From Comamonas odontotermitis (GTDB lineage: Bacteria > Pseudomonadota > Gammaproteobacteria > Burkholderiales > Burkholderiaceae_C): 64,000 nt of DNA. How positions within the stretch are numbered: the first letter of the stretch is position 1; every line of letters begins with the position of its first letter. The stretch is taken from NCBI RefSeq assembly GCF_020080045.1, contig NZ_CP083451.1, positions 2,294,001-2,358,000 on the forward strand, read 5' to 3'. The position numbers and the translations under genes are program-made. Below are positions 1-64,000 of this stretch, one piece after another. The notes beneath the pieces are model-generated. The model was not told the origin of the DNA, did no database searches, and was given only the letters and a program-made list of their open reading frames with translations.

Positions 1-1
1 G

Positions 2-526
2 TCGACGCTGATGGCCTATGAGATCACGCGCGACTTTCCGCTGCAGGATCTGGAAATCGAGACGCCCATGGAGAAGATGGTCGGCAAAGTGATCGACGGC
101 AAGAAGTTGGCCCTGGTGTCCATCCTGCGCGCAGGCAACGGTTTTCTGGACGGCATGCTGAACGTGGTGCCGGGCGCGCGCATCGGCCACATCGGCCTGT
201 ACCGCGACCCGCAGACGCTGCAACCGGTCGAGTACTACTTCAAGATGCCCGACAACATGGGCGAGCGCGATGTGATCGTGGTGGACCCGATGCTGGCAAC
301 GGGTAATTCGGCCGCTGCAGCCGTGCAGCAACTCAAGGACAAGTGCCAGCCCAAGTCCATCAAGTTCATGTGCCTGCTGGCCGCCCCCGAAGGCATTGCC
401 ACCCTGCAGAAGGCGCACCCCGATGTGCCCATCTTCACGGCCGCCGTGGACCGCGAGCTCAACGACCACGGCTACATCCTTCCTGGCCTGGGCGACGCTG
501 GCGACCGCATTTTCGGCACCAAGTAA
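2..526 (+). CDS. upp: Uracil phosphoribosyltransferase, C-terminal part
   Basis: Salvages uracil to UMP with PRPP in the cytoplasm. The open frame runs in from the window edge; about 174 of the usual 208-210 residues are present, so the N-terminus lies outside the window. The PRPP-binding loop ([11 protein letters not shown]), the motif [15 protein letters not shown] and the conserved C-terminus [19 protein letters not shown] are all visible and match bacterial Upp closely. The ATG at position 11 is an internal methionine, not the true start. It converges on the protease gene that follows. Confidence 0.95.
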
Positions 527-535
527 CGAAAAGCT

Positions 536-580
536 GCCTCGGCAGGCCGCGTCCGCGCTGGAAGCCCGGGCGCTTTTTTT
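536..580 (+). terminator. Possible terminator after upp
   Basis: Ten bases past the upp stop a short hairpin (CTGCC/GGCAG) is followed by a second GC-rich inverted repeat (GCGC/GCGC) that ends in seven T residues. The stems are short, so this is a plausible but not strong Rho-independent terminator. Confidence 0.45.
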
Positions 581-724
581 GCATCCACCCGGCCCAAAAC
601 CGGCTTGCACGCCTTCGAATGCTACTCGGTTGCTATTTTGCGGCGATTTATTTGCTATTTAATAGATAGCAAATGGCACATACCAGAAAAGCGCTGCAAT
701 GCGTTTTTGCCAGTGCACCACTGA

Positions 725-1444
725 TCAATCGGTTTCCCGCGCCCGCAGCACCATGGTGTTGCCTGCCATGCTGACATCGAAGTAGCGCAGAAAGTTCTGG
801 CCCAGCAGCGCATCCTTGTCGCTCTCACCCGTGTAGCCGGTGCCAACCCGCAGGTTGTTGACGGCAAACGGGCCGACTTCAATGCGCTCGGCCCTGCGCA
901 TGGTGCCTTCGCGCACACCATTGGCCGTCTGGAACTGCATGGGTACGCCTTCGGGCAACTGGGCGCGTTCGGCCACCTTGTCGGTGATGCTGATGATGCT
1001 CGCCCCGGTATCGACCATGAACTGCACCGGCACGCCGTTGACGGCACCGCCCACACGGAAGTGCCCGTCCCGGTCACGTGGTATCTCCAGCACACCGTGG
1101 GCCAGCACTTTGCCTTCGGCGGGCTTGCGGTACGCATCGGTCGCCAGATAGATCACCAGCGTCACCGCCGCCCAGCCGCCCAGCAGCAGCCAGGTGGTGC
1201 GGCGCGTGGGCGCTGGCGGGCCGCCATTCGGTGAAGATTTGCGTGGCGCGCCCGGCGGGGCTGCAGGCGGGTATGCGGGCGGCCACGCTGGTGGTTGTGT
1301 TGGGGGCGCAGAAGATTGTGAGGCAGGCGAAGGCGCCTGCCATGGTGCTGGCGGCGGCGAAGCGGTTGCGGGCGGCTCGGCGGACAGGTTGGCATCCGGC
1401 GTGGCAGGAGCGGGGTGGGGGTTTTGGGTGCGAAGTCGGCTCAT
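725..1444 (-). CDS. Membrane-anchored retropepsin-like aspartic protease (clan AA, TIGR02281 type)
   Basis: A 239-residue protein. The first 80 residues are rich in Pro and Ala and probably disordered. One membrane segment follows at about 84-102 (TTWLLLGGWAAVTLVIYLA). The aspartic protease domain spans about 115-239, with the catalytic motif FMVDTGAS at 143-149 and the conserved DALLGQNFLRYFDV near 211-224. Like retropepsins it would need to dimerise, since only one DTG is present. The domain should face the periplasm, but the substrate is unknown. The start is the ATG that keeps the whole Pro-rich tail; a later start would also keep the membrane segment. The gene converges on upp. Confidence 0.8.
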   Translation of the reverse strand: MSRLRTQNPHPAPATPDANLSAEPPATASPPPAPWQAPSPASQSSAPPTQPPAWPPAYPPAAPPGAPRKSSPNGGPPAPTRRTTWLLLGGWAAVTLVIYLATDAYRKPAEGKVLAHGVLEIPRDRDGHFRVGGAVNGVPVQFMVDTGASIISITDKVAERAQLPEGVPMQFQTANGVREGTMRRAERIEVGPFAVNNLRVGTGYTGESDKDALLGQNFLRYFDVSMAGNTMVLRARETD

Positions 1445-1785
1445 GGATCAGCTTCAGAACCTACCCAAACAGAAATGCAGCAGATGCACCTCCACGGGGC
1501 CAGCGCATTCGCCTGCGCCCGGTTTGCGTAAGTCGCGGTTTTTTGCCAACGCACACAGAGGATGCGCCAGCCGGTGACAGAGCTTGAATCATACCGATAC
1601 CACAGGCATGCGCAGCGCCCTGGTGTGCGGCGGCCCAAACCGGGAGTGTTTGCCCCCTGGCAGACGCCACCACAGGTGACAGCCTCCTTGCACCGGCATG
1701 CAGCGCGCTGCGTTAGGATGGCCGCCTTTGCATTCGTCCGTCCATTGCGATCACACGGCCTTGCCGTCAACCGCCCTGCTGCCCC
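1445..1785. other. Intergenic region between divergent genes
   Basis: About 340 bases separate the leftward protease from the rightward Bug protein. No supported gene, RNA or clear hairpin is seen here. It should hold the divergent promoters, but no confident -35/-10 pair was found. Confidence 0.4.
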
Positions 1786-2778
1786 ATGACCCCTACCCGC
1801 CGCCACCTGCTCCAAGGACTTGCCAGCCTGGCCAGCGCCTGTGCACTGCCCCTGTCCCTGACCCGCGCACATGCTGCCGATACCGTCTGGCCCAGCAGAC
1901 CGCTGCGCTTTGTGGTGGGCTACCCGGCGGGCTCCTCACCCGACATGCAGGCGCGCATGATCGCCCAGCCGCTGGCGCAGATCCTGGGCCAACCGGTTGT
2001 GGTCGACAACAAGCCCGGCGCCAGCGGCAATATCGGAGCAGACCAGGTGGCCCGCGCCACCGATGACCATACCTTCGGCATCATCGGCAACGGCCCGCTG
2101 ACATCATCACAAGCGCTGTACTCCAGGCTGCCCTACAACCCGGCCAAGGATTTTGCACCGCTGGCGCTGGTTGGCGTATCACCGCTGGCCTGGGTGGTGC
2201 CTGCTGCGGCAGGCACTTCTGCCGATAAGGCGCTGGCGAGCTTGCGCAAAAAAGGCAAGGCCGCCAGCTATGGCTCCACCGGCCTGGGGTCAGGCGGCCA
2301 CCTGGGCATGGAACTGCTCAAGGATGCCCTGCACTTTGAAGCGCTGCATGTGCCCTTTACTGGCGCGCCGGGCGTGGTGTCCGCCCTGCTTGGCGGTCAG
2401 CTCGATTGCGCACTACTGCCCATCTCGTCCGTCCTGCCCCTGGTGCAGAACGGCAAGCTCACGGCGCTGGCCGTGACATCGACCCAGCGCACCAGCCTGA
2501 TGCCGGACACGCCTTCCATGCGCGAGATCGGCGCCAAGGATGTGAACATCGAGGTGTGGAACGCGCTGATGGCCCCCGCAGGCATGCACGCGGCGGTGCA
2601 AGGCCCGTTGAGCGACGCGCTGGTCAAGGTGCTGAGCAGCGCGGAAATCAAGGAGCAGCTGTTGCGCCAGGCCTGGACCCTGGACGATCCCTCGCCCGTT
2701 CGGCTTTCGCAGCGCATTGCAGCCGACCGCAAGATGTACAACGAGCTGATTGCTCGCAAGAAACTGCAGCTCGAGTGA
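1786..2778 (+). CDS. Bug/TctC-family periplasmic solute-binding protein
   Basis: A 330-residue protein of the Bordetella-uptake-gene (TctC) family, which binds carboxylates in the periplasm. The N-terminus MTPTRRHLLQGLASLASACALP has a twin-arginine and a hydrophobic stretch ending at AHAA, so export by Tat is likely. Family motifs include the early RPLRFVVGYPAGSSPD, the KPGASGNIGADQVARA segment and HVPFTGAPGVVSALLGGQLD. No TctA/TctB membrane genes lie nearby; this is usual for the many orphan Bug proteins in Comamonadaceae and Bordetella. The ligand cannot be read from the sequence. Confidence 0.88.
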   Translation: MTPTRRHLLQGLASLASACALPLSLTRAHAADTVWPSRPLRFVVGYPAGSSPDMQARMIAQPLAQILGQPVVVDNKPGASGNIGADQVARATDDHTFGIIGNGPLTSSQALYSRLPYNPAKDFAPLALVGVSPLAWVVPAAAGTSADKALASLRKKGKAASYGSTGLGSGGHLGMELLKDALHFEALHVPFTGAPGVVSALLGGQLDCALLPISSVLPLVQNGKLTALAVTSTQRTSLMPDTPSMREIGAKDVNIEVWNALMAPAGMHAAVQGPLSDALVKVLSSAEIKEQLLRQAWTLDDPSPVRLSQRIAADRKMYNELIARKKLQLE

Positions 2779-2904
2779 GTTGCTTGTCCTGGGTCAATAC
2801 ACCCTGTGGTCTGGCAGACATTGGCTGCCGCCTAAAGATTCAGACGCTGGGGTGGTCGATAGTGGCCGCAATGCGTGGCGGCAATACAGCGGCAGCAGTG
2901 TCTG

Positions 2905-3912
2905 TCAGCGCCGCACCTGCAGCGCGCCCGGGTTGACGATATTCGTCGGCCGGCCCTTGATGTAGTTGATCACGTTGTCAAACGCTGCGCCAAAGTACAT
3001 CTCGTAGCTGTCCAGCTCCACATAGCCGATGTGGGGCGTGCAGATGCAGTTCTCCAGCCGCAGCAGTGCATGACCCTGCAAGGTGGGCTCGCTCTCGAAT
3101 ACGTCCACGGCTGCAATACCCGGGCGGCCCCGGTTGAGCCCCGCGATCAAGGCATCGGGTTGCACCAGTTCGGCCCGCGAGGTGTTCACAAAGGTGGCGG
3201 TCGGCTTCATCATCGACAGGTCGTCAAAGCTGATGCAGCCGCGTGTCTGGTCGTTGAGCCGCAGGTGGACCGAGAGCACATCGCTGGCAGCAAAAAAAGC
3301 CTGTTTGCTGGGGGCGACCTTGTGCCCGTCAGACAGGGCGCGCGCACGCGAATTGTCACTGCCCCAGACCAACACCTCCATGCCGAAGGCCTTGCCATAA
3401 CCAGCCACCATCTGGCCGATCTTGCCGTAGCCCCAGATACCCAGGGTGCGGCCGCGCAACACCGTGCCCAGGCCAAAATTGGGCGGCATGTTGGCCGCCT
3501 TGAAACCCGACTGCTGCCAGGCACCATGCTTGAGGTTGGCTATGTACTGCGGCAACCTGCGCGCGGCCGACATGATGAGCGCCCAGGTCAATTCCGCAGG
3601 AGCAACGGGAGAGCCCACACCTTCAGCCACAGCCACACCGCGCTCGGTGCAGGCTGTCAGGTCAATGTGCGAACCGACCCGGCCAGTCTGCGCAATCATC
3701 TTGAGGCGAGGAAGCTTTTCCAGCAGCAGGCGGTTGATGTGGGTGCGCTCGCGGATCAACACGATGATGTCGGCATCACGCAGCCGTACCGACAGCTGGC
3801 CCAGGCCCTTGACGGTATTGGTGTAGACCTTGGCTGAATAGTCATCCAGGCGCGATGCGCACTGCAGCTTGCGCACTGCATCCTGATAATCGTCCAAGAT
3901 CACAATATTCAT
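2905..3912 (-). CDS. D-2-hydroxyacid dehydrogenase family protein
   Basis: A 335-residue NAD(P)-dependent enzyme of the D-isomer 2-hydroxyacid dehydrogenase family (phosphoglycerate/glyoxylate reductase type). The Rossmann motif GYGKIG is at 161-166. The catalytic triad of the family is present: Arg246 in NTSRAEL, Glu275 in FESEP and His294 in CTPHIGY. Length is normal for single-subunit members without a regulatory ACT domain. It converges on the Bug gene. The physiological 2-oxoacid is not evident. Confidence 0.87.
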   Translation of the reverse strand: MNIVILDDYQDAVRKLQCASRLDDYSAKVYTNTVKGLGQLSVRLRDADIIVLIRERTHINRLLLEKLPRLKMIAQTGRVGSHIDLTACTERGVAVAEGVGSPVAPAELTWALIMSAARRLPQYIANLKHGAWQQSGFKAANMPPNFGLGTVLRGRTLGIWGYGKIGQMVAGYGKAFGMEVLVWGSDNSRARALSDGHKVAPSKQAFFAASDVLSVHLRLNDQTRGCISFDDLSMMKPTATFVNTSRAELVQPDALIAGLNRGRPGIAAVDVFESEPTLQGHALLRLENCICTPHIGYVELDSYEMYFGAAFDNVINYIKGRPTNIVNPGALQVRR

Positions 3913-4401
3913 ACGAAGACCATTTTTCCTCGAACGCTACATCCAGTCAAAGCAGGCCCTTGGGCTGCGAACTGTGATGCACCCATCTGCCGACGCCATG
4001 ACTGGGCACCCTGGCCATTTGGCTTCATGGCAAAAACAATTCTTTGCACAGCGCCTGCGACCTCATAAGCTATGAACATCATAGCATCTATCCATGCAAA
4101 AAAGCCACCGTGGCTTTGGGCGGCGGATAAATACCCATCGCGTATCAACCATGCGCTTGAGAAAGAATCGTCGATTGTTCGACAATTCCGTCATCGCGCC
4201 GTCATGCTGCCGCGTTGTAGCGAAACACGCACCTGTCCTGCGCAGCTGTTGCTTTCGCCACCAAAGCCTACCGCTTTACATGGTGCAACGCTAGCAACTG
4301 CATGTACTTGGCGCTATAACTATTGCTCCACATCTGCTTTGTTGGTTGATACCATCATGACGAAACCGGCTGTCCGCTCCCGCAACTGTTGCTCCAAACA
4401 T
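3913..4401. other. Intergenic region upstream of chaC-like gene
   Basis: Roughly 490 bases with no supported gene. An open frame upstream of the ChaC-like domain is readable from 4072 but shows no family similarity and is best treated as non-coding leader. TAGC/GCTA-rich fragments near 4068-4090 and 4305-4330 look like worn pieces of the Comamonadaceae intergenic repeat described at 8494-8553. Confidence 0.4.
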
Positions 4402-4968
4402 ATGTTCGAAAGAACCATGGAGGAATGGGGAGGCGAACAGGATCTATGGGTATTTGCCTATGGCTCACTGATCTGGCGTCCGGAATTCGAGTTTCTGGAA
4501 TGTCGCCACGCGCGCGTGTACGGCTGGCATCGCGCGCTCAAGATGTGGAGCCACATCAATCGCGGCACGCCAGAGTGCCCTGGCCTCGTGTTCGGCATGT
4601 TCTCGGGAGGCAGCTGCCGGGGCATGGCCTTTCGCATCGCGCGCCACCATGTACCGGAAATGATGCCGCGCCTGTGGCAACGCGAAATGGCTGCCGATGC
4701 CTACGATCCCAAGTGGCTCGATTGCCAGACCGAGAACGGCAATGTGAAGGCGCTGGCTTTTACCCTGTCAAAAACCAGCCCACGTTGCACGGGTACCCTG
4801 TGCGAGGATGACTACCGCCGCATCTTTGCCCAATCGTGCGGCATCTACGGCACCACCCTCGACTATGCCCAGTCCACCTTCACTGCGCTGCTGCAGCAAG
4901 GCATCCATGACCGGGCCCTGGAGCGCTTGCTTCAACTCTCGGCGGAAGCTGCTGCACCCCACGCCTGA
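4402..4968 (+). CDS. Gamma-glutamylcyclotransferase, ChaC-like
   Basis: About 188 residues. ChaC-type enzymes release 5-oxoproline from glutathione or gamma-glutamyl peptides in the cytoplasm. The family signature WVFAYGSLIWRP is at residues 15-26. The QREM motif after AFRIARHHV occupies the place of the catalytic Glu region (yLdyREk) of ChaC proteins. The ATG at 4402 was chosen because the domain starts almost at once; ATGs at 4357 and 4417 are also possible, and the open frame extends upstream to 4072. A strong terminator follows. Confidence 0.82.
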   Translation: MFERTMEEWGGEQDLWVFAYGSLIWRPEFEFLECRHARVYGWHRALKMWSHINRGTPECPGLVFGMFSGGSCRGMAFRIARHHVPEMMPRLWQREMAADAYDPKWLDCQTENGNVKALAFTLSKTSPRCTGTLCEDDYRRIFAQSCGIYGTTLDYAQSTFTALLQQGIHDRALERLLQLSAEAAAPHA

Positions 4969-4993
4969 GCGCCCAACACATCCACTTTCCCCA

Positions 4994-5019
4994 GCCTGCC
5001 TCCCTGGCAGGCTTTTTTT
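4994..5019 (+). terminator. Rho-independent terminator after chaC-like gene
   Basis: A perfect 7-bp stem (GCCTGCC / GGCAGGC) with a 5-base loop is followed directly by seven T residues, 25 bases past the stop codon. Confidence 0.9.
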
Positions 5020-5125
5020 ACTCCCCAAAACAAACACCCTGCGCCTGACTGCAATGCTTGCAGTGCCAGGCCACAGGGTGGTCATGGGGTTTCCAGGTCA
5101 AAGGGTTGGAGCCCTGACGTAAGCA

Positions 5126-5146
5126 ACGGCTCCCTGGAGGAGCCGT
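5126..5146 (-). terminator. Hairpin downstream of the 24-codon ORF
   Basis: A perfect 8-bp stem (ACGGCTCC / GGAGCCGT) with a 5-base loop. Read leftward it lies 43 bases after the stop of the small ORF at 5190-5264. No T-run follows on either strand, so termination is uncertain; it could be a 3'-end stabilising stem. Confidence 0.35.
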
Positions 5147-5189
5147 TTGCCGAGGTTACAGCCCTTGGGCCATAACAGGAATAATGGGT

Positions 5190-5264
5190 TTACAGCGATG
5201 CCGGTGCGCGCTTGCGATCACGTTCGTCTTCTGGCCAGATGCTGAAAACAGTGGTGGGGGTCAT
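5190..5264 (-). CDS. Candidate 24-residue small protein or leader peptide
   Basis: The reading frame MTPTTVFSIWPEDERDRKR, ending in APASL, is preceded by a near-ideal Shine-Dalgarno (TAGGAGATTTCTGAC then ATG). It is followed by the 8-bp hairpin at 5126-5146. It sits alone between thiD and the chaC-like gene, with an AT-rich stretch upstream that could carry a promoter. The peptide is charged in the middle, has no signal peptide, and I do not recognise it. Ribosome-binding site plus codon content argue for translation; the short length argues for caution. Confidence 0.4.
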   Translation of the reverse strand: MTPTTVFSIWPEDERDRKRAPASL

Positions 5265-5624
5265 GTCAGAAATCTCCTAAAGATGAAACTACAACGGGCC
5301 GCGCACGAAGCAGGTTGACAGTGACTTGCACGTAAATTGATATTTACAAAATGTTTACACTTTATGTTTTTACCGGTATTTAATTTGGACAATTGATCAA
5401 CAATCCGTTACTGGAACGGAGAGAAATTTCCAAAATTATTCTTCCATATCAGCGTCTTATTCAAAAAACTTAAAAAGTAACTTAATCTATCAAACCAGAG
5501 GCTATCAAGCCGCCAAAGTCTCCGAATTGATGAAAAATTACCAAATTTTCAGTCAATTAGACGAGAAATTTTAATATTAGTGGTCCAAATAACCAAATCA
5601 ACGATCGTTTCGACAATCACATCT
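5265..5624. other. AT-rich intergenic segment
   Basis: About 360 bases, markedly richer in A+T than the flanks, with no supported gene. It most likely holds the promoter of the leftward small ORF and the 3' end of the thiD transcript. Confidence 0.4.
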
Positions 5625-6488
5625 TCATACCCCACTTCGAACGACCACTTGTGCCTGGGGCTGCCAGCCATGGTTCAGTGGGCCGTGGCCCTGGCCGGTA
5701 TGCACGTCGGCGCCGGCTGCAATGGCACCCAGGATGTACTGGCGGCCACGCTGTACGGCATCCGGCAGCGTATGGCCCAGAGCCAGCTGGCAGGCAATGG
5801 CGGATGACAGGGTGCAACCCGTGCCATGGCCATTGTGGGTGTGGATGCGGGGTGAAGCCAGGCGCAGGCGCGTGCCATCGGCCATGGCCAGCAAGTCCAC
5901 CACTTCCTCGCCGGGAAGGTGCCCTCCTTTGACCAGCACCGCCTTGGCTCCCATGGCCAGCAGATCCTGGGCGGCGCGCTCCAGCTCGTCTGCCCCCTGG
6001 ATGGTGCGACCCAGCAGCAAGCCTGCCTCATCCAGGTTGGGGGTGATCACCGCAGCGCGAGGAAAAAGCTGGTTCACCAGTTCGCCCACCGTCGCCTCGG
6101 CAATCAGGCGGTCGCCACTGGTGGCCACCATCACCGGGTCCAGCACCACATTGCGCAGCGCATACCGGTCAATGGCAGCAGCGACCACCTGAACCACCTC
6201 CGGCGCATGCAACATGCCGATCTTGACGGCGTCGGTGCCGATATCCTGCAGCACGGCGTCGAGCTGATCCTGCAAGAACTGGGGCGGCACTCCGTGAATG
6301 CCGCGCACGCCCTGGGTGTTCTGGGCCGTCAACGCCGTGATCGCCGTCATGCCGTAGCAGCCCAAGGCGCTCATGGTCTTCAGATCGGCCTGGATGCCTG
6401 CACCACCACCGCTGTCGGAGCCGGCAATCGACAGCACCCGGGCGTAGCGCGGCAAGGTGGCGGAAGCGTTGAGGTTCGAACGGGTCAT
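5625..6488 (-). CDS. thiD: Hydroxymethylpyrimidine/phosphomethylpyrimidine kinase
   Basis: Phosphorylates HMP and HMP-P to HMP-PP, the pyrimidine half of thiamine. The substrate motif SIAGSDSGGGAGIQADLK lies near the N-terminus, the DPVMVATSGDRL segment in the middle, and the ribokinase-type anion-hole motif GHGTGCT near residue 225. About 287 residues, slightly longer than E. coli ThiD (266) because of a C-terminal extension. The ATG at 6488 is preferred over a TTG six codons upstream. It is read away from the thiOSGE operon, with a MITE-like element inserted between the two. Confidence 0.92.
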   Translation of the reverse strand: MTRSNLNASATLPRYARVLSIAGSDSGGGAGIQADLKTMSALGCYGMTAITALTAQNTQGVRGIHGVPPQFLQDQLDAVLQDIGTDAVKIGMLHAPEVVQVVAAAIDRYALRNVVLDPVMVATSGDRLIAEATVGELVNQLFPRAAVITPNLDEAGLLLGRTIQGADELERAAQDLLAMGAKAVLVKGGHLPGEEVVDLLAMADGTRLRLASPRIHTHNGHGTGCTLSSAIACQLALGHTLPDAVQRGRQYILGAIAAGADVHTGQGHGPLNHGWQPQAQVVVRSGV

Positions 6489-6599
6489 GGCAGGTATCCA
6501 AAACAAAGGCCGGGCAACACAGGCCCGGCGCGCGGAAATTATCCACGATTGCAGGTGCGGCTTGATGCTGTGCGGGCCGCTGCCCCAGGCGCTGTGCTA

Positions 6600-6884
6600 T
6601 TAGAACGTGTTTACGATCTCTACGCAGCCGCGTTGGAGTGCAATCGGGATGAGTTCGAAGCGATGGGTCGCAGCTTGCACCAGGGTGCAAGCAAGGGCCA
6701 GCGCGCAGAAATCGCCCGATTTCACTCCAACCCGGAGGGACAGCGATTTTGGGGGCGCCCGGCTAGGGGCGGTCTGCGTCGTTGCAGCACTTGCCAATAG
6801 CTGGCTATTGGCTGCGCACTGCGCCTAGCATCCCATCCCGCAAAATCACTGTCGCGGCGCGAGGAGATCGTAAACAGGTTCTAA
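6600..6884 (+). mobile_element. MITE-like element, copy 1 (285 bp)
   Basis: Starts TTAGAACGTGTTTACGATCTC and ends with the inverted copy of that sequence with one mismatch, giving 21-bp terminal inverted repeats. The interior is nearly identical to the element at 13992-14300, in the same orientation, but lacks roughly 25 bases near the right end. An internal perfect inverted repeat (GCCAATAGC/GCTATTGGC) is present in both copies. It is too short for a transposase, and the frames crossing it have no family match. TA dinucleotides flank the GAACG...GGTTC core, as in IS630- or IS5-type insertions; that is an inference. Confidence 0.75.
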
Positions 6885-6896
6885 TACCCGCTTGAG

Positions 6897-6995
6897 ACGA
6901 AACAGGGGTGTCCCTGTGCATGCATCCTCGCATGTGCAGTGCGGCTGAGATCAGACCCTTTCACCCGATCCAGACCATGCTGGCGTGGGGAGTTT
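6897..6995 (+). promoter_or_regulatory. TPP riboswitch (THI element)
   Basis: The conserved thi-box elements appear in order: CAGGGGTGTCC, GGCTGAGATCAGACCCTT, CACCCGATCC and CTGGCGTGGGGAG. The aptamer lies about 75 bases before the thiO start and on the same strand, so it should repress thiOSGE when thiamine pyrophosphate is plentiful. The left edge of the aptamer is only about a dozen bases from the end of the MITE-like element. Confidence 0.95.
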
Positions 6996-7070
6996 TCGAC
7001 ACGGCTGCATCCGCTGTTTTGTCTGTTGCGTGCTGGGCGCTTTCTCCGGCCCGGGCGCCTATAGGCAAAC

Positions 7071-8174
7071 ATGACTTCTCACGCACTCATTCCCGCTCCT
7101 GCCCGCCTTGCCATCCTTGGCGGTGGCCTGCTCGGGCGTCTGTTGGCGCTTGTGCTCTCGGGCAAGGGCTATTCCATCGATCTGTATGACCGTGGCGGCC
7201 CGCAGGCCGAGCATGCAGCCGCACATGTGGCCGCTGCCATGCTCGCCCCGCTGGCCGAGTCGGCAGTTACCGAGCACGGTGTCGTGCGCATGGGCCAGTA
7301 CGGCCTTGCGCGCTGGCCGCAGTTGATTGCCCAGTTGGCCGATCCTGTGTTCATTCAGCAAGCCGGAACCATGGTGGTCTGGCACCGGCAGGATGCGGCG
7401 GAGGCCCAGCGCTTTCGCGGCATTCTGGAGCGCACCCAGGCGGCCATTGCGGAGCTGCCCCCTTTGCAGGCGCTGGATCGCTCCGCCCTGCAGGCGCTCG
7501 AACCGGCACTGGCCTCGCATTTTCAACAAGGCTATTACCTGCCTGGCGAAGGCCAGCTGGACAATCGCCAGTTGCTGGCTGCCCTGGTGCCCGCGTTGCA
7601 GGCGGGCGGCGTGCGCCTGCATTGGCATACGCCCCGCGAGGTAAGCGACTTTGTCCCGGGCGAGGCCGGCCAGCCCGATTGGCTGATCGACACCCGGGGC
7701 CTTGGCGCCAAACCACAGTGGAGCACGCTGCGCGGCGTACGCGGCGAAGTGGTGCGCGTGCACGCCCCCGAGGTGAGCCTGAGCCGCCCTACGCGCCTGA
7801 TGCACCCGCGCTACCCGATCTACATCGCCCCCAAGCAGAACCATCTGTTCGTGATCGGCGCGACTGAGATTGAATCGGACGATATGTCGCCCGCAAGCGT
7901 CCGCTCGGCGATGGAGTTGCTCTCTGCGGCCTACACCGTGCATAGCGGTTTTGCCGAGGCGCGCATTCTGGAGATCGGCGTGCAGTGCCGCCCCGCCCTG
8001 CCCGACAACCTGCCCGCCATACGGCAGACCCGGCCGCGTGTACTGGAAGTCAATGGCCTGTACCGCCACGGCTTCATGATCTCTCCTGCGGTGCTCGACT
8101 GTGCCGTGCAGGTGGTGGAAACCGGTGGCTCGCCGCTGGCGGCACAGTTCGGTCTGGCCGTCAGCCTGCTCTGA
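7071..8174 (+). CDS. thiO: Glycine oxidase, FAD-dependent (thiazole branch)
   Basis: Oxidises glycine with O2 to the dehydroglycine used by ThiG, replacing the radical enzyme ThiH in aerobes. The protein has 367 residues; the dinucleotide fold is near the N-terminus (LAILGGGLLGRLLALVLS). DAO-family features include the AAAMLAPLAE segment around 54-63 and the C-terminal VNGLYRHGFMISPAVLD, which matches GlyOx/ThiO flavin-binding ends. First gene of the operon behind the TPP riboswitch, followed by thiS. Confidence 0.9.
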   Translation: MTSHALIPAPARLAILGGGLLGRLLALVLSGKGYSIDLYDRGGPQAEHAAAHVAAAMLAPLAESAVTEHGVVRMGQYGLARWPQLIAQLADPVFIQQAGTMVVWHRQDAAEAQRFRGILERTQAAIAELPPLQALDRSALQALEPALASHFQQGYYLPGEGQLDNRQLLAALVPALQAGGVRLHWHTPREVSDFVPGEAGQPDWLIDTRGLGAKPQWSTLRGVRGEVVRVHAPEVSLSRPTRLMHPRYPIYIAPKQNHLFVIGATEIESDDMSPASVRSAMELLSAAYTVHSGFAEARILEIGVQCRPALPDNLPAIRQTRPRVLEVNGLYRHGFMISPAVLDCAVQVVETGGSPLAAQFGLAVSLL

Positions 8175-8214
8175 AAACCTGTTTTCACCCTCTATGATGG
8201 GCACTTCAACCGAT

Positions 8215-8418
8215 ATGACGATGCAAATCCTTTTGAACAACCAGGCCACCGAGCTGCCCGCCCATGCCACCGTAGCCCAGGCACTGGCCCAATTGCAGCC
8301 GCAACCACCTTTTGCCGTGGCGGTGAACACCGAGTTCGTGCCCAAGGCGCTTTACGAGAGCCGGGTACTCCAGGCCAATGACAAGGTCGAGGTGATCTCG
8401 CCGGTCACTGGCGGCTGA
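8215..8418 (+). CDS. thiS: Sulfur carrier protein ThiS
   Basis: A 67-residue ubiquitin-like protein that carries sulfur as a C-terminal thiocarboxylate to ThiG. It ends with the diagnostic Gly-Gly (ISPVTGG) immediately before the stop. The beta-grasp pattern MQILLNN...TVAQALAQL...FAVAVNTEFVPK is typical. ATGs at 8194, 8215 and 8221 are all possible; 8215 or 8221 gives the usual length. The 147-base gap to thiG holds an intergenic repeat. Confidence 0.92.
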   Translation: MTMQILLNNQATELPAHATVAQALAQLQPQPPFAVAVNTEFVPKALYESRVLQANDKVEVISPVTGG

Positions 8419-8493
8419 CAACCACATGAACGGCGCCCGCTGTGCTGTGAAAACACGCCCAGGATTCCGCGTGTCAGTGCCTTCCTGCAGATT

Positions 8494-8553
8494 TGCTCTA
8501 TTTTTGATAGCTATCTGCGCGCTCCAGTTGAGCGCTGATGGCCATTTTTTTAC
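8494..8553 (+). repeat. Comamonadaceae-type intergenic hairpin repeat
   Basis: TTGCTCTATTTTTGATAGC is followed by TATCTGCGC, a second stem (GCGCTC-CAGTT-GAGCGC, 8519-8535), then GATGGCC and a T-rich end. The core GATAGCTATC (8506-8515) is a perfect palindrome. A second copy in reverse orientation lies at 12749-12815, and weaker pieces occur near 625-675 and 12425-12525. The pattern is familiar from Comamonadaceae intergenic regions. Inside the operon it could act as an attenuator or RNA-processing site. Confidence 0.5.
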
Positions 8554-8565
8554 CAATTTCTAGCC

Positions 8566-9372
8566 ATGACTGCCATTCCCTCCTCTGACGACGCCCTGGT
8601 TCTGTATGGCCAGCGCTTTCAAAGCCGGCTGCTGCTGGGCACCTCGCGCTACCCATCGCCTGCGGTGCTGGAGGCCGCAGTCGCCCGCGCCAGGCCAGCC
8701 ATGGTGACTGCATCGCTGCGCCGCCAGGGCAGCAATGCGGCAGAGACCGGCAGCGACTTCTGGGCCCTCCTCAAGCGCCTTGAGGTGCCTGTGCTGCCAA
8801 ACACCGCAGGCTGCATGCGCGTGCAGGAGGCGATCACCACCGCGCAGATGGCGCGCGAGGTGTTCGAGACGCCGTGGATCAAGCTGGAGCTGATCGGTGA
8901 CGACTACACCTTGCAGCCCGATACGCTCAACCTCGTCGAAGCGGCCTCCATCCTGATCAAGGACGGCTTTCAGGTGTTGCCCTACTGCACCGAAGACTTG
9001 GTGCTATGCCAGCGCCTCGTCGACGTTGGCTGCCAGGCCGTCATGCCCTGGGCAGCGCCCATCGGCACGGGCCGTGGCCCCGTCAATCCATACGCAATGC
9101 AGGCCTTGCGCGAGCGCCTCAACGTACCGCTGATCTGCGATGCCGGCCTGGGCCTGCCCAGCCACGCCTGCCAGGTGATGGAATGGGGCTTTGACGGCGT
9201 GCTGCTCAACACCGCCGTGGCGCTGTCGCAAGACCCTGTCGCCATGGCTGGTGCCTTTGCCGACGCCACGGCAGCGGGCCACGCCGCCTTCCGGGCAGGA
9301 GCCATGCAAGCGCAGGACACGGCCCAACCCAGCACGCCGGTGCTGGGCACGCCTTTCTGGCACAACGCCTGA
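8566..9372 (+). CDS. thiG: Thiazole synthase
   Basis: Condenses deoxyxylulose 5-phosphate, dehydroglycine and ThiS-thiocarboxylate into the thiazole phosphate. A 268-residue TIM barrel. The Schiff-base lysine lies at about Lys106 in [16 protein letters not shown], and the motifs [17 protein letters not shown] and [12 protein letters not shown] are all conserved. Length is normal. Third gene of thiOSGE; start chosen at the ATG after the repeat. Confidence 0.95.
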
Positions 9373-9422
9373 ATGGATGGCTGATAGCGCCTGCCAGATC
9401 AGCGAGAAATACCCCAATCACC

Positions 9423-10340
9423 ATGACCGCCAGCCCCATCGCCCAAGCCATTCTTGATGTTCATCAAGCAGATTTTGCGGACTTTCCACCGCAGCCCGCA
9501 CCAGCACTGAAGCACGCGCAGCAGCAGGACACCGTATATGCAGGTGCAGTTGCGGCCTGCAGCCAGTTGGGCTTCATCGCCATCGATGCAGATTGCATTG
9601 CCAAGGCTTGGTCCGCGCAAAGCCAGCGGCTCGGTGTGTTCGACGCCCACGCCTGGCCCACAGCCGCTGCAGATTTTGGCCTGCAGCTGCGTACAGAGGC
9701 GGGTGCCTTTGTTGCCTGCCCCGAGCAACTGGGCCTGTACGCCGTGCTGCCCACTGCCCAATGGGTCGGCCGCATGGCGCATGCCGGCGTGCCCACCGTG
9801 CAACTGCGTTTCAAATCGGAAGATACCGCAGCAGTGGAGCGCGAAGTCAAGGCTGCGGTGGAGGCCGTCAAGGGCACGCCCGCCCTGCTCTTCATCAACG
9901 ACCATTGGCGCCAGGCCATCGCAGCGGGTAGCTACGGTGTTCACCTGGGTCAGGAAGACCTCGATGCACTCAGCAGCGCCGATCTGACCGCCCTGCGCGC
10001 CAGCGGTGTGCGCCTTGGCGTCAGCACCCACGGCTACGCCGAGATGGTGCGCGCCAGCCAGGCGCAGCCCAGCTATATCGCCATGGGGGCGGTATTTCCC
10101 ACCACGCTCAAGAAAATGGCCACCGTCCCGCAAGGCCTGGCGCGCCTGATGCGTTATGCCGCCCTGACGCGCGGCTACCCGCAGGTGGCGATTGGCGGCA
10201 TTGGCGCTGCGCAGTTTGCACAGGTGCTGGAGAGCGGCGTTGGCTCCGTCGCGGTGGTGCGCGCCATCGTCAATGCGGACAATCCAGAGAAGGCTGCAGC
10301 CGAGTTGATGGCCTTGATGCCGCAGCGCTACACCACGTAA
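9423..10340 (+). CDS. thiE: Thiamine-phosphate synthase with N-terminal extension
   Basis: Joins HMP-PP and thiazole phosphate into thiamine phosphate. The family domain begins only near residue 103 (LGLYAVLPTAQWVGRMAHAGVPTVQLRFK) and continues through LLFINDHWRQAI, GVHLGQEDL, LGVSTHGYAE, YIAMGAVFPTTLKK and VAIGGIGAAQ. The protein has 305 residues against about 210 for E. coli ThiE, so about 100 extra N-terminal residues remain unassigned. Those residues have normal codon use and no obvious motif. It overlaps the convergent 144-residue ORF by 13 bases. Confidence 0.9.
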   Translation: MTASPIAQAILDVHQADFADFPPQPAPALKHAQQQDTVYAGAVAACSQLGFIAIDADCIAKAWSAQSQRLGVFDAHAWPTAAADFGLQLRTEAGAFVACPEQLGLYAVLPTAQWVGRMAHAGVPTVQLRFKSEDTAAVEREVKAAVEAVKGTPALLFINDHWRQAIAAGSYGVHLGQEDLDALSSADLTALRASGVRLGVSTHGYAEMVRASQAQPSYIAMGAVFPTTLKKMATVPQGLARLMRYAALTRGYPQVAIGGIGAAQFAQVLESGVGSVAVVRAIVNADNPEKAAAELMALMPQRYTT

Positions 10341-10762
10341 AGCAGCGCCGCATCGCGCCGCCCGGCAGCTGCCTGCAAAAACGCACGCAGCTCGGCCTGC
10401 AGGCGCACCAGCTGGCGCAGCGTTTCCAGCTGATTGCCTGCAGCACCGCGCGCCACAAGTGCCTGCACACGCTGCGAGAACACGCCCGCATCCAGCGCCC
10501 GCAGGCGCTGCACGCCATCTTCCACCCTGTCGGCCGGCCACACCCAGCAATGCAAGGCGGGCGTGCCTTCCACAGGCACGCCATCTGCCAGTTCGGGCAA
10601 TACCTCCATCAGCTGCTGCCACAGCGGGCCCATCTGCATCAAGGCATTGGGGCCTGCCTGGATTGCGCTGCGCTGAAGGTAGGGATCGATGCTGGCGGGC
10701 TCGATCAGGAAGCCGCGCAGGTCATAGCGGCTCACGGCATACAGCAGGCCTTCATCCGTCAT
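10328..10762 (-). CDS. Hypothetical protein, 144 residues
   Basis: Not recognised. A mostly helical, Leu/Ala-rich soluble protein starting MTDEGLLYAVSRYDLRGFLIEP, with no signal peptide or membrane segment. Its ATG overlaps the stop of the TM2-TPR gene by four bases (ATGA), so the two are co-translated and probably work together. The 3' end overlaps thiE on the other strand by 13 bases. Codon use matches the neighbours. Confidence 0.7.
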   Translation of the reverse strand: MTDEGLLYAVSRYDLRGFLIEPASIDPYLQRSAIQAGPNALMQMGPLWQQLMEVLPELADGVPVEGTPALHCWVWPADRVEDGVQRLRALDAGVFSQRVQALVARGAAGNQLETLRQLVRLQAELRAFLQAAAGRRDAALLYVV

Positions 10763-12312
10763 GCGGGCACCTCGCCAGCCACGGCCTGCACCGCCTGTTG
10801 GGCCGCAGCAATGGATTTTTTCATGGCGGCAATTTGGGAAACATTGTCAGGATCACACACCTGGTAGAGCAGCAAGGCTGTTTGCAGATGCGCAAGGCGC
10901 GCTGCCGGTTGACCCACCTCGGCCATGAAACCGGCAAAAACCTCATAGGCACGTGCGGCTGCCAGCGAATAGCCTCGGTAGCTGCGGTGCTGAATGCGCA
11001 GCGATTGCTCGATCAGTGCCTTGACCCTGGCAGGCTGGTGGCGCACCGAGAATGCGGCATAGCGAGTCAGTACATCGGAGACGGCCTCGCTGTCTTCCAT
11101 CACATCTCCCATCGCGATGATGTGCTCGTGGGCACTGGCCCAGCATTCCGACGCGCCGGAGACATCGCCTGCGCGCTCGAAATTGAGCGCCAGCCGCTGC
11201 AGCAAACCACAGACCTGGGGGCCGCTGCCTGCGCTCCGCGTGACCAGCGCCAGCGCCTGGCGGTAGTAGCGCGTGGCCTCGGCCGTATCGCCCTGGGCAA
11301 AGGCCAGATCGCCCAGCTTTTCCATCGCCTGGCGTTGCAGCGGCTCCGGCACAGGGCCATGGCCAGAGGACTTGCCATCGACCTGACCGGCCAGTTGCAG
11401 CAGCAGCTGGCCGTGGGCCTGCACCTGCGCGGTCTGGCCCAGGTTGTGCGCAATTTCCATGGCATTGAGCAGGTGTGCAGCCAGATCGGGCGCATCCACT
11501 GCCTTGGCGGACTGGCGCAGCGCAATGATCTGCGCGCACAGCGTGGCGGCCTGCTGCCAGTCGCCTGAGCGCATCAGCGCTTCATACTGACCGGGCTGCA
11601 CCTGCATGGCTGGGGCGCCCGGCTGGCTTTGCAGCGGCGGGTTGCGCAAGCGGTCGAGCCAGCCCTGGGCCTGCTGGGTTTGCACCGACAGGTGCGCAAA
11701 CGGAGCTGCCAGGTGCACGCCCATCTGCAGTTTCTTGCGTGCTCCCTCCAGGTACTGGGTCTGGTAGAGCACCATGCCATGGAGCAGATAGGCTTCGGCG
11801 AGGTGCGGATCGTACTGCGGGCGGCGGCTGCGCTGCTGCAGGTACTGGACGAGGCGCTCTGCCGCTGTATGCGCCCCTTTGGGATGGTTGTCCTGCAGCG
11901 TCTGGGCAATCTGCTTCTTGGTCAGTTGGATGGCACGGGTTTTCTTGTGTGCATCGGCTTCATCACGGGAAGGTGCAGCCTCCTTCACGGCGGCTGCCAG
12001 CGGTGCGGCTCGCACAAGTGGCTCGCCGCCGGAATCCACAAACCCGGCCAGCTGGGTATCCATCTCCTCTTCTACCCTGAAGTAGTCATGCAGCCAGAAG
12101 CCATCATGGCCCAGCCACAGGAGAATGGGGCCCAGCAGATAGGGGGCGTAGGACGCCCAACTGCCGCCCCAGATCCACAGCCCCACCATCAGCACCGTCA
12201 ACAGGAGCTGCACCGTGGCGCTTGCATAGCGCTGCAGATAAAAGCGGTGCGCGCCCGCCCAGCCTGCCCCGATCAGCAAGCCATAGGCCAGACGCGCTTG
12301 TTTTTCCCCCAT
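10759..12312 (-). CDS. TM2-domain protein with TPR-like helical repeats
   Basis: About 517 residues. The N-terminus has the TM2 signature (LAYGLLIGAGWAGAHRFYLQR), followed by two membrane segments (VQLLLTVLMVGLWIWGG and APYLLGPILLWLGHDGF). The remaining 400 residues are soluble helical repeats of TPR character, for example AEAYLLHGMVLYQTQYLEGARKKL and RQAMEKLGDLAFAQGDTAEATRYYRQAL. It is probably a membrane-bound scaffold facing the cytoplasm. The ATG at 12312 was chosen for the GAGGGG eight bases upstream; a TTG start 12 codons earlier is unlikely. Function unknown. Confidence 0.78.
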   Translation of the reverse strand: MGEKQARLAYGLLIGAGWAGAHRFYLQRYASATVQLLLTVLMVGLWIWGGSWASYAPYLLGPILLWLGHDGFWLHDYFRVEEEMDTQLAGFVDSGGEPLVRAAPLAAAVKEAAPSRDEADAHKKTRAIQLTKKQIAQTLQDNHPKGAHTAAERLVQYLQQRSRRPQYDPHLAEAYLLHGMVLYQTQYLEGARKKLQMGVHLAAPFAHLSVQTQQAQGWLDRLRNPPLQSQPGAPAMQVQPGQYEALMRSGDWQQAATLCAQIIALRQSAKAVDAPDLAAHLLNAMEIAHNLGQTAQVQAHGQLLLQLAGQVDGKSSGHGPVPEPLQRQAMEKLGDLAFAQGDTAEATRYYRQALALVTRSAGSGPQVCGLLQRLALNFERAGDVSGASECWASAHEHIIAMGDVMEDSEAVSDVLTRYAAFSVRHQPARVKALIEQSLRIQHRSYRGYSLAAARAYEVFAGFMAEVGQPAARLAHLQTALLLYQVCDPDNVSQIAAMKKSIAAAQQAVQAVAGEVPA

Positions 12313-12818
12313 CCCTGCATCCCCTCTCTTCACCCCGGCCGGAGCCAATGGGCGGATTTCTGGATTCTTATCGGCAGCATTCCTGGGTGAGGCGCACTGG
12401 TGCTGCGCACCGACAGGCGATTGCCACTATAGGAAGTATAGCAATTGCCCATCCATGGACCGCATCCGATCGCGCAACTGTGCACGCGCAGCGACAGCTA
12501 TCAAGTTCGTAGCAATTTTGATCGTGTTCGGCACACAACAGCCATGCGCGATTCTGCGCAAACAGGCGATTTTCGGTTGCAAAGGCTCCAAGGAGCATGC
12601 AGCGGCCCTGAATGCGTGCGCTGATGCGTACCCATCTGCGCTCAACCGCCCTCATCTGCACGAGCCTTCACGGGTGCGCCCCATGGAGCCATCCCGTCTT
12701 CCGGGACGGCGGCCGGGTACAGCCCGGTTGCGGCCCGCTCGCAGTTCTATTTTTGAGAAAAAACAACTCCAGCACACCACTGGCAGGCGCTGATAGCTAT
12801 AAAATATATAGCAATCAG
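12313..12818. other. Intergenic region with repeat fragments
   Basis: About 500 bases with no supported gene. It holds a reverse copy of the hairpin repeat at 12749-12815 and a partial one at about 12425-12525 (TATAGCAATTG ... AGCTATCAAGTTCGTAGCAA). Small open frames here show no family match and overlap these repeats. Confidence 0.45.
12749..12815 (-). repeat. Comamonadaceae-type intergenic hairpin repeat, reverse copy
   Basis: Read leftward it begins TTGCTATATATTTTATAGC, then TATCAGCGCCTGCCAG, and ends in a T-rich stretch. This is the same order of elements as the copy at 8494-8553. It lies just past the dusA stop codon and could serve as its terminator. Confidence 0.5.
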
Positions 12819-13835
12819 TTACGCACCGGCCAGTTCGATTGCTTCCACCGAGCGGCCAGGCTTGGTGCGCGCCAGTTGCATCACTTCGTGCGGAGGCAAG
12901 GTTTTGAGGCGATGGTCGCTCCACACCTGGCGCCAGCGGCGTGCGCCCGGCATGCCCTGGCGCAGGCCCAGCATGTGGCGGGCGATGCTGTACCAGTGCG
13001 TGCCATGGGCAGCGGCTTCGCGCTCCATGTAGCGCACCATTTCTTCTTCCACCGATTCGCGCGTGGCGTCGCTGGCTGGGTCGCCGTAGTACAGCGCGTC
13101 CCAGCGGGCAAGCCACCAGGGGTTGTGGTAAGCCTCACGGCCCACCATCACGCCATCTACCTGCGCCAGCTGCGCGGCAGCGGTTTCGTCATCGGCAATG
13201 CCGCCGTTGATGGCAATCGTGAGCTCGGGGAAGTCACGCTTGAGCTGCGCCACCACGTCATAGCGCAGCGGGGGAATCTCGCGGTTTTCCTTGGGAGACA
13301 ACCCCTTGAGCCAGGCGTTGCGCGCGTGAACGATGAACACCTCGCAGCCCGCGTCGGCCACGGTTCCGACAAAATCGCGCACAAAATCGTAACTCTCCAC
13401 CTTGTCGATACCAATGCGGTGCTTGACGGTGACCGGCATATCCACCGCATCGCGCATCGCCTTCACGCAATCGGCGACCAGGTCCTTCTCGTTCATCAGG
13501 CAGGCGCCGAACGCACCGCGCTGCACCCGCTCGCTGGGGCAGCCGCAGTTGAGGTTGACCTCGTCGTAGCCCCATTCCTGCGCCAGCCTGGCGCACTGGG
13601 CCAGATCGGCAGGTTCGCTCCCCCCCAACTGCAAGGCAACAGGGTGCTCTTCATCATTGAAGCGCAGGTGCCGGGCCACATCGCCATGGATCAGGGCGCC
13701 GGTCGTCACCATCTCGGTATAGAGCAAGGTGTGGCGCGTGAGCAGGCGGTGCAGGTAGCGGCAATGGCGGTCAGTCCAGTCCATCATCGGCGCCACACTC
13801 ATGCGCCAGGGGCTGTGTTTTGGGGATTCGGTCAT
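12819..13835 (-). CDS. dusA: tRNA-dihydrouridine(20/20a) synthase
   Basis: Reduces uridine 20/20a in the tRNA D-loop using FMN and NADPH. The N-terminal motif SVAPMMDWTDRHCRYLHRLL is DusA-specific. The NLNCGCPSERVQRGAFGACLM block carries the catalytic Cys of the family, and the FMN-phosphate region INGGIADDETA and VMVGREAYHNPW are conserved. About 338 residues. The ATG at 13835 (MTESPKHSPW) was preferred over a longer upstream frame that adds an unconserved basic leader. Confidence 0.93.
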   Translation of the reverse strand: MTESPKHSPWRMSVAPMMDWTDRHCRYLHRLLTRHTLLYTEMVTTGALIHGDVARHLRFNDEEHPVALQLGGSEPADLAQCARLAQEWGYDEVNLNCGCPSERVQRGAFGACLMNEKDLVADCVKAMRDAVDMPVTVKHRIGIDKVESYDFVRDFVGTVADAGCEVFIVHARNAWLKGLSPKENREIPPLRYDVVAQLKRDFPELTIAINGGIADDETAAAQLAQVDGVMVGREAYHNPWWLARWDALYYGDPASDATRESVEEEMVRYMEREAAAHGTHWYSIARHMLGLRQGMPGARRWRQVWSDHRLKTLPPHEVMQLARTKPGRSVEAIELAGA

Positions 13836-13991
13836 GGTGTCAGGCAGCCCGGGCGCAGATCTTCTACCCGGGCGCAAAGCCTTTGCATGCCTGAAAGCCG
13901 GTCTCGGCAGCATGCATTGGCGAATGATTGGTAATGCGCCATTTTAATTTAGACGGGCTCTGAAGCCACAACAGCGCCGTAATGACCGCTT

Positions 13992-14300
13992 AGAACGTGT
14001 TTACGATCTCTACGCTGCCGCGTTGGAGTGCAATCGGGATGAGTTCGAAGCGATGGGACGCAGCTTGCACCGGGGTGCAAGCAAGGGCCAGCGCGCAGAA
14101 ATCGCCCGATTTCACTCCAACCCGTAGGGACAGTGGGTTTGGGGACGCCCGGTTAGGGGCGGTTTGCGTCGTTGCAGCGCTTGCCAATAGCAGGCTATTG
14201 GCTGCGCACTGCGCCGCTAGGCGCGCCCCTCGCATCCCATCCCTAGCCGGGCGCCCCGCAAAGCCGCTGTCGCGGCGCGAGGAGATCGTAAACACGTTCT
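13992..14300 (+). mobile_element. MITE-like element, copy 2 (309 bp)
   Basis: Bounded by perfect 19-bp inverted repeats (AGAACGTGTTTACGATCTC at the left, its complement at the right). The interior matches the 6600-6884 copy almost throughout, plus about 25 bases lost there (GCCGCTAGGCGCGCCCCTC and nearby). It has no transposase capacity. The open frame that crosses it runs in phase into the next gene, but that gene has its own Shine-Dalgarno and start, so the fusion is probably fortuitous. Confidence 0.78.
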
Positions 14301-14356
14301 TACACGGCACCACCTGCCCCGGCATACACTGCAGCGAGCGCTATAGGAGGAAAACC

Positions 14357-14971
14357 ATGGACACCTCACGCATGATGGTCATGTGCCAACCGTCTGACCC
14401 GGTGCTCAGCCGTATGAGCAACGCCATCGACCAGCGAGGCTTGCGCGAGTTTCTGGGAGCGCGCATGTTCCCCGAGTGCAACTGGCACCAGACGCTGTGC
14501 GGCCCCTACCCCGCCTGCCTTGCCACAGAGCGGGCACTGGAGCGCGCATGCGATGCAGCGCTGGCCGCGCGAATGCGGGCTTTCCGGTTGCGGCTGAACC
14601 GCATTCGCGGCGAGCACAGGCCTGCTGGAGAGCGCACGCACTGGTCCTTCCTGTGTCAGGGGCGGCCCAGCGAGTTTGATGATTTGCTCCGATGCTTGCA
14701 GACCAAGGTACAACCAGACCTGCCTCCGGACACAGGGCATACGCCCCATGTCACCATCAGCTACCGGGCGCCGGCCCCCTTGGATACGCTACGCATTCAG
14801 CCCATTGATTGGCTGATCCAGCAGATTTTGCTGGTGGTACGGCAAGGCACAGGCAATGGCTGGCGCTACGAGGTGCTGCAAAGCTGGGAATTGCCCGTCA
14901 TGCCTGCCAACGAGTGCCAGCTCGAGCTGTTTGCACCGGTTTGCACCACAGTGGACCCACCCAGCCCATGA
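14357..14971 (+). CDS. 2H phosphoesterase / 2'-5' RNA ligase-like protein
   Basis: A 204-residue protein with the two H-x-T motifs that define the 2H (LigT) superfamily: HQT near residue 45 (NWHQTLCG) and HVT near 134 (TPHVTISYRA). Such enzymes act on 2'-5' or 2',3'-cyclic phosphodiester RNA ends. Start chosen at the ATG behind a strong TAGGAGG. Only 56 bases separate it from the MITE-like element, which may therefore influence its promoter. A shared bidirectional terminator follows. Confidence 0.75.
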   Translation: MDTSRMMVMCQPSDPVLSRMSNAIDQRGLREFLGARMFPECNWHQTLCGPYPACLATERALERACDAALAARMRAFRLRLNRIRGEHRPAGERTHWSFLCQGRPSEFDDLLRCLQTKVQPDLPPDTGHTPHVTISYRAPAPLDTLRIQPIDWLIQQILLVVRQGTGNGWRYEVLQSWELPVMPANECQLELFAPVCTTVDPPSP

Positions 14972-15008
14972 AAAAGCCGCCGCAGTGCCTGGCACTACAG
15001 CGGCTTTT
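14972..15008. terminator. Bidirectional terminator
   Basis: AAAAGCCGC pairs with GCGGCTTTT around an inner AGTGC/GCACT stem. A-rich on the left and T-rich on the right, it can end both the rightward 2H phosphoesterase and the leftward liv operon. Confidence 0.85.
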
Positions 15009-15028
15009 GGCGTAACACCCTTCTGAGA

Positions 15029-15739
15029 TCAACCGCCCAGGTAGGCCTTGCGGATATCCTGGTTGCGCAGCAGATTGACGCCGCTGTCCTCCAGCGTGAC
15101 CCTTCCGGTCTCCAACACATAGCCCCGGTCGGCGATCTGCAATGCCTGGTTGGCGTTCTGCTCCACCAGAAACACTGTCACCCCTTGCTCGCGCACGGCC
15201 TTGATGATCTCGAAAATCTGCGCAATGATGAGCGGCGCCAGCCCGAGCGTGGGCTCATCCAGCAGCAGCAGGCGTGGCTTGCTCATCAGCGCACGACCAA
15301 TGGCCAGCATCTGCTGCTCCCCGCCCGACATGGTGCCGGCGCGCTGCTCGGCCCGCTCCTTGAGGCGCGGGAACAGGCCATACACATAGTCGATTCCCTG
15401 TGCAATCTCGTCCTTGCTCAGAAAGAAGGCGCCCATCTGCAGGTTCTCCACCACCGTCAGGTCTTTGAAGACCCGGCGGCCTTCCGGCGAGACGGCAATG
15501 CCCTTGCGCATGATCAGGTGCGACGACTGGCCCACCAGTTCCTCGCCCTCGAACTTGATGGAGCCGCTCGTCGCGCGTGGATTGCCGCACACGGTCATCA
15601 GCAAGGTGGTCTTGCCCGCGCCGTTGCTGCCGATCAGCGAAACGATCTCGCCCTGGTTGACATGCAGACTCACATCGTTGACTGCACAGATCGCACCGTA
15701 ATGCGTGCTGATATTCTTGATTTCCAACATCGGCTGCAT
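15029..15739 (-). CDS. livF: Branched-chain amino acid ABC transporter ATP-binding protein LivF
   Basis: A cytoplasmic ATPase subunit of a LivFGHMK importer. The Walker A motif is SLIGSNGAGKTTLL, the ABC signature MSGGEQQMLAIGRALM and Walker B LLLLDEPTLGL. About 236 residues, the usual length. The ATG at 15739 overlaps the livG stop by one base (TGATG), so translation is coupled. Last gene of the leftward operon. Confidence 0.93.
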   Translation of the reverse strand: MQPMLEIKNISTHYGAICAVNDVSLHVNQGEIVSLIGSNGAGKTTLLMTVCGNPRATSGSIKFEGEELVGQSSHLIMRKGIAVSPEGRRVFKDLTVVENLQMGAFFLSKDEIAQGIDYVYGLFPRLKERAEQRAGTMSGGEQQMLAIGRALMSKPRLLLLDEPTLGLAPLIIAQIFEIIKAVREQGVTVFLVEQNANQALQIADRGYVLETGRVTLEDSGVNLLRNQDIRKAYLGG

Positions 15740-16506
15740 CACGACTCTCCCAGGTACGCCTTGATCACGCGTTCGTCATTGCGGATCGCCTCCGGCACAC
15801 CCAGTGCAATCGGCTTGCCATATTCCATCACCAGGATGCGCTCGGACACCCCCATCACCAGACTCATGTCATGCTCAATCAGCAACACGGTGACACCATA
15901 CTCCTTGCGCAGCTGGTCGATCAGGTGCTGCAATTCCACCTTCTCCTGCGGGTTCAGGCCCGCGGCTGGCTCGTCCAGCATCAAGAGCTTGGGGTTGGTA
16001 ATCATGCAGCGCGCAATCTCCAGCCGCCGCTGGTGGCCATAGGCCAGATTGCCCGCCTCCCGGTTGGCAAAGGCCCGCAGGCCCATCACGTCGAGCCAGT
16101 GCGCGGCATTGGCCTTGGCTCCCTCTTCCGCCGCGCGGTAGGCCTTGGTCTTGAACAGCCCCGAGAGCAGATTGCGCTTGACCTGCTGGTGCTGTGCCAC
16201 CAGCAGGTTCTCCATCACCGTCATGCCCTTGAACAGGCGCACGTTCTGAAAGGTGCGCACCACGCCATGGTTGGCCACGGCGTGGCTGGGCAGGCCCGCG
16301 ATGGACTGCCCGTTGAGCGTGATGGCCCCTTCGGTCGGTTTGTAGAAGCCACTGATGCAGTTGAACACCGTGGTCTTGCCCGCGCCGTTGGGGCCGATGA
16401 TGGCGAATATCTCTTGCTGCTTGACGTCCAGCGCCACATGGTCGACAGCCAGCAGGCCGCCGAAGCGCATGCACAGACCGTCCACTTTCAACATGGTTTG
16501 ACTCAT
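15739..16506 (-). CDS. livG: Branched-chain amino acid ABC transporter ATP-binding protein LivG
   Basis: Second ATPase of the importer. The Walker A motif is IIGPNGAGKTTVFN and Walker B LLMLDEPAAGLNP; the signature region LAYGHQRRLEIARCM has the LivG-type replacement of the canonical LSGGQ. About 255 residues with the LivG C-terminal extension (GVPEAIRNDERVIKAYLGES). The ATG at 16506 follows AGGGAGAAG; a GTG two codons upstream is less likely. Confidence 0.93.
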   Translation of the reverse strand: MSQTMLKVDGLCMRFGGLLAVDHVALDVKQQEIFAIIGPNGAGKTTVFNCISGFYKPTEGAITLNGQSIAGLPSHAVANHGVVRTFQNVRLFKGMTVMENLLVAQHQQVKRNLLSGLFKTKAYRAAEEGAKANAAHWLDVMGLRAFANREAGNLAYGHQRRLEIARCMITNPKLLMLDEPAAGLNPQEKVELQHLIDQLRKEYGVTVLLIEHDMSLVMGVSERILVMEYGKPIALGVPEAIRNDERVIKAYLGES

Positions 16507-16543
16507 AAACACTTCTCCCTGTTTGCGTTATCCGTGTTTACGG

Positions 16544-17767
16544 TCACTTCAACTCTTCGTGGTGGCGCTTCATCGGGAACAGGCCCTGCGGACGCCACAC
16601 CATCATCAGAATCATCACCAGGCCGAAGATCAGCATGCGGTACTCGGAGAACTCGCGCGCAAACTCGGGCAATACCGTGATCAGAATCGCCGCAACAATC
16701 ACGCCCAACTGCGAACCCATGCCACCCAGCACCACAATCGCCAGGATCAGCGCAGACTCGATGAAGCTGAACGATTCGGGGCTGACGATGCCCTGGCGTG
16801 CGGCAAAAAACGCACCACCGAAGCCCGCAAACATGGCGCCCAAGGTAAAGGCCGACAGCTTGATCTTCGTGGGGTTCATGCCCAGCGATTTGCAGGCCAC
16901 CTCGTCCTCACGCAATGCCTCCCAGGCACGACCAATCGGCATGCGGATGAGACGGTTGCTGATCCACAAAGTGACCAGGGCCAGAATCAGCGCCAGCAGA
17001 TACAGGAAGATCACCATGTGCATGGTGTTGAACTCGAAGCCCAGGAACTGCTGCAAGGTCTGCGTACCTTCCTTGGAGGCCGTGCGCGTCAGCTCAAAGC
17101 CCAGCAGCGTTGGCTTGGGGATGTTGGAGATGCCATCGGGCCCGCCGGTAAAACCCACCAGATTGACCAGCAGCAGCCGGATGATCTCGCCAAAGCCCAA
17201 GGTCACAATGGCGAGGTAATCGCCACGCAGCCGCAATACGGGAAAGCCGAGTACAAAGCCGAACAGCGCGGCAGCGGCGCCCGAGAACGGCAGCGCTTCC
17301 CAGAACGACCACCCCGCCCAGTGGAACAGCAAAGCATAGGTATAGGCGCCCACGGCGTAGAAGCCGACAAAGCCCAGATCCAGCAGGCCCGCAAAGCCCA
17401 CCACGATGTTCAGGCCCAGGCCCAGCATCACGTAGATGAGCGCCAGGGTAGCAATATCGACCGCATTGCGGCCACTGAAGAAGGGCCAGACGATGGCTGC
17501 CACGATCACCAGCCACAACAAGGTGGTGCGGGTGCCGTGCTTCATCGCAGGCAGGCTTGGCGCCTTGATATGCGCCATCTGCTTGGCCAGAAACGGCTTG
17601 ATGAGCTGCAGCACCAGCACGATCACAAAGCCCCAGATCACCAGGTTCCAGTGCGGCTCGATGTAATTGCGTGTGCCTTTGCGCTCCAGGTGCAGGCCGA
17701 AGATGGGCAGCACCACCAGCGCCGCCAGTACGGCGGAAATCAGTGCATTCTTGAAATTCGCTTTCAT
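16544..17767 (-). CDS. livM: Branched-chain amino acid ABC transporter permease LivM
   Basis: Inner-membrane permease of 407 residues with about ten hydrophobic segments. The LivM core is recognisable as [28 protein letters not shown] and [21 protein letters not shown], and the EAA-like loop as [21 protein letters not shown]. Two extra N-terminal membrane segments precede the core, as in many betaproteobacterial LivM proteins. The start overlaps the livH stop by one base. Confidence 0.93.
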
Positions 17768-18693
17768 CAGACCTTCTCCACTTCGGGCTTGCCGAGAAGA
17801 CCTGTGGGACGGAACAACAGGATCAGCACCAGAAGGCCAAAGGCCACGATGTCCTTGTATTCCGACGAAATGTAGGCTGCGGCAAAAGTCTCTGCCACGC
17901 CCAGCAGCACGCCGCCCAGCATCGCGCCGGGAATGCTGCCGATGCCGCCCAGCACGGCAGCCGTGAAGGCCTTGATACCTGCCACGAAACCAATGTAGGG
18001 GTTGAGCTTGCCGATGGCCAAGGCAATCAGCACACCGCCCACTGCCGCCAGCACGGCGCCCAGGATGAAGGTGAAGGACACCACCTTGTTGGTGTCGATG
18101 CCCAGCAGATTGGCCATCTGCATGTCCTGCGCGCAGGCGCGTGATGCACGTCCCATGCGCGAATGCCGGATATAGAGCGTGAGCGCAATCATCAGCACCA
18201 CGGCCACGACGATGATCAGGATGCGCGTATACGGAACAAACACCTCGAAACCATCACCCATGTGGAAGTTGAATGCACCGGGCAGCAGCGAAGGCACGGC
18301 CATGTCGCGCGCGCCCTGACCCAGGGCCACCCAGTTCTGCAAAAAGATCGACATGCCAATGGCCGAGATCAGCGCCACCAGACGCGGGCTGCTGCGCAGC
18401 GGCTTGTATGCCACCTGCTCAACCACATAGCCGTACACACCCGTCAATACCACCGATACCAGGAGCATGGCCCCGATCACGACAAACACCGGAATGCCGC
18501 TTTGCGTACCAATTGCCGACAAGGTCACCAGACCTATGTAGGCGCCAATCATGTAGATTTCGCCATGGGCGAAATTGATCATTCCGATAATTCCATACAC
18601 CATCGTGTATCCAATGGCCACCAGCGCGTAGATCGCACCCAGTGACAGGCCATTGAACAACTGTTGTATGAATTGGGGCAAAAAATCACTCAT
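17767..18693 (-). CDS. livH: Branched-chain amino acid ABC transporter permease LivH
   Basis: Inner-membrane permease of 308 residues. Family motifs include [43 protein letters not shown] and the coupling loop [23 protein letters not shown]. It pairs with LivM to form the channel. Separated from livK by a hairpin that probably reduces transcription into livHMGF. Confidence 0.93.
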
Positions 18694-18729
18694 ACCTTAC
18701 CGCCTCAATTCCCTGGCCGCTGTGACGGC

Positions 18730-18769
18730 CAAAACAAGAAGGCATGGTTCTATGTTTTAGAACCATGCC
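18730..18769 (-). terminator. Attenuating hairpin between livK and livH
   Basis: Perfect 11-bp stem (GGCATGGTTCT / AGAACCATGCC) with a 7-base loop, followed leftward by a T-rich tail (TTCTTGTTTT). It lies inside the operon just after livK, a common arrangement giving more binding protein than membrane subunits. Confidence 0.75.
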
Positions 18770-18789
18770 CTTCATCTCACCAACCCGGA

Positions 18790-19914
18790 TTACTTCGTAG
18801 CAGGGGTCTTGCTGCCGTCCTTATGCCAGTTGAACACCTGGAAGTCATATGCCTTCAGGTCGCCCTTGGCATCCCATGCCAGGTTGCCCAGCGGGGTTTC
18901 AAAGGTTGCAGTGTGCAAGTGCTTGGCCACCTTGCCAGCGTCGTTGCCCACGGCCTTGATCGAATCGGCGATCACCTTGACTGCAGTGTACGAGCCCATC
19001 TGGAATGAGCCGGAAGGATCGCGCTTCTTGTCCTTGAATGCCTTGACCAAGGCCGCATTCTTTGGGTTGGAAGCAAAGTCTGCAGGCAGCGTCACCAGCA
19101 TGCCTTCGACGGCAGGGCCTGCAATGGCGTTGATCTCAGGGTTGCCCACGCCTTCTGGGCCCATGATGCGGACCTTCAGGCCTTGCTCGGCGGCCTGGCG
19201 CAGCAGCAGGCCCATTTCTGGGTGGTAGCCACCGTAGTAGACGAAATCCACACCGGCGCTCTTGAGCTTGGTGATGACAGCAGAGTAGTCGCTGTCGCCG
19301 GCGTTGATGCCTTCGAACAGCGCGACATTCACGCCATCGGCCTTGAGGGTGTCACGCACAGCGGTTGCAATGCCCTGGCCGTACGACTGCTTGTCGTGCA
19401 GCACAGCGACCTTCTTGGGCTTGATGGTTTGCGCAATGAACTTGGCAGCGAAAGGACCTTGCTGATCATCGCGGCCAATGGTGCGGAAGACCGAGGTGAA
19501 GTTCTTGCCTTCGGTCAGCGCTGGCGACGTGGCAGATGGGGTCACCACCACCACGCCTTCGTTGTTGTAGATCGGTGCAGCTGCAATGGCAGCACCCGAG
19601 CACACAGGGCCCACCACATAATGAATCTTGGCGTTGACTACGCGGTTGGCGGCCACGGGGCCTTGCTTGGGCTCGCAGGCATCGTCCACCACCACGGCTT
19701 CGAGCTTGTTGCCATTGACGCCGCCAGCGGCATTGATCTGCTCAAGAGCGGTGTCCACCCCTTCCTTGACCATGTCGCCGTACTGGGTCAGAGGACCGGT
19801 GGCAGGAATCACCACACCAATCTTGATGTTCTCTGCCTGGGCAGCGCCAGCCAACAGGGAACCAGCCAGACCAAACGCAACCGCCAAGGTGTTCAGGCGA
19901 AACGGTACCTTCAT
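18790..19914 (-). CDS. livK: Branched-chain amino acid ABC transporter substrate-binding protein LivK
   Basis: Periplasmic binding protein of 374 residues (Leu/Ile/Val-BP fold). The Sec signal peptide MKVPFRLNTLAVAFGLAGSLLAGAAQA is cleaved before ENIKIGVV. The family segments GPLTQYGDMVKEGVDTALEQINAAGGVNG and VVGPVCSGAAIAAAPIYNNEGVV are conserved. First gene of livKHMGF; the ATG follows AGGATC. Ligand preference cannot be told from sequence alone. Confidence 0.92.
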   Translation of the reverse strand: MKVPFRLNTLAVAFGLAGSLLAGAAQAENIKIGVVIPATGPLTQYGDMVKEGVDTALEQINAAGGVNGNKLEAVVVDDACEPKQGPVAANRVVNAKIHYVVGPVCSGAAIAAAPIYNNEGVVVVTPSATSPALTEGKNFTSVFRTIGRDDQQGPFAAKFIAQTIKPKKVAVLHDKQSYGQGIATAVRDTLKADGVNVALFEGINAGDSDYSAVITKLKSAGVDFVYYGGYHPEMGLLLRQAAEQGLKVRIMGPEGVGNPEINAIAGPAVEGMLVTLPADFASNPKNAALVKAFKDKKRDPSGSFQMGSYTAVKVIADSIKAVGNDAGKVAKHLHTATFETPLGNLAWDAKGDLKAYDFQVFNWHKDGSKTPATK

Positions 19915-20301
19915 ATCTCAGATCCTTTGTAGTCAAAATATTGGTCGCCTCACATTGTTTCGACAACAACGATCACGGGCGATCCGGGGAGCATATCGTT
20001 ACAGGCGAATCCTGCAACAGGGATGCCAAGGATTGGCAAAGCTGTCACTTTTGTGCTAGCGTAATTGAAATATTCGATTTGACGGTTTTTTCAGGGTCGG
20101 CGCCACTTTTTCTACATCTTTTTCTTTCACCCTGACTACCTCCAGCGCTCCCGGCAATCCACCGCTGTGGCCCACATCTAGCGCGTATTTCCATGAGAGT
20201 TATGCCACATAGCTAATGCTTTTTAACATTACTCAGACGCGCCCTACAGAAGACAGCCGTGCTTTCGGAGAGCATAAAGGACACCATGAAAGGAGTCCGA
20301 T
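19915..20301. other. Intergenic region upstream of livK
   Basis: About 390 bases with no supported gene, AT-rich in places. It should contain the leftward liv promoter and the rightward promoter of the small gene at 20302. Confidence 0.4.
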
Positions 20302-20463
20302 ATGCAGCAAGCACCGACCTTCCCCATGCTCACCATGCCATCGCGCCCTCTCGTCGCCCAACGAGGAGAGAAACAAAGTCGATATGTCCCCGCTGTGGCG
20401 ACTGACATCCGCAAGACCTTCGACAAATACAGGCGCTTGATGGCGCAGCAGGAAAAGAAATGA
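20302..20463 (+). CDS. Small basic protein, 53 residues
   Basis: Starts MQQAPTFPMLTMPSRPLVAQ and ends DIRKTFDKYRRLMAQQEKK. An excellent Shine-Dalgarno (AAAGGAG) lies seven bases before the ATG, and a strong terminator follows 25 bases after the stop, so this is a complete single-gene transcription unit. No signal peptide or membrane segment; the C-terminal half is basic and helical. Not recognised, though the ribosome-binding site, codon pattern and terminator argue that it is real. Confidence 0.7.
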   Translation: MQQAPTFPMLTMPSRPLVAQRGEKQSRYVPAVATDIRKTFDKYRRLMAQQEKK

Positions 20464-20488
20464 GGTTTTCAGCCGATACCTCTGACCC

Positions 20489-20512
20489 AAAACCGCCTCC
20501 CAGGGCGGTTTT
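20489..20512 (+). terminator. Rho-independent terminator of the 53-residue gene
   Basis: AAAACCGCC pairs perfectly with GGCGGTTTT around a 6-base loop, and a T-rich tail (CTCGTTTT) follows. Confidence 0.9.
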
Positions 20513-20795
20513 CTCGTTTTCTAGACAAGGCATCGCATCCGGCCACCAGGAAAACCACGGTAGACAGCGCGATCAGGCACGCACCGCCTTTTGCGAAATG
20601 ACCTGCCCCCAGCATCCTTGAACCGCCTGCCAAGGTGACATGACAACCTGTCAAATTAACTTTTCATAATTTGTCAATTCGACATACGTCGTCCACAGGT
20701 ACAAAAAAATATATTCTGATTCAATGAGTTAGTAATTCATGAGTGCATGGCAAGCATTTTGCTTTAAGCCTTGCGAGCACAAGCAATGGCATGAA

Positions 20796-21131
20796 ATGAA
20801 CACCATGATGAATCGACAGTCTTTCGCGCTATGCATCCTGGCATTGTCCAGTGGCGCATGGGCGCAAGCGACAGGCCCTGTGGCCGGGCTGCAGCCAGAT
20901 CGCAGGCCGGACGGCGCACCCCAATTGGCACAAGCCACCTTGACTCCAGAGAAACGAGATCAAGTTCTGCGAGGCATAGAACGTCCAATACCCGGAAATG
21001 TGGAATCCATTGCCACCACAGGCAGTTGGTGGGTTCCTCTTCGGGGCCCGGGCATGACGGGGCCGTATGACCTACGCGGGTGGCACAGCATCACAGCCGC
21101 AGGCGTTCCTGGCTCAGGATCTGCGCGCTGA
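20796..21131 (+). CDS. Small secreted protein of unknown function
   Basis: About 111 residues. The N-terminus MNTMMNRQSFALCILALSSGAWAQA is a Sec signal peptide with an AxA-type cleavage site. The mature part is polar and Pro/Gly-rich, with the segment ESIATTGSWWVPLRGPGMTGPYDLRGWHS. Not recognised. It precedes the Gly-Met-Ser repeat protein and the multiheme cytochrome in the same direction, so it may belong to that electron-transfer cluster. An in-frame extension to 20739 lacks a good ribosome-binding site. Confidence 0.6.
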   Translation: MNTMMNRQSFALCILALSSGAWAQATGPVAGLQPDRRPDGAPQLAQATLTPEKRDQVLRGIERPIPGNVESIATTGSWWVPLRGPGMTGPYDLRGWHSITAAGVPGSGSAR

Positions 21132-21302
21132 GCGCTCTCTCGAATTCAATACCACGTTTTTACCGCCCTCCAGAAACAAGAAATGGAGGCGTTATATCGG
21201 AATCGTCAACACCCCATCAGGGTGGCTGCGATCCTGCCTGCAGGCAGGGGGCGGTGTGCCCCAAAAGTTGTTAGGTCCTCTCTAAGTACGTAAGGAAAAG
21301 CT

Positions 21303-21806
21303 ATGAAAGTTGCTCGCAAAATCCTCGGTCTTTCGGTTACGGCCGTTGCATTGGTCACTGCCTTGCCGGTGACAGCCCAGCAGTCCGGCATGAGTGGTAT
21401 GTCAGGAATGTCAGGCCAGCAAGGCATGAGTGGCATGTCGGGTATGAGTGGCATGTCCGGCCAGCAAGGTATGTCCGGAATGTCGGGCATGAGTGGCATG
21501 TCCGGCCAGCAAGGTATGTCCGGAATGTCGGGCATGAGCGGCATGTCCGGCCAGCAAGGTATGTCCGGAATGTCGGGCATGAGTGGCATGTCCGGCCAGA
21601 AAGGCATGTCAGGTATGAGCGGTATGTCTGGCATGAGTGGCATGTCCGGCCAACAAGGTATGTCCGGAATGAGCGGCATGTCCGGTCGACAGGGCATGAG
21701 TGGTATGTCTGGTATGTCCGGCAACAAAGCCAAGGCAAAAAAAGCCAAAAAGCACAAGGCTAACGGGCAACAAGGCATGAGTGGAATGTCTGGCAACAGT
21801 AAATAA
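21303..21806 (+). CDS. Secreted Gly-Met-Ser tandem-repeat protein
   Basis: 167 residues. A clear Sec signal peptide (MKVARKILGLSVTAVALVTA, then LPVTAQQ) is followed by about 32 Gly-Met-Ser triplets. They are grouped in units of three to five triplets closed by GQQ, GQK, GRQ or GNK; the commonest unit is 15 residues. Near the C-terminus a lysine-rich block (NKAKAKKAKKHKANG) interrupts the repeats before a last GMSGMSGNSK. Roughly one residue in five is Met and there is no Cys. Such composition suggests a disordered periplasmic or surface protein, possibly a Met-thioether metal (Cu(I)) binder or oxidant sink; that is inference. It precedes a multiheme cytochrome gene. The antisense frame is an artefact of the repeat. 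Confidence 0.75.
   Translation: MKVARKILGLSVTAVALVTALPVTAQQSGMSGMSGMSGQQGMSGMSGMSGMSGQQGMSGMSGMSGMSGQQGMSGMSGMSGMSGQQGMSGMSGMSGMSGQKGMSGMSGMSGMSGMSGQQGMSGMSGMSGRQGMSGMSGMSGNKAKAKKAKKHKANGQQGMSGMSGNSK
21395..21725 (+). repeat. In-frame coding tandem repeat, 45-bp main unit
   Basis: Repeats encode Gly-Met-Ser triplets with a Gly-Gln-Gln closing step about every 45 bases. The copies from about 21440 to 21600 are nearly identical at DNA level, so recent unit duplication is likely and length variation between strains is expected. Confidence 0.85.
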
Positions 21807-21898
21807 TTTCCCGTTAATCCTTGAGATTGGTCGCGCGCCAAGGCGCGATCAATCTCAAAAGCAGGCGTCATCTCCATATTGGCGCAAAGGTTCGTGAT

Positions 21899-22795
21899 AT
21901 GTTTCCCAAGAGTGCGTCCATGACTGCCTTATGGCCAAGGCTGTTGCACATTGTTATGGTCAGCGCAACATTAACGCTCGCAATAACAGGCTGCAAAGAA
22001 CATACATCTACTGCTCCGCCCAGCAGCAATAGCAGTGTTGCGAGTTCTTCAAGTCCGTCATCGTCAACCGCCCCTGCCAGCTACCATGCAGCAAAGTATG
22101 ACCCCATTCACTTCAAGCCTGGCATAGACAAGGCAACAGATAAGCAGTGTTTGGCCTGCCATTCTGAAGTACTGAAACCCTCTGTCAAAAAAAGCTCTTC
22201 GGCAGGCATTGAATCCACTGCAGCAACAGCTTGGTACCAGCAGACCTCAACCTATGAAGGTGAACAAGATACCTTTCATCGCCGACATTTGGAAACAGCC
22301 CTGGCGAAAAAACTGATGAATCTGCGTTGCACAACCTGTCACCAAGGCAACGATCCGCGAGATGAGGCCCCCGGAAGTTCAGCAACCGCACAGAGCGATT
22401 TAACACTGCGGAAAATGGTGAACCCAGAAACCACCTGCCTTAAATGCCACGGCAAGCTGAATTGGTCCGTCATGGGACTCCCCGGCCCGTGGGAACAATC
22501 GAAACAGACTTTTCAAAATAACTGCCTGTTATGCCATGCCAATATTCGAACCAATCGGCATCAAGTCAGTTATCTGAATGCAAAGGCCATAGAAGAAATG
22601 GCCGCCAAACCCGATGGTGGCAATGTTTGCTTTGGCTGCCATGGTGGGCGCTCATGGTATCGCACGCACTATCCATACCCAAGACATGCCTGGCCCGGAA
22701 TGGGGACCGATGTACCTGATTGGGCCAAGGACCGCCCTACGGAATCAGAGGTGCGATTTATCACCAATGCCATGGGTCAAGGAGAGAAAAAATGA
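21899..22795 (+). CDS. Pentaheme c-type cytochrome, lipoprotein
   Basis: 298 residues. Five CxxCH heme sites: CLACH 84-88, CTTCH 144-148, CLKCH 180-184, CLLCH 209-213 and CFGCH 244-248. The signal ends in a lipobox (LAITGC, Cys32), so the mature protein should be lipid-anchored; a Ser/Pro-rich linker follows. Many additional His residues could supply the distal heme ligands. The start at 21899 follows AAAGG. The next gene overlaps its stop (ATGA) and encodes a molybdopterin oxidoreductase, so this protein is probably the electron donor or acceptor of that enzyme. Confidence 0.87.
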   Translation: MFPKSASMTALWPRLLHIVMVSATLTLAITGCKEHTSTAPPSSNSSVASSSSPSSSTAPASYHAAKYDPIHFKPGIDKATDKQCLACHSEVLKPSVKKSSSAGIESTAATAWYQQTSTYEGEQDTFHRRHLETALAKKLMNLRCTTCHQGNDPRDEAPGSSATAQSDLTLRKMVNPETTCLKCHGKLNWSVMGLPGPWEQSKQTFQNNCLLCHANIRTNRHQVSYLNAKAIEEMAAKPDGGNVCFGCHGGRSWYRTHYPYPRHAWPGMGTDVPDWAKDRPTESEVRFITNAMGQGEKK

Positions 22796-23070
22796 AAAAT
22801 GAATGGTCTGAAGCGCAATCTCAGGCTCCGGCGCCTGCAGTACGGTTTCCCAGCGTGAGCGACAGCATTGACCCAGCAGGCGGATATAAACGCCGTGATT
22901 TTCTGAAAATTGTTGGTGCAACCACAGGTGCAGCCACTTTAATAAGTGTCGGTATCACGATCAAGCCCGAGGAGGCAAGCGCATTTGCCTACGAGCCCTA
23001 TCTAGGCGACGACCAACTCACAACTGTCGTTACTTCGTGCGCGCACAACTGCGGATCGCGTCATTGTTGA
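22792..23070 (+). pseudogene. Tat-exported molybdopterin oxidoreductase, truncated by IS
   Basis: Only about 90 residues remain. A twin-arginine signal (RRDFLKIVGATTGAATLI, about 33-50) is followed by the start of the mature protein and the [4Fe-4S]-type N-terminal motif TSCAHNCGSR typical of DMSO-reductase-family catalytic subunits. The frame then enters inserted DNA and stops (codons His-Cys-stop at 23062-23070). No continuation of the gene is seen on the other side of the insertion, so an adjacent deletion must have occurred. The enzyme's substrate cannot be told from this fragment. Confidence 0.8.
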
Positions 23071-23093
23071 TTTCCACGCAAACCTGACCCACC
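23065..23093 (+). mobile_element. Possible IS-end remnant
   Basis: TGTTGATTTCCACGCAAAC followed by CTGACCCACC resembles the terminal sequence of IS21-type elements. It lies outside the inverted repeats of the adjacent IS3-family element, hinting at an earlier insertion or a solo end. Low confidence. Confidence 0.3.
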
Positions 23094-24700
23094 GGGGATG
23101 CGGACGAAAACTTGGACTACCAGGAGGTAGTTCATGTATTCCTACGAAGATCGAATCCGAGCCGTTGAGCTCTACATCAAGCTGGGCAAGCGCGTCAGGC
23201 CCACCATCCGGCAGCTGGGCTATCCGACGAAGAATTCTTTGAAGGGTTGGTACAACGAGTACCAACTCAAGCTCGACTTGTCCGCTGGCTACGCAGGCCG
23301 TGAACCGAAGTTCTCGCAGGCGCAGAAGGCCGCAGCCATCGAGCACTACCTCACCCATGACCGATGCATCGCGGCCACCATGAGGGCGCTGGGCTACCCC
23401 GGTCGTGGAACGCTTACCAAATGGGTGCGTGAGGCATTCCCTGAGGCCAGAAGGGCTCTGGTTAGCAGTGTGGGTCAACGAAGGTATCCCGAGAGCTTGA
23501 AGCAAGCGGGAGTCATGGAGCTTTGCACTCGGCAGCAAAGTGCGCAAACAGTGGCTGATAAGTTCGGCGTATGCCGGCCAACGTTGTACAACTGGAAGAA
23601 CCAGCTGCTGGGACGTGAGGCACCCGCATCAATGAAACACACCGATCAATCACCGCAGGAGCGAGAGCGCGAAGAACTCGAGCGCCAGGTTGAGATACTG
23701 CGCCGCGAAGTCAGGCAACTGCGCCTTGAGCAGGACCTCTTGAACAAGGCCAATGAACTGTTAAAAAAAGGTCTGGGCGTCGATCTGCAGCTCCTGTCCA
23801 ACCGGGAGAAGACACTGCTGATTGACGCCCTCAAGGAGCACTACCGCCTGCCAGAGCTCCTCGCACAGTTGGGTCTTGCACGCAGCTCGTACTTCTACCA
23901 TCGGTCCCGCACAGTGGTCGGCGACAAGTACCTTGTGGTGCGCCAGTCCCTTACCGAGATCTTTGAGTCCAACCACCGCTGCTACGGCTACCGCAGGCTG
24001 CAAGCCTCTCTGGCCAGAGAGCAAGGCCCGATCTCCGAGAAAGTGGTGCAGCGGCTGATGAAGCAAGAGAATCTGGTCGTCGCAAAGCCCAAGCGGCGCA
24101 GGTTCGCGTCCTACCTCGGCGAGATCAGCCCGGCACCAGATAACATCATCAACCGTGACTTCCAGGCGGCCACCCCAAATGAAAAGTGGCTCACGGACAT
24201 TACAGAATTCCAGATCCCAGCAGGCAAGGTGTACCTGTCACCCATCATCGATTGCTTCGACGGCATGGTGGTGAGCTGGACCATTGGAACGAGCCCGGAC
24301 GCAGAGCTGGTCAACTCAATGCTGGATGCAGCTATTGAGACAGTGGCAGACACAAGCGATCGTCCAGTGGTCCACTCTGATCGTGGTGGCCACTACCGTT
24401 GGCCAGGCTGGCTCTCTAGGATGAGCGAGGCGAACCTCACCCGCTCGATGTCTCGCAAGGCCTGCTCTCCTGACAACGCGGCTTGCGAAGGCTTCTTCGG
24501 CCGCCTCAAGAACGAGTTGTTCTATCCTCGGGACTGGAAGGGCACGACCATCGAGCAGTTCATTGAGGTGGTCGACTCGTACATCCGCTGGTACAACGAG
24601 AAGCGGATCAAGATATCCCTTGGCTCTCTCAGCCCTGTTGAATACCGGGCGAGCCTTGGACTTGCGGCGTAAACCAGTCCAAGTTTTTATCCGCATCCCC
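23094..24700 (+). mobile_element. IS3-family insertion sequence, about 1.6 kb
   Basis: Bounded by imperfect inverted repeats: GGGGATGCGGACGAAAACTT followed by GGAC at the left, and at the right the complement of GGGGATGCGGATAAAAACTT followed by GGAC. It contains one full-length transposase gene. No target duplication is obvious, which agrees with loss of the flanking Mo-enzyme gene by later deletion. Confidence 0.8.
23134..24672 (+). CDS. IS3-family transposase, single-frame, full length
   Basis: 512 residues. The N-terminal third carries helix-turn-helix domains (IKLGKRVRPTIRQLGYPTKNSLKGWYNE; QTVADKFGVCRPTLYNWKNQ). A Leu-zipper-like coiled coil follows at about 180-215. The integrase core has DDE residues in WLTDITEF, VVHSDRGGHYR and NAACEGFFGRLKNE. 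OrfA and OrfB regions are fused in one frame here, without the programmed frameshift of many IS3 members. A Shine-Dalgarno (AGGAGG) precedes the ATG. It should be an active transposase as far as sequence shows. Confidence 0.9.
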   Translation: MYSYEDRIRAVELYIKLGKRVRPTIRQLGYPTKNSLKGWYNEYQLKLDLSAGYAGREPKFSQAQKAAAIEHYLTHDRCIAATMRALGYPGRGTLTKWVREAFPEARRALVSSVGQRRYPESLKQAGVMELCTRQQSAQTVADKFGVCRPTLYNWKNQLLGREAPASMKHTDQSPQEREREELERQVEILRREVRQLRLEQDLLNKANELLKKGLGVDLQLLSNREKTLLIDALKEHYRLPELLAQLGLARSSYFYHRSRTVVGDKYLVVRQSLTEIFESNHRCYGYRRLQASLAREQGPISEKVVQRLMKQENLVVAKPKRRRFASYLGEISPAPDNIINRDFQAATPNEKWLTDITEFQIPAGKVYLSPIIDCFDGMVVSWTIGTSPDAELVNSMLDAAIETVADTSDRPVVHSDRGGHYRWPGWLSRMSEANLTRSMSRKACSPDNAACEGFFGRLKNELFYPRDWKGTTIEQFIEVVDSYIRWYNEKRIKISLGSLSPVEYRASLGLAA

Positions 24701-24992
24701 TTTCTTCATGTAGAGACTCCGATGGGGGGATTCTCTACTTCTGAGTGGTTCAGGTTTTCAAGGGGACTTCACCAAGTCATACGCACTGATACGCTTGAAT
24801 TCGCTCATTTTGGGCCAGATTTAAGGATGGGGGCAGCAGTGGGCAGCGCAGCACGTAGCTCTGGAGCGGCGCCAGCCTCAGTGCAAAGCTACTCACACGC
24901 GGCTGCAGAGCGAGGTGACTGCCGAGCCAACCTTGCGCGCCTCTGCATCCTTCTTAGCCATGGCTTCAAAAAGAAGCTTCTACCCACAAGAC
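24701..24992. other. Intergenic scar downstream of the IS
   Basis: About 290 bases between the IS and the Lrp-type gene. No supported gene. An imperfect inverted repeat (GTAGAGACTCC / GGATTCTCTAC) at about 24710-24738 may be the end of another element. This is where the rest of the Mo-oxidoreductase would have been. Confidence 0.35.
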
Positions 24993-25448
24993 TTATATAG
25001 GTAGGCGGGTCGTCTGCTTGACTCGCCTCAACGGGATCTCTGTAACAACGTTCTGTATCCCTTTGACCTTTGTGAGCGTCTCCATCTGGAAGCGTTGATA
25101 GTCATCCAGATCTGTAGCGATGACACGCAGAAGATAGTCATAGCTCCCAGCCATCAAGTGACACTCAAGAACTTCTGGAGCTTTTTCCATCTCGCTTGCA
25201 AAGTGCTCAATGGTTTCCTTGTCTTGGCTCTCCAACGTGATGCGTACGAAGGCTGTGAACTTGAGATCCACAGCAGCAGGATTCAGGATAGCTACATAGT
25301 CCGTAATCACGCCGCGCTCTTCAAGTAGATGAACGCGCCGCAGACATGGCGTAGCAGAGAGTCCTACCTCATGCGCAAGTTCCGCATTGGTCCGGCTCGA
25401 ATCTCGCTGGAGAGCACGAAGAATTCGTTTGTCTAAGGAATCAAGCAT
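24993..25448 (-). CDS. Lrp/AsnC-family transcriptional regulator
   Basis: 151 residues. The N-terminal helix-turn-helix (LDKRILRALQRDSSRTNAELAHEVGLSATPCLRRVHLLEERGVI) is followed by the RAM/AsnC effector domain (about 65-145, with LMAGSYDYLLRVIATDLDDYQRF). Members respond to amino acids. It is divergent from a LysE-type exporter, a classic regulator-exporter pairing, so it probably controls that exporter in response to its substrate. Confidence 0.92.
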   Translation of the reverse strand: MLDSLDKRILRALQRDSSRTNAELAHEVGLSATPCLRRVHLLEERGVITDYVAILNPAAVDLKFTAFVRITLESQDKETIEHFASEMEKAPEVLECHLMAGSYDYLLRVIATDLDDYQRFQMETLTKVKGIQNVVTEIPLRRVKQTTRLPI

Positions 25449-25623
25449 GGATAGTGAAATTTACCACGAATTATGCAAATAATAGCAGAAAAAACCAATC
25501 CGAAATATTAATTTAGACAAATACGCTAGCAAAACCTAAAAGATTTTCGCCATAATCCTTTTATTGCTTAAGCCCATTGTGCAACATGCGCGAAAACTTG
25601 GCAACTACTTGAGGAGAAACCGC

Positions 25624-26256
25624 ATGCTAGAAGTATCGTGGCTGCCATTTATCGCCACATCTCTTTTAATCATTATTACACCAGGTCAAGACTTGATCTT
25701 GGTGATGACACGCACATTATCTGGAGGAGTTCGGCTCGGTGTATTGACAGCAGCAGGAGTTAGCTCAGGCCTCCTTGTTCACACCATTCTGGTATGCCTT
25801 GGATTAGGAGCATTTCTCCAAGGGTCTGCCTGGCTATTTTCGGTACTAAAGCTTCTTGGCGCCTTGTATTTGCTATTTCTAGGATTTATGCTAATTCGCT
25901 CAGCAAACAGCCATTCTATAATTGAATCAAAAAATACACCTATCTCTTACAAGAACGCATTTATTCAGGGTGCGCTATCAAATATCACAAACCCCAAAAT
26001 TGCTCTATTCTATTTAGCATTTTTGCCACAATTCATCCCCGTAAGCTCTACGCATTCAATCCTATCCCTTTTTATCTTAGGCATAGCATTTTCGCTATTG
26101 ACATTTCTTGTAAAAGGCCCGGTAGCATTACTTGCAAATCTACTATCAACTGCTATCCAACGCAATCCAAAAATATTGACAAGAATCAATCAAACAAGTG
26201 GACTGGTATTAATAACTCTAGGTATCAAGCTAGCAATAGACACACCTTCACGCTAA
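25624..26256 (+). CDS. LysE/RhtB-family amino-acid exporter
   Basis: 210 residues with about six hydrophobic segments. The N-terminal family motif LIIITPGQDLILVMTRTLSGGVRLGVLTAAGVSSGLLVH is diagnostic, and FIQGALSNITNPKIALFYLAFLPQFI is conserved. Exports amino acids or similar solutes across the inner membrane. The ATG at 25624 follows GAGGAG with ideal spacing. Base composition is more AT-rich than the flanking core, suggesting transfer together with the genes that follow. Confidence 0.9.
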   Translation: MLEVSWLPFIATSLLIIITPGQDLILVMTRTLSGGVRLGVLTAAGVSSGLLVHTILVCLGLGAFLQGSAWLFSVLKLLGALYLLFLGFMLIRSANSHSIIESKNTPISYKNAFIQGALSNITNPKIALFYLAFLPQFIPVSSTHSILSLFILGIAFSLLTFLVKGPVALLANLLSTAIQRNPKILTRINQTSGLVLITLGIKLAIDTPSR

Positions 26257-26279
26257 CTACACTTCAGATTAAATACCCC

Positions 26280-27389
26280 ATGATAACACCATATATCAAT
26301 CTCGCAATCAAGATAAAATCACATCTTTCGCACCCCATTCGCATATTCAGCACCATTGCAGGATGCCTTATCACCTCAAGTGCAATGTCAACCACCTATG
26401 TTTATATAGGCACACCTTATACGAGCACAACTTACTATACAGAAATGCCTGACTCTTCTAGCCAAGGCACTCCGCCTTCACCTTACAGCCCAGAAATGAA
26501 GGTACTTGGTCGATTTACAACTACAAATCGTCTCCCGGCCAATCTATCGACTCCCACTAGTATCGCACCTGCCCCTGAAGGCGCCAATTTAATGAATGAC
26601 TGGCAATTCAATGATGGAGTTATTGAGTATACGAAAAACAACAGCAATTTTACCCCCCTAGGCACACAGGGAAGCCCGACAATAAGCGGAGCAACCGTAA
26701 CTACAGACAATTTGGGAAATATTGTCAATTACTTTTTCATGATGCAATCGCCTCAGGCCCCTATAACAGTTGGTCAAATATTTAGTAGTTTGCAACTCAG
26801 TAAAATCATATGGGGCAATGGGGAAGCTATCCAGTACAGAGCAACTTGCATTTTTCCTTTCCCCAATGGCACCTGCAATGCAAGCTATGTCACCGCCGCA
26901 AGCCCAGATGACATATTAATCTCACATAATAGCACTGAAGCTATTTGGTCAAGTTTCGATACACTGCCGGATACTGGAGAAGCAGTAAGTGGAACTGCAT
27001 CTACTGCTATTGCGAACATCGCGGCCAACGATGGCATTAACGGTGTTCCCGCAACTCTCGGCTCAGGGGCTAACGCGATAGTTGCAATGCAAGGCACATG
27101 GCCGAGCGGAATTTCACTGAATGCAGATACGGGTGCGGTTGAAGTTTCTCAATTGGTAGCACCAGGTTCCTATGTGGTTGAATATCAAATCTGTGACTTC
27201 AAATCTCCCAGCGCATGCGTAACTAGCTCCGCATCTTTGACTATTGCCCCTCCAACAGTGACACCACCCACTGTTACTTCAGCACCTACACCAGTTCCAA
27301 CACTTAGCGAGTGCATGTTGATTTCTTTATCTGCTCTTGTGGCTGGAATTGGCCTAACGGGCTTCCTTAAGCGCCGAAGCAGATACTGA
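26280..27389 (+). CDS. Exported protein with IPTL-CTERM-like sorting tail
   Basis: 369 residues. An N-terminal hydrophobic stretch (FSTIAGCLITSSAM) suggests export. The C-terminus reads PVPTLSECMLISLSALVAGIGLTGFLKRRSRY: a PTLSE motif, one membrane helix and a basic end, the layout of IPTL-CTERM proteins processed by exosortase H. The usual Trp after PTLSE is Cys here. The middle is Ser/Thr-rich; the IANIAANDGINGVPATLG region, with an Ig-like/cadherin-type segment after it, suggests an adhesive or surface role. AT-rich codon use. No exosortase gene is in the window. Confidence 0.65.
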   Translation: MITPYINLAIKIKSHLSHPIRIFSTIAGCLITSSAMSTTYVYIGTPYTSTTYYTEMPDSSSQGTPPSPYSPEMKVLGRFTTTNRLPANLSTPTSIAPAPEGANLMNDWQFNDGVIEYTKNNSNFTPLGTQGSPTISGATVTTDNLGNIVNYFFMMQSPQAPITVGQIFSSLQLSKIIWGNGEAIQYRATCIFPFPNGTCNASYVTAASPDDILISHNSTEAIWSSFDTLPDTGEAVSGTASTAIANIAANDGINGVPATLGSGANAIVAMQGTWPSGISLNADTGAVEVSQLVAPGSYVVEYQICDFKSPSACVTSSASLTIAPPTVTPPTVTSAPTPVPTLSECMLISLSALVAGIGLTGFLKRRSRY

Positions 27390-27500
27390 AACATTAAATC
27401 TAATTTTTATGCCGGGTCAAGGAGTTCCTCCCTCCCTATTCATTCCCTTGACTGCTTAATTGCACCGGCCTTTCTCTTCATATATTCACCTAGAAATTGT

Positions 27501-28505
27501 ATGCAAGTCAAATTAATACTTTTCATTCTCACCTGCCTTGGTGGAGCACAACAAGCCATTGCAGCCAAACAATGTCTAGGACTTCCTGGCACTTATGGCG
27601 CCGTAACTGTTTCAGGCTGTGCCAATGATTACGCTATTGGAGTTATTAATCCAGCAAGTTCGTTGCCGGGATTTACCTCCACCTACCCTGCCTACCCATA
27701 TGATGGCCTTGCATTAGGTGGATTGCCTGGAAATTTAACATGCACATATAATTTTAGTCACTCTATTGCCACCAACTCCATCACCATCGACCTAGACTTC
27801 ATACATAAAAATGATCTAAATGCAAATCCGCCAACGCAAGACTCATTTACCGTTGAAATTAATGGATCAGCTTATGCTTTCAGTTCAAGTGATATTATAA
27901 AAACACCTCTTATAGATGGTGCATCACCTCAAGTGATTGCGGCAAATTTGGGAAGAATTCAGAATGCCCCGGAAACCTATAACTCGTCCGGAACAGTTCA
28001 AATTGGAGCAACAGCTCCTATTAGAACAACGACTTTAAAATTAAGCATGGATTCAGGAATTGGTGGTGGTGTTACCCGAGTATGCCTTGATGATACTGCC
28101 CATTTACCGAAACTCGTTGATGACTCAAAAATTATATCACCCACATCATCATCTAGTGTCAGTGTACTGGAAAACGACGAGGCAGGGGTAACACTCGATT
28201 CTGCCTACCCACTATCACTTTCGAGCCCTGCGACTGGGACACTTACTTATTCTGGAAATCAAATTCAATTTACTCCAACCAGTAGTTTTAGCGATACTGT
28301 GACATATCAATATCAAGCGTGCAATACTTATGGCGATTGCTCCTTGGCAAAGGTAACACTCATACCTCAAGCAGTTGCTCCAGCCCTATCTACGGCAAGT
28401 CCAGTGCCTTTATTAAGAAGCTGGTCTCTAGCAGCAATATCTTTTCTATTAGCCTCTTTTGGCATAATTTTTTATCGCAGAAATCAGAATAAAATGATTA
28501 GTTGA
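27501..28505 (+). CDS. Exported protein with C-terminal sorting-like helix
   Basis: 334 residues. Sec signal MQVKLILFILTCLGGAQQAIA, mature start AKQCLGLPG. The region 215-290 (SVSVLENDEAGVTLDSAYPLSL ... FTPTSSFSDTVTYQYQACNTYGDC) looks like a bacterial Ig-like/cadherin-type domain. The C-terminus PVPLLRSWSLAAISFLLASFGIIFYRRNQ has the P-x-L...W, helix, Arg-Arg layout of IPTL-CTERM tails. It probably arose alongside the preceding gene with the same architecture; function unknown. Confidence 0.65.
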   Translation: MQVKLILFILTCLGGAQQAIAAKQCLGLPGTYGAVTVSGCANDYAIGVINPASSLPGFTSTYPAYPYDGLALGGLPGNLTCTYNFSHSIATNSITIDLDFIHKNDLNANPPTQDSFTVEINGSAYAFSSSDIIKTPLIDGASPQVIAANLGRIQNAPETYNSSGTVQIGATAPIRTTTLKLSMDSGIGGGVTRVCLDDTAHLPKLVDDSKIISPTSSSSVSVLENDEAGVTLDSAYPLSLSSPATGTLTYSGNQIQFTPTSSFSDTVTYQYQACNTYGDCSLAKVTLIPQAVAPALSTASPVPLLRSWSLAAISFLLASFGIIFYRRNQNKMIS

Positions 28506-28882
28506 CCGAAATGATGCTGCATTTTATATGCATACATTTTTCCATATTTTAAATACTGATTTCTCGCCTCTTCATCCTCTATTTTTTGCACAATAGCTAG
28601 ATTAACCTAGATCGGCTTTTTTGTTGCTCCAAGCCACCTCAGGGTGGCATTTTTTATCAAGCTGAATTAGAACGGGTTGAACGGTGCTTGCCGGGTGTAG
28701 GCCGAATCTAATGGCTGGCCAAACAGGCACTTGATGGTCAGACAAAACGGGTTGGCCGCATCTGAAAACTTCTGGCAACGACTACGCTCGCCCGTGGGCG
28801 GGGCGATTCAGTCAGACCAGCAGCAGGCAAGCTCGATTGTTGCACTGTGAGTCGCAAGACATCACGGGATTTGAAAGGAGCC
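28506..28882. other. Intergenic boundary between exported proteins and mobile-element block
   Basis: About 375 bases with no clear gene. Contains the terminator at 28633-28656. GC content rises from here onward, marking a composition boundary. Confidence 0.4.
28633..28656 (+). terminator. Rho-independent terminator
   Basis: GCCACC / GGTGGC stem with a 4-base loop followed by ATTTTTT, 130 bases beyond the exported-protein gene. Confidence 0.75.
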
Positions 28883-29038
28883 ATGCTGCGCGGTTTGTTT
28901 CTTGGGGCGCACACCAGGTGCACAACCCCGTCTGTAGATGTGCAGTCTGTTCCTAGTTTTACGCCTCTTGAACACCACGGCATTCAGGTCTATCAAAAAG
29001 AAAACCATCAGCGCTTGCTTTTATGGGAGTCTCTGTAG
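28883..29038 (+). CDS. Doubtful small ORF, 51 residues
   Basis: MLRGLFLGAHTRCTTPSVD and onward, preceded by AAAGGAGCC at good spacing. No signal peptide, motif or recognised homology. It may be a real small gene at the edge of the mobile-element block, but only the ribosome-binding site supports it. Confidence 0.3.
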   Translation: MLRGLFLGAHTRCTTPSVDVQSVPSFTPLEHHGIQVYQKENHQRLLLWESL

Positions 29039-29162
29039 TGCAACAACGCCCATTTGATCCTAAAAATTCTCAGTCACATATCCTCGGGGTGATGAAAGAA
29101 CAGATCGATTGGATCTGGACCTGCATCACTCTGATTTCTCCATCTTCATTTCTTCCACCCTC

Positions 29163-29196
29163 AGCGCCCTTGGCTTCGTGCCAGGGGCGCTTTTTT
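29163..29196 (+). terminator. Terminator-like hairpin abutting a start codon
   Basis: AGCGCCC / GGGCGCT stem with an inner GGC/GCC, then TTTTTT. The T-run is followed at once by an ATG at 29197. First of a series of hairpins placed just before genes in this block. Confidence 0.7.
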
Positions 29197-29211
29197 ATGC
29201 CGGGAATATTC

Positions 29212-29535
29212 ATGACGATTCAATGCACACGCTGCAAGTCCTTCTCCGTCTACACCAAAGCCACAGCCAAGAAAGTCGGCCAGAACGTCGGAGCCATCGC
29301 AGGCACGGCAGCCGGTATCGCCAATGCCGTCCAAGGCGCATCACTGGGCGCCCGTGTGGGGTTTGTCGCTGGCCCCGCAGGCTCGGTGTTTGGCTCCATG
29401 GTAGGCGGTGTCATCGGTGTTGTGGCCGGAGGCGCTGTCGGGCGCGAGATCGGTGGCGCCATCGGTGAGCAGATCGACGGATCCTACCTCGACAACTACC
29501 AGTGCCAAGACTGCGGCCATTCCTTCAAAGCCTGA
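29212..29535 (+). CDS. Glycine-zipper protein with zinc-ribbon-like ends
   Basis: About 107 residues. CTRC near the N-terminus and CQDC near the C-terminus could form a small zinc ribbon. Between them lies a long Gly/Ala-rich glycine-zipper stretch (IAGTAAGIANAVQ ... VGGVIGVVAGGAVGREIGGAIG) able to insert in a membrane. Start at 29212 or at 29197 (MPGIF); both are in frame. It heads a run of same-strand genes (DUF932, YqaJ, Gp3-like), a module typical of plasmids and integrative elements. Function unknown. Confidence 0.65.
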   Translation: MTIQCTRCKSFSVYTKATAKKVGQNVGAIAGTAAGIANAVQGASLGARVGFVAGPAGSVFGSMVGGVIGVVAGGAVGREIGGAIGEQIDGSYLDNYQCQDCGHSFKA

Positions 29536-29581
29536 TACCTACAGAACCCATTTAACCAATTTCATTCAGGAGGACCTCACC

Positions 29582-30574
29582 ATGTCTCATCTCATCGACA
29601 CCATGGCCTACACCGGTCAAACTCCCTGGCACCAATTGGGCCATGCTTTACCCAAGAAGCAATCCATCGATACCTGGGCGCAAGCCGCTGGCATGCAGTG
29701 GCAGATCCTCGAAACGCCGGTCCGCTATCTGGCGTCTGATGCCTCAGGATCTGCATCCGCGCTGTATGGCGAGCCCATGGAGTTTCCCGACCAGAAGGTG
29801 CTCTACCGCAGCGACACCAAAGCGCCCTTGTCGGTGGTCAGCAACCGCTATCAGGTTGTTCAGCCCCGCGATGTTCTGGAGTTCTACCGCGACCTCACTG
29901 AGGTTGCAGGTTATGAGCTGGAAACCGCAGGCGTGCTCAAGGCTGGCCGCAAGTTCTGGGCATTGGCGCGTACTGGCAAATCGTCCGCTCTCAAAGGCGA
30001 TGACCTGGTCAATGGCTATTTGCTGCTCGCCACCTCCTGCGACGGGACACTTGCCACTGTTGCCATGCCCACCACCGTGCGGGTCGTCTGTAACAACACC
30101 TTGGCTATTGCGCTGCAAGGCGGTGTGAATGCGGTCAAGGTGCCGCACTCCACCAGCTTCGATGCCCAGGCCGTCAAACGCCAGTTGGGCATTGCCGTAG
30201 GCCAATGGGACAGCTTCATGTACCAGATGCGCACCTTGGCCGAGCGCAAGGTCAAGAGCCACGAGGCCATGAACTTCTTCCTCAAGGTGCTATGTGATAC
30301 CGACAAGCCCAGTATTTCTGGAGCGAGCAAGGGAGGTCTCACGAACGAGCGCGCATTGCAAAAAGCCCAGATGCTCTACGACGGCCATGGGCGCGGCGCC
30401 ACCAAGCAAGCCGCACAGGGCACTGCCTGGGGATTGCTGTGTTCGATCACTGAGTATGTGGACCATGAGCGCCGGGCTCGCAGCCAAGACAACCGGCTTG
30501 ACAGCGCCTGGTTCGGCCAGGGCGCGGCGGTCAAGCAGCGGGCGCTCGAATATGCCATGCAGTTGGTGGCTTGA
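29582..30574 (+). CDS. DUF932 domain protein
   Basis: 330 residues. The family layout is visible throughout: an N-terminal TPWHQLG segment, VSNRYQVVQPRDVLEFYRDLTEVAGYELETAG, a DLVNGYLLLATSCDGTLATVAMPTTVRVVCNNTL core and a C-terminal AWGLLCSITEYVDHERRARS. DUF932 proteins occur on plasmids, phages and ICEs; their biochemical role is not settled. The start follows CAGGAGG. The next gene is a YqaJ-type nuclease, a recurrent partner. Confidence 0.9.
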   Translation: MSHLIDTMAYTGQTPWHQLGHALPKKQSIDTWAQAAGMQWQILETPVRYLASDASGSASALYGEPMEFPDQKVLYRSDTKAPLSVVSNRYQVVQPRDVLEFYRDLTEVAGYELETAGVLKAGRKFWALARTGKSSALKGDDLVNGYLLLATSCDGTLATVAMPTTVRVVCNNTLAIALQGGVNAVKVPHSTSFDAQAVKRQLGIAVGQWDSFMYQMRTLAERKVKSHEAMNFFLKVLCDTDKPSISGASKGGLTNERALQKAQMLYDGHGRGATKQAAQGTAWGLLCSITEYVDHERRARSQDNRLDSAWFGQGAAVKQRALEYAMQLVA

Positions 30575-30645
30575 ACCAGCAGGCATCTATTACCGGATCA
30601 CGGTGAATTTTTACCATTCCCGGCCATATTCGACCAGTCCCAGCC

Positions 30646-30679
30646 AGAAGCCTTCGCTATTTCCGTGGCGAGGGCTTCT
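30646..30679 (+). terminator. Hairpin upstream of the YqaJ gene
   Basis: AGAAGCC pairs with GGCTTCT around a partly paired inner CGC/GCG. No strong T-run follows, so it may attenuate or process the transcript rather than terminate it. Confidence 0.45.
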
Positions 30680-30716
30680 GTGCTTTGGGCGTGCTCTTCT
30701 TTCCTTTGGAGGTTTG

Positions 30717-31805
30717 ATGCCTATTACCGTTGTTCCCTCGCAGCAGGCCTTGCAGCCTGTTCCCGCCAATCCCTCTGCGCCAAATCGTTCTGTGCCTCAT
30801 GCCAGGTCGGCGGGTCCCACCCCGCGCCCAGCGCTGCGCCTGGTCTCCACCCGGGATCTGCCCCGCGAGAGCTGGCTCGATGTGCGCAGACGCGGCATCG
30901 GCAGCTCCGATGCCGCTGCCGCCGTGGGTCTGAGCCCCTACCAGTCCCAGCTGGAGCTCTGGATGCACAAGTCCGGCAAGGCCGATATGCTGCCGTCCAT
31001 CGATCCTAACGATGAGACTTCTCCGCTGTACTGGGGCACTTTGCTCGAACCCATCGTGGCAGCCCACTACACCAAACGTACCGGACGCCGGGTGCGCCGC
31101 GTCAATGCCGTCCTGGGCCATCCCCGCATTCCCTGGATGCTGGCCAACATCGACCGGGAGGTCGTGGGTGCCCCAGATGTCCAGATCCTGGAATGCAAGA
31201 CCGCAGGCATCCATGGTGCCAAGCTCTGGAAGGACGGTGTGCCCGAGTATGTGCAACTGCAGGTCATGCACCAGTTGGCCGTGACCGGCAAGCAGGCTGC
31301 GGATGTTGCCGTGCTGATCGGTGGTCAGGAGTTGCAGATCCATCGCATAGAGCGCGATGAGGCCATGATCGCGCAGCTCATTGCGCTGGAAGAACAATTC
31401 TGGGGTTGGGTTCAGCGGGGAGAGCAACCACCGGCTGATGCCTCTGACAGTGCCGATCTGGCGCTGCGCTGTATCTATCCGCAAGATTCGGGCGAAACCA
31501 TTGATCTGTCGGAAGACGTTACTGCTTCACAAGCCTTTGCCCAACTCCTACAGGTGCGGCAGCAGATCAATGATTGGGAGTCACAGGAGGCTTTGCTCAA
31601 GCACCAGATCCAACAGCGGATGGGGTCAGCCTCCCGTGCCAGCTTTGACAGCGGAAGCATCAGCTGGAAGCGCAGCAAGGAGGGGCAGACCTTCGATGCA
31701 GCGCGGTTTCAGCAAGAGCACCCGGAAATCGCTTCCCGCTACATGCAGCCCAAGGCGGGCAGAAGGCGGTTCCTGGTACAGGCCGAGGACATGCCGGGTC
31801 ATTGA
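30717..31805 (+). CDS. YqaJ-type (lambda exonuclease-like) recombinase
   Basis: 362 residues. The YqaJ domain spans about 50-260: RRRGIGSSDAAAAVGLSPYQSQLELWMHKSG, WGTLLEPIVAAHYTKRTGRRVRRV, MLANIDREVVG, and the nuclease signature ILECKTAG with downstream VQLQVMHQLAVTG. The Asp...Glu-x-Lys pattern fits a PD-(D/E)XK 5'-3' exonuclease used in single-strand annealing recombination. The C-terminal 90 residues (QINDWESQEALLKHQIQQRMG) look coiled-coil. Start at 30717 with GGAGG upstream. No RecT/Erf-like partner is seen next to it. Confidence 0.88.
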   Translation: MPITVVPSQQALQPVPANPSAPNRSVPHARSAGPTPRPALRLVSTRDLPRESWLDVRRRGIGSSDAAAAVGLSPYQSQLELWMHKSGKADMLPSIDPNDETSPLYWGTLLEPIVAAHYTKRTGRRVRRVNAVLGHPRIPWMLANIDREVVGAPDVQILECKTAGIHGAKLWKDGVPEYVQLQVMHQLAVTGKQAADVAVLIGGQELQIHRIERDEAMIAQLIALEEQFWGWVQRGEQPPADASDSADLALRCIYPQDSGETIDLSEDVTASQAFAQLLQVRQQINDWESQEALLKHQIQQRMGSASRASFDSGSISWKRSKEGQTFDAARFQQEHPEIASRYMQPKAGRRRFLVQAEDMPGH

Positions 31806-31833
31806 CCGCTGTTCACCTATTCACTTCTTCATC

Positions 31834-31864
31834 GCCCCAGCGCTCGCGCCGGGGCTATTCTTTT
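31834..31864 (+). terminator. Terminator-like hairpin before the Gp3-like gene
   Basis: GCCCC / GGGGC with an inner GCG/CGC, followed by TATTCTTTT. It lies directly between the YqaJ stop and the next start. Confidence 0.6.
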
Positions 31865-31882
31865 ATGAGGAGCGCCCTTTTT

Positions 31883-33025
31883 ATGATCCAAGGACTGATG
31901 ATGACGCCGCCTGTCGTTGGCCGAATTGCCATCGGCAAGATGGTCGAGCGCAATGGCAAGCGTTTGCCCGAGAAGGATGATGAGTTCACCATCACCACCC
32001 AGGTACAAAACCGTGCAGGCTGGGTATTGCATCCCATGGATGCCGCTCTGCGTTCGCAGGTTGCGCACTCAGCAAATCCGGCAACTGCGCCAATGCCTGC
32101 CAATCCGGCGGGCCTGCAGGTGCAAGAATCGGAGCAGCTATTCTCCCGCTCGATCCCTGATGCCTCGCCACCTCCCAAAGCCAACCTGCAGGGCAAACTC
32201 GCAGAGCGGGCCAAGGTGCAAGGTGCATCTTCGGAGCCACTGAATCAGCAGACGCCTAATACAGATGCAGGAACTGCTGCAAATGCTGCCCCCGCCTCTG
32301 GTATGACTACCACCAGGCCAATTCAGGCACCACCCAAGCTGCGCAGCATCCCGGTACGTCTCTTGTTCAATGATCCTGGGCTGAACTTGCGTGCCGCCTA
32401 CACCCTGTTTGACCGGGCTACGGCCAGGCCCGTCTGTGTGGGCGACGGCGAAAGTTGCAAACGGGTGCGCCAAGGCATTGTGGAGTCTCACCCCTGTCCC
32501 GGGCCAGATCACTGTGCGCTCGGGATGGAGGGGAGCTGCAAGCTCTTTGGGCGCTTTCATGTGCGCATCGACCATCCAGCCAACCAAGTTGATGCCTGCA
32601 GTACCTTTGTGCTGCGCACTACTGGCGTCAACACGGTTCGCACATTGATGGCGCGCATGCAGTACTTCCAGGCGATCTCGGGAGGACTGCTGGCCTACCT
32701 GCCGCTGGAGCTGCGCTTGCGGGGTAAATCTACCGCGCAGTCGCATCGCTCGCCTATCTACTACGTGGATCTGTGCGTTCGCCAGAGTTTGAGTCTGGAA
32801 GCAGCCGTGCACAAGGCCCGGGAAGCGGCGGAGCATGCCCGGCAGATGGGATTGGACCAAGCGGCCTTGGACGCAGCAGCCCGCGCAGGCTATGCCCTGG
32901 GGGTGTTTGAGGAGAGCGCAGAGGAAGCCGCTGGCGTGCTCCAGGAGTTCTATCCTGCGGCAGACCCCGGCCAGGATAGCGCTTACCAACAGGAGGCCTG
33001 TCATGGTCAAGAAATCCAAGCATGA
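31883..33025 (+). CDS. Gp3-like recombination-directionality-factor family protein (Cys-rich)
   Basis: About 380 residues. The N-terminal region has PVVGRIAIGKMVERNGKRLPEKDDEFTITTQ, then a Pro/Ala-rich linker. The central Cys cluster (PVCVGDGESCKR, ESHPCPGPDHCALGMEGSCKLFGRFHVRI, Cys at about 185, 192, 205, 211 and 219) followed by FVLRTTGVNTVRTL matches the Gp3-like domain known from phiC31 recombination directionality factors. Plasmid and ICE copies are often labelled hydrolase or metal-binding protein. The Cys residues probably bind a metal. The start at 31883 follows GAGGAG; 31865 is also possible. Overlaps the next gene by 23 bases. Confidence 0.7.
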   Translation: MIQGLMMTPPVVGRIAIGKMVERNGKRLPEKDDEFTITTQVQNRAGWVLHPMDAALRSQVAHSANPATAPMPANPAGLQVQESEQLFSRSIPDASPPPKANLQGKLAERAKVQGASSEPLNQQTPNTDAGTAANAAPASGMTTTRPIQAPPKLRSIPVRLLFNDPGLNLRAAYTLFDRATARPVCVGDGESCKRVRQGIVESHPCPGPDHCALGMEGSCKLFGRFHVRIDHPANQVDACSTFVLRTTGVNTVRTLMARMQYFQAISGGLLAYLPLELRLRGKSTAQSHRSPIYYVDLCVRQSLSLEAAVHKAREAAEHARQMGLDQAALDAAARAGYALGVFEESAEEAAGVLQEFYPAADPGQDSAYQQEACHGQEIQA

Positions 33026-33818
33026 ACCTGTGCTATCACGCTCCTTCCATTTGGAGCAGCGCTACATGGATGGACTCAGGTTCGATGGCGTCTGGTCGCA
33101 TGTGGCGAGAAACAGTGCAGGTGCATGGCGCTGGAAGGCGCTGCCTCTACCAATCATGCCAGCCCTGCCAGAAGCACCATCGGCCAGGGCCCGATCTGGT
33201 GATCCGCAAGGCGCTTGGTGGTGCGCACGACAGTGCGCTGCCGTGATGAGCCCGAGTGCAGTACCGCCGCAGTCCCTGGTGATCACGCCAATGCCGCACC
33301 CTGAGCCTGCTGCTCTGGCGCAGGCGCTGCAAGCGTTTTTACCGGATTGTTCTGTCCAAATGCGCGAGTGCGGCGATACGACATACCAACCCATCGATAT
33401 TGCGGCGAATATCGATGCGAATGTGGCTGCGGATATTGCAGCGGATATGACTCAGGTGCTGCATGCCGGGGGATGCGCTTTGCTGCGGCTGGAAAGCCTG
33501 GATCGCAAAGTGAAACGCAATGACAGCGCCCCCAATGTGCGCTGGGCCTGGATGGTTGGTATGGAGGCATGGCACCAAGCCCGTGCTGACAGGCCCATGC
33601 AAAGATCTATCGACAGCACTGCTACGGATAGCACCGTACATGCACTGCTGGTGGTTGGCCCCCACTGGCCTGCGCCTTGGGGTAGCGGGTTTGGCGCAAA
33701 GCTGCGTCCTCAGGTGGATGGCAGTTGGCGACTTGCCAGTACAGACGGTGAAGCCATGCATTGCAGGGTGACAGCCTGCATTGTCGTCAAACCCGCAGTG
33801 CCCGCGGTAAGGGATTAA
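33003..33818 (+). CDS. Hypothetical protein of the DUF932-YqaJ block
   Basis: 271 residues, not recognised. It starts MVKKSKHEPVLSRSFHLEQRYMDGLRFDGVWSH behind a good Shine-Dalgarno (CAGGAGG) and overlaps the previous gene by 23 bases, so it is co-expressed. No signal peptide or membrane segment. Its position as last gene of the module and codon use like the rest suggest a role in the same mobile element. Confidence 0.7.
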   Translation: MVKKSKHEPVLSRSFHLEQRYMDGLRFDGVWSHVARNSAGAWRWKALPLPIMPALPEAPSARARSGDPQGAWWCARQCAAVMSPSAVPPQSLVITPMPHPEPAALAQALQAFLPDCSVQMRECGDTTYQPIDIAANIDANVAADIAADMTQVLHAGGCALLRLESLDRKVKRNDSAPNVRWAWMVGMEAWHQARADRPMQRSIDSTATDSTVHALLVVGPHWPAPWGSGFGAKLRPQVDGSWRLASTDGEAMHCRVTACIVVKPAVPAVRD

Positions 33819-33850
33819 TGCACCTTGATCGATGAACTTGGACGGCATAA

Positions 33851-33876
33851 AGGCAGGCCTTGCGGGGTCTGCCTTT
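33851..33876. terminator. Terminator closing the mobile-element module
   Basis: AGGCAG / CTGCCT stem with a GC-rich loop followed by TTGTGTT, 30 bases after the last gene of the block and facing the leftward XRE gene. Confidence 0.6.
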
Positions 33877-33927
33877 GTGTTACTGGTGCAAATTCAAATC
33901 CAACTGTACCTGCCCCTCCAAATCTCA

Positions 33928-34209
33928 CTACGTGCCGGTAACACTCGTAGGGTGACTTGCCGGAGGTTTTAAAAGCGTCCAAGGCTCCACTCCCAAGGCC
34001 TGAGCCAGCCGCTCGATATTGGAGAGCGACACATTCCAGCGTGATCGCTCCACGGCTGACACATAGGTGCGGTCCAGTTCGCACTCCATCGCCAACCGCT
34101 CCTGCGACCAGCCCTTGTCCACCCGCTTGAGCCGGATCCAATAGGCCAGCACTTCAAGCAGGTTGTTCGGATCAGGCAGTCGGGACGGTGGGGTCGGTTT
34201 GGCAGACAT
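33928..34209 (-). CDS. XRE-family helix-turn-helix regulator
   Basis: 93 residues. A single HTH_3 domain covers LLEVLAYWIRLKRVDKGWSQERLAMECELDRTYVSAVERSRWNVSLSNIERLAQALGVEPWTLL. No other domain. Such regulators are common in mobile elements. The ATG at 34209 sits right behind GGAGG with very short spacing; a TTG start 19 codons upstream (34266) is possible. It faces the mobile-element module, which it may control. Confidence 0.85.
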   Translation of the reverse strand: MSAKPTPPSRLPDPNNLLEVLAYWIRLKRVDKGWSQERLAMECELDRTYVSAVERSRWNVSLSNIERLAQALGVEPWTLLKPPASHPTSVTGT

Positions 34210-34366
34210 CCCTCCAGCATGTCTTTCTGATACATTTACATCTACGGAGTTTGCATCACATATCAATCAATAAGCACCACACGCACCAATTGCTATCACC
34301 GTTTGCTTCCAGTAGGAAAGCTGGCTTGGGGTGGAGATCCATCCCACTTTTTCTAATGAGACTTTT

Positions 34367-35197
34367 ATGAAAACGAACAAAATATCTAGTGCACTTTTGG
34401 GAAAAAGGACATTTCCCCAAACGCCTGCGAAGAGCGCTTTTGTGGCTCTATTCGCAGGCGTGTTCCTGGTCGGCTGCTCTGGCAAACCGTCCTCTGCAGA
34501 GATTGAAAAGGCAATGACCCTTGAGGTTCAGAAAAACTGCGAATATGCTTCGGTGACAAATGTGGAGGTGCTCAATACGCAGTACGGCGATCCGCAAAAC
34601 AAAGAGCGCATCCATGTAAAGTTCACGGGGGATGTCAATGTGAAGATCACCGGCAAACTTTTGGAGTCGTGGGACAACTTTGACAAGGCCAATGAGATCT
34701 TTTGGGCCTGGGGCCTTGCCATTCAGGACTTCAACAAAGAAATTGATGAAGCACGCTCAAAAATAGATGATGCGTACGATGCGGAGAGAGCAGAGTACAA
34801 AGAGGCTATGTTTAACGGAGGCGCGTCACCCGAGTTATGGGAGCAAGAGCGTGTAGCAAAAGCTAGGGCAGATGAAAAACGTCAACAGATGGGAGAGTGG
34901 ATCAAGAAGAATGCCAATGAGATTTTCGAGAAATATGACAAACAAGCCCAGGGTATGTTGAGTAGTTATCTCGATAACGGTATAAGACGGTTTGATCGGA
35001 TCTCCAAACCAACGGTGCCCTTTGGATGTATGAGCTTTGATCCAAAGACGCCGCTGGGCTTACTCTATGAGAACGCAGCTCAAGGAGGAAAGAACATTGA
35101 CCCTTACTTCTCGCGCAAGGGTGCAGTCGTGGGTATGCAAGCCGAGCGTACGATGGTGAAGACTGAGAAGGGGTGGATGTTGCTAGGGCAGATGTAG
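34367..35197 (+). CDS. Hypothetical lipoprotein
   Basis: 276 residues. A lipoprotein signal ends in FLVGCSGK (lipobox Cys about residue 37). The middle (FNKEIDEARSKIDDAYDAERAEYKEAM ... EQERVAKARADEKRQQMGEWIKKNANEIFEKYDKQ) is strongly charged and predicted coiled coil. The family is not recognised. It is AT-richer than the upstream module and closed by an exceptionally strong terminator, so it is an independent transcription unit. Confidence 0.72.
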   Translation: MKTNKISSALLGKRTFPQTPAKSAFVALFAGVFLVGCSGKPSSAEIEKAMTLEVQKNCEYASVTNVEVLNTQYGDPQNKERIHVKFTGDVNVKITGKLLESWDNFDKANEIFWAWGLAIQDFNKEIDEARSKIDDAYDAERAEYKEAMFNGGASPELWEQERVAKARADEKRQQMGEWIKKNANEIFEKYDKQAQGMLSSYLDNGIRRFDRISKPTVPFGCMSFDPKTPLGLLYENAAQGGKNIDPYFSRKGAVVGMQAERTMVKTEKGWMLLGQM

Positions 35198-35493
35198 ATA
35201 AGCTAGACACAGAATTTCAGCTGGAGTGTCGACGTACATATGGCACACATACCGAGGCAATTGCCTCGGTATGTGTGCCTTTTTTTCTTGCTGCAATTGG
35301 GCAATCAGACCTTGGCGGGAAACTCAGAAACTCCGTGTTTAGGGCGAGATGGGAATTATACAGAAGGTTGACTGAATCGCTCAACTTAAAGGATAGCGAA
35401 TTGACTTATGGCCTGCTTCCAATCTTGGGCTGAGCGACTTCATTTGAGTGGCGCTGTTTAGCCGGGCTAATCGGGCGATACCTCGGTGGCGCA
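35198..35493. other. Intergenic region with long palindromic terminator
   Basis: About 300 bases. An 86-codon open frame (35173-35433) crosses the palindrome at 35242-35279 and overlaps the lipoprotein end. It has no family match and is probably not a gene. Confidence 0.45.
35242..35286 (+). terminator. 38-bp perfect palindromic terminator
   Basis: GGCACACATACCGAGGCAA is followed at once by its exact complement, making a 19-bp stem per arm with no unpaired spacer, then a run of seven Ts. It lies 44 bases after the lipoprotein stop. Unusually long for a Rho-independent terminator. Confidence 0.85.
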
Positions 35494-35800
35494 TTACTCT
35501 AGCACAAGGTTCTCGATCTCCCGTACCGTCATGCCTCGGGCATACAAGGCGACGATCTTGTCGTCGAAGCGTATGAAGCGACGCTCGTGCTTGGGGATCA
35601 ACAGTGGGGCGAAGCTGCCCTCGCGGTCACAGGGTACATTAACGCGGATCTGGCCATCCTCGATCAATACCGTCTTGGTCCCCTTGCCGTTTCGCTGATT
35701 GTTCACCGCGTCAGGCTTGTCTGCGCCGACAGGGTAACCCAAGTGATGGTTCTTCTCGCCGGCCAGGGCACGTTCGATGAAAGCCTTCTTGAAGGCTTTG
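35494..35800 (-). pseudogene. IS256-family transposase fragment
   Basis: About 100 residues of the N-terminal half of an IS256/Mutator-type transposase: FKKAFIERALAGEKNHHLGY, NGKGTKTVLIEDGQIRVNVPCDREGSFAPLLIPKHERRF and FDDKIVALYARGMTVREIE. Both ends are missing: upstream it joins an IS3 gene in mid-sequence, downstream the frame ends before the catalytic region. A remnant only. Confidence 0.8.
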
Positions 35801-36412
35801 CTTGACACCATAACTCGCCAGCATCGCTCTGTAGGGCTGCATCTTGTAGTGCCAACCTTGGTCGGAGTGCACGATCAGGTCAGCGGCGGACTTGGCGCGC
35901 GAGAGCGCTGTCTCGAGCGTGCCGGAAACCAGCTCGAAGACTGGCCGCCGTGCCATGCGGTACGAGACGATCTCGCCGCAGTACAGGTCCATGCAGGCTG
36001 ACAGGTAAAGCTTTTGGCCGCGTACATTGAACTCGGTGACATCGCTCGCCCACTTCTGGTTCGGCGCAGTCGCGCAGAAGTCACGCCGCAGAACGTTGGG
36101 TACGTGCGCATCACTCATGCCCGGGATATGCCGGGAGCGCTTCTTCGCCCGGATCAACGCACGCAGCCCCATCTTTTGCATCAGACGCTGCACGCACTTG
36201 TGGTTGACCGGCTCCGCCATTGAATTACACAGCGCTGCCGTGATCCGCCGGTATCCGTAGCGGCCCTTGTGCTCGTCATACACAGTACGAATTCTGGCCT
36301 CCATGGCTCGTTGTTGGTCGACGCGCTGGGCCGCCTGGCACTGGTAGTAGAACGTGCTGCGCGCCAAGCCTGCTACCTCCAACAAGTCCGCCAGCTTATA
36401 GTCATGCCTCAA
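35795..36412 (-). pseudogene. IS3-family OrfB transposase, C-terminally truncated
   Basis: The HTH_21 and integrase core region is readable from YKLADLLEVAGLARSTFYYQCQ through GRYGYRRITAAL, NQKWASDVTEFN and VHSDQGWHYKMQPYRAMLASYGVKQS. Two of the three DDE acidic residues are present. Immediately after KQS the sequence switches to the IS256 fragment, so the third acidic residue and the C-terminus are lost. Non-functional. Confidence 0.85.
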
Positions 36413-36420
36413 CCCGGTAA

Positions 36421-36939
36421 TCAGGCGCGCTTTGTCGGCGCAGCTGACATCTTCGACCGGATCAAGGCATGCAATTTTTTTAGGTACGCGACCTCCGCGC
36501 GCAGTCGGTCGTTCTCTTCTCGCAGGATTTTCTCCGCATCGGCAACGACCGTGCTCAACGGTTCTGCAGAACGTCGTTTTGGCTTCATCTTGGGCTGTTC
36601 TTCTTTCCCGCTCTCGCGCGCCTGCAGGCGGCCTTGATCGAGATTGCGTCGCCAGACCACGACCTGATTGGAATTGCGGATGTCATAGAGCGCTGCGACC
36701 TGGCGGCTGGAGAGCTGCTCTCAATCCTGATGAACCAGCACCTGCAGCTTGAACTGCGCACTGTACGCGCTGCGCTTGGGGCGCAAGCCGTCGATGCCGT
36801 ACAGTCGGTAGTGGCTCACCCAGGTGCGGACCTTCTCCTCAGGCACCGACCACCGACGAGCCAAAAGCTTCGCGCCGCCTTCGCCTGCCAAGAAGCTCTG
36901 GACCACTTCCAGTTTGAACTCCGTCTCGTACTTCTTCAT
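36421..36939 (-). pseudogene. IS3-family OrfA with an in-frame stop
   Basis: It begins MKKYETEFKLEVVQSFLAGEGGAKLLARRWSVPEEKVRTWV, an IS150-type HTH protein. A TGA at 36721-36723 follows VHQD. In the same frame the sequence continues as EQLSSRQVAALYDIRNSNQVVVWRR and on to the basic leucine-zipper-like end. The intact protein would be about 172 residues, so a single nonsense change has disrupted it. The element's terminal repeat (TGACCCCCAGAAGTTGG) is at 36959-36975. Confidence 0.85.
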
Positions 36940-36996
36940 GAAACCCCTTGAAGTTCGTCCAACTTCTGGGGGTCAGCTCAATCCCGGGGCGATTCA

Positions 36997-37914
36997 TTAC
37001 CCTATGATGGCGCCGTCCCGTACAGACAAATTACAGGACCGCTCAAAATTTTCTGCGTGCGCTAAGAAACGGTCCACTATTGCATAGTGCCTAGGCGTGT
37101 TGAGCGCAGGTGCATGGCCGCAGTTTGGCACCTCCACGACCTGGAGTAGTCCGTGCATGCCAGGGCCACGCCTAAGCATTTCATCTGTTACCTCGCGTAG
37201 GACTAGATCGGAATGCTCTCCACGTAAGCACATTACAGGGATATCTAACGCATCGTAGTGATCCCATATCAGATAGTCATTTTCGTATTTAGTGAATTGC
37301 TGCACCATATCCGGGTCGTAGTGTGTTGTCACACGACCATCGGGCAAGCGGCGCATAGAGGTTTCGGTCAGGCGGCGCCACTGCGCGTCACTGAGCCACC
37401 CGTAGGGGAGGTAAACCTCTCTAAAAAAAGCCTCGAGCTCATGAACCGTGTCAAATACGGGCGGACGACCAGCATATGCCTTTATGCGCGCCAGGGCCTC
37501 GTCAGCAAGGCGTGGTGCGTTGTCATTAAGCAGCAGGCTGCGGATTCGCCCCTTTAGCCGAGGCTCGTAGCGGCCAGCCGCGCCAACGGTGCCAATGGCG
37601 CCGCCCATTGAAGTGCCAATCCAGTGCGCACGCTCGACGCCAAGCCTCTCGAACAGATCGCCTGCGAGCCGCGCGTAGAAAGCCAGGCAGTATTCCTCCT
37701 CGGGCTTTGTTGCCCACTGGCTCAGGCCTCTGCCCAACGTGTCGGGGCAGATCACCCGGTAGCGGCCGCTCAGATGTGCAGCTAGATCATCCATATCACG
37801 CCCCGTGCGTGCCAGGCCATGCCAAGCAATCACCACAGGTGCATCGCGAGCACCCCATTCCATGAAATGGACTTCGTAGCCCGCGCAAGTGGTGTAGTGA
37901 GATGAGGGAAACAT
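36997..37914 (-). CDS. Alpha/beta hydrolase (candidate 3-hydroxybutyrate-oligomer or ester hydrolase)
   Basis: 305 residues, cytoplasmic (no signal peptide). Nucleophile Ser102 in HWIGTSMGGAIG, acid Asp236 in GEHSDLVL and His267 in PNCGHAPALN form the expected triad; the oxyanion region AWHGLARTGRDMDDL is near 30-44. It lies 260 bases downstream of a LivM gene on the same strand, at the end of an operon that includes a secreted PHB depolymerase. Cleaving imported hydroxybutyrate oligomers would fit, but this is inferred from context only. The 3' end lies 22 bases from the IS remnant, so the last residues could be altered. Confidence 0.75.
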   Translation of the reverse strand: MFPSSHYTTCAGYEVHFMEWGARDAPVVIAWHGLARTGRDMDDLAAHLSGRYRVICPDTLGRGLSQWATKPEEEYCLAFYARLAGDLFERLGVERAHWIGTSMGGAIGTVGAAGRYEPRLKGRIRSLLLNDNAPRLADEALARIKAYAGRPPVFDTVHELEAFFREVYLPYGWLSDAQWRRLTETSMRRLPDGRVTTHYDPDMVQQFTKYENDYLIWDHYDALDIPVMCLRGEHSDLVLREVTDEMLRRGPGMHGLLQVVEVPNCGHAPALNTPRHYAIVDRFLAHAENFERSCNLSVRDGAIIG

Positions 37915-38174
37915 AGGGGGAAGACCTTGTTATAGGAATAGAGAACGGGAAACAAATTTGTTCGTGCCTACTACCACTGATCTTGTGTTCAATTGACTAG
38001 TGGATCGGTCTCTTCATCGTGGCGAGACAGGGGATAGCATCGCCTGCCGCGAATGCCGGGTATTTGTCGGGAATAATGACGGAGCCTGCGAGCCACACGG
38101 CGTTCAAGCCTCCTTCATGGGCTTTGTCTCCTGTTGTATTCACGTAAACAGGGAATAGATGCCAGAGGAAATCA
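37915..38174. other. Intergenic region with a possible gene remnant
   Basis: 260 bases between livM and the hydrolase. A leftward frame at 37997-38143 (GTG start; central segment GLNAVWLAGSVIIPDKYPAF) has GC-rich third positions and an AAGGAGG inside it. It is not recognised and could be the tail of a lost gene. Confidence 0.3.
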
Positions 38175-39245
38175 TCAAACCTTGCGCTGAGTGCTCACAC
38201 GCAGCCTTCCCACCACGCCGGTGGGGAAGTAGTAGACCGACAGTACGAACAACAGGCCGAGCCACAATAGCCAGCGGTCCGGCGAGAGCAGCGCCGAGAG
38301 CCAGGGTAGCGCAGACGTTGCTTCACTCGCGAGGCGCAACAGGTCCTGCAAGTAGCTCTGCGCCGCCAGGAACAGCACGGCGCCAATGACTGAGCCGTAG
38401 ATGGTGCCCATGCCACCTATGACGACGATGAGCAGGCAGTCCATCATGATCTCGAACGAGAGGGACGTTTCGGGTCCGTTGTAGCGCAGCCAGAGCGCGA
38501 GCATGGCTCCCGCGAGCGTGGCGAACAGTGCAGAGATGACACTCGACGTGGTGCGGTACACCACCACGCGGTAGCCGATGGCCTCGGCGCGGAACTCGTT
38601 CTCGCGGATGGCCTGCAGCACGCGGCCGAACGGCGAGTTCACGATGCGCAGCAGCGCGAGCACCAGCAGCACGGCGGCCACGAAGAGCAGGTAGTAGCAG
38701 ATCAGGCGCCCGTCGATAGTGACGCCGAGGAACGGATCGTCGAAGAGCTCGAAGCTCGGCGACAGGATCTCGGGCACCTTGAAGGTAAGTCCATCCTCGC
38801 CGCCCGTGATGTCGGACAGCTGCGATGCCAGCGTCTGGAACGCGGCAGCCACCGCCAGCGTGATCATCGCGAAGAAGATGGCACGCACGCGCAGCGAGAA
38901 CAGGCCCACGGCGAGCGACAGCAGCAGCGAGAGCATGAGCGCCCCCGCTAAGCCCACGGCCAGCGCCGACCAGGTGGGCCCCATGCGCGTGGTGGCCACG
39001 GCCACGCCATAGGCGCCGATGCCGAAGAACATGGTGTGCGCGAAGCTCACGATGCCCGTGTAGCCCAGCAGCAGATCGAAGCTCGCCACCAGCACCACGA
39101 ACACCAACACCTTGGCGGCCACGGACAGCGCCTTGACACCGGGAAAGATGAAGGGCGCGAGCGCCAGGCCCAGCAGCAGGGCCATGAGTATGGCGGCCAG
39201 CACGCGGCTTCGCGGATAGTCGCCGGAGAGGAGTCGGTTCAGCAT
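38175..39245 (-). CDS. LivM-type ABC transporter permease (PHB island)
   Basis: 356 residues with about nine membrane segments. Core motifs are VASFDLLLGYTGIVSFAHTMFFGIGAYGVAV, FFAMITLAVAAAFQTLA and the coupling loop SPFGRVLQAIRENEFRAEAIGY. Part of a second Liv-type importer, distinct from the livKHMGF set at 15-20 kb. Its place beside a PHB depolymerase suggests a hydroxy-acid rather than amino-acid substrate (inference). The ATG at 39245 has AAGAAGG upstream. Confidence 0.9.
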   Translation of the reverse strand: MLNRLLSGDYPRSRVLAAILMALLLGLALAPFIFPGVKALSVAAKVLVFVVLVASFDLLLGYTGIVSFAHTMFFGIGAYGVAVATTRMGPTWSALAVGLAGALMLSLLLSLAVGLFSLRVRAIFFAMITLAVAAAFQTLASQLSDITGGEDGLTFKVPEILSPSFELFDDPFLGVTIDGRLICYYLLFVAAVLLVLALLRIVNSPFGRVLQAIRENEFRAEAIGYRVVVYRTTSSVISALFATLAGAMLALWLRYNGPETSLSFEIMMDCLLIVVIGGMGTIYGSVIGAVLFLAAQSYLQDLLRLASEATSALPWLSALLSPDRWLLWLGLLFVLSVYYFPTGVVGRLRVSTQRKV

Positions 39246-39258
39246 GTAGTTGCCTTCT

Positions 39259-40242
39259 TCAGCGGTTCGCCACGGGGTACACGCCCTGCGGGCGCCACAG
39301 CAGCACGGCCACCATGAGGGCGATGTTGGAGAACAGCGCCACCTTGGGCACGAGAAAGCCCGTGTAGTTGGCCATAAGCCCCACAAGCAGCGCGCCGATG
39401 AGCGCGCCGCCCGTGCTACCCAGGCCGCCGATGATGATCACGATGAAGATCAGCACGTTGACCTGCGCGCCCATCTGCGGCACCACGCTTTGCTGGTACA
39501 GGCCCCACATCACGCCGCCCAGTCCGGCGAGCGCGCTGCCCACCACGAATACGCCCACGAACAGGCGGCGGATGCGGTAGCCCAGCGACTCGACCATCTC
39601 GCGGTCCTGCACGCCGGCGCGGATCAGGAGGCCTACCTTGGTGCGCGACAGCGTCCAGGCCAGCACTGCAAATACTGCCAGCCCCACGAGCACAGCCACC
39701 ACGCGGTACTTCTCCACCGCCGCGTCGCCGATAAGCCAGGAGCCTTTCATGCCGCCCGGCAGCGGCAGCGGAATCTGCTGCGGGCCCCAGATGACCTTGA
39801 TGAGTTCCTCGCCGATGATCATGCCGCCCATGGTGATGAGGATCTGCTTGAGGTGCTGCCCGTACACGGGCCGCACGATAAAGCGCTCGAACGCCAAGCC
39901 GATAGCTCCCGCCACGAGCATGGCCACCACCATGGCCGACAGCACGGCCACAAGGTTGCGCCAAAGTTCACTGCTGTCGGTGTAGTAGCCCAGGGCGCCG
40001 AGCACGCTCGTGGCCACGAAGGCACCCAGCGCGATGAACACGCCGTGGCCAAAGTTCAGTACATCCATCAGACCGAACACCAGTGTCAGGCCCGACGCGA
40101 TGATGAAGATGATCATACCCATGGCCAGCCCCGCCACCGTGAGCGTGAGCCAGGTACTAGGCGAGCCGATCAGTGGTAACACGATCAGCGCGAGCAGCGG
40201 CACTAGGGCCACGGGCTTCCAGTCAAAGTCGCGGGCATTCAT
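39259..40242 (-). CDS. LivH-type ABC transporter permease (PHB island)
   Basis: 327 residues. The LivH pattern includes ASGLTLVFGLMDVLNFGHGVFIALGAFVA, LITMGGMIIGEELIKVIWGP and the coupling loop KVGLLIRAGVQDREMVESLGY. Forms the membrane channel with the LivM 13 bases downstream. Start at the ATG following the LivF gene by 91 bases. Confidence 0.9.
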   Translation of the reverse strand: MNARDFDWKPVALVPLLALIVLPLIGSPSTWLTLTVAGLAMGMIIFIIASGLTLVFGLMDVLNFGHGVFIALGAFVATSVLGALGYYTDSSELWRNLVAVLSAMVVAMLVAGAIGLAFERFIVRPVYGQHLKQILITMGGMIIGEELIKVIWGPQQIPLPLPGGMKGSWLIGDAAVEKYRVVAVLVGLAVFAVLAWTLSRTKVGLLIRAGVQDREMVESLGYRIRRLFVGVFVVGSALAGLGGVMWGLYQQSVVPQMGAQVNVLIFIVIIIGGLGSTGGALIGALLVGLMANYTGFLVPKVALFSNIALMVAVLLWRPQGVYPVANR

Positions 40243-40333
40243 GCACGGCCCCTTTGCTGCAAATGGATAGCTGCATCATCGATGGCATTCCATGCCTGAG
40301 GGGCGCGCGAAAGAGGTATTTCCTGTTTGAATT

Positions 40334-41062
40334 TCATAGCGACAATCCAAGCAGCGATTGCTGCAATGCGTCGTCGGCCGCGAGCGCAGCCATGCTGCCC
40401 GCATGCACCACGCGGCCGTTGTCCATCACCGCCACGCTGTCGCCCAAGCGCTTAGCAAAGTGGATGTTCTGCTCGACGAGCAAAATCGTCACGCCGCTTT
40501 TTTTCAACTGATCAAATGCCTCGATCATGTTGTTGATAATGGCAGGCGCCAGGCCCTTGCTTGGCTCGTCGACGATAAGCAGATCGCGCGGTTCAATGAT
40601 GGCGCGCGCCACGGCCACCATCTGCTTTTGCCCCCCGCTGAGCTTGCCCGCTGGATGGTTCCAGAACTTCTCTACGGCGGGAAAGAGTTGGAAGATCCAT
40701 TGCAGCCGCTCCTGGTCCATACGCGCGGCGTTACTCGCTTGGCGTGCGGCGAGCAGCAAATTCTCTTTGACCGTCAGGTCGGCAAAGATGCCCATGTTCT
40801 CGGGCACATAGGCAATGTTTAGGCTCGCGATCTGGGGCGTTTGCAAGCGCGTAATGTCGCGCGGGCCAAAGTGGATACGGCCCTGAGAGGCCTGCCACAG
40901 ACCCATGATGGTACGCAACGTCGTTGTCTTGCCCGCGCCATTGCGGCCCAGCAGCATGGTCAGTTGGCCTTTAGGCACAGCCAAATCCACGCCGTGCAGG
41001 ATATGGTAGACCCCGATGTGGGTGTGCACGCCCTCCAGTTGCAGAAGATTTTCGGCACTCAT
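40334..41062 (-). CDS. LivF-type ATP-binding protein (PHB island)
   Basis: 242 residues. Walker A is LLGRNGAGKTTTL, the signature LSGGQKQMVAVARAI and Walker B LLIVDEPSKGLAP, with an H-loop in LVEQNIHFAK. The ATG overlaps the upstream LivG stop by four bases (ATGA), so the two ATPases are translationally coupled. Confidence 0.92.
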   Translation of the reverse strand: MSAENLLQLEGVHTHIGVYHILHGVDLAVPKGQLTMLLGRNGAGKTTTLRTIMGLWQASQGRIHFGPRDITRLQTPQIASLNIAYVPENMGIFADLTVKENLLLAARQASNAARMDQERLQWIFQLFPAVEKFWNHPAGKLSGGQKQMVAVARAIIEPRDLLIVDEPSKGLAPAIINNMIEAFDQLKKSGVTILLVEQNIHFAKRLGDSVAVMDNGRVVHAGSMAALAADDALQQSLLGLSL

Positions 41063-41841
41063 GTGGCTTCCTCACCAGCATTTTTGCTGATGCCCAGATA
41101 GGCTTCTTGCACCACGCTCGACGCGATCACCTCAGCCGGTACGCCATCGGCCACCAGCGTGCCGTTTGTTAGCACGATAATGCGGTCGGCCAGCTCGCGC
41201 ACCACGTCCATCTTGTGTTCCACCAGCAAGATGATCTTGGTCTTGTCCTTTTTGAGCGCGCGAATCAAGTTCAGGATTACCGGAGCCTCGTCATGGCTCA
41301 TGCCGGCAGTGGGCTCGTCAAACATATACACGCATGGCTCCAGCGCCATCAGCAATGCGACTTCGAGCTTGCGTTGGTCACCATGTGGCAGACTGGCCAC
41401 GGGCGTTTCGGCCCGGTCGGCCATGGCCACCGCCTGCAAGATGGCCTGCGCCCGCACCACCAGTGTGGAGTGGTCGCTCCAGATGCTCCAGAGGTTCAGC
41501 CCCCGGTGGTGTTTGCCTGCTTGCCGGGCCTGTACAGCCAGGCGCACGTTCTCCAGGACCGAAAGATTCGGAAACAGATTGGTCAGTTGAAACGCCCGAC
41601 CCACCCCCACACGCGTACGCGCCGATGCAGACTGCCGCGTGATATCTTGCTCGCCTAGCATCACAGAGCCGCTGGAGGCACGCAACTGCCCTGAGATGAG
41701 GTTGAAATACGTGGTCTTGCCCGCACCATTGGGGCCGACAATGGCGGTCAGCGTGCCTGGCTCAAAAGCGCAACTCACGCCATTGACCGCCACATGGCCG
41801 CCAAAGCGAATGGTCAAATCCTTGGTGGCCAAGGTGCTCAT
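41059..41841 (-). CDS. LivG-type ATP-binding protein (PHB island)
   Basis: About 260 residues. Walker A is IVGPNGAGKTTYFN, the LivG-type signature variant SLPHGDQRKLEVALLMA, Walker B VYMFDEPTAGMS. The ATG at 41841 (MSTLATKDLTIRFGG) is preferred; a 30-codon in-frame extension lacks conservation. It lies 110 bases downstream of the PHB depolymerase gene on the same strand. Confidence 0.9.
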   Translation of the reverse strand: MSTLATKDLTIRFGGHVAVNGVSCAFEPGTLTAIVGPNGAGKTTYFNLISGQLRASSGSVMLGEQDITRQSASARTRVGVGRAFQLTNLFPNLSVLENVRLAVQARQAGKHHRGLNLWSIWSDHSTLVVRAQAILQAVAMADRAETPVASLPHGDQRKLEVALLMALEPCVYMFDEPTAGMSHDEAPVILNLIRALKKDKTKIILLVEHKMDVVRELADRIIVLTNGTLVADGVPAEVIASSVVQEAYLGISKNAGEEAT

Positions 41842-41951
41842 GGGCGGTGCTTCACTTTCACAGTCAATAAAAAGATGGGCGCGCCCGCTCGTAGGCGGTG
41901 CGCTCCAGGGATGCTGCACGAATCCAATCAACGCATCTCTGGCACTTTACT

Positions 41952-43439
41952 TCAGGGGCAACTGCCAATCACGTAGTAATTTGGCCCGGTCTGCTTGAGC
42001 GTCTTGGTCACGAACATGTTCCACAGCCCCATGGCTTGGTTGGAGCCATTGGCATAGGCATTGCCCATTTTCTGATAGGCGCGGCCCGCTTGCACATGGG
42101 CGTAGTTGCTGGCTGTGGTGCAGGTGACCGGGTCAGTGCCGGTGCCATCGCTTGCTAAGGTTGTGCCACTGACTGCATTCGATGCCGCACCTTCGGCCCC
42201 GTTGAGGTCCACAGCGCGCACTGCCCAGCTATAGGTAGTGGCAGCCGCCAGACTCGTTTCCGAATAACCCGTGGACTCCACTGTCAGCACATTGACCTTG
42301 CTGCCGTTGCGGTAGACGTTGTAGCCGCTCGCGTCAGCGACTTCGTTCCAGCTCAACTCCATGGTCTTGGCGGTCGCGCCCCACAGGCGCAGGCCCGAAG
42401 GAGCAGGCAACACAGGATCGGGATCAACGCTGCCTGAAGAACCACTGGAGAGACGATCCACCATGGCTTTGATGGCAGCCATCTGCGGACCAGACTTCTT
42501 CGCATAGTTGGCGCTGTCATAGCCCCACCAGTCCCAGCAGCCATTGGTAGCGGTGTAGGTGGTTTGGGGGTAAATCACCACCATATTGTTGGTGTCAGCC
42601 CAGCGGTTGTAGCCGGTGTTGCGCACGTATTTCTGCTGGACGCTGTTTACGTTCTGCTGGCAGCCATGCAACACCACATGCAGCTTGCAATCGGCGGTAC
42701 CGCCCGCCTTGCAGGCCTCGGGCACATAAGCCCAGCCCGTGGCAGCCATGCCATGGTTGGTGATGAACTCGCTCTGGTTGAACTCAAGGTAGTTGCCCTC
42801 GGCTAACGCATTGTTGTTGCGCGGGTTCAACGTGCCGTACAGGTGCTGCAAAATGGCACCCGCCAGGTCGAAATTGCAATCGTTGATATAAGGCGAGCCG
42901 TTGGTGGAACAGGTGTTGCCAAAGTCGTCAGTGATCATTGCGTGCTCGGCGGCCATGTCTTTTTTATAGACCACATTGGCGTCTGGCACAAAGCTGTTGT
43001 AATACGTGCGAAGCGTATCCATCACGCCTTGCTTAACCGTGCTGTCAAGCGTGCCGGAAAACAGGTACACCTTGGAGTTTTGCAGGTTAGCCACTGGATC
43101 AATCGCCCCCTGCCCCGCCCAGGTATTGGTGGTGCTGACCAAGCTGCTCGTAGGGATGCCCGAGGGAGTCTTCATGCAGCGGCCTGTGGCATTCGTGATG
43201 GAGCCCTCCGCACAGTAGAACGGGCCACCCGCCACAATGCCCGCGCCCTTGGCAAATGTGCCCGAATAGGCCACATGCAGTTGCGCGGCCATGAACCCGC
43301 CGGACGACAAGCCCGACACCGTGACCTGGGTTTTGTCCACCTTGAGTGCTGGTAGGTTGACGGCGGCAACAGCCGCTCCTGTAGAGAAAAGCGCCAGTGC
43401 GGCGATGGCGGTGGCCGCCTGGATGCGTGTAGAAGCCAT
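41952..43439 (-). CDS. phaZ: Secreted poly(3-hydroxybutyrate) depolymerase
   Basis: About 495 residues. A Sec signal peptide (ASTRIQAATAIAALALFSTGAAVAA) precedes a type-2 catalytic domain with the lipase box VSGLSSGGFMA (Ser about 45) and the later oxyanion sequence VVLHGCQQNVNSV, the circularly permuted order of type-2 depolymerases. A linker and a fibronectin-III domain follow (about 341-427: APSGLRLWGATAKTMELSWNEV ... ATTYSWAVRAVDLNGAEG), then a C-terminal 55-residue domain of the substrate-binding type. The ATG at 43439 has GGAG upstream; an ATG five codons earlier is possible. Lying inside a Liv-type importer operon, it links polymer breakdown to uptake. Confidence 0.88.
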   Translation of the reverse strand: MASTRIQAATAIAALALFSTGAAVAAVNLPALKVDKTQVTVSGLSSGGFMAAQLHVAYSGTFAKGAGIVAGGPFYCAEGSITNATGRCMKTPSGIPTSSLVSTTNTWAGQGAIDPVANLQNSKVYLFSGTLDSTVKQGVMDTLRTYYNSFVPDANVVYKKDMAAEHAMITDDFGNTCSTNGSPYINDCNFDLAGAILQHLYGTLNPRNNNALAEGNYLEFNQSEFITNHGMAATGWAYVPEACKAGGTADCKLHVVLHGCQQNVNSVQQKYVRNTGYNRWADTNNMVVIYPQTTYTATNGCWDWWGYDSANYAKKSGPQMAAIKAMVDRLSSGSSGSVDPDPVLPAPSGLRLWGATAKTMELSWNEVADASGYNVYRNGSKVNVLTVESTGYSETSLAAATTYSWAVRAVDLNGAEGAASNAVSGTTLASDGTGTDPVTCTTASNYAHVQAGRAYQKMGNAYANGSNQAMGLWNMFVTKTLKQTGPNYYVIGSCP

Positions 43440-43591
43440 ATTGTCTGTCTCCATGTAGTAAGTTTTTAGGAAAAGCTCCGCCTGCCCCGGGCACTTAGGG
43501 GTATCAGGCAGTCGATAAAGTCAGTGGGAAAGTGGCGGTCACCCTTGTAAGGCAACTCCCGACAACCTCTCTGCCGGGCGCGGCCTGCCGT

Positions 43592-44791
43592 CTAGCGCTT
43601 GTTGCGAATCGGCACGTTCATATCTTCAGGGGTGATCTCTCGCACCAGCTCTGGCACGCCCCATGCGAAGGCAGGGTCCACCTTGATCTTGAAGTGGTAC
43701 ATGCTTTGCATGGCCTGATGATCTTCCTTGCGGAAGGTCATCAGGCCCTTGGGCGTATCAAAGCTCATGCCTTCCATGGTCTTGATGAGCTTGTTGGTGC
43801 CTGTGTCGCCGTTGGTGGTCTTGAGCGCTGTCACCAGGGCCATCGCGGCGCTGAAGCCGCCCGCGGTAAAAAAGTCTGGCGGCGCCTTGAACTGCTTGTA
43901 GTGCGCTGACACCATGGCCTCATTCACCGGGTTCTTGGGAATGCCAAAGTAATAGTAGGTGGCGCCTTCCATGCCGGGGAAGTTTTTGTAGCTAGCCATG
44001 GCGGGCAGGATGTTACCGCCGGTGAACACCTCAATGTTGAAGCGCTTTTTTAAATCTTGTGCGGCCAGCGCATTAAAAGGCGGCGTGCCGCCAGCCCAGA
44101 TCACCTCAATCGCCTTACGGCCGGGCTTGTCCTTGAGCGCATCAGCCACGCGCTGGATGCCAGCAGTGAAGTCAGTAGTGTTCTGCGGCAGGTATTCCTC
44201 GTGCACGATCTTTGCGTGCTTGAGCGCATCCTTGAAGGCTTTTACGCCATCGCGGCCAAAGGCGTAGTCCTGTGCCAACGTGGCCACTGAGACACCGTCC
44301 TTGTCCATCGCCACTGCGTTGCTGATGGCGTCCTGGCTGCTATTGCGGCCAGTGCGAAAGATGTACTTGTTCCACTTATCGCCCGTGATCGCGTCGGCCA
44401 CGGCGGGCTCCACCAGCAGGATTTTCTTGTATTCCTCCGCAACCGGCAACAGCGCCAGCGCCACGCCCGATGAGGTGGGGCCGACGGCAATATCGGCCTT
44501 GTCGTCTGAATAGGCCGCCGCCAGCAGGTTCTTGCCCATGTCGGGCTTTCCTTGGTCGTCTTTTTCGAGGACAACAATCTTCTTGCCACCCACGACCATG
44601 GTACCGCCAGTGGCGTATTCCAGTCCCATCATCAGGCCTGCTTGGGTTTGCTTGCCGTAGGCTTCTAGTGGGCCGGTTTTGCTGTAGACGTGGGCGATGC
44701 GGATTTCACCAGACTGGCTGAATGCCGGAGTGCTGAGAGTGGTGAGAGTGGTGGCCAGGGCGGCCATGCCGACCAGTGTACGACGCAGCAT
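43592..44791 (-). CDS. LivK-type periplasmic substrate-binding protein (PHB island)
   Basis: 399 residues. Signal peptide MLRRTLVGMAALATTLTTLS ending PAFSQ; mature part starts SGEIRIAHVYSKTGPLEAYGKQTQAGLMMG, typical of Peripla_BP_6 proteins. First gene of the operon, directly behind a -24/-12 promoter. Divergent from amino-acid LivK by the long ADIAVGPTSSGVALALLPVAEEYKKILLVEPAVADA segment, so a carboxylate ligand such as 3-hydroxybutyrate is plausible but unproven. Confidence 0.88.
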   Translation of the reverse strand: MLRRTLVGMAALATTLTTLSTPAFSQSGEIRIAHVYSKTGPLEAYGKQTQAGLMMGLEYATGGTMVVGGKKIVVLEKDDQGKPDMGKNLLAAAYSDDKADIAVGPTSSGVALALLPVAEEYKKILLVEPAVADAITGDKWNKYIFRTGRNSSQDAISNAVAMDKDGVSVATLAQDYAFGRDGVKAFKDALKHAKIVHEEYLPQNTTDFTAGIQRVADALKDKPGRKAIEVIWAGGTPPFNALAAQDLKKRFNIEVFTGGNILPAMASYKNFPGMEGATYYYFGIPKNPVNEAMVSAHYKQFKAPPDFFTAGGFSAAMALVTALKTTNGDTGTNKLIKTMEGMSFDTPKGLMTFRKEDHQAMQSMYHFKIKVDPAFAWGVPELVREITPEDMNVPIRNKR

Positions 44792-44821
44792 GTGATGTCT
44801 CCTATTGTAATACCCTTGTAC

Positions 44822-44837
44822 TGCACAGTTCGTGCCA
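44822..44837 (-). promoter_or_regulatory. Sigma-54 (-24/-12) promoter of the importer/depolymerase operon
   Basis: Read leftward it is TGGCACGAACTGTGCA, one base off the consensus TGGCACG-N4-TTGCA with the GG and GC at the right spacing. It lies about 31 bases before the solute-binding-protein ATG and next to an AAA+ sigma-54 activator gene. Confidence 0.85.
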
Positions 44838-44886
44838 CTTTATAAACCATTGATTTTTAAAGAAATTTATATATCAAATTCATATC

Positions 44887-44925
44887 GTCTAAAATTTAGA
44901 CAAAATTATTGTTTAAATATTAGAC
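44887..44925. promoter_or_regulatory. Upstream activator sites for the -24/-12 promoter
   Basis: A perfect palindrome GTCTAAAATTTAGAC (44887-44901) and a second imperfect copy GTTTAAATATTAGAC (44911-44925), centred 24 bases apart and 50-90 bases upstream of the promoter. This fits dimer sites for the Fis-type domain of the adjacent activator. Confidence 0.65.
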
Positions 44926-44938
44926 ATATGCCTGACAT

Positions 44939-46447
44939 TTATTCAGGGTTTTCCAGTCTCCCATAGAGGGTGGCCCGCGAAATGCCGAGTTGCCTGGCTG
45001 CAGCTAATTTGTTGCCGCCATGGGCAGTCAGAGCCGCCTTAATGACTCGACGCTCCAGCTCCGCAACTTGAACGGCCAGAGGACGCAGCAGGTTTTGCGG
45101 GTCTGAGCTCCCTCCATGCCCATCAATATTCTGCTCAGGAGCGACAGGCTCCACTCCAGCCTCGCGCAAAATGACAGTGAGCTGCATTGCATCGATGGAC
45201 AAGGAGTCGCAGCGCATGACAGCCTGCTCCAATACATTGCGCAGTTCTCGGATGTTGCCGCGCCATGTTTGGCTCGCGAGCAACGCCATCGCATCAGGCA
45301 ACAGCTCGGGCGGTGCAGTGCCATTGCGTAGCGCTAGGTCTTCGCACAGCACCTCAATTAGCGCAGGAATGTCACTGCGCCGTTCACGCAGCGCCGGAAC
45401 GCGCACGGGTAATACATGCAGACGGTAGAACAAATCCTCGCGAAAGCGTCCCTCGCGCACCAACGCAGGCAGATCACGTGAGGTTGCCGCCACCACACGC
45501 ACGTTGAACGGCACGAGCCTGTTACTACCCAAAGGCTCTATCTCGCCCTCTTGCAGCGCGCGAAGCAGCTTGGCCTGAAGGCTTGGCGGCATGTCACCGA
45601 TCTCGTCAAGAAACAGCGTTCCACCGTCGGCCAGCTTGAACTTGCCATCGCGCCCCTTACGGTCCGCCCCCGTATAGGCCCCGGGTACCACGCCGAAGAA
45701 CTCGGCCTCCAGCAGCGTGTCGGGAACGGCGGCGATGTTCACACTGACGAAGGGACCACTTGCGCGACTCGACGCCGCGTGGATAGCATGTGCAAGCAGC
45801 TCCTTGCCTGTGCCCGTTTCACCCAATAGCAGCACAGGACTAGACGACTGAGCCGCTCGCCGCGCCCTGCGCTTAACCTCGACTGCCGCAGGGCTAGAAC
45901 CCACGAAGCTCGCAAACGTGTATTTGGCACGCCGCTCACCTCCACCCACAATACCAGCCTTGGAGCGCTCGCGCTGTGCAGCCAGTTCACGCCGAGCATC
46001 GTCTAGATCGCGCTGCAACAGCGCAAACTTGCCGATAAGCGGTTGCAGTGTAGTCTCTGGGTGATCAAACAATACAATACCAATAGCGCCGATTACCCGG
46101 TCAACATCATCACGCAGTGGAATGCGGCTCACCACAAAGGTGCCGGCCTTGTTGGTCAGCAGATCGATGAGCACAGGCTGGCCAGTTTCAAGCACACGGC
46201 GCATCTGTGTATTGGGGATTACCTCCTCGACCATGCGACCCACGAACTGATTCACCGAACCCACACCCAAATCGGGAAGAAAGCGGCGGTAGCCCTCATT
46301 CACCCAAACGACACGCCCCGCCTTATCCACGAGAAACATCCCCTGACTTATGTTGGAGAACAAGTGGAACATGGAGCGCGCAGCTAGCTCCAAAATGCCC
46401 TGGGCATCGAGCGGTAAGGCGGGCATTTCGTCGGCGTGCAGGGTCAT
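44939..46447 (-). CDS. Sigma-54-dependent transcriptional activator 1 (PAS-AAA+-Fis)
   Basis: 502 residues. An N-terminal PAS domain (about 20-130: LFSNISQGMFLVDKAGRVVWVNEGYRRFLP) senses a signal. The AAA+ domain follows, with Walker A GETGTGKE, GAYTGA in place of GAFTGA, Walker B GGTLFLDEIGD and the arginine-finger region REDLFYRL. It ends in a Fis-type HTH (LTAHGGNKLAAARQLGISRATLYGRL). It lies immediately upstream of the importer/PHB depolymerase operon and its sigma-54 promoter, which it most likely activates. Confidence 0.9.
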   Translation of the reverse strand: MTLHADEMPALPLDAQGILELAARSMFHLFSNISQGMFLVDKAGRVVWVNEGYRRFLPDLGVGSVNQFVGRMVEEVIPNTQMRRVLETGQPVLIDLLTNKAGTFVVSRIPLRDDVDRVIGAIGIVLFDHPETTLQPLIGKFALLQRDLDDARRELAAQRERSKAGIVGGGERRAKYTFASFVGSSPAAVEVKRRARRAAQSSSPVLLLGETGTGKELLAHAIHAASSRASGPFVSVNIAAVPDTLLEAEFFGVVPGAYTGADRKGRDGKFKLADGGTLFLDEIGDMPPSLQAKLLRALQEGEIEPLGSNRLVPFNVRVVAATSRDLPALVREGRFREDLFYRLHVLPVRVPALRERRSDIPALIEVLCEDLALRNGTAPPELLPDAMALLASQTWRGNIRELRNVLEQAVMRCDSLSIDAMQLTVILREAGVEPVAPEQNIDGHGGSSDPQNLLRPLAVQVAELERRVIKAALTAHGGNKLAAARQLGISRATLYGRLENPE

Positions 46448-46538
46448 ACCGCCATCGTAGCATTCATGAATCTTTTAGATCAGGATCATCTACGCCTGAC
46501 TCCATGAGCCTATTGCCCAACTGCTGCTGCACCCTGCT

Positions 46539-48047
46539 CTACAACAGCTCAGACTGGTGATTGATGAGGCCCGAGCTTTTATGTGCGCTCAACTTCTTGT
46601 AAAAAGAGGCCCGGCTGATGCCTATGCTGGCGGCAGCACTAGCGACATTGTCGGCGTTCGAATGGAGCGCATGAACCAAGTATTGAGCCTCGAACTGCGC
46701 CATGGCCCGGGCGTAGTCCAACTGTTGTAGAGGACGTACTGCCGCTCCATTTGGTTTTGCAGGCTCATCCGAAGGTGCTAGTGCAGGTGCTACGGGCACA
46801 CCCAGCAAGGAGGATATCTCACCGCCATCCACCTCACCACTATCGTGCGTCACCACCAACCGCTCAAGAGTGTTGCGCAACTGGCGCACATTCCCCGGCC
46901 ACTGATATTCACCAAGCAACTTGAGCGCGGCTTCGGTCAGCACCGGTACATCGCACTCCACCTTTGAGCAAATTTCCTCAAGCAGCACATAGACCAGAGG
47001 CAACAGATCGGGTTGGCGTTGCCGCAATGGCGGCAATTGGATGGGGAGCACGTTCAACCGATAGTAGAGATCAGCACGGAACTTCCCCGCCTCCACCAAT
47101 GCCAGCAAATCAGCTGAAGTCGCCGCAATGATTCTCACGTCAACACTGATGACCCGGTTAGAACCTATGGGTTCGATCTCTTGCTCCTGGATGGCTCTCA
47201 GCAGTTTGCTTTGCAGCATAAGTGGCATCTCGCCAATCTCATCCAAAAAGAGGGTTCCACGATGTGCTAGCTCAAATTTGCCCTTGCGCCCCTTGCGATC
47301 TACCCCTGTGTAAGCGCCAGGATCTGCACCGAAGAATTCAACCTCGAGTAGCGTATCCGGGATAGCCGCGACATTTACGCTCACTAGTGGTCCAGCGGAG
47401 CGGGAGGAGGCTGCATGGATCGCGTGGGTCAAAAGCTCCTTGCCGGTTCCGGTCTCGCCCAAAAGCAGCGTAGGAGCCCCAGACTGAGCAGCAAGGCGCG
47501 CCAACCGCTTGACCTCCAGTGTTGCAGAGCAGTTTCCTACAAAACTTGCGAAGGTGTGCTTGGCACGACGCGTTTGTTCTAGTGTGCGACGCGCACTGGC
47601 CAATTCCTCTTTCGCCCGGGAGTAGTGTGCAAGTATGGGCGTAAGCGTCTTGAGTTCATCAAATAAGGCAAAGCCGACGGCTCCGACAGTAGCACCTGTG
47701 TTGTCCCTAATAGGAAGACGGATCACGACCATGGGATCCTGCTGAGTCTCCAGAACATCAAGCAAGATGGGCTTGCCAGTTTCCACCACATCCCGCAGCA
47801 AGCTGTTGGGAACTACTTTTTCACAGTCCAGACCTATCGCCGCTTGAGGTTCGTCAAAACCAAAGCGTGCAGCATAACGCTTGTTGATCCATACCACGCG
47901 CGCCTGCGCATCCACGACGATCGTGCCCTCGCTGAAATTCTCAAATGTTCGAAATAGGGACTCCATGGCGCGTCGAGCCACAAAATCGTAGTTCGTTAGC
48001 ACGTCGAGGTCCTGTGCGCGAAGCGGGTCTTGTTGTACTGTCTCCAT
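46539..48047 (-). CDS. Sigma-54-dependent transcriptional activator 2 (PAS-AAA+-Fis)
   Basis: 502 residues and clearly a paralogue of activator 1. PAS domain (LFRTFENFSEGTIVVDAQARVVWINKRYAARFG), Walker A GETGTGKE, loop GAYTGV, Walker B RGTLFLDEIGE, Fis-type HTH (HSNADNVASAAASIGISRASFYKKL). The GAFTGA loop ends in Val rather than Ala, a change in the sigma-54 contact loop. The start METVQQDPL at 48047 was chosen over a 37-codon extension that runs through the operator repeats. Divergent from the permease/dehydrogenase operon, which it probably controls, along with itself. Confidence 0.9.
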   Translation of the reverse strand: METVQQDPLRAQDLDVLTNYDFVARRAMESLFRTFENFSEGTIVVDAQARVVWINKRYAARFGFDEPQAAIGLDCEKVVPNSLLRDVVETGKPILLDVLETQQDPMVVIRLPIRDNTGATVGAVGFALFDELKTLTPILAHYSRAKEELASARRTLEQTRRAKHTFASFVGNCSATLEVKRLARLAAQSGAPTLLLGETGTGKELLTHAIHAASSRSAGPLVSVNVAAIPDTLLEVEFFGADPGAYTGVDRKGRKGKFELAHRGTLFLDEIGEMPLMLQSKLLRAIQEQEIEPIGSNRVISVDVRIIAATSADLLALVEAGKFRADLYYRLNVLPIQLPPLRQRQPDLLPLVYVLLEEICSKVECDVPVLTEAALKLLGEYQWPGNVRQLRNTLERLVVTHDSGEVDGGEISSLLGVPVAPALAPSDEPAKPNGAAVRPLQQLDYARAMAQFEAQYLVHALHSNADNVASAAASIGISRASFYKKLSAHKSSGLINHQSELL

Positions 48048-48106
48048 TTCGAGAAATATATCAAATTCGAGACAAACTGCAAGAGAATTTTCTCCATTTC
48101 GAGAAA
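48041..48106. promoter_or_regulatory. Operator/UAS repeats for activator 2
   Basis: TCTCCATTTCGAGAAA occurs at 48041-48056 and again at 48091-48106, exactly 50 bases apart. Each contains the inverted repeat TTTC-GA-GAAA. A third partial site (TTCGAGA) is at 48066-48072. They lie 52-117 bases upstream of the -24/-12 promoter and overlap the activator 2 start, implying activation of the operon and autocontrol. Confidence 0.7.
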
Positions 48107-48157
48107 AATTGAAAAGAGACTGAGCAAGTCCGAGAGTGGGAGAGCAGCAAAGCCACA

Positions 48158-48173
48158 TGGCATGGTTGTTGCA
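48158..48173 (+). promoter_or_regulatory. Sigma-54 (-24/-12) promoter of the permease/dehydrogenase operon
   Basis: TGGCATGGTTGTTGCA matches TGGCACG-N4-TTGCA at all key positions but one. It lies 68 bases before the permease ATG. Confidence 0.85.
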
Positions 48174-48240
48174 GCAAATGCGCTATCGCCTGCGGATTGT
48201 TTCGACATGCGAGGCCCATAAAAACTTTCTCGGAGACCGA

Positions 48241-49632
48241 ATGTCGTTAGTTATCGTTGTTGCAGCACTTGCTTTCCTAATGTTCGCCGCCTACCGAGGC
48301 TACAGCGTCATCCTGTTTGCCCCCCTAGCCGCCCTTGGCGCCGTTCTACTCACCGATCCCTCCGCGGTCGCCCCAGTGTTCACCGGTATCTTCATGGAGA
48401 AGTTGGTCGGGTTTCTGAAGCTCTACTTCCCTGTATTTCTGCTGGGTGCAGTGTTTGGCAAAGTCATTGAGCTTTCAGGATACTCCCGTGCGATTGTGGC
48501 AGCAGCCATCCGTTACATCGGCAGCTCACATGCGAATGCCGTCATTGTGGCGGTCTGTGCATTGCTGACTTATGGCGGGGTTTCACTGTTTGTAGTGGTG
48601 TTTGCCGTTTACCCATTTGCCGCGGAGCTCTATCGCCAAAGCAATATACCCAAGCGCCTCATGCCTGGAGCTATAGCGCTCGGTGCCTTCTCGTTCACAA
48701 TGGACTCACTGCCAGGAACGCCACAGATCCAGAACATCATCCCGACCACATTCTTCAATACAACCTCATGGGCTGCACCAGTGCTTGGGATTATTGGAGC
48801 GGCATTCATCATTTGCGTAGGCCTGTCTTATTTGGAATGGCGCCGACGCGATGCCGTCAAGCGAGGTGAAGGTTATGGGGCTTCGCTTATCTTTGAGTCA
48901 GAGCCAGTTCACACAACATCTTTACCAAACCCACTGCTGGCGATTGCACCCTTGTTGCTGGTTGGAGTCTCCAACTTTGCACTGACTAGACTCATTCCAA
49001 TGTGGTATGGCACCCAAAGTAGTGCCGCTCTGCCTGGGATGGCCAAACCGGTCACGATCCCGACTGCTTCAGTGGTTGCGATCTGGGCAGTAGAAGGAGC
49101 GTTACTGCTGGGGATTGCGTTTGTTTTGTTGACGGCTTTCGGAACTGTGCGTGAGCGTTTTTCCGAAGGAACAAAGACTGCCGTTAGCGGAGCGCTTCTC
49201 GCATCCCTGAACACAGCATCCGAATATGGATTTGGAGGAGTGATTGCAGTATTGCCAGGGTTTCTTGTTGTCAGCGATTTTCTCAAGAGCGTTCCTGATC
49301 CATTGATCAATGCTGCAGTTTCGGTCAGCTCACTTGCGGGCATCACTGGATCAGCATCCGGAGGTATGAGCATCGCCCTTGCAGCAATGGGCGATACCTT
49401 TATCCACGGTGCACAAACTGCAGGCATCCCATTGGACGTCTTGCACCGGGTGGTTTCAATGGCAAGCGGCGGCATGGACACCCTGCCCCATAACGGAGCC
49501 GTCATCACACTACTGGCTGTAACTGGGCTGACGCACCGAGAATCATATCGAGACATCTTTGCCGTTACCATTATTAAAACACTTGCCGTGTTCTTTGTGA
49601 TCGCAGTTTTCTATACGACGGGTCTTATCTAG
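48241..49632 (+). CDS. GntP-family permease, probable 3-hydroxybutyrate transporter
   Basis: 463 residues with about twelve membrane segments. GntP features include the segment FLKLYFPVFLLGAVFGKVIELSGYSRAIV, the GALLASLNTASEYGFGGVIAVLPGF region and SVSSLAGITGSASGGMSIALAAMG. The start MSLVIVVAAL at 48241 has CGGAGA upstream; a longer frame crosses the promoter. Co-transcribed with 3-hydroxybutyrate dehydrogenase behind a sigma-54 promoter, so 3-hydroxybutyrate or a related hydroxy-acid is the likely substrate (inference). Confidence 0.88.
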   Translation: MSLVIVVAALAFLMFAAYRGYSVILFAPLAALGAVLLTDPSAVAPVFTGIFMEKLVGFLKLYFPVFLLGAVFGKVIELSGYSRAIVAAAIRYIGSSHANAVIVAVCALLTYGGVSLFVVVFAVYPFAAELYRQSNIPKRLMPGAIALGAFSFTMDSLPGTPQIQNIIPTTFFNTTSWAAPVLGIIGAAFIICVGLSYLEWRRRDAVKRGEGYGASLIFESEPVHTTSLPNPLLAIAPLLLVGVSNFALTRLIPMWYGTQSSAALPGMAKPVTIPTASVVAIWAVEGALLLGIAFVLLTAFGTVRERFSEGTKTAVSGALLASLNTASEYGFGGVIAVLPGFLVVSDFLKSVPDPLINAAVSVSSLAGITGSASGGMSIALAAMGDTFIHGAQTAGIPLDVLHRVVSMASGGMDTLPHNGAVITLLAVTGLTHRESYRDIFAVTIIKTLAVFFVIAVFYTTGLI

Positions 49633-49696
49633 ACTTATTTTAATAAGGTTTACATCGTCCTATGCGAGACGACTATAGTACTCACCGAAAGAATCT

Positions 49697-50473
49697 ATGA
49701 AAATTTTGACTGGAAAAACTGCCTTAGTAACAGGTTCCACGAGTGGCATTGGCCTCGGGATTGCAAAAGCATTAGCACAAGCAGGCGCAAATATCGTTCT
49801 CAATGGGTTTGGCGATGCTGATTCAGCCCTTGCAGATATTCTAGCAACCGGTGTACAGACTATGCACCACCCGGCTGACATGCGTAGTCTTCGAGAAATA
49901 GAATCCATGTTCACTGCAGCCAAGGCAAAATTTGAGATGGTGGATATTTTGGTAAATAATGCAGGAATCCAACATGTCGCACCAATTGAGTCCTTCGATC
50001 CTCAGAAATGGGATGACATCATTTCCATTAATCTGAGCTCAAGCTTTCACACCACTCGGCATGCACTGCCTGACATGCTCGCGCGCAACAGTGGCCGCAT
50101 TATTAATATTGCTTCAGTACATGGGCTGGTTGGATCCGCTGGAAAGTCTGCTTATGTGGCAGCCAAGCATGGATTAGTTGGCCTCACAAAAGTAACCGCC
50201 TTAGAAACTACTAAAACCGGAGTGACCTGCAATGCCATTTGTCCCGGCTTCGTTCTGACACCCTTAGTACAAAAACAAATCATCGACCTGGCAAACGCAG
50301 AACACATCTCCCTAGACGAGGCTCAAGCACGTTTACTGGGAGAAAAGCAGCCCTCCGGTCGCTTTGTCACACCGGAAGAGCTAGGAAATATCGCGCTAAT
50401 GCTTTGCTCACCCTTGGCAGCGGAGATGCGAGGTACCACCATAGTTGCAGATGGCGGTTGGACGGCCCAGTAA
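49697..50473 (+). CDS. bdhA: 3-hydroxybutyrate dehydrogenase
   Basis: 258-residue short-chain dehydrogenase. NAD-binding TGSTSGIG at 12-19, NNAG at 87-90, catalytic Ser140, Tyr153 and Lys157 in NIASVHGLVGSAGKSAYVAAKHG. The sequence after the active site (VTCNAICPGFVLTPLVQKQIIDLA and LLGEKQPSGRFVTPEELG) is characteristic of D-3-hydroxybutyrate dehydrogenases. It converts the monomer of PHB to acetoacetate. Second gene of the sigma-54-controlled operon, 64 bases after the permease. Confidence 0.92.
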   Translation: MKILTGKTALVTGSTSGIGLGIAKALAQAGANIVLNGFGDADSALADILATGVQTMHHPADMRSLREIESMFTAAKAKFEMVDILVNNAGIQHVAPIESFDPQKWDDIISINLSSSFHTTRHALPDMLARNSGRIINIASVHGLVGSAGKSAYVAAKHGLVGLTKVTALETTKTGVTCNAICPGFVLTPLVQKQIIDLANAEHISLDEAQARLLGEKQPSGRFVTPEELGNIALMLCSPLAAEMRGTTIVADGGWTAQ

Positions 50474-50542
50474 AACACAGATTTTTGGCGGCATGTAGCA
50501 GCAACGATATTATTTTTTATTAACCTTTAGAAATATTTAATC

Positions 50543-50959
50543 ATGACAGTTCAAGAAAACACCTTTTCCCATATCAAACCCAGTGATACTCCCTTTACAA
50601 GTGGCGGATTACGTGATTTCTTCATCTACCGTGATCTGGGCATCGCCAATGCCACTGGCGGTAAAGTGGTAGCCCATCTTGTGCGAGCAAATAGTGCCCC
50701 CGAAGCAGGAACTGGTTGGCATACCCATGGAGCAGATTTCCATATTGTCTATATGCTCAAAGGCTGGGCAAAATTCATGTACGAAGATAAAGAGACATTG
50801 GTTGAGGCCGGCGACTGCGTACATCAACGTCCCGGCATCAGGCATTTTCTTTTCGACTATTCGCCAGATATGGAGTACTTAGAAGTAGTTGGACCAGCAG
50901 ACTTCACCAGCATAGACACAGAGGGCCCCTGCGCTGTTCCCGAGCCTGCCAAGTGGTAA
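50543..50959 (+). CDS. Cupin-domain protein
   Basis: 138 residues forming a single cupin barrel. The metal-binding motif 1 is GTGWHTHGADFHIVYMLKGW (His60, His62, His67) with motif 2 at PGIRHFLFDYSPD (His101). Third gene of the permease/dehydrogenase operon, with a 69-base gap. Its role in hydroxybutyrate metabolism is unknown; small cupins of this type may be isomerases, dioxygenases or sensors. Confidence 0.82.
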   Translation: MTVQENTFSHIKPSDTPFTSGGLRDFFIYRDLGIANATGGKVVAHLVRANSAPEAGTGWHTHGADFHIVYMLKGWAKFMYEDKETLVEAGDCVHQRPGIRHFLFDYSPDMEYLEVVGPADFTSIDTEGPCAVPEPAKW

Positions 50960-51102
50960 ATTTTTTAGCCATAGCGGTTTCAAATCTGAAGTGAACCCCT
51001 CCCTGGGGCGTAGTCAGGTTGGCATGGAAATCACACACGCGATACACGTGTACGCGCAGTCTTGTCAAATACGCTCTTAGAAAAATTTCAACTCAGTCAA
51101 TA

Positions 51103-52002
51103 ATGAAGAGTCTACGAGTCAATTTGTACGATGCATTTGCCTGCGAATTGCACGGCGGCAATGTGGCCGGGGTTGTCTATTGTGAGGCCCCTCTGGCCAC
51201 CCGACTGATGCAGCACCTAGCCGCAGAACTGGCAGCACCGACCACTGGCTTCGTTTCGCGGGAGTCAAACGGCTGGCGCATTAGGTTTTTCACGCCGAGC
51301 CAGGAGATTGACATGTGCGGCCACGTCACAGTCGCGGTGTTCTCATCCCTGGTTGATGATGGCCTGCTGCCGGTCGACCAAGCAACCCGCACCTACGCGT
51401 TCACGAAGGCCGGACGTATGGATATCGTAATCGCGGTGGATGGGCCGCGCCCGATGATCGAGTTAAAGCAGCTGCCGCCGAGGTTTCGCGATGTGCACAT
51501 CAACAAAGATCAGATGGCATCACTGCTAGGGCTCGCAATCGACCGATTGCACCCGTCGCTGCCGCTTGAAGTGGTATCCACAGGGCTGAGCCATTTAGTA
51601 GTACCCGTTGTACACGTTGAGGCACTGCGGGAGCTTAAACCGAAGAATGAAGCCTTGGCCTGCCTCAGCAGGGAACTCGGTGTGGACACAGTCCCAGTCG
51701 TAGCGTTCAACGGCCTACCAGTGTCCGTGATGGCGAGATCTCGCGACCTTTGCCCCGGCATCGGCAATGCGGAAGAGCCCGCGTCCGGCACGACTAATGG
51801 TGCATTGGCTTGCTACATGGCAAAGCACGGGCTGCGCGACAACTCTAGCTCGATAGGATGCGCTGAGCAAGGGGTCGAGATGGGGCGCTACAGCCTGATC
51901 GAAAGTAAGCTTCTCTTCGATGCTCACGGATTGGTAATGGGCGTTTCGGTGCGCGGCCAGGCACTACTTTCGTTGACTGGATTGCTGCATCTACCCCAAT
52001 GA
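51103..52002 (+). CDS. PhzF-family isomerase/epimerase-like protein
   Basis: 299 residues. PhzF layout: MKSLRVNLYDAFACELHGGNVAGVV, then RIRFFTPSQEIDMCGHVTVAVF and a C-terminal GQAL-type strand. In PhzF the catalytic Glu sits in an SETTF-like motif; here the matching place reads LAAPTTGFV, so the Glu seems to be absent. Activity is therefore doubtful or altered. The ATG at 51103 was chosen because it begins the conserved domain. It lies between the 3-hydroxybutyrate operon and the IclR cluster, and converges on the iclR-type gene. Confidence 0.8.
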   Translation: MKSLRVNLYDAFACELHGGNVAGVVYCEAPLATRLMQHLAAELAAPTTGFVSRESNGWRIRFFTPSQEIDMCGHVTVAVFSSLVDDGLLPVDQATRTYAFTKAGRMDIVIAVDGPRPMIELKQLPPRFRDVHINKDQMASLLGLAIDRLHPSLPLEVVSTGLSHLVVPVVHVEALRELKPKNEALACLSRELGVDTVPVVAFNGLPVSVMARSRDLCPGIGNAEEPASGTTNGALACYMAKHGLRDNSSSIGCAEQGVEMGRYSLIESKLLFDAHGLVMGVSVRGQALLSLTGLLHLPQ

Positions 52003-52062
52003 AGTTGCCTCAGGCCCGCTACGACGATCCCAATTCCATATCTATTGAGTTCGTCTACCTGA

Positions 52063-52839
52063 CTAGGGGCAGTCCAGTCCAGCCACTCTGGCCAAAGCCT
52101 GCACATATCGACCAGGGGAGCCGCCGAACTCCAATGTCGCTCGGCGCCCCATTTCAAGCAGTTCTGCGACAGCGATTTCCATCTGAGCAGGCTGGCCGAG
52201 CCTTGCAAGTGGCCCAGACACCGTCAACGCTCCCTTGAGTTCTCCTAAGGCGCCGAACACTGGGACGGAAGCCGAGGCCGTTTCGGGGTCCCGCTCTCCG
52301 TATGACGTTGCCCATAAGCGCGCTCGAATGAGGTCGCCGCTTGGCTTTGCCTCTGTAAACGCAAGCAGGACCTTGCCTGACGCGCCGCGGCTGACGTCAA
52401 ACTCCTCTCCAATCCGGATCGAGACCCGCACAGCGCGCGCGGGCTCAACGCGGCTGACAACCAATCGCCGGGCGCCCGCTCGCACATAGAACGAAGCAGT
52501 CTCTCCGAGTTTGCCGCTGAGCTCTGCAAGCAGCGGCTCAATGATCGAGTCCACCCGAAATGAGCGCTGATAGATCGCTGCCAAACGCATCGGTTGGGGG
52601 CCAATGGCGTACTGACCGTCGTCAAGCTTGCGCATGAAGCCGCCGTGCTCAAGTGCCGCGAGCAGGCGAAGCACCGTGCTTTTATAGAGGCCAGTACGGC
52701 GCGACAGCTCTGTGAGCGAAAGTCGCTCATCGGTGGGCTCAAAGGCCCCCAGCAATGCGAAAGCCCGATCGAGGACAGCAACGCCGCTTGAGCTATCGGG
52801 AGTTTCTATATCTGGTGGGGACTGGGCTTCTGATGACAT
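52063..52839 (-). CDS. IclR-family transcriptional regulator
   Basis: 258 residues. N-terminal winged HTH (LDRAFALLGAFEPTDERLSLTELSRRTGLYKSTVLRLLAALEHGGFM) and C-terminal effector domain (about 95-250, with ASFYVRAGARRLVVSRVEPARAVRVSIRIGE and SRGASGKVLLAF). Divergent from a CitMHS transporter and the catabolic cluster behind it; the intervening operator has the half-site spacing typical of IclR regulators of aromatic and organic-acid catabolism. Confidence 0.92.
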   Translation of the reverse strand: MSSEAQSPPDIETPDSSSGVAVLDRAFALLGAFEPTDERLSLTELSRRTGLYKSTVLRLLAALEHGGFMRKLDDGQYAIGPQPMRLAAIYQRSFRVDSIIEPLLAELSGKLGETASFYVRAGARRLVVSRVEPARAVRVSIRIGEEFDVSRGASGKVLLAFTEAKPSGDLIRARLWATSYGERDPETASASVPVFGALGELKGALTVSGPLARLGQPAQMEIAVAELLEMGRRATLEFGGSPGRYVQALARVAGLDCP

Positions 52840-52935
52840 GCCATTCTTTTGGAGTTCCGCCTAGTAGAACACGGTTGTAAGCTACTTTGTATTAAGGGTT
52901 TATACCTATTTCCCACCTCTAACGCAGTCATTACA

Positions 52936-52972
52936 GTTCTCTTAAATAGAACCAAGTTCTATCGGATAGAAC
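52936..52972. promoter_or_regulatory. Four-half-site IclR-type operator
   Basis: Half-sites GTTCTCT, ATAGAAC, GTTCTAT and ATAGAAC are separated by three bases each (taa, caa, cgg), giving a repeat every 10 bases (one helical turn) in alternating orientation. The inner three match exactly apart from direction. It lies between the divergent iclR-type and transporter genes. Confidence 0.75.
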
Positions 52973-53041
52973 AAATTGCTGTAAATCTAGATGTGTTGTG
53001 GTCTCAAATAGGCCCATTTATTGAAAGTGGTGGAGATAGTG

Positions 53042-54349
53042 GTGTTGCTCGCTCTCGGTTACGGCATGGTCATCACCTTCATGGTGCTGATCATGACCAA
53101 GCGCATGGCTGCTCTGGTCGCGCTCGCGCTGGTGCCGATTGCGTTTGGCTTAATCGCCGCATCGCCCGATTCGATCGGCAAGATGATGATCGATGGCGTC
53201 ACCAAGCTTGCCCCCACGGGCGTGATGCTGACCTTCGGCATCTTGTACTTCAGCATCATGACGGATGCGGGGTTGTTCGACCCGTTGGTCAAATGCATCG
53301 TGCGCTTCGTTAAGGGCGATCCGCTGAAGCTGTTGGTGGGCACAGCCGTCATGAGCACTGCTGTTGCATTGGACGGCGACGGTGCTACCACCTATGTGAT
53401 CTGTGCAGCTGCTTTGCTACCGATCTACAAACGGCTCGGCGTGAAGCTGCAGTACATGGCCACCGTGTTGCTGATGTCAATCGGCATCATGAATATCGTC
53501 CCCTGGGGAGGTCCCACAGCACGTGCGGCTGCCGCAATGCACGTCGACGTAGCGGAGGTGTTCATTCCGTTGATCCCGGCCATGCTTGTCGGCTTGGCAT
53601 ATCAAATCGCTGTAGCCGCCATCTTCGGCTTGCGCGAACGCCGCCGGCTCGGTGTTCTAAGCTGCCCAACCGAGGTGTCAAACATCATGGCAGTGGCACA
53701 GGTGCCCTCCGAGACGCGCCGGCCAACGCTGATGGCTCCGAACCTATTGCTGACAGGGGTGCTGCTGTATTGCCTGATCAAGGGTGTGCTTCCCTTGCCG
53801 GTGCTGTTCCTGGTAGCCACGGCCCTGGCTTTGATGCTCAACTACCCCAAGCTCAAGGACCAGCAGGAGCGCATTGCCTCCCATGCATCGAACGTGCTGG
53901 CCGTGGTCTCGCTGATCTTTGCCGCTGGCATCTTCACGGGCATCCTCTCCGGCACGGGCATGCTCGACGCCATGTCAAACAGCCTGCTAAATGTGATGCC
54001 GGCATGGATGGGACCGTACATAGCCCCGGCGACCGCACTGCTCAGCGCTCCGGCCACCTATGCACTACTGAGCAACGACGCTTTCTACTTTGGCGTGCTG
54101 CCCATCTTGGCCAATACCGCCAGCGCATACGGCATCACACCAGCAGAGATGGCACGAGCCTCGCTGCTGGGCCAGCCTATCCACCTGCTGAGCCCGCTGG
54201 TGGCATCGACCTACCTTCTGGTCGCTCTGCTGGACATCAACTATGGCGACAACCAGAAAGCCTCACTGCTTTGGGTATTCGGCATGGTGCTCGCGATGAT
54301 CGGCGGCGCATTGCTATTCGGAGTGATTCCCTTCGTCTCGAACTTATGA
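53042..54349 (+). CDS. CitMHS-family citrate/organic-acid transporter
   Basis: About 435 residues with around eleven membrane segments. Family features are the N-terminal GYGMVITFMVLIMTKRMAALVALALVPIAFGLI, GVMLTFGILYFSIMTDAGLFDPL, MSTAVALDGDGATTYVICAAALLPIY and the C-terminal ALLSNDAFYFGVLPILANTASAYGI. Members carry metal-citrate or related di/tricarboxylates. The start is uncertain: a GTG at 53042 has GGAG at good spacing, a TTG at 53021 is in frame, and an ATG occurs at 53066. First gene of the IclR-controlled cluster. Confidence 0.87.
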   Translation: MLLALGYGMVITFMVLIMTKRMAALVALALVPIAFGLIAASPDSIGKMMIDGVTKLAPTGVMLTFGILYFSIMTDAGLFDPLVKCIVRFVKGDPLKLLVGTAVMSTAVALDGDGATTYVICAAALLPIYKRLGVKLQYMATVLLMSIGIMNIVPWGGPTARAAAAMHVDVAEVFIPLIPAMLVGLAYQIAVAAIFGLRERRRLGVLSCPTEVSNIMAVAQVPSETRRPTLMAPNLLLTGVLLYCLIKGVLPLPVLFLVATALALMLNYPKLKDQQERIASHASNVLAVVSLIFAAGIFTGILSGTGMLDAMSNSLLNVMPAWMGPYIAPATALLSAPATYALLSNDAFYFGVLPILANTASAYGITPAEMARASLLGQPIHLLSPLVASTYLLVALLDINYGDNQKASLLWVFGMVLAMIGGALLFGVIPFVSNL

Positions 54350-54359
54350 GGTGCGTGCG

Positions 54360-55364
54360 ATGAGTACCAACTACATTGCTGTCCGTGAGGACTGGCTCAA
54401 GCTCGGCGAAGAAGAAGCGATCGAGCCGGCGCTTGCCATTATCGATGCGCACCACCACTTCTATGACAGGCCCGGATGGACCTATCTGCAGGACGCCTAC
54501 CAGGCCGATGCTCGCAGCGGGCATGCGATCGAGTCCTCCGTCTATATGCAAGCGCTTACCCGGTATCGGCAACAGGGCCCAACAGCATTGCAGCCCGTTG
54601 GAGAGACCGAGTTTGTGGTTGCTGTCACATCCAATAGCCACGCGTCACAAACTGCCAAGGGCATCGTTGGCTATGCCGATCTGCGCGCAGGGGCGGACGT
54701 GGGCGCTGTGCTCGATGCGCACATCAAGGCTGGCGAGGGGCGCTTTCGCGGCGTCCGGCACCTCACCACCTGGGATTCAGACACCTCCTTGGCCAATCCT
54801 CTGACCGCTGCAACGCAAGGCCTGCTGGGCGATACGGCCTATCGTGCAGGCCTTGCGACGCTGCTGTCCCGCAGCCTGTCCTACGATGCCTGGCTGTTCT
54901 GGCCGCAACTGGACGAACTATACGAGGTTGCCGCCGCGCTCCCTGAGCTGCCGATCATCATTAACCACTGCGGCGGCATCGTTCGCATTGGTGCCTACGC
55001 GGGTCGCGACGACGAAGTGTTCTCGCGCTGGTCCGCATCGATGCGCAAGCTTGCACAGCTGCCTAACGTGCACGTCAAGCTCGGGGGCCTGGGCATGCGC
55101 ATCAACGGCTTTGGCTTCGATGCTGAGCACCTCCCTCCGTCCTCCGATCAACTGGCCGCAACTTGGCGGCCGTGGATGCTGCATTGCATAGACACGTTCG
55201 GTCCCGAGCGCTGCATGTTCGAGAGCAATTTTCCCGTCGACAAGGGCTCATACAGCTTCGTCAATGGTTGGAACGCCTTCAAGAAGCTCACGGCAGATTT
55301 CTCCGCCTGTGAGCGCCAAGCCCTTTTCCAGGGTACGGCAAGCCGCGTGTACCGGCTCGTCTGA
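54360..55364 (+). CDS. Amidohydrolase-2-family hydrolase (PDC-lactonase-like)
   Basis: 334 residues. TIM-barrel metal hydrolase with IDAHHHFYDRPGW near the N-terminus, IINHCGGIVRIGAY mid-sequence and FESNFPVDKG near the C-terminus, in the order of amidohydrolase-related lactonases and decarboxylases. It would hydrolyse a cyclic ester or amide in the pathway served by the adjacent transporter. Its start lies 10 bases past the transporter stop. The exact substrate is unknown. Confidence 0.85.
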   Translation: MSTNYIAVREDWLKLGEEEAIEPALAIIDAHHHFYDRPGWTYLQDAYQADARSGHAIESSVYMQALTRYRQQGPTALQPVGETEFVVAVTSNSHASQTAKGIVGYADLRAGADVGAVLDAHIKAGEGRFRGVRHLTTWDSDTSLANPLTAATQGLLGDTAYRAGLATLLSRSLSYDAWLFWPQLDELYEVAAALPELPIIINHCGGIVRIGAYAGRDDEVFSRWSASMRKLAQLPNVHVKLGGLGMRINGFGFDAEHLPPSSDQLAATWRPWMLHCIDTFGPERCMFESNFPVDKGSYSFVNGWNAFKKLTADFSACERQALFQGTASRVYRLV

Positions 55365-55396
55365 CGCATTCGCATCGTACACATCCCGGAGACATC

Positions 55397-56365
55397 ATGA
55401 ACCTTTTTCCTCGTCTGGCCATCGCTTGCACGTTTGGCGTTGCTGTCGTTGCGCAAGCGCAGACACCTTACCCCAACCAACCGATCAAGTTGATAGTGCC
55501 GTTCCCTCCAGGAGGCGGCACGGATGCGGTTGCGCGCATGGTGCTGGACAAAATCCGCATTGGCACAGGCTGGACCCTGATCGTAGAGAACAAGGCCGGC
55601 GCGGGCGGCAACATCGGCATGGATGCTGTTGCAAAGGCAGCGCCTGATGGCTACACGCTGGGCATGGGCCAAACTGCCAACTTGGCGATCAATCCAACGC
55701 TTTACGCCAAGATGCCCTACGACGCGTCAACAGCTTTCACGCCTATCGCGACAGTTGCCGGTCAAGCGGTTGTATTGGTTGTCCGAGACAACTCTCCTTA
55801 CAAGTCGTTGAAAGACCTAGTCAATGCCGCGAAGGCTAAACCCGATTCGCTGACCATGGCCTCCGCAGGCAGCGGCACCGTCGGCCATCTCACCGGCGAG
55901 GTCTTCACGAAGCAAGCTGGAATCACCACACGGCACATCCCATACAAGGGCGCCGGCCCCGCAGCCAATGACCTTCTGGGCGGCCAGGTCGATTACTACT
56001 TTGCCACGCCACAAACGGTGATCTCCTTCGTCAAGGCCGGCAAGTTGCGTGCACTTGCGGTCAGTTCCGCCAAGCGTATGCCTGCGCTCCCTGATGTGCC
56101 CACTGTGGCCGAGAGTGGATATGCCGGCTTCGATACCACCGACTGGAAGATGCTCGTGGCACCGGCCAAAACACCACCAGCGATTGTGGCGCAGCTACAA
56201 GCTGAAGTCGCCAAAGCCCTGGCACGCAGCGACACCATCGCCACGCTTCTAGCGGAAGGCAGCACACCGGTCGCCGGTTCGTCTCAGGATGCTTCGGCAT
56301 TGCTGAAGGCCGAGCAACAACGCTGGGGCGCCGTCGTTCGCTCCGGGAACATCAAGATCGACTAG
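55397..56365 (+). CDS. Bug/TctC-family solute-binding protein A
   Basis: 322 residues. Signal peptide MNLFPRLAIACTFGVAVVAQAQT, then the family start YPNQPIKLIVPFPPGGGTDAVARMV, NKAGAGGNIGMDAVAKAAPDGYTLGMG and HIPYKGAGPAANDLLGGQVDYYF. It binds a carboxylate in the periplasm. Followed by a second Bug gene at 56391; the pair may bind different forms of the substrate. The operon also has a secondary transporter, which does not need a binding protein. Confidence 0.9.
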   Translation: MNLFPRLAIACTFGVAVVAQAQTPYPNQPIKLIVPFPPGGGTDAVARMVLDKIRIGTGWTLIVENKAGAGGNIGMDAVAKAAPDGYTLGMGQTANLAINPTLYAKMPYDASTAFTPIATVAGQAVVLVVRDNSPYKSLKDLVNAAKAKPDSLTMASAGSGTVGHLTGEVFTKQAGITTRHIPYKGAGPAANDLLGGQVDYYFATPQTVISFVKAGKLRALAVSSAKRMPALPDVPTVAESGYAGFDTTDWKMLVAPAKTPPAIVAQLQAEVAKALARSDTIATLLAEGSTPVAGSSQDASALLKAEQQRWGAVVRSGNIKID

Positions 56366-56390
56366 TCACCCTGTACAACGGAAACCTCTC

Positions 56391-57365
56391 ATGAATATCG
56401 TCCGCATCCTTTCGGCTGTCGCATTCGCAGCTGCGTCGACTGCCACCGCACCGGTTTCACACGCCCAAACCTTCCCTGCGCGCCCCATCACGATCATCGT
56501 GCCCTATGCCGTCGGTGGCACCACAGACATCGTCGCCCGCCTTGCAACCAACCAAGTCGCCAACGGCCTGGGCCAGCCGTTTGTTGTGGATAACCGCGTT
56601 GGCGGCGGTGGCCTCATTGGCTGGGGCACTGTGGCGCGCTCCACTCCGGATGGCTACACGGTGCTGACCACTGAAATGTCTTTCACCATCGCTCCAGGCT
56701 TGCTGCCCAAGATGCCGTTCGATGCGCAGAAAGGTTTCTCACAGATCATCACTGCCGCATCTGCTCCCCACGTCCTAGTTGTCAATCCCGCTCTGCCAGC
56801 CAAGACTGTCCAAGAGTTCGTCGCATTGGCCAAAGCCAAACCTGGCGCCATGAACTATGGTTCTGGCGGCAATGGCACGAACACACACCTGGGTGGTGAG
56901 CTGTTCAAGAGCGCCGCAGGCGTGGACCTGATGCATGTGCCTTACAAAGGCGCGGGGCAGGTGCTGACTGATCTGATGGCCGGCCAAGTGCAGGCACTCG
57001 TGACCTCGCTGCCCACGGCACTGCCGCACATCAAGTCTGGCAAGCTACGCGCTCTCGTCGTCACCAGCGAGAAGCGTTCGCCGTTGCTCCCCGACGTTCC
57101 ATCTGCTAAGGAAGCCAACCTGCCAAGTTTCGTCATGGACTTCTGGGTCGGCTTCGCCGCCCCTGCGGGCACGCCACAACCCACAATCGACAAGCTGAAC
57201 CAGGCATTCGTCGCCGCGCTCAATTCCGAGGACGGCAAGCGCCGTCTGGCGGAACAAGGGCTGACCCCCGTGGCCAACACACCAGCACAGGCGACACAAC
57301 TCGTCGCAGCAGAAATAAAGCGTTGGGCGACGGTGGTGAAGACTGCCAACATCAAGGCTGAGTAA
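56391..57365 (+). CDS. Bug/TctC-family solute-binding protein B
   Basis: 324 residues. Signal peptide MNIVRILSAVAFAAASTATAPVSHA; mature motifs FPARPITIIVPYAVGGTTDIVARLATNQV, VDNRVGGGGLIGWGTVARSTPDGYTVL and HVPYKGAGQVLTDLMAGQVQALV. Clearly a paralogue of the preceding gene but divergent, so not a recent duplicate. Nine bases separate it from the CoA-transferase. Confidence 0.9.
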   Translation: MNIVRILSAVAFAAASTATAPVSHAQTFPARPITIIVPYAVGGTTDIVARLATNQVANGLGQPFVVDNRVGGGGLIGWGTVARSTPDGYTVLTTEMSFTIAPGLLPKMPFDAQKGFSQIITAASAPHVLVVNPALPAKTVQEFVALAKAKPGAMNYGSGGNGTNTHLGGELFKSAAGVDLMHVPYKGAGQVLTDLMAGQVQALVTSLPTALPHIKSGKLRALVVTSEKRSPLLPDVPSAKEANLPSFVMDFWVGFAAPAGTPQPTIDKLNQAFVAALNSEDGKRRLAEQGLTPVANTPAQATQLVAAEIKRWATVVKTANIKAE

Positions 57366-57374
57366 GGAGCTGCC

Positions 57375-58577
57375 ATGGCGATCAAACCTTTAAGCGGCAT
57401 CCGAGTATTGGATCTCACGAATGTCCTCGCTGGGCCGTTCGCGTGCCACCAGTTGGCTCACATGGGCGCTGACGTCATCAAGGTCGAGGCGCGGTTAACC
57501 GGTGACCTAGCGCGGCAGTTAGGAGCCGACCACGACTTGAACAAAGCGATGATGGGCGTGTCCTTCCTGGCACAGAACCCGGGCAAGCGTTCCATCACCC
57601 TGGACCTGAAGCATCCCAAAGGCAAGGAAGCCCTGCGACGCTTGGTGCGCACTGCCGACGTGGTGGTTGAAAACTACCGTCCGGGGGTGATGAAGCGTCT
57701 GGGCCTGGGCTATGAGGATCTTCTGAAGGAGAATCCCACGCTAATCTACTGCGCGATTTCTGGCTTCGGTCAAGATGGTCCTCTGCGCGACTTGCCAGCA
57801 TACGACCAGATCATCCAGGGCATGTCCGGTGTCATGAGCATCACAGGCGCCCCGGAGAATGCGCCGTACCGTGTGGGCTATCCGGTTGCCGACACCATCG
57901 GGGGCATCACAGCAGCCTTCGCCATCGCCGCTGCACTAGCGGATAGCAAGCGCAGCAGTGGCGTGTTCATCGACGTGTCGATGCTGGAGGCGGCCATGGC
58001 TACCATGGGTTGGGCGGTGTCGAACCACCTGATTGCGGGTCGCGAACCTAAGCCATTGGGCAACGACAACGTCACGGCGAGCCCTTCAGGTACCTTCCGC
58101 ACCGGCGACGGCCTATTGAACATCGCAGCCAACAAGCAAGAGCAATTCGAAGCCGTGTGTGATGTGCTGGGGCATCCGGAATGGAAGAAGGACTCACGCT
58201 TTGCCGAGCGCCAGGGCCGTTTGCAGCATCGCACTGAGTTGAAGACGCGCGTCGAGGAAGCGCTGTCTAGCAAAACTGCGGACGAATGGTGGCAGCTATT
58301 GAACAAAGCTGGTGTGCCAGCAGGCCCGGTCTATACCGTGCCACAGGCACTAGACCATCCGCAGATCGCAAGCCGCGGCATGGTCGGCACCTTCTCAGAA
58401 GTGCCTGGTGTAGGCCGCGACATCCGCCTGGTTCGCACCGGCTTCAAACTAAACGGCGAGACTCCAAGCGTCGTCCACCCGCCGCCCCAGCTTGGCGAAC
58501 ACACGGCAGCTGTTTTGGCCGAGCTCGGCTACACGGACAGCGAAATTCAAGAGCATATCAAGGAGAAGGTTGTATGA
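57375..58577 (+). CDS. Class III CoA-transferase (CaiB/BaiF family)
   Basis: 400 residues. It starts KPLSGIRVLDLTNVLAGPFACHQLAHMGADVIKVEA, then NPGKRSITLDLKHPKGKEALRRLV, VENYRPGVMKRLGLGY and GQDGPLRDLPAYDQIIQGMSGVMSITG, which carries the usual catalytic Asp (PAYDQ). It would move CoA from a donor such as succinyl-CoA to the carboxylate of the cluster. Its stop overlaps the start of the citryl-CoA-lyase-like gene (ATGA), so the two enzymes are probably consecutive steps. Confidence 0.92.
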   Translation: MAIKPLSGIRVLDLTNVLAGPFACHQLAHMGADVIKVEARLTGDLARQLGADHDLNKAMMGVSFLAQNPGKRSITLDLKHPKGKEALRRLVRTADVVVENYRPGVMKRLGLGYEDLLKENPTLIYCAISGFGQDGPLRDLPAYDQIIQGMSGVMSITGAPENAPYRVGYPVADTIGGITAAFAIAAALADSKRSSGVFIDVSMLEAAMATMGWAVSNHLIAGREPKPLGNDNVTASPSGTFRTGDGLLNIAANKQEQFEAVCDVLGHPEWKKDSRFAERQGRLQHRTELKTRVEEALSSKTADEWWQLLNKAGVPAGPVYTVPQALDHPQIASRGMVGTFSEVPGVGRDIRLVRTGFKLNGETPSVVHPPPQLGEHTAAVLAELGYTDSEIQEHIKEKVV

Positions 58578-59404
58578 GCACGAATGATCCCCGCGTCTCT
58601 GACTGGTGGCGCACCTCCATCATCGAAATGCGCCCTGGCGTGATCCGATTCCGCGGCTACGCCATTGAGGACTTGATCGGCCAAGCCGGCTTCGCGCAGA
58701 TGATATGGCTGATGACACGCGGCGAATTGCCTACTGACAGCCAGGGCCGTTTGCTCGACGCCGCCCTGATGGCCGGCGTTGACCACGGGCCGCAGGCACC
58801 AAGCATCGCCATCGCACGCATGGCTACCACCTGCGGTGTGGGTCTGAACAACGCCATGGCATCCGCAGTTAACGTGCTAGGCGACGTTCATGGCGGCGCC
58901 GGCGAGCAGGCCGTAGAGATGTTCGAGGACATCGCTGCACGGCAGGCAGCGGGCGCCTCACTTGAAAACAGTGTGCGCGGCGGCCTGGACACAGCCATTG
59001 AGCAACACGGTAAATTCGTCGCAGGGTTTGGACACCGATTCCACCCTGTGGACCCGCGCTCGCCCCGCCTAATGCAACTGGTCGAGGAGGCTGCAACGGC
59101 CGGCATCGTTGATGGCAAGTTTGCGGCGATTGGGCGCGCGGTCGAGCGTGAGCTGGCAGAGCGCAAAGGCGGCCGCCGCATCCCCATGAACATCGACGGC
59201 GCCACTGCTGTGATCTACGCCGAACTGGGGTTTCCGGCGCCTCTAGCGCGCGGCCTGTTCTGCCTATCGCGCTCGGTGGGCATTCTTGCACATGCATGGG
59301 AGCAGAAGCAGCAAGGCGGACGTAACAAGGGTCCTTTACCACGCGAGTACCTGTGGACTTACGACGGCCCTGCGCCGCGCGCAGTTCCGCAGCGCGATGC
59401 CTGA
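58574..59404 (+). CDS. Citryl-CoA lyase / citrate-synthase-like lyase
   Basis: 276 residues, shorter than citrate synthase (about 430). It has a citrate-synthase-fold core: MRPGVIRFRGYAIEDLIGQAGFAQMIWLMTRGELPT at the start, VNVLGDVHGGAGEQAVEMFED, and the active-site GFGHRFHPVDPRSPRL, the equivalent of GAGHRVY-x-DPR in citrate synthase. Such short members cleave citryl-CoA or related 3-hydroxyacyl-CoAs to acetyl-CoA plus an oxo acid. Coupled to the CoA-transferase, so it likely acts on the CoA ester that enzyme makes. Confidence 0.87.
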   Translation: MSTNDPRVSDWWRTSIIEMRPGVIRFRGYAIEDLIGQAGFAQMIWLMTRGELPTDSQGRLLDAALMAGVDHGPQAPSIAIARMATTCGVGLNNAMASAVNVLGDVHGGAGEQAVEMFEDIAARQAAGASLENSVRGGLDTAIEQHGKFVAGFGHRFHPVDPRSPRLMQLVEEAATAGIVDGKFAAIGRAVERELAERKGGRRIPMNIDGATAVIYAELGFPAPLARGLFCLSRSVGILAHAWEQKQQGGRNKGPLPREYLWTYDGPAPRAVPQRDA

Positions 59405-59451
59405 AGCTGTTCGCGCCGCACTCGACTGTTTTGACTTCCAAAGGAGGAGAC

Positions 59452-60590
59452 ATGAGCCTAACTATGCAAACCATCGTCCGCTGGAGCGCTATTGCACTGG
59501 CAACCATCTTTCTTGCCGCCTGCGCGACGCCGGACCGCGAAGAGCACCTAGCCGAGCGCAGCGCATTCTTCACACTAGGTAAATATGCTGGCGACAAGGG
59601 AAAAGAGGTGATGCGAGGTGCGATGTACGTCGAGCACCTGCGCCCAGCGCATACCACGCAACCTTACCCGATCATCATGTTCCATGGAGCAGCCCAGACG
59701 TCCATGAACTGGATCAGCACGCCGGACGGTCGCAAAGGTTGGGCACCCTACTTCCTGGAGCGGGGTTACGAGGTGTATTTGATCGACCAGCCCGCCCGCG
59801 GACGTTCCGCCTGGCATCCCGGCATCGATGGCACGATGCGCAACCTCCCCGCCCCTGTCATCGAGCAACTGTTCACTGCGTCGGCTGCTCTGGGAAAATG
59901 GCCACAGGCCAAGCACCACACGCAATGGCCTGGCGATGGCCCGAACAAGGGCCGTGTGGGTGACCCTGTGTTCGATCAGTTCTACGCCAGCCAGGTGGAG
60001 TATTTAGCCTCCAATGCCGAGACCCAAACGCTGATTCGCAGCGCCGGCGAGGCCCTGCTGGACCGCATCGGTCCGGCCATTCTGTTGACACACTCTCAGG
60101 CGGGCCCCTTCGGATGGCTTCTCGCCGATGCACGTCCGAAGCTAGTGAAGCAATCGTCGCCGTGGAGCCAAATGCTCCGCCGATCCAGGCCTCGCCCGTC
60201 TTCAGGGCCAGCATGCAACTCGCCTGGGGTGTGACCGACATCCCCGTCTCCTACACCCCCGCGATCCGAAGTACCGACGAGCTGGTGCTAGAGCAGGAAG
60301 CTACAGCCTCACAGCCGGACCTCGTGGCATGCTGGCGGCAGAAAGAGCCGGCGCGAAAATTGACCCATGTCGGCGGACGGCCGATCCTGGTCCTGATTAC
60401 GGAATCCTCCTACCACGCACAATACGACCACTGCCTGTCGAACTGGCTGACTCAGGCAGGAGTAGCTAACGAAATGGTGCGACTCGAGCAGGTCGGCATC
60501 CGAGGGAACGGACACATGGTGATGCTAGAGAAGAACAGCCTCGAAGTGGCCTCTTGGATAGACCGCTGGCTACGCAGCAAAGTCCGATAA
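59452..60590 (+). pseudogene. Alpha/beta-hydrolase lipoprotein, frameshifted
   Basis: Lipoprotein signal with lipobox TIFLAACATPD, then an esterase-like domain: PIIMFHGAAQTSMNW, VYLIDQPARGRSAWHPG and nucleophile motif LLTHSQAGPFGW. At about 60150 the frame breaks. Reading on after one missing base (GTGAAG then CAATCG, where GCA ATC is expected) restores AIVAVEPNAPP ... LVLITESSYHAQYDHCLSNWL and the end GNGHMVMLEKNSLEVASWIDRWL with the catalytic-His region. A single-base deletion or a sequencing error explains this; the intact protein would be about 379 residues. Last gene of the IclR cluster, with AGGAGG upstream. Confidence 0.8.
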
Positions 60591-61033
60591 AGAGCGTGCC
60601 TAGCCCTGGCAAGCCAATCAGGACTTTGGTCGAGAGCCGAGGTTGGTGCGCATTCCACCACCGCGCCGCCTTGGGCATCGCGGCTTACGGATTTGTAATG
60701 CCTGAACGCCTCAGCGCCGAAGAAGGTGTCGGCGATTAAAAAACTTCGTCGAACTCCAAGTGCCTGCCCTTCCCGAAGATTACGTCTCCCGCGGCAGTCC
60801 TACGCGCCCAGCGCCATATGACAACGTCGATCACGAGCTTGCGTCAGAAACCGGGCCACTAACTGATCATGCGTCTCCCGCCAGTGTCCGTGCTGAGGCG
60901 GGGCAGGCATAAAATTGCTCTTGTGACACATTAAGATTGGCAAGCCTTCTCTTAGGGTAATGATCTTGTCATACACGTTGAACAAAATTGTGAATGTCTA
61001 TACACAACACAGTGCCATCGGCACATAAGCGAC
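60591..61033. other. Intergenic region upstream of pit
   Basis: About 440 bases with no supported gene. No clear PHO box (tandem CTGTCAT) was found; the promoter of the phosphate transporter should be within it. Confidence 0.4.
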
Positions 61034-62659
61034 ATGAGCAGTTCCATGGCCTCTTCAGGAGGCTTGTCAGCGAGTGCTGTCAAGCCAGATTTCAATCAGA
61101 GATCCAGCCCTGTGCAGGTAGTGATCTTTCTAGGTTTGTTGGGCATTGGCTTAGGCTATATGGCTTGGGCCTTGGTGACGGATGTCACCGGCTCGCCGGG
61201 TGGCAACAGCATCACAATGGTGGCCTTCTTGCTGCTGGCCGTGGCACTGCTGATTGCGCTGGGCTTTGAGTTTGTCAACGGTTTCCACGACACGGCAAAC
61301 GCCGTTGCCACCGTTATCTATACACATTCAGTGCCGCCAAATGTAGCGGTGGTCTGGTCGGGCCTGTTCAACTTCTTGGGCGTGCTCACGTCCAGTGGCG
61401 CTGTAGCCTACGGGATCATCTCATTGCTGCCAGTAGAACTGATTTTACAAGTCACCTCCGGTGCGGGCTTTGCGATGGTGTTCGCGTTGCTCATTGCCGC
61501 GATCATCTGGAACCTGGGCACATGGTGGCTGGGCTTGCCTGCATCGTCCTCACACACTATGGTGGGGTCAGTGATTGGCGTCGGCGTAGCCAACGCGATC
61601 ATGCGGGGACGGGACGCCATGAGCGGCGTGGATGGCCACCAGGTGTGGGGCGTCTTTAAGGCCTTGCTGGTCTCGCCGGTGGTAGGCTTTTTCTGCGCCG
61701 CGCTGCTGCTGTTGGCCATGAAGGCATTGGTGAAGAACCGCAAACTGTACGAAGAGCCGACTGACAGTGCACCTCCGCTTTGGATTCGCATCTTGCTGAT
61801 CTTCACCTGCACCGGTGTGTCATTCGCCCACGGCTCCAATGATGGGCAAAAAGGCATGGGCTTAATCATGCTGATCCTCGTTGGTGTAGTGCCCATGGCC
61901 TATGGCCTGAACCACGCTGTGACTGAGAAGCACACACCCCAGTTTGTCGCAGTCGCCTATGCCACTCAGGCCAATCTTGCCAAAGTCTCGACCTTACCCG
62001 CGCCGGGGACCGATGCGCTCGCACGCAGCACCGTGTCCGAGTTTATCCGCACCAAGGAAGCCAGGCCCGAGGTAATCCCCGCTTTGGCCGAGCTAGCGGG
62101 CAGCATTGGCAAGCAGGTGCAAGAATACGGCTCGTTGGCCAAAGTGCCCTCCACGGCAGTGGGCAATGTGCGCAACGACATGTTCCTGGCCTCGGAGGCC
62201 ATTTCCGTACTGACCAAGAGCGATGCGATCTCGCTTGATGAAGCCAGCAAAATGCAGCTCAAGACCTTTCAGGCCGAACTGAACACCTCCACCAAGTTCA
62301 TCCCCGTCTGGGTCAAGGTGGTAGTGGCCATTGCCTTGGGACTTGGCACGATGGTGGGTTGGAAGCGCATTGTCAAGACCGTCGGCGAAAAGATCGGCAA
62401 GACCCATCTGACCTACGGCCAGGGAGCGGCCGCTGAACTGGTCGCGATGACCACCATTGGCGCAGCCGATGCATTTGGCCTGCCGGTGTCTACCACCCAT
62501 GTACTGTCATCGGGCATTGCCGGTGTTATGACTGCTAATGGATCGGGCCTGCAAGCTTCAACCTTGCGCAATATCGCCTTGGCCTGGTTGCTGACCCTGC
62601 CTTGCGCCATGATGCTCTCGGGAAGCCTGTACTGGTTGTTCAGTCATCTCCTCTCCTAA
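61034..62659 (+). CDS. pit: Pit-family inorganic phosphate transporter
   Basis: 541 residues, inner membrane, low-affinity metal-phosphate/proton symporter. The two Pit signatures are seen at GFEFVNGFHDTANAVATVIYT (about 78-98) and SFAHGSNDGQKGMGL (about 264-278), with about ten to twelve membrane segments and a soluble central insert (320-420) rich in Lys, Glu and Ser. The start ATG lacks a strong Shine-Dalgarno; Met5 is an alternative. Length is slightly above E. coli PitA (499) because of this insert. Confidence 0.92.
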   Translation: MSSSMASSGGLSASAVKPDFNQRSSPVQVVIFLGLLGIGLGYMAWALVTDVTGSPGGNSITMVAFLLLAVALLIALGFEFVNGFHDTANAVATVIYTHSVPPNVAVVWSGLFNFLGVLTSSGAVAYGIISLLPVELILQVTSGAGFAMVFALLIAAIIWNLGTWWLGLPASSSHTMVGSVIGVGVANAIMRGRDAMSGVDGHQVWGVFKALLVSPVVGFFCAALLLLAMKALVKNRKLYEEPTDSAPPLWIRILLIFTCTGVSFAHGSNDGQKGMGLIMLILVGVVPMAYGLNHAVTEKHTPQFVAVAYATQANLAKVSTLPAPGTDALARSTVSEFIRTKEARPEVIPALAELAGSIGKQVQEYGSLAKVPSTAVGNVRNDMFLASEAISVLTKSDAISLDEASKMQLKTFQAELNTSTKFIPVWVKVVVAIALGLGTMVGWKRIVKTVGEKIGKTHLTYGQGAAAELVAMTTIGAADAFGLPVSTTHVLSSGIAGVMTANGSGLQASTLRNIALAWLLTLPCAMMLSGSLYWLFSHLLS

Positions 62660-62741
62660 AAACGGGGCGGAGGAAATGAGCCGTCCTAAATTCGGTTGAG
62701 AGTTTGGACGATTGAACAGGCCGGATCAACCCGGTCAATGA

Positions 62742-62849
62742 TGCCCGGTGCACTGCATCGGGCGTTTGCCTTTTCAGGGATGTGTGCAGCCTCTTGCTGC
62801 TGTATATCCGAATGGCCTCTGCCACCATCTGCCTGGCCTGAGCTAGGTC
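62742..62849 (-). pseudogene. IS3-type OrfB C-terminal remnant
   Basis: The frame reads DLAQARQMVAEAIRIYSSKRLHTSLKRQTPDAVHRA, the standard end of an IS3-family integrase core. The rest of the transposase is missing. An IS-end-like sequence lies at about 62675-62700. Confidence 0.75.
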
Positions 62850-63172
62850 CGACGCCCGGTACTGCCGGATAGCAGAGAGCCTTTGCATTCTTCCGCCCAA
62901 AAAATGACTTACGCCGAGTGGATCGTTTGATTCAAGTAGATCTTTGAAAATCGTTCGGTTGATCGCGGTTTGCACCTATGCGCTCTTCATGTGTACAGCT
63001 TCCAGACCATGACAGTCTAAAAAGCAGCTCACATGATGGATCATTTGATTCAAATCATACTTAAAAAGGTACAATTACTCCAAACCACTTAACTCTAAAG
63101 CGACTTTCCGGGGACGTGGAGCGCACCGGAGGGTGCCAGTCGCTGATCATTCATAGCAGCAGGAGAACACGG

Positions 63173-64000
63173 ATGAATTACGTAAAGACTGCGGTGTACA
63201 GTGGCGCGCCCATTGAAAGCCACTTGAGTGAAGCAAACCACACGATGATGTCTCGACGGGGGCTCATCTTTGCCGCAGGGGCCTGGGCATGCACGAGCGC
63301 TCAGGCGAGATCCGTCGACACTGAGCGCAATATGGGTCTTCCATTCAGGGAAGCACCTCCGGGGCATGTCCATCGCAATTTCGGCTATGGGGCATCCGCA
63401 AATCATCCGGCTGCTGTTGATGCGGCTCAGCAGATTCGCCTTCAAGGGGGAGGCGTTTTTGACATGTATCTGGCCGCGCTAGCGGCCGCGTGGGTCGTTG
63501 ATCCAGCCAACTGCAGCCCTTTCGGCCGCATGCAGGGGCTGTACTTAAGCAATGGAAACTATAGCTGCCTACATGCGGCGACCCAGATCCGAAATGAGCC
63601 TGGATCAACAGTGCCTTTCTCAGGAAACATTCCGGCCTACTTTCACATGCGTAACTCGGGGCGGCTCAGACTATCCATGGCATCGATTCTGGCCCCAGCC
63701 ATTGCTATCGCCCTGAAGGGCTATCGCCCCACGGATGCGCTGCGCGTTGCAATTCGAAGTTCAGCAGAACAGATGCATCCGACAATGAGAGCGATCTATG
63801 TGGATGATGATGGACAGGTGCGGTCGCACATCCGTAATCCTCAATTGGCCGAATTCCTTGAAGTGCTTGCCATGGTACCCGATGAAGGCGGCCTCTGGGA
63901 TGAACTCTATACTCGCTCGCCAGGGCCATGGCATAGGAACGAGCTTCCGACTAACGCGCCTCGCCAAAGCCAGCCTAAGGGGTTTGATGTACGCGCTCCC
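63173..64000 (+). CDS. Gamma-glutamyltransferase-like protein, 3' cut by window end
   Basis: 276 codons, open to the edge. The N-terminus has SRRGLIFAAGAWACTSAQARS, a signal peptide with a twin Arg (Tat or Sec). The segment ANHPAAVDAAQQIRLQGGGVFDMYLAALAAAWVVDPANCSPFGRMQGLYLSNGN aligns with the GGT family pattern (HPLA..AG..IL..GGNA.DAA.A......V..P..SGIGGG), with GGNA replaced by GGGV and the GIGG block by SPFGRM. The nucleophile Thr would lie beyond the window. Start at 63173 behind AGGAG; ATGs at 63245 and 63248, just before the signal, are possible. A divergent member, so activity is uncertain. Confidence 0.65.
   Translation, partial: MNYVKTAVYSGAPIESHLSEANHTMMSRRGLIFAAGAWACTSAQARSVDTERNMGLPFREAPPGHVHRNFGYGASANHPAAVDAAQQIRLQGGGVFDMYLAALAAAWVVDPANCSPFGRMQGLYLSNGNYSCLHAATQIRNEPGSTVPFSGNIPAYFHMRNSGRLRLSMASILAPAIAIALKGYRPTDALRVAIRSSAEQMHPTMRAIYVDDDGQVRSHIRNPQLAEFLEVLAMVPDEGGLWDELYTRSPGPWHRNELPTNAPRQSQPKGFDVRAP

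Follow-up and report, generated by a model that had tools for sequence, protein, structure and literature searches.

A Gly-Met repeat protein family linked to a pentaheme cytochrome and a DMSO-reductase-class molybdoenzyme, with a possible role in methionine redox cycling

Proteins that look exported, that consist largely of Gly-Met-x triplets and to which databases assign no function were found to be near-obligate neighbours of a sharply bounded subfamily of molybdenum (Mo) reductases. The window, a stretch of 64,000 nucleotides from Comamonas odontotermitis, holds one gene for such a GM-repeat protein in an operon whose reductase gene is broken. As our tentative reading, held with slightly less than even confidence, we propose that the repeats may act as a periplasmic methionine pool, which is oxidised to the sulfoxide and regenerated by the Mo reductase of the same operon.

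The GM-repeat gene (positions 21303 to 21806, + strand) encodes 167 amino acids. A signal-like segment (residues 1 to 26), judged by eye to resemble an export signal, precedes 38 Gly-X-Y triplets that run without interruption from residue 29 to 142, and a single Lys-rich block begins at residue 141. The protein contains 32 GMS and 6 GQQ triplets, which bears out the preliminary description of about 32 GMS triplets, GQQ and one Lys-rich block. The GMS triplets are spelled by 14 different codon triplets, and all six Ser codons are present among them, so that the repeat appears to be old and maintained at the protein level; a microsatellite artefact or a fresh expansion was rejected on this basis. 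The antisense open frame at 21206 to 21877 (− strand, 223 amino acids, rich in Pro, Met and Ile) mirrors the codon pattern of the repeat and for that reason was rejected as a gene.

Searches of Pfam and NCBIfam revealed no described family that fits the GM-repeat protein, save for a compositional match to Pfam Collagen (PF01391; 71 bits, cut-off 27). The NCBIfam adhesin models stayed far under cut-off (63.6 of 325). The MxKDx model TIGR02953, with a family cut-off of 41 bits, gave no match at E up to 0.1 or up to 1, and the GM-repeat protein is not a member of that family. Literature searches, mostly at the level of titles, found no paper that names a GM-repeat family, and the matches to GMSGM were unrelated as far as their titles and the opening of their abstracts tell. 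Within these family and literature searches the repeat family is without a name or an assigned role, in agreement with the earlier statement that the sequence belongs to no described family, the Collagen match excepted.

The operon in the window starts with orf1 (20808 to 21131, + strand), which encodes a small, exported-looking protein of no known family. Its open frame was listed from 20739, and the start was set at MNRQ by alignment. The C-terminus reads PGMxxPYDxRGWH, and the structure model was of low confidence (mean pLDDT 63.6), too poor for a fold search. A promoter-like site of the sigma-54 type, TGGCAAGCATTTTGCT, which agrees with the −24/−12 consensus at 10 of 12 positions, lies upstream of orf1 at 20748 to 20763 (+ strand); a promoter and terminator scan gave nothing useful. 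Directly downstream of the GM-repeat gene is the gene for a pentaheme c-type cytochrome (21899 to 22795, + strand; PF14522, PF03264), with five CxxCH motifs, a lipoprotein-like N-terminus and a lipobox-like ITGC recognised by eye; it is the pentaheme lipoprotein that the preliminary description had noted. It shares 62–69% identity with five relatives in the family, and its structure model (mean pLDDT 52.9) was too poor for a fold search.

The pentaheme gene overlaps by ATGA with a Mo-enzyme gene, of which an N-terminal remnant of 91 codons is left (22792 to 23064, + strand). The remnant encodes a Tat signal (RRDFLK) and the start of an Fe-S motif of a DmsA-like Mo reductase, and is 73% identical over 79 amino acids to the enzyme of the relative G067, with similarity from 22831 to 23064. 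The gene is cut by an IS3-family element (about 23065 to 24701, + strand), whose transposase ORF at 23134 to 24672 matches NF033516 with 404 bits (cut-off 160). The preliminary description had placed the repeat gene beside a Mo-enzyme gene; the start of that gene is present, but only as this remnant. Beyond the element the DNA does not resume the Mo gene, and no obvious target-site duplication was seen; it looks as if the insertion was accompanied by a deletion. Whole-genome searches with a relative's Mo enzyme returned only the remnant and distant paralogues of 31% identity or less elsewhere, and those with a relative's Fe-S subunit returned no close homologue. Taking both searches together and leaving the remnant aside, all matches had 28–40% identity, and we read them as other enzymes.

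The arrangement of the operon was examined in relatives. The pentaheme was detected in 6 of 399 genomes of the family (E up to 1e-10), and in all six it is immediately preceded by a GM-repeat ORF. In G067, G348 and G115 the order is orf1, GM-repeat protein, pentaheme, Mo reductase, Fe-S subunit, TorD-like chaperone (PF02613 in the G067 protein), a ferredoxin-like protein with Fer4 domains, a histidine kinase containing CxxCH, and an NtrC-type regulator. The CxxCH part of the kinase gave only a sub-threshold match, which was Tll0287-like. The ferredoxin was not seen in the G371 operon, and the contig of G117 ends within the Mo gene. A profile search with the pentaheme over species-representative genomes yielded 48 loci from proteobacteria, a sample that overlaps with the family sample (judged by length, L094, L096 and L130 are the contigs of G117, G371 and G115, respectively). 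The hosts include Ottowia, Azoarcus and Azonexus MAGs, Thiothrix, Thiomargarita, Sedimenticola, Thiorhodococcus, Candidatus Venteria, Azospirillum, Rhodoblastus, Defluviimonas and a Desulfobulbus MAG.

In 45 of the 48 loci, all except L107, L110 and L111, the pentaheme gene is preceded by a GM-repeat ORF under a loose rule of at least three GM dipeptides in a plus-strand ORF up to 2.7 kb upstream. In eight of the 45 the contig begins inside the GM ORF (L087, L097, L103, L105, L112, L118, L119, L127), and that of L118 shows 16 residues. With the proteins of G067 and G348 as tblastn queries, the Mo gene was detected in all 48 loci, the Fe-S gene in 43, the TorD-like gene in 42, orf1 in 38, the kinase in 27, the regulator in 26 and the ferredoxin in 22, where many absences reflect the end of the contig or of the fetched flank and some of the matches counted for the regulator and the ferredoxin may be unspecific. 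Of the 38 loci with an orf1 match, 16 have, in the 350 bases upstream of it, a −24/−12 site with at least 10 of 12 positions of what we take to be the sigma-54 consensus, where base shuffling predicts 0.2; under the same rule no such site was found in the other 22. These putative sigma-54 type sites fit the presence of an NtrC-type regulator in the operon.

An independent sample of 369 genomes, spread evenly over the class, was also examined. The pentaheme (E up to 1e-20) was present in 15 genomes and a DNA pattern for GMS-GMx-GMx-GM in 17, and both occurred together in 14 (Fisher 1.3e-21, a value that counts related genomes separately and so is not a strict probability). The Mo reductase (E up to 1e-100) was found in 15 genomes, 14 of them with the pentaheme and the 15th (G576) with a GM gene, and the window genome is the only one of the 15 pentaheme genomes without it. 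As to the exceptions, G478 has the pentaheme without the pattern, with a GM-rich ORF (GMGGMYGMR) upstream. The reverse holds for G576, G682 and G717, which carry the pattern without the pentaheme and have, by eye, kinase- and regulator-like ORFs on the same contig; the GM ORF lies close to the contig edge in G682 and G717, and the Mo gene of G576 is on a different contig. G568 has both the pentaheme and the Mo gene, but a GM ORF does not directly precede them; in this genome the pattern is matched by an ORF of 138 residues on a separate contig. The pattern, with TCN serine, replaced GMxGMxGMxGM (143 of 399 genomes), which was dropped as confounded by matches that, in our reading, come from the GGM tails of GroEL and from the tails of Ffh. 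The count from a protein search in the genus (34 of 53 genomes, E up to 0.001) was not used, because among the 31 genus loci examined, a part of the matches, only the window gene and six multicopper-oxidase-like ORFs had at least four GMxGM steps.

In the sequences sampled, then, the linkage is near-absolute. The redox neighbourhood that the preliminary description had guessed is right, and the link is stronger than could be known there, holding in 45 of 48 operons and in 14 of 15 pentaheme genomes among the 369. GM repeats in other proteins are likewise frequently fused to cytochromes. No result demonstrates the extracellular electron transfer that the preliminary description had also considered.

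Among solved structures the operon Mo reductase aligns best with DMSO reductases. One of its Ser residues aligns with the Ser of DmsA and with residue 147 of 1eu1, which we take to be the Mo-ligand position. By sequence the enzyme belongs to the DMSO-reductase (S/N-oxide) class. Being of that class, it is not an MsrP/MsrQ-type partner. The best-matching segments in the 48 loci have 71–93% identity to the reference Mo reductase, and the enzymes of eight other loci are 75–80% identical to that of G067 and 36–39% to E. coli DmsA. Against TIGR02166 the G067 reductase scored 612.5 bits, below the cut-off of 777.7. In ten of ten operon reductases compared, the window remnant included, His stands in place of the third Cys of the first Fe-S motif (CxxxCxxxH; for example L081:11417-14035), where E. 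coli DmsA has Cys. Sub-threshold matches to the YnfE (465 bits, cut-off 1675) and YnfF (438 bits, cut-off 1650) selenate/tellurate models could suggest that the enzyme reduces selenate or tellurate and that the Met-rich protein coats the resulting particles. We regard this as very improbable, since a DMSO reductase model matches equally (DmsA, 456 bits, cut-off 1600) and there is no other pointer to selenium or tellurium.

The composition of the repeat was then evaluated over 45 GM ORFs, whose repeat regions, bounded by GM and taken from related sequences, describe the family rather than test it. They comprise 6896 residues, of which 26% are Met. Nearly all Met residues (1768 of 1797) are preceded by Gly, and the spacing between them is mostly 3 (1466) and 6 (217). 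The second residue in 1973 GxxG units is Met in 1698, Gln in 203, Gly in 60, Val in 4, Leu in 3, Asn in 3, Glu in 1 and Tyr in 1, and never Ile. Met is followed by Ser (1094), Gly (379), Asn (129), Glu (47), Ala (45), Gln (29) and others. Both TCN and AGY codons encode Ser in the repeats. Since Met almost never gives way to Leu, Ile or Val while the neighbouring residues and the codons drift, the thioether looks to be under selection. The length of the chain varies widely between relatives, and the repeat region of L101 has 104 Met. The longer GM proteins (L083/L096, L101, L106, L108, L109, L113, L119, L122, L123, L125) carry interspersed modules, for example WVCTQW or YFKITPxGxIFFYP, between repeat tracts.

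The 38 strict Gly-X-Y triplets and the Pfam match of the window protein would be expected of a collagen-like, triple-helical structural protein. That reading is hardly credible for the family, in which Pro is rare (61 of 6896 residues) and several relatives break register; the longest strict Gly-X-Y runs are 4–5 in L105, L114, L118 and L120, L105 and L118 being cut by the contig start. Of three relatives scanned for Pfam Collagen, L091 passes the cut-off, L115 stays below it with 19.8 bits, and L123 has no match.

Multicopper-oxidase-like ORFs of the genus and the family carry GMS/GMT/GMA/GMQ repeats, in variable number, within a Met-rich insert (loci L006, L009, L013, L015, L028, L031, L066, L069, L070 and L074; Cu-oxidase domains were confirmed for L006). 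Metal binding had been suggested in the preliminary description too. A periplasmic buffer for the soft metals Cu(I) and Ag(I), in which MxxMxxM thioethers serve as a copper store or protect the cytochromes and the Mo reductase, would account for such repeats inside multicopper oxidases of six genomes of the window genus and of further family members, and Met-only Cu(I) sites are known. We nevertheless consider a metal buffer unlikely. His and Cys number only 31 and 22 among the 6896 repeat residues, inspection of the neighbour ORFs by eye revealed no copper gene, and the constant partner is the reductase and not a copper protein.

A protein search gave 149 matches, and the 120 listed comprise unnamed proteins and GM fusions, among them fusions to NapC/NirT tetrahemes (P0011, P0022), to monoheme cytochromes c and to DsrE-like domains. 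As judged from these sequences, the GM module recurs in exported proteins, mostly redox ones where a domain was recognised. The DsrE-domain proteins P0004, P0050, P0081, P0100 and P0101 have N-terminal GM repeats, and an EF-hand protein (L168:1483-1839, − strand) has a GM(S/D/E/K) tail. The fusions to tetraheme and monoheme cytochromes would suit an adhesive, low-complexity Gly-Met tether, possibly sensitive to oxidation, that gathers the pentaheme, the reductase and other cytochromes in the periplasm as a scaffold or a condensate, with Met oxidation as the switch of assembly. In the same direction, a monoheme gene in the operon of L103 is 51–65% identical to 7 of 13 GM-fused haem domains compared, an oxidation-switched assembly is described for the Met-rich region of yeast Pbp1 in PMC8394241, and PMC12571646 describes Gly/Met GroEL tails that populate polyproline II helix. 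The variable chain length and the three operons without a GM ORF argue against a scaffold, which appears rather unlikely.

We prefer the methionine pool to these alternatives. A methionine-based redox role had been suggested in the preliminary description, and it is judged the best reading here, with support from the linkage to a redox operon. The GM repeats would form a flexible, methionine-dense chain, which we infer to be exported, and the thioethers of the repeat would react with oxidants, whichever of these act in the periplasm, to give methionine sulfoxide (MetO). In relatives, the second gene downstream of the repeat gene encodes the Mo reductase of the S/N-oxide class, which would take the repeat as its substrate and reduce its MetO back. 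The electrons may pass from the quinol pool through the pentaheme lipoprotein and the Fe-S subunit to the Mo reductase. Such cycling is favoured because the enzyme is of the right class, with precedents in DorA, BisA and DmsABC, and because of the parallel with MrpX/BcrX-MsrPQ. According to PMC7402097, free and protein-bound MetO are reduced by DorA to a similar extent, and of two peptides compared, GAGM(O)Q is a roughly three-fold better substrate than GYM(O)E. BisA is reported to repair protein MetO, and its loss to cause oxidant sensitivity (PMC10653797). E. coli DmsABC is reported to reduce MetO, and dmsA to be induced by hypochlorite and peroxide (PMC12096835). For MrpX/BcrX-MsrPQ, PMC8315932 describes a Met-rich peptide paired with a Mo MetO reductase and a proposed MetO cycling.

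Several observations count against the cycle or limit its scope. The operon enzyme reads SYAG at the position of the SYGW motif of DorA-type enzymes, which PMC7402097 calls necessary for sulfoxide reduction by them; E. coli DmsA likewise has no SYGW. In the window genome both the GM gene and the pentaheme gene have outlasted the reductase, and the cycle is probably not running there because the reductase is truncated. The loci L107, L110 and L111, which have the reductase without a GM ORF, and G568, which has none directly upstream, suggest that the reductase can work without the GM protein. Because repeats are found in multicopper oxidases and in the EF-hand protein too, the GM module does not appear to be tied to the operon enzyme alone. 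In our literature searches no DmsA-like enzyme was met with for which a methionine-rich substrate is named. In a bolder version, which we consider quite unlikely, the natural substrate of the reductase would be its own co-encoded protein, with the GM-repeat protein serving as a respiratory methionine capacitor or as a redox-switched condensate that holds cytochromes. As a capacitor, up to about 100 MetO per chain would be a stored, non-diffusible electron acceptor, and the pentaheme-Mo reductase would be respiratory.

Should the repeat protein serve the reductase as substrate or redox buffer, the DMSO substrate assumed for such enzymes would be wrong. The dmsAB genes of Candidatus Venteria, for example, are read as DMSO respiration in PMC5728499; its genome is among the 48 loci, and the dmsAB genes of that paper are possibly not identical to those of the operon. 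The methionine pool would also represent the MrpX/MsrP idea realised a second time, independently and by unrelated proteins. Among the record titles, Ottowia, Azospirillum and Thiothrix are culturable hosts with the operon, which is intact in Ottowia beijingensis (L089) and in Azospirillum (L115/L116).

A second, unrelated Met-rich cassette is present in the window genome. It encodes an MxKDx protein (G000:C1:1599096-1599305; with flanks, L208:1447-3188) that matches TIGR02953 with 110.6 bits, above the cut-off of 41, and beside its gene are a cytochrome b561 ORF and an Oxidored_molyb ORF, which among the NCBIfam models comes closest to MsrP (66 bits, cut-off 207).

Compared with known systems, the Pfam Collagen proteins and collagen-like adhesins share Gly at every third residue with the window protein, which is above the Pfam cut-off, but the latter has Met in the X position and almost no Pro, and the match is not constant in its relatives. 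Gly-Met tracts of period 3 are also seen in the Met-rich region of CopA-like multicopper oxidases and in the tail of GroEL, which is a cytoplasmic GGM tail; in those proteins, however, they are short and lie inside other proteins. DmsAB/YnfE (TIGR02166) resembles the operon in its Tat signal, Fe-S motif, Mo and DmsB-like Fe-S subunits and TorD-like chaperone. The operon enzyme, in contrast, scores under the cut-off, is of low identity to E. coli DmsA and has His in the Fe-S motif; the operon adds a pentaheme lipoprotein, and no DmsC was recognised by eye in the neighbourhoods viewed. The MtsZ/TorZ system of Haemophilus likewise pairs a Mo S-oxide reductase with a pentaheme partner; it is not known to have an Fe-S subunit, and we know of no GM-repeat protein that belongs to it. 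The title of PMC5122715 calls MtsZ a methionine sulfoxide reductase. The MrpX/BcrX-MsrPQ (YedYZ) system differs from the operon in having an MxKDx repeat instead of GM-x, with no sequence match between them, MsrP instead of a DMSO-reductase-class enzyme, a cytochrome b instead of a pentaheme, and ECF instead of NtrC-type regulation. What the two share is an exported repeat protein, short and rich in Met, whose gene accompanies those of a haem protein and a periplasmic Mo oxidoreductase, together with a proposed MetO cycling.
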